A DNA stretch of 37,986 bases from Candidatus Gracilibacteria bacterium S5_H10 (GTDB lineage Bacteria; Patescibacteriota; Gracilibacteria; Absconditabacterales; Absconditicoccaceae), in assembly GCA_019248075.1 (NCBI GenBank), contig JAEHHG010000006.1:1-37986 (forward strand), read 5' to 3'. Position 1 is the stretch's first letter. The number at the start of each line of letters is the position of its first letter. The position numbers and the translations under genes were made by a program. Below are positions 1 through 37,986 of this stretch, piece after piece. Below the pieces are notes generated by a model. That model did not search any database. It saw nothing but the letters and a program-made list of their open reading frames with translations, and was not told where the DNA came from.

Positions 1-364
1 AAAGGAAATACGGACAAAAATCAGTTCCATTCAAATTCTGTAATCGTTTTTTTTTGGCAAGATAAAAGAAAAGCTGCAAAGCGATTCCGTCAGGCAGCAC
101 CACATCAGCATCAAGGATAGCCGTCTGATAGAGTGCATGGATATTTTGAATATCACAGTGTTTATAGTCATTTAACAAAGCTTCGCGAAAATCTTCTGGT
201 GCAGCAGTGAGCGTATGGTCAACAAAAAGTTTTTTCCCAGAAATATTAGCAAAGTACAGATAATCTACGATACAAAATCCTTTTTTTTCGTACAATCAAA
301 GAATCTGTTCACATGCCTGATCACTCGTTCATTGAAAAAGCGTATTGAGGATTTTTTTGTACAC
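1..364 (-). CDS. WecG/TagA/CpsF-family glycosyltransferase, N-terminal part (cut by window edge)
   Basis: This family transfers N-acetylmannosamine(uronic acid) or glucose in surface polysaccharide or teichoic-acid-type assembly. The frame runs open from 376 to the window edge when TGA is read as Gly. The visible protein has an N-terminal alpha/beta segment, a VVLPDGIAL stretch matching the family's conserved 'ADG/PDGigv' segment, and then LNGTDFCPYF, matching the 'v.GtDl.p' segment. There is no in-frame ATG after the upstream TAA at 374-376, so the GTG at 362-364 is the best start. Two TGA-Gly codons occur near residues 12 and 23. It is divergent from the 409-aa gene at 572. The C-terminal half lies outside the window. 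The family call rests on these two motifs only. Confidence 0.72.
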
Positions 365-512
365 AAGAAGTGCTTAGCAAATAAAAATATACTCATATGT
401 AAAAAAATAGACGGATATTACAACCCAGAAAAGATTGACTAAAACGAAAACCGAAACATTTCAAGAATGGGCTCCTCTACAAGAAATTACAAAATATTTT
501 TTCTTCATACTC

Positions 513-540
513 TTGACTTTTTACAACATTTATATATTCT
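513..540 (+). promoter_or_regulatory. Putative sigma70-type promoter for the 409-aa gene
   Basis: TTGACT (513-518) and TATTCT (535-540) are separated by 16 bp and lie 31 bp upstream of the ATG at 572. The 365-571 stretch between the divergent genes is AT-rich and holds no other clear feature. Confidence 0.45.
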
Positions 541-571
541 TCTCGACTAGAAACCAATAAAAAAATAAAAT

Positions 572-1801
572 ATGAAAAAGAAAACACAAACAATCACGGA
601 TCCTCTTGATAACTATGGCATGGGGAAAACTATTCAATCGCTCATAAAAAAAGAAACAGAAGAAATCCCTAACTACCTCAACTGGATGGAACTGGGAAAT
701 CTGCATTTCTACGCCGAACATCTACGACCGCAGCTGACGCCATGGATCGACAAAATGCAGCAGCATTTCGCTGATGAAGATTCAGAATGCGCGCTCATCA
801 TTGCACTCGCAAAATCACAGGAAGAGCTCAAACTGCTTTTGCTGAAAGAAATCGTGTACATCAGGAAACTGATTCCCATTCACGATTTCTGGAGTCTCAA
901 CGCATTACTGCCAAAGATCAAAGGAGAAAATCGAACGCTTGCATTGAAGACCATGAAAAAGTTTATCGATGCACTTCCTGAAGACAACATTGATTCTCGC
1001 CTTTCTTGTCTTTGCGAATATTATGATGTTTGCACCGGCAAAAAAGAAAAAGCCGAAACCCAGGAACAGATCATTCAAGCTGCTATAAAATTGGGGAAAA
1101 ATTCTCAGTTTTGCAACATCTACAAAAAATTTCCGGATCAACGGATTGCAGATCTTTGGCTTGCTAAGCTGGAAAATGAAACAGATTTCACAACTCTTGT
1201 CAATGCTGCAATTATTACCAAACAGGATGCTTTCTTTGAAAGAGCGAAACCGGAGAAAATCATTGGTGTCGAAAGCGACATCGTCCGCATGCTCGAAGAA
1301 AAGTACGAAACATGCAAAGATGAGCGATTTATTGACCTCTGGCTCCATGCATTAAACACCTTCCAGGGAAAAGAAGGGAGTAATACGGTTCAGTATTTCC
1401 TGAAAGCGTACGAACATACACAAGATGTCCGCTTCATGGACGCCGTCAAACCGTATCTGAAGCATTACAACGACAAACTGCATTTCTATGCACTATTACC
1501 GACACCCGATATATTGGATACACTAAGTGCAGATTGTAATTCATTCATCGATGCCAAAGATGCGTTGTTGATTACCGGTGATAGGGATTTCCTATGCAAA
1601 GCGCTACATATGATCGGACAGTATGCGAGAACCGGATTAGGGAATATCATCAACATGTACAACGAGCTAATGAAAGATCCCAAAAAGCATAAGCTTAACA
1701 TCAAAGAGCTCAAGGATTTCATTGAAGAACATATCGATGAGTTATGGAGAACATGCGAAGTCACACGCGATAAAGAAAAATTTTTGGAAATTACGTGGTA
1801 A
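572..1801 (+). CDS. Hypothetical 409-aa helical protein, no UGA codons
   Basis: I do not recognise this family. The protein is soluble and rich in charged helices, with no signal peptide or membrane segment. Its recurrent short helical pairs (for example 'RIADLWLAKLEN' and 'RFIDLWLHALNT', roughly residues 190 and 250) suggest a TPR/HEAT-like alpha-solenoid. About 13 glycines are present and all use GGN codons. That is unusual in this window, and the codon choice also looks more GC-rich than that of its neighbours. It is a monocistronic gene with its own promoter and a strong terminator directly after the TAA. The lack of UGA makes it a candidate for recent acquisition, though 13 glycines is a small sample. 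Confidence 0.8.
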   Translation: MKKKTQTITDPLDNYGMGKTIQSLIKKETEEIPNYLNWMELGNLHFYAEHLRPQLTPWIDKMQQHFADEDSECALIIALAKSQEELKLLLLKEIVYIRKLIPIHDFWSLNALLPKIKGENRTLALKTMKKFIDALPEDNIDSRLSCLCEYYDVCTGKKEKAETQEQIIQAAIKLGKNSQFCNIYKKFPDQRIADLWLAKLENETDFTTLVNAAIITKQDAFFERAKPEKIIGVESDIVRMLEEKYETCKDERFIDLWLHALNTFQGKEGSNTVQYFLKAYEHTQDVRFMDAVKPYLKHYNDKLHFYALLPTPDILDTLSADCNSFIDAKDALLITGDRDFLCKALHMIGQYARTGLGNIINMYNELMKDPKKHKLNIKELKDFIEEHIDELWRTCEVTRDKEKFLEITW

Positions 1802-1817
1802 AGTCCACACTACCAGC

Positions 1818-1847
1818 AGAGCCAGTTTTACTGGCTCTCTTTTTTTT
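1818..1847 (+). terminator. Rho-independent terminator of the 409-aa gene
   Basis: A perfect 8-bp stem AGAGCCAG / CTGGCTCT (1818-1825 and 1831-1838) has a 5-nt loop and is followed by a run of T ending at 1847. It sits 17 bp after the TAA. Confidence 0.9.
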
Positions 1848-1895
1848 ATGTAAAAAAAAATTACTACATATCTATATCCAGCACACTGATAGTTT

Positions 1896-2069
1896 CTATT
1901 TCTTCGCTTGCTTGATCAATGCTTTTATACTCTCGGGCATCGCTCTACAAGCGCAATGTTTGCTATGCTCGATATGTCGCGCTATCCTCTGCTGCATCGT
2001 CGGATTCTTCGGCATCTTGTTGGCGAGATGTCGGTCACGGTTCAGTTTGGAAATTGGTTTGGTTGGCAT
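1896..2069 (-). CDS. Small basic hypothetical protein, 57 aa, with H-x(6)-C-x-C motif
   Basis: A short Lys/Arg-rich frame runs from ATG (2067-2069) to TAG (1896-1898). It begins MPTKPISKLNRDRHLANKMP, continues QQRIARHIEHSKHCACR and ends in a Lys-rich helix. The cluster HxxHSKHCACR could bind a metal, but this is inference. It lies downstream of the DinD-like gene on the same strand, separated by that gene's terminator hairpin and about 110 bp. The regular amino-acid pattern suggests a real conserved small protein. I cannot name its function. Confidence 0.6.
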   Translation of the reverse strand: MPTKPISKLNRDRHLANKMPKNPTMQQRIARHIEHSKHCACRAMPESIKALIKQAKK

Positions 2070-2170
2070 GAGCGATAGTATTTTTTTAAAAATATATATC
2101 TGGATACTATTTTTTTCTGACTCGAAAACTATGGGTAAATTTCCTCACTTTTTGAACCCATTGTATTTTG

Positions 2171-2201
2171 AGGGGTCAAATTTATGTATTTTTTGACCCC
2201 T
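2171..2201 (-). terminator. Hairpin overlapping the 3' end of the DinD-like gene
   Basis: An inverted repeat AGGGGTCAAA (2171-2180) / TTTGACCCCT (2192-2201) encloses an 11-nt loop. The TAA stop of the DinD-like gene (2182-2184) lies inside the loop. There is no long T-run directly after it on the minus strand, so it could act as a terminator or as an mRNA 3'-end stabiliser. Confidence 0.55.
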
Positions 2202-3111
2202 TCTTCTGCGTCTTGTTTTGTCATAATTTCTTTTGCTCGTTGACTTCATCTCTCAATACCTGTTGTCTTGGAGAAAGACGATTGTCATCGTTTAGGATGG
2301 ATTTCCCAACTCTTTCTTCCAAATCTTCTTTTGTTTTTTTGGCGATATCCGCTCATTGCACAAGAGCGTCCTGAACTTCATCAAATCATTTCGCATCTTT
2401 GCTTTTTGTTATCTCCACACCGGCCTCTTCTGACAATCCCGTCAGAAGCATCTCTGTCCTGGTCATATGATCCCTCAGATTATCCGTTTTTATCAGTCAC
2501 TTGTATTCTTTGTATTCCTGTGCAGTCTTGCCGGATCGTGTATAAGAGATATTTGTAAGAACGGCATATTCCAAACCATCCTTGATCCCTCTCGCTTTCA
2601 GTTCATCCGTATAGTGGTGTCTAGTATCGATAGACTGCAATCTTTGTTCGATCTCTTTATCCGTCATTCCCCTGCTTTTGTAGACTTGTATAGCTCTCGC
2701 TCTCGCTCTCTGCATACCAAGCTCCGGATCATTCACTTCTTCCATTCTCTGATTGCCTAGTGAAGCGAGCCATTGTTTTACAGGTTCTGCCTTAGGAGAT
2801 GGGATAGATTGGACAATACGGAGCATTGTCTGTGTATTCACCGCATCTCATAGATATTTTTTCCCATCGGAAGCCAGAAATTTCAGTTGTCCGATTTTTT
2901 CGGACAACTCCATAAATCCCTCTTCTTTAGCAAGTTTTGTCTTAAGATCGCTTCGGTATTTCCTTGCCCTTTCTGATGCTGTAAGAAGCGATACGACATC
3001 CACAATAGAAAACCGTCGTTCATCCTCATATCGTTCTCTTCTCACTTCCTTATCTTCAAAAAAAGCTGCGGTAGTGAACGGTGTAAGGAGTTCAGATTCG
3101 TTGTTTGACAT
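2182..3111 (-). CDS. dinD: DinD-like / BRO-N-domain protein (DNA-damage-inducible protein D family)
   Basis: The 309-aa frame is continuous only with TGA as Gly (at least five TGA codons, for example 2845-2847 and 2497-2499). The N-terminal ~110 residues carry a BRO-N-like fold signature: YEDERRFSIVDVVSLLT, then the SDLKTKL region and IGQLK..ASDGKKY. The middle segment has TMLRIVQSIPSPKAEP, and the C-terminal half has the DinD-type KDGLEY..LTN.SY.R and LRDHMTRTEMLLTGLSE segments. BRO-N proteins are phage-type antirepressors. E. coli DinD is an SOS-induced protein reported to interfere with RecA activity. The start ATG at 3109-3111 lies about 34 bp below the -10 element. Its placement beside a restriction island and behind a palindromic promoter suggests damage- or phage-responsive expression (inference). 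Confidence 0.82.
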
Positions 3112-3141
3112 GGTGATTCATCGTAAGTTAATAAAAAAATC

Positions 3142-3194
3142 GTATAATCCAATTATACCAATCTCCTTTTGTTTGTCAAACTATTTTTTGACAA
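3142..3194 (-). promoter_or_regulatory. Promoter with two palindromic operator-like sites upstream of the DinD-like gene
   Basis: On the minus strand a -35 TTGACA (complement of 3174-3179) and a perfect -10 TATAAT (complement of 3152-3157) are 16 bp apart. The -35 lies inside the perfect inverted repeat TTGTCAAA-N6-TTTGACAA (3173-3194). The -10 lies inside a second perfect inverted repeat GTATAAT-N3-ATTATAC (3142-3158). Such overlap is typical of repressor operators. The regulator is unknown, and neither site is a canonical LexA box. Confidence 0.75.
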
Positions 3195-3195
3195 G

Positions 3196-3221
3196 AAAAA
3201 TCCCCCGTAGCGAGTACGGGG
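3196..3221 (-). terminator. Rho-independent terminator of the restriction-modification operon
   Basis: Read on the minus strand, the stem CCCCGTA-CTCGC-TACGGGG (3203-3221) is followed by ATTTTT. It lies about 20 bp after the TAA of the last gene of the operon (3243-3245) and separates the operon from the DinD promoter. Confidence 0.9.
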
Positions 3222-3242
3222 CGATATTATTATTTAAAAAGA

Positions 3243-3674
3243 TTATTTCTGATATACAATAAAGTATGGTAAGGTGTCCATATTCTGATAATGAAACATT
3301 TTGTAATTTGCTCTGCGAGCTGTACTAGATAATTGATATTTATGTAAATTGCCTTTTGGAATAAATGGATAAAATCTGACTTCTTGTTTTTCTTTCCCCT
3401 GTTCTTTTCGTTTGAAATTTGCAAACAACGGTGGAATCATAAATCCTGATTTCAAAACTTTTTCCATAATATCTCGTCCTGCTCCAAAAAATAATTTAGA
3501 CGGTTTTTTGCTAATGGTTTTTACTTGCGCGCGAAAAGAACATCCTGTACATTGCAGGTCGTAGAGCGGATAATTTGGCGGCAAAAGCATAAGTGGCTTT
3601 TGGCAATTAGGACACTGAACCAAGGAAACAATTTCTTTTTCTCATTGATTTCAGGTTTCTTTGTTGGTGGGCAT
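3243..3674 (-). CDS. Zinc-ribbon DpnI/Dam-replacing-like putative restriction endonuclease
   Basis: The protein has 143 aa. It starts at ATG 3672-3674, followed by two TGA-Gly codons, so ignoring the recoding would truncate it to a TTG start. Residues ~21-46 contain CPNC..C.GC, a four-Cys zinc ribbon, followed directly by FRAQVKT, resembling the E-x-K/Q-x-K end of a PD-(D/E)xK core. The C-terminal part has LSSTARRANYKMF, similar to the 'L.pTARRAGW' segment of DpnI/Dam-replacing proteins. If correct it would cleave DNA by methylation or sequence context. It is the last gene of the hsd operon. The identification is by motif resemblance, and the catalytic Asp is not certain. Confidence 0.5.
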
Positions 3675-3704
3675 AGTATTTTATAAAAATAAAATATATA
3701 TACT

Positions 3705-4070
3705 TTATTCATATTTCCATCTTTTTATTTCTTCACTGTCATTTTCCTTGGTAAGTTTGTTCGCAACATCATATCAATTATATCAACGATTTTTTACTTT
3801 TTGTGGATTTACTTTTACATCTACATAATGTGATTTTCTTTTGCTTTTTTGCCATTCAACAAATCTTTGTTTTTTTTCTTTACGTTTAACAATCTGTTTA
3901 TTGTCTTCTGCAATACGTACAGCTCTTTTTTCTTCTTTAATAACAAATTTTATCTTATCTTCATTTTTTATCTTATTTTCATTAACAGGTATATTGGTTT
4001 TTTTGAATCACAAACCAGAAAGAAATCCTCATGAAGATAATTTTCTTCTAAATTCTTCGTCTTTTATCAT
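3705..4070 (-). CDS. Hypothetical Lys-rich 121-aa protein in the hsd operon
   Basis: The frame runs from ATG (4068-4070) to TAA (3705-3707) with four TGA-Gly codons, including the -RGYNGYDV- segment near the C-terminus. It is highly basic, with a charged helix in the middle (EEKRAVRIAEDNKQIVKRKEKK) and no membrane segment. It lies 27 bp after hsdR and 30 bp before the DpnI-like gene, so it is probably co-transcribed. I do not recognise a family. A nucleic-acid-binding or accessory role for its downstream neighbour is only a guess from charge and position. Confidence 0.68.
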
Positions 4071-4097
4071 CTCTGTTATGAAGTATAAAAGAATATA

Positions 4098-7000
4098 CTA
4101 TTTCTCCTGACTTCGTTCGTCAGCCAATACTTTTGTCTGCAACAAAATAAGCTCGGTAGCTATCTTGGTTTGATCAGGTGGATAGCCGTATTCACTCAAG
4201 ATTCTTTTGACTACTACACGAAGCTTGGCTTGAGCAGATTCTTTTATCTGCCAATCAATGGATGTATTTGCTTTTACTTTCTCTACAAGGATTCTAGAAA
4301 TATCTCTGAGTTGTTTATCTCATAAAACTTCTTGCGCACTTGGGTTGGAAGCGAGAGCATCATAAAATGCTATTTCATCTTCGTTTAAGCCAAATTCTTT
4401 AGCTCTATCATCTGTAGTTCTTATCTCTTTAGCTATACTAATAAGTTCGTCTATAATTTGTGCTGTAGTAAGTAGGTTATTGTGATATTTATTTATGACT
4501 TGCTGGAGCATTTCGGAAAGTCTTTTACTTTGAACAAGATTCTTTTTTCCTCTTCTAGCAACTTCATCTTTTAGAATTTTTTTCAAAACTTCCAGTGCAA
4601 TATTTTTGTGTTCCATATCTTTTACTTCCTGTAAGAACTCATCAGAAAGCACGGAAATATTTGGTTTTTCAAGACCAGCTACTGCAAAAACATCCATCAC
4701 ACCTTCTACCTGTACTGCACTATCGATCATCTGTTTGATGGTAGTTTCAATCAGCTTATTTTTTTCGTCTGTTGTAGAACTGGTGAATTTGGTGATGCGA
4801 GCTTTGATAGCTTGAAAGAATGCTATATCTTCTTTGATTTCCATCGCTGGAGGGCTTGGTACGGAAAGCGCAAATGCCTGAGAAAGTAAAGTTACCTGAT
4901 CGACAAATCTCTTGTCACCGTTTTCCAGTCCTAAGATATAATCTTGAGCTGCTAAGATAATGCCCATCTTGCCTCTCGTATCTGCTGTGAAGTATGGTGT
5001 ATAATCGAATTTTGCGAACATTCATTGAACCACTTCGTATTTTTCTCTCATCTGTGCGATAGCATCGGATTGGTCAAAAGTAGGTTTTCCTTCTCCTCCG
5101 CTTTCTGTATATGCTGCTAACGCTTCTTTGAGATCTGAGCCGATACCGATATAATCGACAATCAATCCTCCTGGCTTGTCTTTGTACACACGGTTTACAC
5201 GAGCAATCGCTTGCATGAGCGTATGTCCACGCATAAGCTTGTCGATATACATCGTATGGAGACATGGTACGTCGAATCCGGTCAACCGCATATCGCGTAC
5301 GATTACAAGTTTCAGAGGATCGGTAGGATCTTTTAGTCTCAATGCCAAGTCTTTTCTCTGCTGTTTGGTGGTATGATGTTCCTGTCGATTGAGTGGATCG
5401 CTCGAAGCGGAAGTCATCACTACTTTGATTGTTCACTTTTTCATATCTTTGTCTTCTCGATCTGGACGGAGTTTGATAATCTGATCAAATAAATCTACGG
5501 CTATTCTACGGCTCATAGTAACGATCATTCCCTTTCCTGCCATAGCTTGGCATCTAGTTTCAAAATGTTCAATAATATCTTTTGCGATGGTAGCAAGACG
5601 TTCTGGGTTGCCGACAATCGCTTCCAATTTGGTCCGTTCTATTTTCTTTTCTTGCGTCATACTCATTTCTTCGCCTTCCGTCAATTCTATCATTTTTTCG
5701 TCTAAGAGTTTTATCTGATCTTCTTTGAGCTTGAGTTTGATGAGTCTGGATTCGTAATAGATAGGCACCGTCGCGCCATCAGTCACGGCCTGCTGGATAT
5801 CATAGACGTCGATATAATTGCCAAATACTGCCGGTGTAGAAGCATCACTTTTTTCTATAGGGGTGCCGGTAAAACCGATAAAACTTGCGTTGGGCAATGC
5901 ATCTCTGAGATATTTCGCAAAGCCGTATTTGGTGAAAGCTTCATCGTTTTTGGTGATGGTCTTGGCGGCGAAGCCGTACTGACTACGATGCGCTTCATCT
6001 GCTATGACGACGATATTTTTTCTCTCGCTTAGGCAGTCGAACGTCTCGGAGTTGCCTTCCGGAGAAAATTTCTGGATGGTCGTAAAGATGATTCAGCCTC
6101 CATTTGTTTTGAGAAGTTTTTTGATATGGTCTCTATTTTCTGCTTGTACGGGTGTCTGTCTGAGGAGTTGCTGACATCCGGCGAAGGTAGAGAATAACTG
6201 GTCATCAAGGTCGTTTCTATCGGTGATCACGACTACGGTCGGGTTGTCCAAGGACTGCACGATCTTGCCGGTATAAAACACCATAGAGAGCGATTTCCCG
6301 CTTCCCTGCGTGTGTCGCACGACACCGATCTTGCGGTCGCCTTCCGCCTGCGTAGCGCGCAAGCTTTGGTCTATCGCTTTGTTGACGGCATAATACTGAT
6401 GATAGGCAGCGATCTTTTTGATCGTGATCGTACTAATCTGCCCCGCTTGGTTTTTGGCTTCTTCTTTTTCAAAGACGGTGAAATATCTAATCATATCTAG
6501 CAAAACTGATTTGGTCAGCATGCCATGCACGAGCGTTTCTATTTGCGGAACGAGATGACTTGCGTCCTTGCTGCCGTCCTTGGATTTCCGCTCCATGAAG
6601 CGTGACCACGGCGCAGTCAAAGAACCTGCTTTCGCATCCAAACCATCGGACACGATAAGCAAGGCATTGTAGATCATTAGATTTGGTATAGTTTGTTTGT
6701 AGGTTTGTAACTGCTGATATGCTTTCTCCAAGGTCGCTTCTTCATCTTCAGGATTTTTGAGCTCTACGACGACAAGCGGGATACCGTTGATCAAGAGGAT
6801 GACATCTGGTCTTTTGACAACATTGTTGTACGTCATCGTGTACTGATTGACTACGTTGTATTCGTTATTCTCAGGATGAGCGAAGTCGATGAGCTTTACC
6901 TTATCACCTACGGTATCGGTGCCTTTCTGGAACTCTACTGCGATCCCTTCGGTCATCCATTTGTGGAAAAGTTCGTTGCTTTCGCTAAGGTTGCGGAGGT

Positions 7001-7220
7001 CGAGATTGAGCAGTTGTCTGTAGGCGTCTTGTCTGGCGATTTCAGGGACTTGCGGATTGAGGCGAACTATACCTTCTTGCACTTTGGGCAAAAGAAGAGA
7101 CTGGCTGTAGTCCTGGGTTCTGAGTTGTTCCCGTTGATCGACTTCCAAGAAGGTTCGGTCCTGTGATTGGAAGAGTTCAATCATAAATTTTTCAATATCG
7201 GATTCGTAGATGGTAGACAT
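4098..7220 (-). CDS. hsdR: Type I restriction enzyme R subunit (HsdR)
   Basis: HsdR is the ATP-dependent translocase and nuclease subunit of a type I restriction-modification complex. The frame gives 1040 aa, normal for the family, when four TGA codons are read as Gly (6093, 5433, 5022, 4320). The N-terminal PD-(D/E)xK nuclease has RPDVILL (D139) and VVELK (E153, K155). The SF2 motor has Walker A QGSGKS at about 306-310, the DEAH box at about 408-411, GFTGTP (motif III) and [10 protein letters not shown] plus later ARVNRVY (motif V/VI region). The ATG is 2 bp after the TAA of the RloC-like gene, indicating translational coupling. Only about 4 of 52 glycines are UGA by hand count, much lower than in neighbouring genes. 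Confidence 0.96.
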
Positions 7221-7222
7221 GG

Positions 7223-9409
7223 TTAGCTAATGGAAGATTTTAAAATATTATAATGTTCGGGAAATGTTTGTTCTATCATCTCAAGTAAATATTTTACATT
7301 TTTCTGAGTTTCAGGGACAAGAGAAGGATCAAATCCTTTTCCAGTGATGTGTGATTGATCATTAGTAAATTTATAAATAGCATTTTTCTTTACTTTATCA
7401 AATGATATAATTTCGAGCTTTTGATATGGACTACTATTATTTGGAACCATAAACATTAAAAATGTTTCTAAAACTTTTCTTGCGATATTAGGCATTGGAT
7501 AAACAGAAGCTATTGTGCCATCACTCTCAAAATCCAATAATTTTTTGAATAGATAATGATATTCACTTTCATGGTTCATTAACAATGGATCTAATTTCTG
7601 TATTTCAGCAACCCTTTCTCAATGTAATATGACATTATTTATCATATAGTAACTTTTTCTACCTATGCTGTTTGGTATATTTTTAACTCGATTCAACAAC
7701 AATCTAAGAAAATCAAAATTATGTGTAAATAAGAACAGCTGTTTAGCTTCACTAACGCTATTTTTAAGAAATGAAAATGCCTGAAACACAGAATTCGAAT
7801 CCAAACTAGAAACAGGGTCATCTATTACAACAATTCATTCTTTTATGTTAAAATTCTGATCCTCCAAATGTGAAATAAAATACATGAACGCTATTGCAGT
7901 TTTTTCTCATTCGCTTAGATTTTTTGCTATCTTGTTATTTCTTTTTATAGAATAACCCCCCGAGAGAGAAACTTCAAATACAATTTCTTTTCTCCCTAAG
8001 AAAGTTTCCAATCTATTATTCAAGATTTCACAAGCTTTATGTTCTGAAGATATTATGGATCTATTTTTAATTAGTTTTTCATCAATTTTACTTATTTCTT
8101 TGTTTAATTTTTCAATATCAATTATTATATTTGCTATATTCCTTTCTAAAGATTTTACATCATCCAAGATCTCGCTTAAATAGTGATTTTTTAATTGAAG
8201 ACTTGCTTCATCCTTTTGAGTCTGAAAATTATCTGTTTTTGTGTTATGTTTTTCAATTATCTCATTTATTAGGTCTAAACTTTGAGCGAAATGATTACTT
8301 AAAGCTCTCTCAAAAGAAACTGATTCTGTGGTCTTTGTTTTTTTCTCCTCTAACTTTTCAATAATGGTCGTTATTTCAAATAACAGATTTTGTTTTTCAA
8401 CGTTTAAAGTGGTTAATCTTGAGACAAACTCTGTTTGTAATTCAGAGTAAAACAATGTTTTATTCGGAACATCTAAAACCCTCAAATTATCGAGTCTGTC
8501 ATTTAAATACCTTATTTTAGCATCAATCTTCTCTTTTAATTCTTTGTCTGCTTTATTGAAATGATTTAACAAGTCCTTAAACCTATCTTTTGGCATTACT
8601 TGTCAGCAAAATTCACAAACTTCACTATCATGTGTTTCATAAATTTTAATTCCATCTTCTACCCATTTCGAAATATCAACATTACTTTTCAGTCTTTCTA
8701 TAGTAATAATTTCTGCTGACGCCTTACATAATTCAATGGCATCATTATATTCTTTATCTAAATCTATCTCAAATGAAATTTTTTTTATTTTATCTTTTTT
8801 TTCTTGTCTTAAAGTAGATTGGCATTCTTGTATTTTACTCTCATCGAGAATTGCTTTATGAGTCAATAAACCAAAATCCTTTTCGGCATCTGGTTTTCTG
8901 TAATTTCTCGTAGAGGATCAAGCTATATTTGAACCTATGATTTTTGCTACATCAGTAAATTTTTTATCTTTTTCAACTTCCATTTTATTTTTTTCATCCT
9001 CTTTTCATTTCTTTTCGTCCTTTATTATTTTCAGATTTTCCTCATCCTTTTCAATCGCTTCTTGTATTTTTTTATTTTCTTCTCCTAAGATATAAATTGG
9101 TTTCGCTCTTGAGCCTACTATTTCAATATTCTTTTCAACATAATTCTGGTTAAAAACTCTTATTTTTGTAGTAAAATTTTGTCATTCTTTTGTTGTACCA
9201 CTTTCTGTCTCTATTTCATATTCTAGATCGGGATATTCAGGCGATAATCCACTTTCTAGTATATCAAAAAGTTTGGTTAGTGTTGTTTTTCCACACCCAT
9301 TTCGTCCATAGAATACATTATACTTTTCGAAATCAGATAAAATTTGACTATCTCGTACATAATCTTCAAAGATTCCTAGTTTTTTAATTTTTTTGATTTT
9401 TTTAATCAT
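7223..9409 (-). CDS. rloC: RloC/PrrC-like ATPase, probable anticodon nuclease
   Basis: RloC and PrrC are ABC-type ATPases fused to an anticodon nuclease. They are often encoded within type I hsd loci and cut tRNA when restriction is disabled by phage. This 728-aa protein has Walker A GRNGCGKTT (35-43), a long coiled coil split by a zinc-hook-like CEFCGQ (C265, C268), an ABC signature LSEGEK (~498-503) and Walker B IVVIDDPVSSLD (~525). Its C-terminal domain contains ARKVLETF (R-x3-E) and a later NDQSH, which recall the Arg-Glu-His triad of the PrrC/RloC nuclease. Length and hook favour RloC over the shorter PrrC. Seven Gly are UGA, including those in CEFCG and LSEGE. It lies between hsdS and hsdR. 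An AAA_13 ATPase without tRNA nuclease activity is the alternative. Confidence 0.75.
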
Positions 9410-9444
9410 TATTATGGTTAAACTTTTCTAAAGTATTCTATTAT

Positions 9445-10089
9445 TTAATAAGTAGTTATTTTAAATTCTTTTTGACAAATAGTACAAAAAGCTCAATAGC
9501 TTTCGAAGTCTATTCAATTTTCTTCTCAGCATGATGGACATCTAAATGATCTAATACCGTCATAGCCGATTACTAAATCCGAGGCAATTTTCCATAATTT
9601 ATCAAATTCATCCAAAAATGAATTTACGATATTTGAATCGCTGATGACTGATATGTTTTCAAAGTTATTTTTTAAAGAATTATGTGTAAAATTCATCGAT
9701 CCATAACAAACATCTATATTTCAAGAAACTATAAATTTATGATGCATAACCGAGTATTGGCTCACATTACCTCATAATGTTTTTATTTCACAACAACAAT
9801 AACCCCTATTCTCTCTTTTTTTTAATTCATCGATTATTTTAATGACCGCTGCAGAAACCTTAACCTCTGTTTCTTCAATTGTTTGTGGTCTAAATAGATC
9901 ATTTGCATTAAGTAATATTTTAGTTTCCTTACCTAATTTAATCCTTTCAATAATTTGATCAGCAATCTCTTTGTGTGTAAAATAAGAAACAGCCATTAAT
10001 AATGGATCTGCACGCTCTAATCTTTCTTTTATACACGAAAGAACTACATCAGATCACTCCTCTGGCTTCAAGAAAAATATTTTATTCAT
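9445..10089 (-). CDS. PLD-family nuclease-like protein with C-terminal zinc ribbon
   Basis: The 214-aa protein starts at ATG 10087-10089. It has the single-copy HKD architecture of small phospholipase D-type nucleases such as Nuc. The motif HHKFIVSGN is followed by CYGSMNFTHNS, equivalent to the 'GS.N.T' part. The usual Asp of HxKx4D is not in place: that position is a UGA-encoded Gly, so either the motif is shifted by one residue or the structural Asp is lost. The C-terminus has RCPSCGEE and later CTICQKEF, a four-Cys zinc ribbon probably used for nucleic-acid binding. It sits 17 bp after hsdS and 35 bp before the RloC-like gene. An effector role within the island is inferred. Confidence 0.78.
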
Positions 10090-10106
10090 ATTAACACATT
10101 AACAAT

Positions 10107-11249
10107 CTAAAACTCCACCCTCACTTCTCCCTTCATCAACTTCGGCAACAAGGTATCGCGAGCTTTGGAGAGAGATTGGATCTGATCTACATTATTTATT
10201 ATTTTATTTAAAAATGGTTTTACTAAACAATCAAATTTCAATAAAATATCCTGACTTGGTATAATGGATGGCATATTTTCTAATGAGTTATTCCATACGG
10301 CATATGGCATCGTTGTTCATTGCCCGTGTTGATTTGCATAATCTACAGATTCGTCTAAATTCAATAATATTAAGGAGTATATAAAAAATAATGGTTTATT
10401 CGGCCTTAATACGATTGTCGTTGCTCTTGTAACTCATGAAAAATGAGAAAAATTTACTCTATGAAAATAAGCCCTCATTGCTCAAAACAATATATCTCAA
10501 CTTTCAAATCCAATTAGACTACTCTGAGCTTCCTCAATTGGTTTATAAGAATCTAAACCAAATCTTTTCATTGGTATTTCATCTATTGGAACGTATTTTC
10601 TATTTTTTAATCCTTCTCATAGTTTTAATGTTTCTTTTACGTTCGAGACTAAATCTTTAAATTTTCCAATTCTCCATCCTTCCGGCAGCTCACTATCTAT
10701 GCTATACTTTCAAAACCGTTCCTTGAAGATCGCCTGCGCGGTCGCTTCCAAAGTCTTGTTCTCTTCTCTGAGGAGCTCTATCTTGTCATCAAAGGAAGAA
10801 AGGACGGCGGCGATGGCGCGCTGCTCTTTAGGGTCTGAAGGGATAATTATTTCTATGCCATTCAATATTCCTTGTGTCAAAAGCGGTTGTGCTCCTCAAA
10901 TAGATTTCTTATTTAGATTTTGGTTTGTTAGAAAATAATATAAGAATTTTATATCTGACTTTTCGTTGTTTACTAACCCAAGCGCATTATCTGATAACCA
11001 AAATTTATTGTTTTCAAAATACACACATCCGCAATAAGCGCCAACTCTTCATATTACAATCATATCATCCTCTACATTAAAATCGTCTGCATATCCTAAA
11101 ATACCGTTCCCTCAATATACCGGGAATAATCATTCATTTTTGGGCCTTGCCTTTCAACTCTGTATTTTACAAATTTCTCTCAAAGTCGTCTCCGTTCGTC
11201 ACTTCGGAAGTTGTCAGGTAGTGTGTGTGGTATCGTGAGTGTGGGGCAT
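10107..11249 (-). CDS. hsdS: Type I restriction-modification specificity subunit (HsdS)
   Basis: HsdS recognises the bipartite DNA target for the HsdM/HsdR complex. The 380-aa frame needs about 13 TGA-Gly codons. Two target-recognition domains are visible. The first begins QLPKGRTETTLREICKIQSG and ends at the conserved DPKEQRAIAAVLSSFDDKIELL coiled coil. The second begins ELPEGWRIGKF and ends LSKARDTLLPKLMKGEVRV, the standard C-terminal helix. Both half-repeats are complete, so the protein should be functional. The ATG at 11247-11249 is preceded on the coding strand by a pyrimidine-rich tract. Its UGA usage is far higher than in hsdM and hsdR of the same locus. Confidence 0.95.
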
Positions 11250-11292
11250 AAAATAGGTGGAAAGTAAAAGGTGGAAGGTAGAAGGTTAGAGA

Positions 11293-11535
11293 CTAAGCTC
11301 TTACTGCTAAAGTATTCTTATCTATATAATCCAATAGTCTCTGGAATTGAGCTGGATTTTCTGATTTTACGATAGAAATCGAATGTTCCTGTATTTTATC
11401 ACTACTTTTTAGTTCCTCTAGGAACGTGAAGACGATATGTTGATCTTCTCTTCATTCGGTCTCATAAGGATCAGATATGTAGATCTTTATGGCAGCGTTA
11501 ATGTTATAGATAGATGATCAATACTTAATAAACAT
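11293..11535 (-). CDS. Hypothetical 80-aa protein between HsdS and the winged-helix gene
   Basis: The frame runs from ATG 11533-11535 to TAG 11293-11295 with two TGA-Gly codons. It is a compact alpha/beta-like sequence with an N-terminal strand (NINAAIKIYISDPYET), a central acidic helix and a C-terminal helix FQRLLDYIDKNTL. There are no Cys and no membrane segment. It is spaced 28 bp below the winged-helix gene and 43 bp above hsdS on the same strand, so it is likely in the operon. I do not recognise a family. It could be a small partner or antidote of a neighbouring effector (speculative). Confidence 0.6.
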
Positions 11536-11563
11536 GAGTATATCTTTAAAAGAGTAAAACTAG

Positions 11564-11992
11564 TTATCAGGCAATTGCCACAACTAAGGCTCAAACAGCA
11601 ATTAGTATGGATATAAATGGTCGAAGTGGACTTTGTTTGTTTGCTCGAGGAAGAATTTTCCTATCTCGTCGTGATTTATTTTCTTCGGCTTCGATAGCTC
11701 TGAGGAGCTGAATACCTTTTACGCTTATATTATAATAACCGCCTCCTATATACCTATTACTATCTATAATATCAAGAATTGATAAATTATAAAGCAAACG
11801 ACTCATTTCTGCGTCTGATATTCAAAATTGCTGATTATCAAGTCAATCTCAATATCTAATTTCCACTTGTCCTCAATCTTTTCCTGTTTGTTCATTCAAA
11901 TAATAGAAAACCTCTAAATCTTTTTCCGTCAAATGAATATCTGAAACTTTCTTCATGATGTTGAGCTTTTTCTTGTAATCAATTTCTGACAT
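11564..11992 (-). CDS. Winged-helix-like protein with C-terminal membrane helix
   Basis: This is a 142-aa protein from ATG 11990-11992. Residues ~1-100 look like a winged helix: helix KDLEVFYYLNEQ, helix SDAEMSRLLYNLSILDII, then a beta wing with GGGYYNISVKG and helix IQLLRAIEAEE. A basic linker (KSRRDRKILPR) leads to a terminal hydrophobic helix of about 19 residues (PFISILIAV-G-ALVVAIAG) that runs to the stop. About six Gly are UGA, including two in the helix. It may be a membrane-tethered regulator or sensor of the operon. Two copies of a direct repeat lie in its upstream region. Confidence 0.65.
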
Positions 11993-12056
11993 GGTGAGTT
12001 TTATATCTAAATATCAGCTATTCTTATCATTTATTCTACAAATACAACTATTTCAC

Positions 12057-12116
12057 TTTTGGCAGTTTGATGTATTTGCTAGTTTTCACCTATATTTTAT
12101 ATATTTTTTGGCAGTT
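12057..12116. repeat. Direct repeat TTTTGGCAGTT, two copies 49 bp apart
   Basis: TTTTGGCAGTT occurs at 12057-12067 and again at 12106-12116. Both copies are preceded by a similar 'CTA.TTTCAC' stretch, so a degenerate ~49-bp unit may be duplicated. The repeats lie in the 184-bp gap between the RhuM-like gene and the winged-helix gene, upstream of the latter, and could be an operator or remnants of an insertion. Nothing else is visible in this gap. Confidence 0.5.
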
Positions 12117-12176
12117 GGCTTTTTGATTTGACATATTCTAAAAGATAGATTGATGATATGACTCATTACATAATTA

Positions 12177-13205
12177 TTATTTATTTTCCTCCAATCACTT
12201 CACCATTTTGTCAAAATCAGAGAGATAATTTTTGTCCTGGATAATTCTAAATTTATCATATTCGTTTTCTGCTTTAAGTTTTGCTTCCAACATAGAAATC
12301 TTCCCGATATCGTTCAATATAGGATAATCAGAGAGCTCCAGGAACTGCTGGAGATATGTATCTCGATCTTTCATATTCATGACCTGTCTGTTTTGTGCTT
12401 TATTCTCTGCCATATCAAGATATGAAGTGACTATGGAATTTAACTTTTTGATATGCTCTTCATTCAAATAATTTTTTGCAACTATCACATCTGATTTTAA
12501 TATTTTACCTTTTGGAGCGTTTTTCCGAGTTTTTAATCCCATATATATTTTGGTAGCATCAGCTTCTGTATAGATAATTTCTGCGGCAGTTTTTCCGGTA
12601 ATTGCTCGATGAAGTTTATTTTGTACACTTGCAAAAAAATGCTGGGTAATCTCAGATTCACTATCATAATCGGCAGACAAAGCGTATATATCAGTAATCT
12701 TTTGATATATTCTTCTCTCACTCATACGGATTTCGCGAATTCTTTCTAACAATTCATCGAAATAATCTTTTCCAAAGTATTTTATTTGTTTGAGTCTTTC
12801 GTCATCCATAACAAAACCTTTGATGATATATTCTTGCAACACATTATTTGCCCATCTTCTAAATTCTATTGCTCTAATAGAATTCACACGATATCCCACA
12901 GATAAGATGGCTTTGAGATTATAGTATTTATATTCTCTTTTTACGTCTCTTTCTCCTTCTTTTTGAACTTGTAAGAATTCCTTACAAGTTGCTTTTTCTT
13001 CTAATTCTCCTGTTTCAAAAATATTTTTGAGATGTAAAGTAATATTTTGTGGTGTTGTCTCAAAGAGTTCGCTCATCTTTTTTTGGGTCAGCCAAAGCGT
13101 CTCATCGTTAAAAAAAACATCAATATTTACCTTTCCTGTCTCTGTTTGGAATATAACAAAATTGGAAAATTGTTGTAATGGAAGATTGTCTTTTTTTTCT
13201 GTCAT
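12177..13205 (-). CDS. RhuM-family protein in the type I RM locus
   Basis: RhuM-family proteins (named for a Salmonella pathogenicity-island gene) are frequently found next to hsd genes. Their biochemical role is unclear. This 342-aa protein has the family's N-terminal segment NIDVFFNDETLWLTQKKMSELF, then QNITLHLKNIF, YKYYNLKAILSVGYRVNS and FRRWANNVLQEYIIKGFVMDDERLK. The C-terminal domain includes AITGKTAAEIIY. The last Gly (12195-12197) is TGA and the protein then ends -LEENK at TAA. It begins 10 bp after the hsdM stop, so it is co-transcribed. Only about one of a dozen Gly is UGA, like hsdM and hsdR. Confidence 0.9.
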
Positions 13206-13215
13206 CGATCATCTA

Positions 13216-14745
13216 TTACAAACTAAAACCAATCTTCTTTAATTGTTCCTTTATGTTTTCGTTCATTTCTTGTTCTTTTGCCATTTGCTCTGCGAGGGTC
13301 TTTGTCAGTTCCTTCATTTTCTCTTCAAATGGAATGCCATCATCTTCCGCTTCGGTGATACCTACATATCTTCCTGGAGTCAGGACGTAATTATGTTTCA
13401 GAATTTCATCTTTTTTTGCTGATTTACAGAAACCTGTCTGGTCTTGGTATTTCCCGTCTGTTTTTCTCCGTTCGTGATAGGTGTCAGTGATTTTTTTGAG
13501 ATCTTCGTCAGTAAATTCTCTATGCACACGATCTACGAGATGTCCCATTTCTGATGCATCGATAAACAGCACTTCACCTTCTCTTTTTCTATCTCAGTTA
13601 CCTGATCTTTTACGAGAAATAAACCGCAAACATGCAGGGATGCCGGTATTGTAAAACAGTTGTTTTGGTAAAGCTACGATACAATCCACAAGATCAGCAT
13701 CGACTATCCTTTGACGAATTTCTCCTTCTCCACTACTTTGTGAACTCAGTGAACCATTAGAAAGCACAAGCCCCATGACGCCTTTTGGTGAAAGGTGATA
13801 GATCATATGTTGCATCCATGCAAAGTTAGCGTTCCCACTTGGCGGAGTACCAAATTGCCAGCGGACGTCTCATTGGAGAATTTCCTGTCCTCGCTCTGAT
13901 TGATTGAATGGTGGATTAGCTATGACAAAATCTGCTCTCATATCTGGGTGTAAATCTTTGAGCAATGTACCTTCATTATTTCGTGAAATAAGCGAACCAT
14001 CAATCCCGCGAATCGCTAAGTTCATGCGACAAAGACGGTAAGTTGTCTGGTTACTTTCTTGACCATAAATAACGATATCATCTATTCTTCATTGATGTTC
14101 TTGGATAAATTTTTCACTCATCACAAACATACCTCCACTACCGCAAGCCGGATCGTATACCCTTCCATGATATGGCTCTATCATTTCTACAAGAAGTTTA
14201 ACGATGGATTTTGGCGTGTAGAATTGACCTCCTTTTTTTCCTTCAGCATTGGCAAATTCGCCAAGAAAATATTCATAGACGCGTCCCAGAATATCTTTGG
14301 ATTTACTTGCTTCTGTACCGATAGCCGTATCTCCTATCAGATCGATAAGTCAGCCAAGCGCTACAGGATCAAGGTTTTGTTTAGAGTAGACTTTAGGAAG
14401 AATTCCTTTGAGTGTGGGATTTTTTTTTTCTATTTCTTCCATAGCTTGGTCGATGTATTTACCAATTTCTGGATTTTTTCCTTTGGAATGAAGAAATGAT
14501 CGACGAGCATTTTCTGGGACTCGGAAGACGTTTTCTGCTTTATATTCATCTTTGTCTTCTGCATCAGCACCAGCATAACTTCCTTGTGCTGCAAGTAATT
14601 TTTCATGAAGTTCTTCGAAGCTGTCGGAAATATATTTTAAGAAAATAAGCCCAAGTACGACATGTTTGTATTCTGCAGCATCAATATTTTTTCTCAGTTT
14701 GTCCGCTGCCTTGAAAAGTTGAGCCTCGAAGTTTTTGTCTGCCAT
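13216..14745 (-). CDS. hsdM: Type I restriction-modification methyltransferase subunit (HsdM)
   Basis: HsdM methylates adenine in the HsdS-defined target using S-adenosylmethionine. The 509-aa protein starts at ATG 14743-14745 ([20 protein letters not shown]), which matches family N-termini. An ATG 45 bp upstream is less likely. The SAM-binding motif [10 protein letters not shown] lies near residue 200 and the catalytic NPPF near residue 277. The C-terminal part contains [19 protein letters not shown] and LTPGRYVG, both standard. Four Gly are TGA (for example 14350-14352), a low proportion by hand count. It is the first gene of the long minus-strand operon. Confidence 0.96.
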
Positions 14746-14824
14746 ATTTTTTTGATATAATAAAAAAATCATTTCAATATGTATAATCATTTTCTAAGAA
14801 AAACCAACCGAATATAGAAAAAAA

Positions 14825-14842
14825 TCCCCGCCAAAGCAGAGA
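14825..14842 (-). terminator. Weak terminator after the amidase/SpoIID gene
   Basis: On the minus strand, TCTCTGC-TTTG-GCGGGGA can pair with G-U wobbles over 7 bp and is followed by a T-run. It lies about 75 bp after the stop of the amidase-SpoIID gene and upstream of hsdM. Confidence 0.45.
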
Positions 14843-14915
14843 TCTATTTCATGAAATATATTCAGATTAGTTTGATATTTAATATTTACTATAGATTTAT
14901 ATTTATTCCTCTCTC

Positions 14916-17075
14916 CTACATTTTCTCTACTTCTACTCCCGGATAATAATACTGCAAAATCTGTTCGAGTGTCCATCATTTATTAGCTAAGTACTGAGCT
15001 CATTTTCCACTGAGCCCGACACCATGTCCACTAAAATCAAAACATGCAGCGAAATCAAGTTTAGATTGCAAATACGGTGTATCGCTTCGTCACCATTTTT
15101 CTTTTGCTGACCAAGTAAATCCAGCTGAACAGCTAAAGTAAGGTAAAATAGGAACATAGCCATTGTACAGCACTACAGTATTTTTGATATCCGCTAATAA
15201 ACTCGCAGACATTTTTGATGTTTTCTCTCGTCCCGCTCAAACATATTTTTGGAACATATCAGGATTGTCTATCGCTTGATAACTCGCTCCTGCAGGGATT
15301 GATGGATGTTTATTTTCTCCATTGAGATAAAACAAAGTGTACATCTTAGCAAGGAGCAATACTAATTTTTGTTTTTCTATATTATCACTGTCACTGGTTT
15401 CTCAGATTCCTTTCATATAATTATCAAACGAAGTCTTATTGATAACGACTGCCTGATCGACAAATGCTCATGCACTAAGATTTTTGATGGTCTCTTTTTT
15501 CCAAATTAATGATCATCTGAAACTATTCCACGCGGTTCCTCCATATGATTTTCTGGTATAGTTATTGACGCGAACCAACCCTCCACTTGACGAAGAGATT
15601 TCAAGATGAGTGACGGCCAAAGGATTTTCTAGCGAAGAAAGGGAAAGATAGACGAATCCATTACTTGTCTCTACGATAGGTTTTGTATTGGTATATGTTT
15701 CATCATCAGCTTGAATGATACACCCTCAATCACAAGAAATGTCGTATCTTGGAAGTGTCGTACTGAGTTCATAGAGCAAGATGTTGATCGGAGATTGGAG
15801 CAAGGAAGTCACGTCAGATAAAGTAATTTTTGACGTAATCTTATTAAGAGATTGAGAAGACGCAGAGATTGATTTTCTCTTCATATAGTCTTGTTTAAGC
15901 GTATTGGCAATACTAGCAAAATCAGGTTGCCAGATAAGGTGCATTGAAAATGTTTTGGTTCATGAGCTGGTAACGGCTTTGATCGTCTTGAGTCCGCTCG
16001 TTCATTTTTTGGTCAAGGAAATGAATAATTGATCATCTCTAGCGACACAAGAATTTATAGTAATAGTAGTATCTGTCGTAGTACACGAAGTCACTCACTT
16101 CCATCTGATAGGAAGTGCAAACGTAGCAGTCGTTGCATCAGAATAATATCGTCCTGCCACGATGATTCCTCTATCTATAGTAGGCGTTGGCAACGTCACT
16201 TTACGTGCAGTAGTCAACGTAGTAGTCGTCATACCTTTGCTGACCTGTTCTCTGATATCCGGGAGTAAAGCATACAGATTGATTCACGGACACGATGTCA
16301 CTCACGCATCCTTGTGTCCTGCAACAGCATAGTTAGTATATCATTTCAAATATGGATATTCGGTAGATTTTTTGAAATAGGTCGTTGTAGCTTTAGGATT
16401 GATTTTATATTTTTTTGCAAGTGCCGTAGTGAGTTTGACCAAAGCTTTGAGTGCTGCATCAGTCGGTATTTCATTGTTGAAGTTTCCCATCAACGCTATT
16501 CCTATACTTGGTGTATTGTTCCATGCAGTCTGAGCTCAGACCACTCCTGGTCATCCTGCCCTTCCTTCATAAACATTTCCAAAAGGATCGATAATGAAGT
16601 TGTATCCGATATCTCCCCGTCATTTGGTCAATGTGTGATATTTATAGATATCTTGAAGTTGCTGAATTGCAGCTCAAGTTCATCACGTAAGCAATACTAA
16701 CCCATCATCAGCGGTATGATGGATGATGATTTTGGTTTTGTTGAGGTGAATACCTTCTGGCCATTTAAGAAAATTACCGTTTGATGATTCACGATATTCA
16801 TCAAGCGTCTGCTCAGATGGCGTTACTTCAAGAAGATAGTCAGTAGCGACCTGTCATTGATACGCTGCCTCGCTCAGTTGTTCATTTTCATCTGTCGCTT
16901 GTTCACGAAGCGCATCTCTTTCTGTCTTGGACTGATTGCTATATCTTCGAGTTTCATTAGCTCATCGCTGTGCACGAGTCACAATAGACACTCAAGGCAG
17001 GCTCCGATTTGCTGCAGAAGCAAAAGAGCTAAATCCTATTAGTACAACAAGTCATATAATAATTTTCTTATACAT
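14916..17075 (-). CDS. Secreted PGRP/N-acetylmuramoyl-L-alanine amidase fused to SpoIID/LytB domain
   Basis: This is a 719-aa predicted exported cell-wall enzyme. A signal peptide at 1-22 (KKIIIGLVVLIGFSSFASA) precedes a charged helical region. An Amidase_2/PGRP domain at about 115-290 has IIIHHTADD, YHTLTKGRGDIGYNFIIDPFGNVYEGR, IGIALMGNF and AGHKDA..TSCPG, including the His/Cys positions used for zinc. Then come a Thr-rich, all-beta region and a SpoIID-type domain ending SGHGVGLSGKGAQYLANKGW and ILQYYYPG. SpoIID-family proteins are lytic glycosidases acting on peptide-stripped glycan, so the two activities fit in sequence. Very many Gly are UGA. The ATG at 17073-17075 has AGG just upstream. 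It is divergent from the PHP gene. Confidence 0.9.
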
Positions 17076-17250
17076 TCCTGTAATCACAAAAATAAAGTGG
17101 AAATTTATGGTACAAAAAAGCTTCGTTTTTTCAATCACAAAATCCCATTTTCTCATTTATGGTTGAAACTTTCTTTCAAAAAAATAGACTTCTGCAAACA
17201 ATAAGGACGATCTCCTGAGAGTAAGGTTTTTTATTAGTAATAAACGATAT

Positions 17251-18192
17251 ATGAGTTTCACTCATTTACACGGACATAGCACATTTTCTTTTCTAGAAGC
17301 TATAGGAAAACCAGCGACCATCATCAACAAAGCCAAAGAACTCTGAATGAACGCTATAGCAATCACCGATTACAGCGGAATGTATGGAATGGTAAAATTT
17401 TACCAAGCAGCAAAAGACACGGGAATCAAACCTATCATAGGAGTAGAACTAGGATTTGTCATGGATATCAACTCCAACATACCAGAACAACAAATCGGGA
17501 ATATCGTCATATTAGCAAAAAACAAAGAAGGCTATCAAAATCTTATGGAATTGACGTCATTTGCAAACAAAGAAGGAAGCAAAGGAAAACCAAAGATAGA
17601 TCTCCAAGCGCTCAAAACATTCTGAAAGGAAATTATTTGTCTTTTTGGCGGAGCTAATTCATGGATAGGGAAAATGATAGCCCTAGATGAAAAAGAATCA
17701 AAAATGATTGAGATTATTCACCTCATCCAAGAAAGTATAGGCAAAGAAAACGTATATATAGAAATCATAGCGCAAGATTACAAAGAGACCGAAGAATCCA
17801 AAAAAGCGAACGAAGTTCTTCTCGCATTAGCAGACAAAGAACACATACAATGTGTTGTCAACAACAACTATTTTTATCCTACCCAGCAAGAAAAAGAAGC
17901 CCGAGAAGTAGCGCTTGCTATCAAAGACGGATTGAAAATATATGATGAAACCAGAAGGAAACCCAAGGGACAATTTCATATCATGAACGAAGACGAAATT
18001 AGGAAAATCCTTGAAAACAACGGATTTGAAAAAAACATGATTGAAAAGATGATTGCGACAAACAATAGCATCGCTGACAGCATAATGACAGATATAGAAC
18101 TCAATCAAGCACTTTTTCCAAACTACGAAACTCCTGAAGACATAAGAGAGATATACGAAGAACACAAAGATCAACTCGTAATAAACGAATAG
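17251..18192 (+). CDS. Stand-alone PHP domain of DNA polymerase III alpha (DnaE N-terminal part)
   Basis: The 313-aa protein matches only the first third of bacterial DnaE. It has HLHGHSTFSFLEAIG, AKELGMNAIAITDYSGMYGMVKFY, GIKPIIGVELGF, NIVILAKNKEGYQNL, VVNNNYFY and RRKPKGQFHIMNEDEI. It ends at TAG just after the ALFPNYETPEDIRE segment, where the polymerase palm would normally begin (full DnaE is over 1000 aa). Two Gly are TGA in the N-terminal half, plus one near residue 129. The PHP domain acts as a metal-binding module and, in some polymerases, as a proofreading nuclease. A strong terminator follows, so no polymerase part is present here. Either the polymerase is split or this is a truncated paralogue. 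Confidence 0.85.
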
Positions 18193-18240
18193 CAAAAAGC
18201 GTCTTGCATTATGTAGTGACATTACTATACAGTAGACAGT

Positions 18241-18279
18241 CCCCCCATTTCAAAAAAAAATCGTTCTTTTTTTTGGGGT
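18241..18279 (+). terminator. Strong terminator after the PHP gene
   Basis: A run of C and A8-9 (from 18241) pairs with TTTTTTTTGGGG (ending about 18279) across a short loop. It lies about 50 bp after the TAG. Confidence 0.75.
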
Positions 18280-18300
18280 GTCTATTTTTCTCCCAATTAA

Positions 18301-18327
18301 GTGCTGCCGTTTCGGTGGCACTTTCTT
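18301..18327 (+). terminator. Second terminator-like hairpin
   Basis: GTGCTGCC (18301-18308) can pair with GGTGGCAC (18314-18321) allowing two G-U pairs. The loop is GTTTC and the tail TTTCTTTATT. Confidence 0.5.
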
Positions 18328-18453
18328 TATTAAAGAAAAATAGAAATCATTAACTAAATATTATTTACCAATATTTTGATCAAGCAAAAAAAAATATCCA
18401 GCGAAACGTTTATAATAATTTTATAGATAGTACTTTTTTTGGTGGCACTTTCT
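18314..18453. repeat. Direct repeat GGTGGCACTTTCT
   Basis: The 13-mer occurs at 18314-18326 and 18441-18453. The second copy lacks the left arm of the hairpin and is preceded by a T-run. It may mark a duplicated or excised short element. Confidence 0.5.
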
Positions 18454-18562
18454 CTATTTTTTAAAAAACAAATTGAAACAACGATCATTTTGTATACACT
18501 CCAAAAAAATGATGTATCATCGTAATCCGTATTTTTTTAATTACATAATTGAGAAAGAGAAC

Positions 18563-20818
18563 ATGGATATCACAAAGTATATAGCGAGTCAGCTCAACGA
18601 AGAACAAACAAAAGCGGCATTACACACAGAGACTTCCAGCTTGATCATCGCAGGTGCAGGAAGTTGAAAAACAAGAGTGCTCACCTACAAAATCGCATAC
18701 CTTATACGAGGAAAACATATTCCTATCAATAGAGTCTTAGCAGTTACCTTCACCAACAAAGCTGCCAATGAAATGAGAGAAAGACTCATCAAGATTTCAT
18801 GAGAGATTGCTACTATCGGACAAGAAAAAAAAGAGACAGCATCAGGAAACAATGGAGACAGTATCGATGATTTTTTACAGAGTATAGAACAAGGATCACC
18901 AAGTACATCCAAGAGTCTTCTCAAGCCGCAAGATACTAAGTGGATAGGAACCTTCCATAGCATTTTTTTGAAAATATTAAAAGAAGACATCGATAAGCTC
19001 GAAAGAAAATACACCAAAAATTTTTGAATCTTGGATACCAACGAAACGCAATCCGTCATCAAAGATATCCTCAAAAGAATGAATCTTCAGGATGTCTACA
19101 AAGTAAATGAAATCAAAGGATTCATCTCGACACAAAAAAACAATGGTACAGAAGCTAAAATGTTTCTCAGTACCAGCAAGTCAGATTATGATCAACATAT
19201 GGGACAGATCTATGAAAGCTATCAAAAAGAGCTTGAAAAAGCAAATTCACTCGATTTCGATGATCTACTTATGCTCCCCTACTTGCTTTTCAAAAAGAGC
19301 AAAGAGACGTTAGCAAAACGACAAAATAAATTCGATTTTATTCTCGTAGATGAAGCTCAAGATACGAACTGGATTCAGTTTGAATTGATGAAGATGTTTA
19401 CTGGTGGCGGTGCAAATATCACGATGATTGGAGATGATTTTCAAAGCATCTATGGACGAAGATGAGCGCTCATGGAAAATTTTCTGAACGTCAAAAGATA
19501 TTGGCCAGACATTCAGATGTTTAAATTACAGATCAATTATCGTAGCAGACCACATATCGTACAAGCAGGAAACGCTATCATCAAAAATAATGTGAATCAA
19601 TATCAGAAAGAAATTATTCCCAATAGAACGGGTGACGACAAGATCACGATTTTTTCTCATGGAAGCGAAATGGATGAAGCAGCAAACATCGTCGACATGA
19701 TCAAAAAAATGAAAGACGGAACCAAAATAAATTCACGAGGAAATGTAGCTATCTTGTATAGAACCAACGCGCAATCCAATCCTTTTGAACAATTGTTTCT
19801 GCAAGAAGGTATCCCATACAAGGTGTATGGAGCATTCAAGTTTTTCGAAAGAAAAGAAGTGAAAGATATCGTTTCCTATATAAAAAATCTTCTCAATCCT
19901 GCAGACAGCATTTCACTCAAAAGAATCCTTAACATTCCAAATAGAAAAATCTGAAAAACAACATTGGATGGACTCGAAGAACATGCTATCATGCAAAATC
20001 TCACGCTTATGGATATTCTTGCTCAAGTAGCACAAGACTCACTGACCATCAAAGTCACTCCCCAAGCAAAAAAAGGAATCCAAGAATTTTTGCAGACGAT
20101 GATAACAACGCAGGAATATATGAAAGACCATACCGCAGCAGAGACGATAGATGTTTTAGTAAAAAAAATAAAATATAGAGACTATCTCGTCAAAGAAGAA
20201 GGAAACGAAAACGCTGCCGAAGAAAAATTTGAAAATATCGGACAGATTATCAATATGGCACAAAAATATGGAGAAAAAGGCGAAGATGCACTCAGACAAT
20301 TTTTGGAAGAGATTGCATTGCTTTCTGATATTTCAGAAAACGAACAATGAGATATCGATGCCGTGAAACTGATGACAGTCCATTCAAGCAAAGGATTGGA
20401 ATTTCCTATAGTATTTATTTGTGGACTAGAAGACTATGTATTTCCATTGGGTAATGCTATGATGGAACCAAAATTATTGGAAGAAGAAAGAAGACTGATG
20501 TACGTCGCCGTCACCAGAGCAAAAGACGTTCTTTTTCTTTCGCACGCACATAGTAGAATGACACGATGACAGACCAAAAGCAATCCAATAAGCAGATTTG
20601 TAGATGAGATTCCAGCAGAATTATTGAAAAAATTTGATCTCTGAGGAGACACAGAACAGTCTCGCTGACCAAAGATAGATGAATGAGATGTAGTAAAACA
20701 CAAATTATTTGGAACGTGATATGTTTTGGAAATATGGAATAACCTCGCTATCGTAAAATTTCATAATCCAAAATTCTGAGTCAGAAAAATAGAAATGAGA
20801 TTTTTACAAGTAATATAA
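18563..20818 (+). CDS. uvrD: UvrD/PcrA-type superfamily 1 DNA helicase
   Basis: This is a 3'-to-5' DNA helicase used in repair and replication restart. The 751-aa frame includes about 13 TGA-Gly codons. Motif I is GAGSGKTR at 31-38, with UGA giving the Gly of GSGKT. The Q-motif is LNEEQTKAA and motif Ia is AVTFTNKAA. Further motifs are LVDEAQDTN (II), [13 protein letters not shown] (III), LQINYRS (IV), [12 protein letters not shown] (V) and [14 protein letters not shown] (VI). The C-terminus carries the [19 protein letters not shown] module of UvrD/PcrA. ATG 18563 begins [15 protein letters not shown], and an upstream in-frame ATG would add a poorly conserved leader. A terminator lies at 20925. 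Confidence 0.96.
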
Positions 20819-20924
20819 AACATTAACATTTTCTTATCTTAAATGTCGCCATTACCAAAGCAGTGTGAAAAGTAGGTCGAGACAGATGATTATTCATACA
20901 TGATCAAAGAAAATTCATAATACT

Positions 20925-20950
20925 CCCCTAATAGCGACGAGGGGTTTTTT
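20925..20950 (+). terminator. Terminator after uvrD
   Basis: CCCCT (20925-20929) pairs with AGGGG (20940-20944) across a 10-nt loop and is followed by TTTTTT. The stem is short, at 5 bp. Confidence 0.6.
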
Positions 20951-20960
20951 GGTTTCTTTT

Positions 20961-21045
20961 TGAACCTGGTAGTCAAAAAGAGACCGAAGGGAATCCAGCG
21001 AAGTCGGAAACGCCAAGCCGGCGAGGCGATCAAAAAATTTAAATT
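20961..21045. other. GC-richer intergenic element between convergent uvrD and HAD genes
   Basis: This ~80-bp segment (with motifs such as AATCCAGCGAAG and GCCAAGCCGGCGAGGCG) is visibly richer in G+C than the surroundings. It carries no coding frame. A compositionally similar but longer element occurs between the next convergent pair (25290-25510). Confidence 0.4.
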
Positions 21046-21687
21046 TTATGTTTCTAATATTTTCAACAATTGATCCAAACGTGAAATACGAACATACTCA
21101 TTATAATACATAATACCGTTAGACGTTCTATCCAAATGAACAGGTGCAATACCTGCATTTTTTGCTCATTCAACATCAGATAATAAATTATCCCCCACCA
21201 TAACAATTTCATCTGATCTATATCACGAAATATTTTTTAAATGATCAAATATTTTCCTGTCGGGCTTTTTTGCTCCGACTTGATACGAAAGCGATTGATA
21301 ATCAAAGGTATTTTTTGGAATAAGATGCATAAGTGGATAACTATATGGTTTACTAAGATTAGAAAGAACAGCAGTAGCATATCATTGTTGTTTTAATACT
21401 TGTATTGTAGGAAGAAAATCTTCATAAAGAGATAAAGAATCAAATTGTTTTGATACTTCCAATTGTAATTTCAAAAACAAAGAATCAAAACCAGGTCTAG
21501 ATTGAATTTCTTTTGAAAGAATATCTTTAATATCTTTATCACTAATTTGCAAAACTGAAACAAGTTCTTTAACGACAATATTTTCCAATCAAAACTCAGA
21601 AAAAAACTTCCTATATAAATTAGGACGTTTCGGTATATGTACGAAAGTATCATACATGTCAAACACTATAAGTTTTTTATCTTTCAT
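21046..21687 (-). CDS. HAD-superfamily hydrolase
   Basis: The 213-aa protein has all four HAD motifs. They are FDMYDTF (motif I, nucleophile Asp, with D-x-Y-x-T as in haloacid-dehalogenase-like members and not D-x-D), AVLSNLS (II), GAKKPDRKIFDHL (III Lys) and VMVGDNLLSDVEGAKNAG (IV). An alpha-helical cap lies between I and II. HAD enzymes of this type hydrolyse small phosphate esters or, when the second Asp is absent, other substrates, so the substrate is unknown. Three Gly are TGA. It is convergent with uvrD and divergent from the CoA-binding gene. Confidence 0.88.
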
Positions 21688-21751
21688 ACAAATATTTTAC
21701 TGATTTCCTAATAAATTCCCATAAAATATTCTTGCAAGAATATAATAAAAA

Positions 21752-21831
21752 TTTATCATTTTATCACTTTATCATTTTATCTCTTTATCGCGAAGCATTT
21801 ATCATTTCATCGTTTTATTGTTTTATCATTT
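21752..21831. repeat. TTTATCAT-type low-complexity repeat tract
   Basis: The motif TTTATCATT and variants (TTTATCACT, TTTATCTC, TTTATCGCG, TTTCATCG, TTTATTG) are repeated about nine times immediately upstream of the ATG at 21835. Similar tracts lie at 35063-35098 and 37121-37161. It fills the promoter region of the CoA-binding gene. Confidence 0.7.
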
Positions 21832-21834
21832 TTC

Positions 21835-22203
21835 ATGATCAACAAAAATTTTCTCTACGCCATCGTAGGAGCATCCAACAACACAGAAAAATATGGATAC
21901 AAAGTTTTCAAAGATTTACTCGATGCGGGATATAAGGTACTACCTATCAATCCAACAGAAAAAGAAATTTTGGGAAAGGAAGTATATCCTACCCTATCAG
22001 ACAGTGAACAAAAAATAGACACCGTCATTTTTGTAACACAACCAAATATCACAGAAAAAGTTTTAGAAGAAGTACAAAAACTAAAGATCAAAAACGTGTG
22101 GTTACAACCATGATCTCAAAGTGATGCAGCGATAGCGTTCTGCAAAAAAAACGATATTGAATGTATTCATGATGCATGTATTATGATACAAAAGAACAGA
22201 TAA
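21835..22203 (+). CDS. CoA-binding-domain protein (YccU-like)
   Basis: A 122-aa single-domain Rossmann protein of the CoA_binding_2 type. It has NFLYAIVGASNNTEKYGYKVFKDL, GYKVLPINPTEKEILGKEVYPTL, DTVIFVTQPNITEKVLEEV and a final segment W-LQPGSQSDAAIAFCKKNDIE with Gly encoded by TGA (22111-22113), ending CIHDACIMI. The family binds CoA or a nucleotide, and the physiological role is uncertain. Length is typical. It stands alone, preceded directly by the TTTATCAT tract. Confidence 0.88.
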
Positions 22204-22578
22204 TTTTTTTATGACAAAGTCTTATCTAACACACAAAGCAAACAATATATTTTTTTACTAGGTAAAGACTAGCATTATTAACAATAACCATCATTTTGCA
22301 AACAAAAGAATATTTAAGAGAAAAGTATGGTAGAGCCTTCAAAAAAATTCTAAATCGTAACATAATTTATACACTTAATCAAATATGTAAACTACAAATT
22401 TTTGCGATACAATAAATTATAGCATGAGAACTAGTAAAAGTTGAGTACCATTTTTTTTAAAAAAATGTTGTTACATTTGCTTTTTTTGTTTCCTTACATA
22501 TAAAAATTGTAGCAAGGAAAATTTAGTTTTTAAAACTAAATTTCTACCTAGCATTTTATCTCTTATTATATACCAAAA
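22204..22578. other. AT-rich leader region upstream of the histone-like gene
   Basis: No coding frame over 20 codons looks real here. The 3' end holds a long perfect inverted repeat (22519-22543) about 35 bp upstream of the next ATG and a possible -10 TATAAA near 22500. The region appears to be an unusually long 5' regulatory leader or unused spacer. Confidence 0.5.
22519..22543. promoter_or_regulatory. 12-bp perfect inverted repeat in the histone-like gene leader
   Basis: AAATTTAGTTTT (22519-22530), one spacer base T, then AAAACTAAATTT (22532-22543). It could be a protein-binding site or an RNA hairpin. The spacer is too short for an ideal loop unless the inner pairs open. Confidence 0.6.
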
Positions 22579-22764
22579 ATGGTAGTTAAGAAAAAAGTTG
22601 CTAAAAAAGCACCTGCTAAAAAAGTTGTAAAGAAAGTTGCTAAAAAAGCTCCAGCTAAAAAAGCTGTTAAAAAAGCACCTGCTAAAAAGGTTGCTGCTAA
22701 GAAACCAGCTGCTAAAAAACCAGCTGCTAAAAAAACTGTAAAGAAAGTTGCTAAGAAAAAATAG
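22579..22764 (+). CDS. Lysine-rich histone H1-like protein
   Basis: The 61-aa protein is almost entirely Lys, Ala, Val and Pro, built of KKVAKKAPAKK- and AAKKPAAKK-type pentapeptide-like repeats. There is no Gly and therefore no UGA. It resembles the C-terminal tail of histone H1 and bacterial H1-like proteins such as Hc1/Hc2 and AlgP-type tails, which bind and condense DNA non-specifically. It is monocistronic with an inverted repeat upstream and a strong terminator downstream. The low-complexity sequence limits homology inference, so nucleoid binding is inferred from charge. Confidence 0.8.
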   Translation: MVVKKKVAKKAPAKKVVKKVAKKAPAKKAVKKAPAKKVAAKKPAAKKPAAKKTVKKVAKKK

Positions 22765-22789
22765 TCTTTCTTTAAAAAACAAAAAAATA

Positions 22790-22817
22790 ATACTCTGCTT
22801 ACGGGCAGAGTATTTTA
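22790..22817 (+). terminator. Terminator of the histone-like gene
   Basis: The perfect stem ATACTCTGC (22790-22798) / GCAGAGTAT (22805-22813) has a 6-nt loop and is followed by TTTT. Confidence 0.9.
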
Positions 22818-22850
22818 ATTATATTGAAAAAATAGAAACAATAGCTACTA

Positions 22851-22885
22851 TAATTTAAAATTTAAAATTTAAAATTCAAAATTTT
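22851..22885. repeat. AAATTTA tandem tract upstream of mnmA
   Basis: Three to four copies of the heptamer AAATTTA, ending in AAATTCAAAATTTT, lie immediately before the MnmA start. The tract leaves no room for a Shine-Dalgarno sequence. Confidence 0.6.
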
Positions 22886-23981
22886 GAAGAAAGTTTTAGT
22901 TTGAATGTCTTGAGGTGTAGATTCTGCCATAGCAGCATATCTTCTTAAACAGCAAGGATATGACGTTACTGCATGATTTATGAAAAATTATGTTTCCGAT
23001 AGTGGAAACTGCACCACATATAGCGACGCAGAAGAAGCCATAAAGGTTTCTAAATTTTTGTGAATAGAGATTATTTCATTTGATCTGCAAAAAGAATATA
23101 ATGAAAAAATTATCGAATATATCTATCATGGATATCAGACATGAATAACGCCGAATCCTGACGTATTATGCAATTCACTGATCAAATTCGACGTATTTCT
23201 TGAAAAAGCATTAGCATTGTGATTTGATGGTATCGCTACAGGACACTATGCTAGAATCAGCGAAACGCCAAAACGCCAAAGCGATAAAACAAAAAAGACA
23301 TCGCTTAATCATTTAAACGCTTGATCGTTTAAGCTTCTCAGATGAGTTGATTACAACAAAGATCAATCATATTTCCTTGCAGGACTCAATCAATACCAGC
23401 TTTCCAAGTCATTGTTTCCTATCTGAGAATACACAAAGCCAGAAATTAGGGCGTTAGCAAAAAAAATAGGACTTCCGAATGCTGCGCGCAAAGATAGTCA
23501 GTGATTATGTTTTATTTGAAATATTCCTATCAAAGAATTTTTATTGAAAAAACTACCAAAAAAAGAAGGTGATATAGTAGATAGTACAGGTAAGATCGTC
23601 GGAAAACACGAATGAGCGTATTTTTTTACTATAGGACAAAGACATGGATTGAATTTACCATTCAAAGCATATGTCATCAAAACAGATGTTAAAAAAAATC
23701 AAGTAATTGTAGGAGAAAAAGAAGACAAACAGCTTTTTTGAAAAACTATAACAACTACAGGACGACATTGGATAGGAAAAACACATACATTACCGACAAA
23801 AGTGACAGCAAAAATAAGATACAGACAAGAACCTCAAGAAGCCACATTGAAAAGAAACAAAAACAACGATATTGTAGTAAGTTTCAAAGAAAAACAACGA
23901 GCTATTGCACCGGGTCAGACAATAGTCGCATATAAAGGTAATGAATGTATCGGATCAGGAGTAATAGCTGAGACGCAGTAA
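22884..23981 (+). CDS. mnmA: tRNA-specific 2-thiouridylase MnmA
   Basis: MnmA thiolates U34 of the tRNAs for Lys, Glu and Gln. The 365-aa frame starts at a TTG (22884-22886) because no ATG precedes VLVGMSGGVDS, and ATT is an alternative. It has the PP-loop SGGVDSA (both first Gly UGA), NPDVLCN with the catalytic Cys, GIATGHYARI, LLRGVDYNKDQSYFLAGL, KDSQGLCFIG with the second Cys, TIGQRHGLN and C-terminal PGQ..VAYKG. About 13 of 33 Gly are UGA. An insertion of about 17 residues between GHYARI and LLRGVD is encoded by a palindromic repeat-like sequence (23265-23333). Confidence 0.96.
23265..23333 (+). repeat. Palindromic repeat-like insertion inside mnmA
   Basis: The segment contains tandem ACGCCAAA units, GCGATAAAAC and a perfect inverted repeat TTAAACG-CTTGAT-CGTTTAA (23313-23332). 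It is read in frame as a Lys/Ser/Asn-rich loop absent from typical MnmA. The GATAAAA motif is the complement of the TTTATC repeats found between genes elsewhere in the window. Confidence 0.55.
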
Positions 23982-24070
23982 AAATCAGAAGAATTGAGGA
24001 TTTTTTACAACGTCGAAGCTATATCCTTAGGGTGTTACCGGGTAATATTAGCGAAAAAAGTCAAATTATT

Positions 24071-24111
24071 CTGTCAATGAAATTTGACAGATTTTTTTTT
24101 AAGAATATACT
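24071..24111 (+). promoter_or_regulatory. Hairpin terminator overlapping a strong promoter
   Basis: The stem CTGTCAA (24071-24077) / TTGACAG (24084-24090) is followed by a T-run, forming a terminator for mnmA. The right arm also supplies a perfect -35 TTGACA (24084-24089), placed 16 bp from TATACT (24106-24111). That promoter lies 44 bp upstream of the surface-protein ATG. Confidence 0.7.
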
Positions 24112-24154
24112 ATACTATATAGGAAAACCTTATTATTTAGCAGTAAAAAAAACA

Positions 24155-25222
24155 ATGAAACACCTCAAAAGACAATTTAAAAAATTCGATAAAGACCTAA
24201 TAAAAAAGTGACTTTCTGGACTTGTCATCATATTTTTTGTGATGGTAATGCTCTTCCAAAAAGACGCTACAACTGCACAGTTGCAATTTGTCCGAAATGC
24301 AGATGAAGTCTTTATGCACAATGCAGCAAATACACAACGAGATTATCTTTTTGAAGATGAATGAGGTCAAGAAACATATCAAGGACAGATAGGAACAGGA
24401 ATCACTACCCCGACAGAAAATACAAGTATAGACAATCTTATCAATCCCGATGAAATCGAACAAATCATAGGAACTACACAAACAGGAACCACACAGACAG
24501 GAACAATATTTACAGGAACTATGCAGACAGGAACACAAACCACAGGAACACAAACCACAGGGACAACATACACAGGATCTTTGGATTGTATCACTCCATG
24601 GAAAGAAAAAGTAAAAAATAGAGATTTTGTATTAGCCTACGAGCAAAGAACAGATGTGAATACTATTTGTAATATAGAAAAAAGAGTCTGTATGAGTGGA
24701 ACACTTGGATGATCATTTACCCAGAGTTCATGTAGAGAAGATGTAGTATATGAATATAAAAAGGCTGAAGTTATCTCGTACAACCAAAAAGTACTCAATG
24801 AATATATCCAACCAAACGAGCCTATAAACTCATGAGCAGCATTCAATACCGAAGGAAAAATAAATGAAACACAATCACCAACAGATACACGAGGGACAAG
24901 CAACTCTCCGACAACGTCACAGCCAGAAGTAGAACAAACAGCAACACCAAACAAAGCAAATTGTATAACTTCTCGAGGACAAACCATCAAACATGGACAA
25001 TTTGTCAAAGCATACAAAGCGCCACGTGGATTTATTGATCTTCCTTGTGAAGTAGAACTCAGAGCATGCGTCAACGGAAGCTTAAAATGAACATTTTCTA
25101 ATGCAAAATGTACATATAACAACACGACATATTCTGAATATATCACTGCAGGATCACCAGCTTCAAATACAGGATTCCTCTTTTTCGAACGAATAAAAAA
25201 AGCACTAAAATTTGGGAGATAA
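24155..25222 (+). CDS. Membrane-anchored surface protein with Thr/Gly repeats and two Cys modules
   Basis: The 355-aa protein has a basic N-terminus and one membrane segment at about 16-32 (LSGLVIIFFVMVMLF), so it is probably anchored with the rest outside. Residues ~105-145 are a low-complexity linker of QTGT/TTGT units. Two related Cys-rich modules follow. The first runs DCITPW..V..RDFVLAY..C..R.CM.GTLGGSF...C (about 148-197). The second runs NCITSR..I..GQFVKAY..C..R.CV.GSLKGTF...C (about 269-318). A Ser/Thr/Pro-rich spacer lies between them. The conserved four Cys suggest two disulphides per module. UGA occurs in both. The module is unfamiliar to me, and adhesion or host contact is a guess. 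A terminator follows. Confidence 0.75.
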
Positions 25223-25245
25223 ATAAAGAAAATTTAGTAGAAAAG

Positions 25246-25277
25246 TTAGTAGAAAAATATATCTACTAATTTTTTTT
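25246..25277 (+). terminator. Terminator of the surface-protein gene
   Basis: TTAGTAG (25246-25252) pairs with CTACTAA (25263-25269), followed by eight T. Confidence 0.85.
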
Positions 25278-25524
25278 ATGTAAACTTTATCACAACACCA
25301 GGTGCACGCCACGGGAACGTAGTCAATCCGCAAATGAAGAAATAAGCGGGAACGAGACGAAGTGAGTCGCACGACTGTGCGCGAACAAGTAAGATGGTAG
25401 AATAAACATCATTGAAACATTCCTCCTGAGTATCGCACCTGGCTTGATCTTTTTAGTGACTTTTACTATCAAGAGAAAAAGTCACCCCAGCGGAGCGTTT
25501 ATTTTAACAAACAAAAAAAAGCAT
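25278..25524. other. GC-rich intergenic element between convergent genes
   Basis: About 220 bp of atypically GC-rich sequence fills the gap between the surface protein and exonuclease III genes. It has inverted repeats CCAGGTGC / GCACCTGG about 130 bp apart, a CGCAC-GACT-GTGCG hairpin near 25370, and GTGACTTTT / AAAAAGTCAC around 25459-25490. The minus strand has a 57-codon frame open through UGA, but its sequence looks non-biological for a protein and it lacks a start signal. It may be an intergenic repeat or a structured RNA. Confidence 0.5.
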
Positions 25525-26313
25525 TTACCAATCTAATTCCAAAACTATAGGACAATGATCAGATCACTCTACGGCAGTTTCGTGGGTGATTTTTTTTATA
25601 TGAGGAAGTACGTCTTTAGACACTCGGAAATAATCCAGTCTCCGTCAAACATTTCTTGGTCTTGCTCAAGCTCTGAATGATCGCCACGTATATTGATCTT
25701 TTAGCTCAGGATTGAAATGTCTAAAAACATCTACATATCACTCTTGTTCCAGTTTATCCATTTCTGCTCTTTCTATCGGCAAAAATCAGATAGACTTTAT
25801 ATTTTCTTTTGGTCTCGCAATATCAATTTCATGATGGCAGATATTAAAGTCACCACACGTAATTATTTTTTCACCTGCAGTTTTTAGCTTGTTGATATAA
25901 TGGATAAAGTGTTCATAAAATTTTAATTTGTACGAGAGCATTTCAGTTCCATCAGATCTTTCACCACCATTAGGAAAATAAATATTCAAAAGAGTAAAAT
26001 CCTGAAACTTCGTCTCGACTACCCTACCTTCTTCGTGAAAATGTTCCACCGATTCAAATTTCGATGTTCACGAAACAAATTTTAAACTCTTTTTATACAA
26101 AGTAGCGACTCAAGCATATCCAGGCCTTTCACCTGCATGCCAAACCCAATCATACTCAGTCATATGGTAACGAAATTCTGGAGGTAATTGTGATTCAAAT
26201 GATTTCACTTCTTGTAAACAAATAATATCTAGATCGTTCTGTTTGACCCATTCATAAAATCACTTACCCGTCACGGCACGTATTCCATTTACATTTCGAG
26301 AAGCTATTTTCAT
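25525..26313 (-). CDS. xth: Exodeoxyribonuclease III / AP endonuclease
   Basis: This enzyme cleaves abasic sites and removes 3' blocks in base excision repair. The 262-aa protein has the exonuclease-endonuclease-phosphatase fold: RNVNGIRA at the N-terminus, IICLQEVKS (metal-binding Glu), GERPGYAGVATLYKK, LLNIYFPNGG, ITCGDFNICHHEID (catalytic Asp/Asn), RNVGRRLDYFRVS and EGSDHCPIVLEL (catalytic His). About nine Gly are UGA, including GYAGVA and RNVGRR. Start ATG 26311-26313 gives MKIASRNVNG, exactly the family N-terminus. It is convergent with the surface-protein gene. Confidence 0.96.
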
Positions 26314-26337
26314 AAAAAAACATAATATATTTAAATA

Positions 26338-26817
26338 CTAATATCCTGTAGGAGGAAGTATTTTTTTTCATAAAACATGCAAAGCAAGCGATTGAATAGC
26401 AGCATAAATAGTATCTATTTCTTGCAAAAATTTTTGAGTATCAATACCATTTTTTGAAAGCATAGCTAAGATATATTCAGTAGTTTTATCAAAATCATTA
26501 GCAAATTTTTGATTAATATCTTTCCATGCAATATTTTTCAATGCTTCACTATAGTGAGCATCATAGGGTATAATTCATCTTTCCATCAAAAACGCTATAG
26601 CAGGATATCATAAATATCATTTTCGATAAGAGCCATTATCATTGGTCATAATAGCATGAGATAATGCATCATATTTGATTATATAATATTTATTTCAACT
26701 AGATGAATAGCATTTCCCTTCATTTTTTTCTGGTCAAAAAATTTCTAACCTACCATCAGCGATAGCTCATAAAGCTTCATAGATTTTTATCTTAGGAGGA
26801 AGCTTTCGTTGAAGCAT
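26338..26817 (-). CDS. Hypothetical 159-aa protein abutting the AlaX-like gene
   Basis: The ATG (26815-26817) follows the TAA of the upstream gene with no gap, so translation is coupled. The sequence begins with a basic stretch (LQRKLPPKIKIYEALGAIADGR), has a central beta-rich part (KCYSSSGNKYYIIKYD, SYRKGYLGYPAIAFLMERG) and helical C-terminal half ending KKILPPTGY. There is no signal peptide. About six Gly are UGA. I do not recognise the family. The N-terminal half, with KxxEALGAIADGRLE, might bind nucleic acid, but this is only an impression. Confidence 0.8.
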
Positions 26818-27732
26818 TTATTTGAATAACGTTAAAACTTTTTCATCTCTTCCTTGTACTGCAGCATCAGTTCCTCATCATTTGATACCAAGTTTTTCAG
26901 CTAATGCTTTAGCAGAAGTTCCTTTGTCTGCAATAAGGACAAATCCTCATTCTTTGGTATAAATGAATATATTCTGACCTTTAAACATTCATTTTGCTTG
27001 AAATGCGACGTTTTTAAAATTCAGTTCGACGGGAACAAGGAATATTTTATCAAAATCCTTTCATGAAGAAAAATCAGATCATCATAATATATTTTTGATC
27101 ATAGTAGTTTCTAATGATTCCAAATTTGCTTTCATATCATCATATTCTTTGAGTGTTTTATCAAGTTTATCTGCAAGTTGTGTAGCAGTTTTGATTCATA
27201 GTTTTTCTACTGTAACATCGAGGATTTCTTGTACTTCATGAAGTCTAGCAGCGACTTTTGGTCCTGTAACTGCAACGATTCTTTTGACTCATGATGCAAC
27301 AGCTTCCTGAGAAACTATAGTAAAACATCAGATATCTTTTGTATTCACAACATGTGTTCCTCCACAGAGTTCGATAGAAACGATTTCATTATCATGATTA
27401 AATACTCTCACAACGCGCACCTTATCGCCATATTTATCTTCAAAAAATGCTTTAGCTCAAGTTTTTGTAGCTTCATCCAAAGACATTTCATTCACTTCTA
27501 CACCATAAGAATCATAAATTATCTGATTGATATTTTTTTCAATATCGTGAATCTCTTCAGGGCTCAACAACCTGTCTGCATTGAAATCAAATCTAAGATA
27601 ATCCTCATCTACAAGCGAACCAGCTTGTTTTGTTGTTTTAAAAATCTTAGCAAGCTCTGTATGAAGCAAATGCGTAGCGGTATGTGCTCTCATTTTTGCA
27701 TATCTTTGGCATTCTTCTACTACTAATTTCAT
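26818..27732 (-). CDS. AlaX-like protein: AlaRS editing (tRNA-SAD) and DHHA1 domains without catalytic core
   Basis: The 304-aa protein corresponds to the C-terminal part of alanyl-tRNA synthetase. The second additional (editing) domain has HTATHLLH and ELCGGTHV, which supply the zinc-binding HxxxH and CxxxH. A coiled coil ([19 protein letters not shown]) and a DHHA1 domain ending [14 protein letters not shown] follow. The aminoacylation domain is absent: the gene starts [20 protein letters not shown], and the upstream gene is unrelated. AlaX-type proteins hydrolyse mischarged Ser- or Gly-tRNAAla in trans. It could also be half of a split AlaRS. Confidence 0.87.
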
Positions 27733-27761
27733 TGATATGAATAAAAAGTAAAATAGCCCAA

Positions 27762-28028
27762 TTACTCTGAAGTAGTTATACCAGAAAGCAACTGTTGGAT
27801 TTTTTGAGTAGCTTCTTCTTTACTTACTTCAGGAAGCTCATTAGCAACAGTACCAGTAGTTTCATCAGTGATTCAAGATTCTGTAACTGCTCATGAAAGC
27901 GATCAATCCTGATTAGCAGTATTTTTATTTCCTCAAAGATACAATACAGAAATAAGTCATGTAGAAAGAAGGAAAACAGCCAAAATAATAATAATAAAAA
28001 TTTTTAATACACTTTTTTTTGCTGACAT
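27762..28028 (-). CDS. Small membrane-anchored hypothetical protein, 88 aa
   Basis: ATG 28026-28028 begins MSAKKSVLKIF, followed by one strong hydrophobic helix (IIIILAVFLLSTGLISVLYL, about residues 12-31). A Ser/Thr/Asn-rich extracellular-type tail of about 55 residues ends in a short helix (KEEATQKIQQLLSG). Several Gly are UGA. It looks like a signal-anchor protein exposed at the surface. It lies 29 bp upstream of the AlaX-like gene. Function unknown. Confidence 0.75.
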
Positions 28029-28124
28029 GATAATAGATATATAATAAATAAAAGATAACGTATATGGTATAATTTTAGATAATCTTTTCAATAATAATTC
28101 TCTTTTTCTATAATAGAAACAAAA

Positions 28125-28331
28125 CTATTTTTCTGAAGTTGTTGATTCTATAGTAAGCAGATATAACAAACTAGCCTTTGCTTTTTTTTCAAAATCTTTT
28201 TTAATAGGAATTAAAGAACTAGCAAGCTCATTATCTATTCTTGCAGTTGCCTCACGAGATAAAGTAGCAACTTTTCACTCATCTGCCATTTTTTTAATAA
28301 TTTGTTGTGCTATTCATTCCAGCTTGACCAT
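28125..28331 (-). CDS. Small helical hypothetical protein, 68 aa, downstream of aspS
   Basis: ATG 28329-28331 to TAG 28125-28127, beginning MVKLEGIAQQIIKKMADEGK. It is entirely helical and charged, with no Cys and no membrane segment. Two TGA-Gly are present (GIAQ and DEGKVA). It starts 21 bp after the aspS stop on the same strand, so it is likely co-transcribed. It has no recognisable family. Confidence 0.68.
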
Positions 28332-28352
28332 AGTGAATACAATACAATAAAA

Positions 28353-30113
28353 TTATTTTTCTTTTGGTAAATTCAATGAGATATGCAATTCATCCAATTG
28401 ATTTTGATCGACATTAGATGGTGCTCACATCATGACATCTTGAGCTCTTCATGATTTAGGGAACGCATAGACTTCCCTGATATTTTCTTCATCCTTGAGG
28501 ATCATCAACAATCTATCAAATCCAATAGCAAATCATCCATGAGGTGGCGGTCAGAATTGGAATGCTTCATACATCGCTCAAAACTTTTGTTTTATTTCTT
28601 CTTCTCCTCTACCGACTAATTTGAATGCTTCCAAAAGTAATTCTGGATCATGATTACGAATAGAACCGGAAAGAATTTCATATCCATTACAAGAGAGATC
28701 ATATTGTTCTGAATATATTTCTAATTTGTTAGGATTTTTTAAAGCTTCTCGACCTCATTTTACGATAGAAAATGGATTGTGGCAAAAGTCCAGTTTTCCT
28801 TCATCATCCATTTCAAACATAGGGAAATCTTCTATTCGACAGAAGGAAAGATCGTCTTTATCGATAGTAAGATATTTGTCTCTAATAAATATTCTTAATC
28901 TTCCAAGCGCTGTAGTAACCACATCGTAACTATCAGCGACAAAAAGAACGGTGTCTCACTCTTTCGCTCCTGTTTTGGTTTTGATAGTTTCAATTTCTTC
29001 AGGACTGAGGAATTTAGCGATAGAGCCTTTCACTCCTTCAGCATCGAAACTTATATATGCTAGTCACTTCGCTTTATTTTTCTTCACTTCTTCCGTAAGT
29101 TCATCAGCTTCTTTTCTGCTGAGAATCTTATTTTCAAATTTCATCGCTTTGATAGATCACGCATTAGCTACAGTATCCTTGAAAACAGAAAATCATGAAT
29201 TGATAAAATCTTGAGTCATTTCAACGAGTTCCATACCAAATCTCAAATCAGGTTTGTCACTTCCGTATTGATCAACCGCTTCTCTATGTTTGAGTCTTTT
29301 GAATGCCACAGTAATCTTTTTATGTGGAGAAAGTGTTGGAATAAGCGTATTCAAATATCATTCAACTACAGCATAGACATCTTCCTGATTGACGAACGAC
29401 ATTTCGCAATCGATTTGATAGAACTCACAAGAATGCCTATCTGCTCTAGGATCTTCATCTCTAAAACATGGAGCTATCTGGAAATATTTATCGATACCTC
29501 CTACCATAAGCAATTGCTTGTATTGCTGTGGAGCTTGAGGTAAAGCATAGAATTGTCCAGGATTGATTCTTGAAGGAATAAGATAATCTCTCGCTCATTC
29601 AGGAGAAGAAACCGTAAAAATAGGAGTCTGGACATCGATGAATCATTTTTCGCTGAATCGATTTCTCGTAAAGGTAAGCATTTTGGATCTGAATGTTACA
29701 TTATCAAGCACTTTCCTTCTTCTGAGATCAAGATATCTGTATTTGAATCTATTTTCTTCGCTGGTATTTGGCTCGTCAACAATAGAAAATGGCAAAAGCT
29801 TAGCTTTGGTCAAAACTTTGATATCACTTGCGATAATCTCTATTTCTCCTGTAGCCATATCCTTGTTTATCATAGTATCTGGCCTAGCGATAACTTTACC
29901 AGTAATCTGCAAGACATATTCAGATTTCATTTCAGGCAATTCCAACGATGATTGTGCTGGATCATGAGTAATCTGAGTAATACCATATCTATCACGAAGA
30001 TCGATAAACGTCATTCATCCAAGATTTCTAATTTTATTCACCCATCCACAAAGAGTCACTTGGTTTCAAACATTTTTAGCTGTCAATTCTCAGCAGGTAT
30101 GCGTACGATACAT
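28353..30113 (-). CDS. aspS: Aspartyl-tRNA synthetase
   Basis: A class II synthetase of 586 aa, the normal bacterial length. The anticodon-binding OB domain has [25 protein letters not shown]. The catalytic core has [68 protein letters not shown] (motif 2) and [15 protein letters not shown] (motif 3). The bacterial GAD insertion is present ([17 protein letters not shown]). More than 20 Gly appear to be UGA, including in motif regions. Start ATG 30111-30113 (MYRTHTCGEL) fits the family. It could be discriminating or non-discriminating, which I cannot decide by eye. Confidence 0.97.
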
Positions 30114-30137
30114 TATCAATCAATTTGAAAAATAAAG

Positions 30138-30182
30138 AAAAAGAGTAACAGATACATAATATGTATACAATTACTCCTTTTT
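30138..30182 (-). terminator. Terminator between RND transporter gene and aspS
   Basis: AAAAAGAGTAA (30138-30148) and TTACTCCTTTTT (30171-30182) form a stem with an inner palindrome ATACAT-AAT-ATGTAT. It is followed by T on either strand and so may act in both directions. Confidence 0.75.
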
Positions 30183-30204
30183 ATCAAGAAATTATAAAGA
30201 ATTA

Positions 30205-33200
30205 TTATTTATGATACTCTTTATTTACCAAATTCATCAAAGACGGGATATAGAGCAAAGTTATAAAGAATGAAACAACAAGTCATCAGATAAATCCTAT
30301 TGCCATAGATCAAAACAATTCATCCTTCATAGCAAGTATAACCAATCATGTTATCGTCACTGCTTTCGTCAAAAAGATAGGAATAAATCTCTCTGCTATA
30401 CTCTGCTGGAAACTATCAACAACAGACATTCATTTCTCTTCATAATAATATTTGAAATCCTCGATATGGATCAATGCTTGATTGACTCAAACTCCCATAA
30501 CTCAAAAGACACCTATCATAGCTGGAAACGTTAGATCAAATCATGTCAACGCAAGAATGATAATAGTTCATCATATAGACAAAAACACACTGGAGACGAT
30601 GACGATGGAATATTTAATATTATTGAACTGAATTATCAACACGAGAATCATCAAAACAAGTCAGATTAGCATGGCTTTACTAAGATCTTGTGAACTTTGT
30701 GTCTGAGAAGCTATATCTCCCGCACTAGTTTTTTGCAATCATTCAGGCAAAGGATGTTTTTTGATAATCTCATCAATAGCGACGGTAATATCACTCAATG
30801 CAACACTATCCATCTTATCAGCTTGGATAGAAATATTTCTTTTTCCATCTTCTCTGGTAATAGCATTGATCTCTGCTTGTAATTGTTTTTCTTTTATGAT
30901 TTGTTCAAGCGTCACTTTACCTATTTGGGTTTGCTCTACAGGAATATCTGTAGAAAGAAATGCTTGCAACGACAACACTTCATCACCAAAATCTGAAAAC
31001 TCTTTGATCTGGACACCGTTAGATTCATAAGCAGCATTTTTTAAAGCAATCAATGGTGTGACTGTAGACAAACTAATTATTCACAATGATTTTGCTTTGT
31101 TTTCATCCAACACATAGACAATTTTTCCATTGGTATATTCTATAGAAATACCGACATTGAACACTCCAGGGATAGCTTTGATATCAGGCAATATTTCTTG
31201 GACATATTCATTGATCTGTTGATAATCATCACCCACGATATTGAAAGCAATTGGTTTACCTCATTCACCTCAAGCTTGAAGAGTAAAAGAGGAAATATCT
31301 ATAATGAATGCATAGTTTTCCTTGAGTGCAGAAAGCAACTCTTTTTGCATTTTTTCAACAATCTGATAAGAGGCAAGGTCTCTCTCTTCCGTATCTACTA
31401 ATCTAATAGTAAACGAACTAACATTGCTTCCTATTTTTCACGCTCATTGAAGCGAATATCATTGTCCAAGATCGATAGTAACATCTTTGACAATATTAGG
31501 AAGTGCCGTTTCAAAATATTTGAGCGTTGCTTTAGCTACTTTGGAAGTATATTCTTGATTTTGCTGAAGGCTGATTCCTGGAGAATAGTTAAGATTTATC
31601 CAAACATTATTAGAATCGATATTTCCCATAAAAGAAAATTTAACTATTCATAAAGGGATCAAAGACAAAGCTCAGACAAAAAATACAAGGAACATAAAAA
31701 CAATTCATCTGGATCACCATCTGGTTCTATTCCTACGATGATATCGATCTGCAAATCTACGTCCAGTTTTCTCCAAAAAAGACAAAGAAGATGAAGGATG
31801 ATATTCAGCTCACGATCTGAAAAAAAACAAAGCAAGTACAGGCAGAATAAACATAGTCACTAACAAAGAAATAGCTAGATTGGAAATAATAGTAACCGGC
31901 ATAGATCTAATGTATTCACCGATAATTCCCGTCAATCAGAAGTAAAGCGGGATAAAGATGACGATCGTCGTCAGTGTTCAGAAAAATATTGCTTTCCCAT
32001 AATTTTTAATGGAATCAGCGATTGCTTGCCGAATATTTCCAGCAAACTTTTGAAGTCCAACGACAATTCATTGCGTTATCACAATCAAATTATCAATCAT
32101 AATTCCTAGAACTAAGATCAAAGCAAAAGAAACAATATTATTGAAACTATATCAAATAGCTTTGAGATAAATGAAGTTGCCGAGATACACAACAAGAAAT
32201 GATAGCATGATTAACCAAGATGATCTCCATCCAAGAAATAAGAGAATGATACAAAACACAAGCAGTGCAGTCTCCCAAAAATTTTCTATAAAAAGACCAT
32301 AGGTCTTCTGTATGCTTTCTTTTTCAGAAAGCGTTTCTACAAACTGCAAATTAGGTGCAGTCTTAGCATATACTGTTACAACCTCTTTCAATTCATCTAT
32401 AAAAGAATCGAGACTATATCAAGGAGATTTTTTTATCTGAAAAGATAAAGCATTTTGAGTTACCCCTCACGAAAGATCGACAATAGAAAATGATTTTTTT
32501 TCTGATGCTTTATATCAGAGATATATGGTAGCTACATCTTTGAGTTTGATAGTTTTTCCTGCAACATTGAGAAGATCATATTCTTTGAGTTGATCAATCA
32601 ATCCAGTAAGATCAGTAGAATAATTGGTTATTTCAAAAGAATAAAGTTTGCCAGCGACATCTTTTTTATCGACAGGAAATTTTACAAATGCGCTTTTCAA
32701 TTGATTGACAGCAAGCGAAAAATCAAGTTCCAATAAAGCAAGTTTTTTAGCATCAAAAGCAATCTTGATCTCTTGAATAGGTTTACCTATAATAGAAACA
32801 TCAGAAACTCAAGGGACGGATTGTATTTGATCTTCCAATATTTTGAGCTGTTGATACATGACTTGCGTAGGTATATCTCCAGCAACAGAAAACGAATACA
32901 CAGGAGAATCATTAATATCTATTTTTTTGAAAGTAGGATATTTTACATCAGAAGGAAGTGTAGGATATACCTGATCAATAACAGATTTCAAATCATTAGT
33001 AGCATCGACATCGCTTTTGGATACATCAAATTCTATCATAATAGTCCCAAAATTATAATAGCATGATGAAGTAACATGTTTGACTGCAGTAATAGATTTG
33101 ATTTTTTGCTCCAAAGGAATGACTACTTGCTCCTCTATCGAAGCTGGGTCTGCACCCAAATAACTGAAACTGATATAATAATACGGGATATTGATTGACG

Positions 33201-33306
33201 GCTGTGCTTCCTTTGGAATCGTAAAAATACTCATCGCACCATAGACCGCTACGAATACCGTAAACACCAATATCGCTACTTTGTTCTTTTTCAGGAAATT
33301 AACCAT
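30205..33306 (-). CDS. RND-family efflux transporter (AcrB/MexB-like)
   Basis: The 1033-aa membrane transporter has full RND length. The N-terminal helix is followed by FTIPKEAQPSINIPYYYISFSYLGADPASIEEQVVIPLE. Porter-domain repeats and about twelve membrane helices follow, including IVSFALILVLGIMIDNLIVI (TM4) and FPAMIGVFGVMGVGVNQALIHIED (TM10). The proton-relay pair of AcrB TM4 (Asp-Asp) is Asp-Asn here, and the TM10 Lys is not evident, so the energy coupling may differ. The ATG at 33304-33306 is preceded by an in-frame TTG. Many Gly are UGA. It is 23 bp downstream of the adaptor gene, forming a tandem pump operon. Confidence 0.93.
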
Positions 33307-33329
33307 CAAAATAAACTATGAATAAAACT

Positions 33330-35036
33330 TTATTGCACTATTTCATCTCATATATTCAAACCACTTATTATCTGAACATATTCACCATTAATATCACCAA
33401 GATTCACATATATATTTTGAATTCACGATCAGATTTTTTTTCTGACTAAATTACCTTCAAGTCTCGGACTGATATATTGCAATGGGATCCAGATATCATT
33501 TTTGTCTGCAGATTGTGATAAAGTAATCGAAACCCTTTCATTTTCTTTGACTGCAAAATTTACTACCGGTATCTCATAGATATAATTTTGTGTTGTTGGA
33601 TCCTTGTACGGATATTCATACAATACAATTCATGTTCAAAGAAATTGTCCCCACTGATCGGCAATAGCGACTTTACTTCCTAGAGCTAATCTTTGATACG
33701 AAAATATTTGGATACTGGTATTGGAAGCATCAGTCGGAGTAATTTGACAAAGCAACGTATTCGGTGCAAGCTTATTATCTTCACCAAGCGCTCTCATTTT
33801 AACGATTCATTCTACTCATGCATACAACACTTCTCATTGAAGCGAATTAGAGAGCACAGCAATATTTTGCTGCAAAGTAAGCAATTGGTTTTTAAGCGAC
33901 ATGAGCTGAAGAGATTGATTTTGATCTGCTGCATCTAATTGATTTGCTAAAGTCTTTTGTGCTAATTGGAGACTCGCTTTCTGATTATCGATTTGCAGTT
34001 TTGTAGATTCAGCAGTATTATCATTGAAATTGTCGGTATTAGTATCTAGTGTCTTGATCTGACTATTGTAGGTATTTTTTAGAGAATCATAGGAAGAAGC
34101 TAAAGTATCAAACGCTGATTTACTTCAAACAAATGTTGTAGCCAAAGTCGTAAACGTAGTATACAATCCGTCTATAGATGTTCACATGCTACTAGATTGT
34201 GGAAGATTCGTCGATGGTGTTGTTGCGTTGACACTACTTGCGACCAGCGTCATAAAATCAGAAAAATCATTCAAATATGCAGAAAATTCTGAAGCACTCA
34301 TAGTATCAGAGATTTTAGTTTTCAGTCTTGAATATTCTGACAAGACTTCTTGTTTAAGTGTAGGATCCTTATCAGAGAGAGTAAAATTGGTACTAGTAAA
34401 TACATCGTTTACTTTTTTCAAAGCATCTTTTATCATAATAAGATATTGTTTATACGTATTGGATATACTGGTTTTCATCTTATCTAGATCAACGTTTTTC
34501 GAAGTTTTCAATGTCTCATATTGCTGATCCAAAAGATCTTCTTGATATGCTAATGAAGATTTCGTATATCATTCAGTCTTATCTAGATTTGCAAGCAATG
34601 TAGAATTATTATCGTACTGATCACGAAGCATAGTTTGCTGAATAGCCAAAGTATCTTCTGTGAGAGAAAAGATAGTCGTAAGATTACTCAATTGTTCCTC
34701 AAGCGCAGAAAGTTGAATAGCTGAATTTTGATACGTAAGATCACCCTCATTGGGCGTGATTTTTGCGATAATGGTATTTTTAGATACCTGTTTTCATGGC
34801 TGACAATTAATATAATCAAGCATACCTCATCTATTACTTACAATATTTTTAATAGTATCAGCAAAAACAGTTCCATACATAGTTGTTTGAAAAAACTGAG
34901 AAGCTCCTACAGTATAAGTCGTAGTGAATCCTTGAACAGATCAAGTAGATAGCACCGTATCATCGATTTTTTGTCAGCACCCAGCGATAAAAAAAAGGGA
35001 AGCAGAAGCAATGAATAAGAGAGAAAAACGTCTCAT
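33330..35036 (-). CDS. Membrane-fusion (HlyD/RND periplasmic adaptor) lipoprotein
   Basis: The 568-aa protein has a lipoprotein signal MRRFSLLFIASASLFFIAGC, the residue after the Cys being a UGA-Gly. A biotinyl-lipoyl-like half (NIVSNRGGMLDYINCQPGKQVSKNTIIAKI) is followed by a very long coiled coil of about 250 residues. The second lipoyl half and beta-barrel segments come next, ending VKENERVSITLSQS and VQIISGLNIGDEIVQ. Such adaptors couple RND pumps to their partners. The coiled coil is longer than in AcrA-type adaptors. ATG 35034-35036 was chosen because it starts directly with the signal peptide. An in-frame ATG 12 bp upstream is possible. Confidence 0.88.
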
Positions 35037-35062
35037 CGTTAGTATCATAAAGTTAAAAGGTT

Positions 35063-35098
35063 GTTTTATCATTTTATCATTTTATCATTTTATCATTC
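35063..35098. repeat. TTTTATCAT tandem repeat overlapping the AbrB gene end
   Basis: Four near-identical copies of TTTTATCAT lie here. On the minus strand the distal copies encode the last codons (-NDKMIKG-stop) of the AbrB-like gene, and the proximal copies lie in the gap before the adaptor gene. Confidence 0.75.
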
Positions 35099-35304
35099 AT
35101 TTCAGCATGAATATACTGGAGAAACTTAGGAACATCATCAGACTTGATCATGCCTATCGCAATATCTCACTTAGAAATAACCATCAAATCATCACCAGGT
35201 TTTATATTCAGAAGCTTCCTCACATCTTTGGGGATAACAATCTGAGATTTAGGTCAGACGGTAGCTTTACCATGCATCTTTACAGTTAAATCACAAGAAA
35301 CCAT
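35074..35304 (-). CDS. AbrB/SpoVT (MazE-like) DNA-binding protein
   Basis: The 76-aa protein has a swapped-hairpin AbrB domain: KMHGKATVGPKSQIVIPKDVRKLLNIKPGDDLMVISKGDIAIGMIK. VGPKSQ and SKGD contain UGA-Gly. Start ATG 35302-35304 adds MVSCDLTV, and an internal ATG (35275-35277) is the alternative. It heads the adaptor-RND operon and is a plausible transcriptional regulator of the pump. No toxin gene is adjacent, which argues against an antitoxin role. Confidence 0.85.
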
Positions 35305-35393
35305 AAACAACAGTTGAGTAATAAAAGTTGGAAAAGTTTTACTAGACTATATTTTTATACAATAAAGTCAACACAAATATAAATATAAAAAAT

Positions 35394-35417
35394 AAAAGAC
35401 GGCATAAACCGTCTTTT
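35394..35417. terminator. Bidirectional-type terminator
   Basis: AAAAGACGG (35394-35402), loop CATAAA, CCGTCTTTT (35409-35417). It ends the small membrane protein transcript on the minus strand just upstream of the AbrB gene. Confidence 0.85.
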
Positions 35418-35442
35418 TGAGATATAATATTAATATGAATGT

Positions 35443-35835
35443 TTAGATTTTCATTAATGCTATCCAAGTGAGGAACGCAGCAAAAAGTACACAAATGATT
35501 CCTAACAAAATAGTTCATGATGGATTTTTGTAGAACATTTTATATTTTTTCTGTCCCCAGATAGGAAATCGCAACAAAATCAATCATTTTACCAATGAAA
35601 TGTATCCAAAAATAGAGAAAGTCATTGCCCAACCTTGATTAAATTTTTGATATACCGTTAAAAAGAGAAATCAGATAATCATAGTAAGAAATGCTCGAAC
35701 CCTTACAATATCCAAATTTTTCAAAAGTTTCTCCATGATAGACATAAACTTTTTCGGAGAAAAAATCATAGGCAAAGCAAATGCCAGGATAAAAAACGAT
35801 GTCCATACCAGGAGAAGTTGTGGGAAATCAAACAT
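35443..35835 (-). CDS. Small polytopic membrane protein, 130 aa, unknown
   Basis: ATG 35833-35835 to TAA 35443-35445 with three TGA-Gly. Four hydrophobic segments are visible: LLLVWTSFFILAFALPMIF, VRAFLTMIIGFLFLTVY, MTFSIFGYISLVKGLILL and TILLGIICVLFAAFLTWIAL. A cytoplasmic loop with SPKKFMSIMEKLLKNLD follows the first. It lies 27 bp after the HIT gene on the same strand, and a terminator lies about 25 bp past its stop. No family is recognised. Confidence 0.78.
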
Positions 35836-35862
35836 GAAAATATAGTAAAAAAATAAAACTAC

Positions 35863-36282
35863 TTACAAAGCTTTCAAATCATCAGCGATTTTTTGTAACT
35901 CATCAGTAGTATAGTTTTGAACTTTAGTTTGCCATCGATCATTCATATGTAATCAATCATTTTCATAACGAGGGACAAGATGAAGATGGAAATGGAAAAC
36001 ACTCTGCTCTGCATCCTTACCAGAAGCATTTACCAGGTTCACTCCGCTTGCTCACAAAATTCTTTTCATTCCAGGTGCAAGACGCTTTGCCGTTAGCATT
36101 ATTTTTTGTACTAGTGTCTCATCGATATCAAAGATATCTTGATAATGAACTTTTGGTATGATCAAGCAATGTCATTTTCTCAAAGGATGGATATCCAAAA
36201 AGACAAAAACATCCTCATCTTCCCAAATTTTCAAACTTGGTATTTCGCCAGCGACAATCTTACAAAATAGACAATCTGACAT
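35863..36282 (-). CDS. HIT-family nucleotide hydrolase
   Basis: The 139-aa protein has the histidine-triad motif HFHLHLVPR (HxHxHxx). It also has the N-terminal CLFCKIVAGEIPS, EDEDVFVFLDIHPLRKGHCLIIPK and GVNLVNASGKDAEQSVFHFH segments typical of HINT/Fhit-like bacterial proteins. CxxC at residues 4-7 may bind zinc with downstream His. It probably hydrolyses adenosine 5'-phosphoramidates or dinucleoside polyphosphates. Three Gly are UGA (RKGHC, ILGAS, NDGLH). Its own promoter lies just upstream. Confidence 0.95.
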
Positions 36283-36314
36283 ATAGACATTGATAAATTG
36301 ATAAAAGTACTACT

Positions 36315-36342
36315 ATTTTAGTATTTTATAGTATATTTTCAA
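36315..36342 (-). promoter_or_regulatory. Putative promoter of the HIT gene
   Basis: On the minus strand, TTGAAA (complement of 36337-36342) and TAAAAT (complement of 36315-36320) are 16 bp apart, 33 bp upstream of the ATG. Confidence 0.45.
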
Positions 36343-36345
36343 GCA

Positions 36346-36371
36346 AAGAAAAAAATCGCATTGGAGCGATT
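36346..36371 (-). terminator. Minus-strand terminator with no gene upstream of it
   Basis: On the minus strand, AATCGC-TCCAAT-GCGATT (36371 down to 36354) is followed by T6-7. No convincing minus-strand protein gene lies to its right, which suggests that a non-coding RNA is transcribed from the 36375-37000 region. Confidence 0.65.
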
Positions 36372-36470
36372 ATAAGGGAAAGGAAGAAGTCCAAAAAATA
36401 AATCATTGCAGCCAACAGCATACAGAGATAAACTCTGAACTAAACCCATAGAACAAATACTATAATTAAT

Positions 36471-36818
36471 ATGATACTATTAGCATATCATAATAACGTT
36501 GAAGTAAAAGACATACAGGAATTAGTAGATTGAGCGATGATAATCGGTAAGGATTACCAAAGTATTCATGACCTTCTTCCTATAAAATATGGTAACAAAA
36601 CTAACATATTATATTGAGAGAAGATGGTAAGGAAAGGAAGAGGGAACGAGAATATGAAACGCCAAGAAACCTAATACCTACTATATGATAGCAAAATACA
36701 AGGTTCTGTCCATTTAAAGATGGACATAGCAAACGCGATACAAGCAAAATATACACAGAGGTATAGACCAGTTTTTGACAATACCGTAGAACTAATGAAG
36801 AGTATAAGCAGTAAATAA
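36471..36818 (+). pseudogene. Possible degenerate coding sequence, low confidence
   Basis: One frame from ATG 36471 is open through two UGA-Gly for 67 codons (MILLAYHNNVEVKDIQELV...) to a TAA at 36672-36674. The same frame then continues open for a further 47 codons (YLLYDSKIQGSVHLKMDI...) to TAA 36816-36818. No family is recognised. It could be a gene broken by the TAA, or chance openness of a region that encodes RNA. Confidence 0.2.
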
Positions 36819-37116
36819 AAGCCTTAATGCTACAAAAGGAATAAATAATAGGCGATTTTATTTTTGTTTTTGTGTAGCAGCTTTTAGATACGAAACCTAT
36901 AGGATACAGCATTAGAATAGAGTAAGTATGCTGGTAGTGCATCGCATTATAGTCATATACAAGACCTTCTTCCTACAATAAGTATACTCACAATCACAAA
37001 TAATGCAAATTTTCAAATACTTTTTTATCTAGCAAACTATGACATAATTGAGCAAGCATGAATTACTCATTACGAATTGAAAACAAGAGTCGTTTTTCTA
37101 TATATAGACAGAATTA

Positions 37117-37161
37117 CGACATTTTATCGTTCGCTCAAGCGAACCTTTATCATTTTATCAT
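37117..37161. repeat. Palindrome plus TTTATCAT repeats upstream of glyS
   Basis: ATTTTATC precedes the perfect palindrome GTTCGCT-CA-AGCGAAC (37129-37144). Two to three TTTATCATT units follow, ending 9 bp before the glyS ATG. It shares the TTTATC-G..C.. core with the tract at 21752-21831. Confidence 0.65.
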
Positions 37162-37169
37162 TCTACATT

Positions 37170-37986
37170 ATGTGATTTAGTCTAGATACCATTGTAGCCC
37201 GAGCCAAAAGAAGATGATTTGCTTATCCAGGATCAGATATTTACGGCGGATTGGCAAATGCGCGAGATTTAGGACCATACGGGACAGAAATCAAAAGAAA
37301 CATAGAAAATAATCGACGACAATATTTCATCCAAGAAAGAGAAGATATCATCTGATTAGATTCTCAGATTTTAATGAATCCCAAAGTTCGAGAAGCATCA
37401 GGTCACGTGTGAGGATTCTCCGACCCGTTAGTCGATTGTAAAAAATGTCAAAATAGAGAAAGAGCTGACCAACTAATTGAGAAAGAAATTAGAGAAAAAG
37501 ATATGTCAGTTTATACTATAGCAAAAAAAATATCATCAGAATTAAATATTGAAACGCCAAAAATAACGAACTTAAACATATGATCACGAACATTTGAACA
37601 ACAATATAAATTCCTGACAGTATATAAAATCAAATGCCCAAAATGCTGATCAGTTGCTCGAACAGAACCGAAGAAATTCAATCTTATGTTCAAGACACAA
37701 CAAGGAATTATCGAAGGAGAAGGGACAGATATTTACCTCAGACCGGAAACTGCACAAGGTATTTTTGTTAACTTCAAAAATATATTAGACACGACAAGAA
37801 GCAGAATCCCATTTGGTATATGACAAATTGGAAAATCATTTAGAAACGAAATTACTCCAGGAAACTTTATGTTTAGAGTAAGAGAATTTTATCAGATGGA
37901 GATAGAATATTTCGTTGAAAATAACGAAGAAATCGGGCTCAAAGCATTTGAAGATTGGAAAGCGCTCAGCAAAAAACGATGGATCG
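37170..37986 (+). CDS. glyS: Glycyl-tRNA synthetase, N-terminal part (runs off the window)
   Basis: A class II single-chain (alpha2-type) GlyRS. The second codon is UGA: ATG-TGA-TTT reads M-G-F. The visible 272 codons include [25 protein letters not shown], then [16 protein letters not shown] and later CPKCGSVARTEP, both zinc-knuckle-like. They also include motif 2 region [16 protein letters not shown] and [33 protein letters not shown]. About eight Gly are UGA. This enzyme must charge the tRNA that decodes UGA, so its own synthesis depends on its product. No Shine-Dalgarno is evident, and a TTTATCAT tract precedes the ATG. Confidence 0.96.

Follow-up and report, generated by a model that had tools for sequence, protein, structure and literature searches.

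The window, i.e., the whole stretch of 37,986 nucleotides that was analyzed, carries on its forward strand a reading frame (17251-18192) that is open only under genetic code 25, in which TGA is translated as glycine; the two in-frame TGA codons correspond to G32 and G125. The product of 313 amino acids is a PHP domain (Pfam PF02811, E = 3e-41) and matches the N-terminus of the DNA polymerase III alpha subunit DnaE, covering positions 1-289 of the 1022 positions of the NCBIfam model TIGR00594 (E = 4e-55); PRK06826 is matched as well (E = 2e-56). The PHP domain is complete, and the frame ends at the boundary between PHP and palm, in agreement with the first-pass annotation, which had read the protein as the N-terminal DnaE region only, stopping where the palm should begin. 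The features considered here are as follows:

17251-18192, + strand: separately encoded PHP domain of DNA polymerase III alpha (N-terminal domain of DnaE), 313 amino acids, code 25
17251-18087, + strand: globular PHP core, residues 1-279 (pLDDT mostly >85; Z = 35-38 against the PHP regions in solved DnaE structures)
18088-18189, + strand: C-terminal tail, residues 280-313, equivalent to the segment that enters the palm in fused DnaE
18231-18286, + strand: hairpin downstream of the PHP gene, possible transcription end (RNA fold -15.9 kcal/mol, z = -2.2)
18299-18323, + strand: terminator-like stem-loop after the PHP gene (11 pairs, 3-base loop, T-rich tail)
26818-27732, - strand: separate gene for the C-terminal (editing) portion of alanyl-tRNA synthetase (about 300 amino acids)

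The hairpin and the terminator-like stem agree with the earlier claim that a terminator follows the gene. The reported absence of polymerase sequence nearby was confirmed too: no C-family polymerase core was found within the window, and the matches to PF07733 in the source genome are located solely on contig C1. Judging from their translations, the genes adjacent to the PHP gene are unrelated to DnaE; one neighbor codes for a secreted protein resembling SpoIID, the other for a UvrD-like helicase. Elsewhere in the window (4098-14790, - strand), translations were read that resemble those of a restriction-modification cluster of type I, comprising R, S, and M subunits and extra genes interspersed between them.

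The source genome assembly has a size of 952 kb in 258 contigs and is 74% complete. Its polymerase part, which lacks a PHP domain, is encoded on the separate contig C1, where the first polymerase ORF begins with MSLKVMHIHEFELRYRAYKGLNYKF, right after the position at which PHP ends in fused DnaE; the closest large gene upstream is in opposite orientation. A second PHP domain was not found in this 74% complete genome. The polymerase gene on C1 is broken in the assembly by two frame breaks and a small internal duplication (locus L003, about 1500-2964). Since the genes of relatives are intact, this interruption by duplication and frameshift is probably an assembly fault, and the case for an intact polymerase gene consequently rests on the relatives.

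A profile search with full-length DnaE was performed on 49 genomes of the order, which represent 22 genera and include three single-contig genomes (G001, G002, and G042). Each of the 49 contained a separate PHP match (about profile positions 1-290), and 47 a separate polymerase match starting at about 230-360 on the DnaE profile. No full-length DnaE match was obtained in this search (0/49), so that a full-length dnaE with an intact PHP domain elsewhere, which the first-pass annotation had named as an observation that would speak against its reading, was not found in any of the 49. Two fragmented genomes, G021 and G047, contained PHP and no detectable polymerase match; in G022 the polymerase match starts at 202, with stop codons inside the extension, and a few genomes have the match in two or more pieces. 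PHP and palm were found in separate places, not in a single polypeptide, in 47 of the 47 genomes with both, and the main polymerase copy, checked as the first-pass annotation had suggested, lacks PHP in the source genome and in every relative in which both genes were found. In the single-contig genomes, the two genes are 86 kb (G001), 335 kb (G002), and 198 kb (G042) apart, and a broken assembly therefore is not the cause of their separation. A search for an operon or a neighborhood connecting the PHP and polymerase genes found none; the flanking genes vary between genomes, with close relatives sharing some of them, and in G016 the two matches lie 4.4 kb apart with genes reading as gyrB and ruvA in between.

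The short length of the PHP protein is conserved, which the first-pass annotation had named as support for its reading: the proteins of the relatives have about 295-322 amino acids, except for one cut by a contig end and one without a normal front. They share the end point LFPxYxxPxxIxxLYxxxKDxL, and the PHP of G028 is very diverged. Polymerase frames were located at 35 of the 36 loci examined and encode about 880-1080 amino acids, none of the 35 with a PHP domain. The start motif M-x-[IL]-x-EFE-[LI]-R was located by script near the front of most of these frames; at a few loci the script printed the open frame only, in which the motif is readable. In nearly all genomes the partner gene matches TIGR00594 from about 300 to 1020; the catalytic motif PD[FI]D.DF was seen, and the gene encodes the palm with the catalytic aspartates, the fingers, and the C-terminal domains. 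The dnaE gene of the Absconditabacteria (SR1) lineage is thus split in two genes.

Outside the split family, DnaE is full-length among 154 genomes of the class, TGA-recoding sister families included; exceptions from this count are genomes cut by contig ends or without a good match. The screen of the phylum, in which the lower-scoring genomes were checked only in part, yielded no second clear PHP/palm split, and the lower-scoring genomes that were checked had breaks elsewhere, breaks at contig ends, or long frames continuing past the breaks. In G185 and G204 of family f33, the DnaE match stops at about profile position 883, and a different contig carries a weak match to about 880-1022; this may be another type of split, located at the C-terminal end. 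No match to TIGR00594 or PF07733 was obtained in family f60 of the same phylum (e.g., the single contigs G302, G383, and G413) or in G303 and G233. Family B polymerase had no match in those genomes of this set that were tested; family A polymerase is present in the tested f60 genomes and in G233, and none was found in G303. These genomes may represent either a lineage without a recognizable C-family replicase or masked sequence.

Structure prediction based on a 44-row alignment resulted in a PHP model with a pLDDT of 90. The best matches of this model to solved folds were the Pol III alpha subunits of Thermus, Mycobacterium, and E. coli (Z = 35-38), with free PHP enzymes (RNase AM and phosphoesterases; Z about 16) far below. 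The TIGR00594 match and the fold match to DnaE structures both identify the protein as the N-terminal PHP domain of a DnaE. In the model of the PHP protein alone, confidence is mostly low for the tail (residues 280-313; pLDDT 45-76), which contains one helix (296-308). The tail is overall about as conserved as the remainder of the protein, yet includes some of the most conserved residues (F289 and P290 in 48/48 sequences, Y292 in 47/48, and Y302 in 46/48). These nearly invariant residues are as expected if the tail still packs against the palm.

The metal-ligand positions 5, 7, 16, 41, 66, 84, 134, 206, and 208 are occupied by H H E Y E N G N F, where an intact site has H H D H E H C/H D H. 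An intact nine-ligand site HHDHEH[C/H]DH, as found in active PHP phosphoesterases and nucleases, is present in none of the 49 free PHPs, whose typical residues there are H H E Y E N G N F/H, and a role of the free PHP as stand-alone hydrolase (nuclease or phosphatase) is unlikely for this reason. The site is likewise degenerate in all six fused sister DnaEs (0/6 intact), and its loss thus probably preceded the fission. Among other bacterial DnaEs the site is intact or nearly so in nine of ten, one of the nine having P at the first position.

In the fused sister DnaEs both flanks of the break are contained in one chain, ...IPKYELPESDQKIYEKAMESEKNETGIKKLTSDEWYLRYLSFKGLNWRY...; this sequence opens with a part that can be aligned to the free PHP end and closes with one that resembles the start of the free polymerase. 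The break therefore lies within the linker. Trees of the PHP and polymerase parts were calculated from 35 split pairs, the six fused sister DnaEs, and eight other DnaEs. The split proteins formed a single branch in either tree (support 100 each), and 21 of 32 bipartitions were common to both trees (mean 0.27 and maximum 3 after shuffling). Pairwise distances of PHP and polymerase were correlated (r = 0.74; 0/2000 permutations), as were the terminal branch lengths (Spearman 0.94). The agreement of the trees, with the split clade on one branch in each, thus fits a single ancient fission of dnaE in the ancestor of the order (candidate division SR1/Absconditabacteria) and its vertical inheritance; such congruence fits any vertically inherited gene pair and is in itself no proof of contact. 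The ratio of PHP to polymerase pairwise distances was 1.24 in the split clade vs. 1.03 in the fused sisters, a rough measure because the trees used different models, and could reflect somewhat relaxed constraint.

A search for an obvious epsilon subunit yielded a DEDD exonuclease domain in 48 of the 49 genomes of the order. In three genomes where it was read, this domain makes up the N-terminal portion of a longer protein whose C-terminal part is large, and a separate DnaQ-like protein of about 190 amino acids was read in the source genome only; no single obvious epsilon emerged from this search. Lys63-Pro of the E. coli alpha subunit contacts epsilon (PMC3919608). Its likely equivalent in the free PHPs, assigned via the GIKPI motif, is K60-P61 (K60 in 40/49 and P61 in 39/49), and this apparent retention is suggestive only.

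Very probably, dnaE was cut once and the PHP chain docks in trans on the polymerase as a structural part and not as a nuclease; conserved sequence, co-inheritance, and analogy argue for this docking. The ancestral dnaE of the order was divided at the PHP/palm boundary into a PHP half, represented here by the 313-residue protein, and an unlinked partner of about 880-1080 amino acids with the palm, thumb, fingers, and C-terminal domains. PHP would occupy the site that the fused domain takes up in other bacteria, and the conserved tail of 34 residues would be the natural joint between PHP and polymerase. The degenerate PHP of E. coli is a structural element, and mutating it lowers stability and activity of the polymerase (PMC3666897), from which we infer the same role in trans: the docked PHP would confer stability, and possibly offer a platform for the exonuclease, instead of acting as a nuclease. 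An order-wide alpha subunit of two chains, with PHP as a separately expressed subunit that possibly regulates polymerase stability or exonuclease recruitment, also appears likely. Of the earlier suggestion that the replicative polymerase is split with PHP in trans, the split is strongly supported (free PHP in 49/49 genomes and PHP-less polymerase in 47), and the arrangement in trans is presumed only.

The first-pass annotation had offered as alternative that a truncated copy is kept as a separate metal-dependent nuclease or phosphatase, detached from the polymerase. Stand-alone PHP enzymes such as RNase AM and the phosphoesterases found among the fold matches do exist, and the ligands H5, H7, and E66 are mostly conserved still, but the nearest relatives of the free PHP are by far the PHP domains of DnaE, and positions 4, 6, 7, and 8 of the nine-ligand site mostly read Y, N, G, and N. 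With the site degenerate in 49 of 49 proteins and missing from the fused sisters too, the tail conserved, and neither another PHP-bearing dnaE nor any other PHP for the polymerase found, this proposal is not supported and is regarded as improbable. Little probability is also assigned to a polymerase working without PHP, the PHP gene being a leftover with a different or fading role. The relatively faster evolution of PHP than in the fused sisters and the diverged copy of G028 would fit such a leftover, but each of the 49 small genomes retains the gene, which is nearly constant in length and has invariant residues, and the terminal branch lengths of both genes co-vary. The fragmented source assembly and the frame breaks in its polymerase gene could point to an artefact, namely an ordinary dnaE interrupted by a contig break or a frameshift; the chance of this is negligible, however, as the split recurs in the three single-contig and many near-complete genomes, the stop and the new start are conserved, the positions are unlinked, and the PHP gene is flanked by unrelated genes.

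The alanyl-tRNA synthetase fragment in the window has its catalytic counterpart (profile positions 1-529) elsewhere in the source genome (C93:2071-3633), and 25 genomes of the order showed, with few exceptions, the same two-place pattern; this enzyme is thus split lineage-wide. A split alanyl-tRNA synthetase of similar kind is known from Nanoarchaeum. The lineage may have a general tendency to split large multidomain genes where two domains meet.

If the two-chain alpha subunit is real, it is an exception to the rule that PHP and polymerase reside in one chain in bacterial replicases. Why these replicases retain even an inactive PHP is an open question, which a naturally cut-off PHP makes directly testable. 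The case also cautions that splits of this type can be genuine, as annotation surveys throw out truncated sequences (PMC12926913) or join up or delete fragments (PMC3919608). A PHP/palm split is not mentioned in the passages retrieved from a 2013 survey (about 2000 genomes) and a 2026 survey (>3000), and the words Patescibacteria and Absconditabacteria do not occur in the text of the latter. A description of a split dnaE or polymerase III in Absconditabacteria was not found in a full-text literature search whose scope excluded preprints and most subscription journals. The split is therefore likely, not certainly, new.

Compared with the DnaE-type Pol III alpha of E. coli, Thermus, and Mycobacterium, the PHP fold, the domain order if the chains were joined, and the PD[FI]D.DF motif of the partner are alike, but one polypeptide there corresponds to two unlinked genes in Absconditabacteria. 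The cyanobacterial split DnaE is likewise a replicative DnaE made from two genes; its break lies inside the polymerase part, and a split intein rejoins the halves. In Absconditabacteria, by contrast, the chain is divided between PHP and palm, and no intein-sized extra sequence was found at the PHP end or the partner start. The PolX-like free PHP proteins of Actinobacteria also represent a PHP domain freed from its polymerase (PMC12926913), but they are relatives of the family X polymerases, in which the PHP active site, the part lost in Absconditabacteria, is the better conserved one. The degenerate PHP of E. coli, to which a structural and exonuclease-binding role has been assigned (PMC3666897, PMC3919608), resembles the free PHP in having lost the metal ligands and kept the fold, and differs from it in being a covalent part of alpha.
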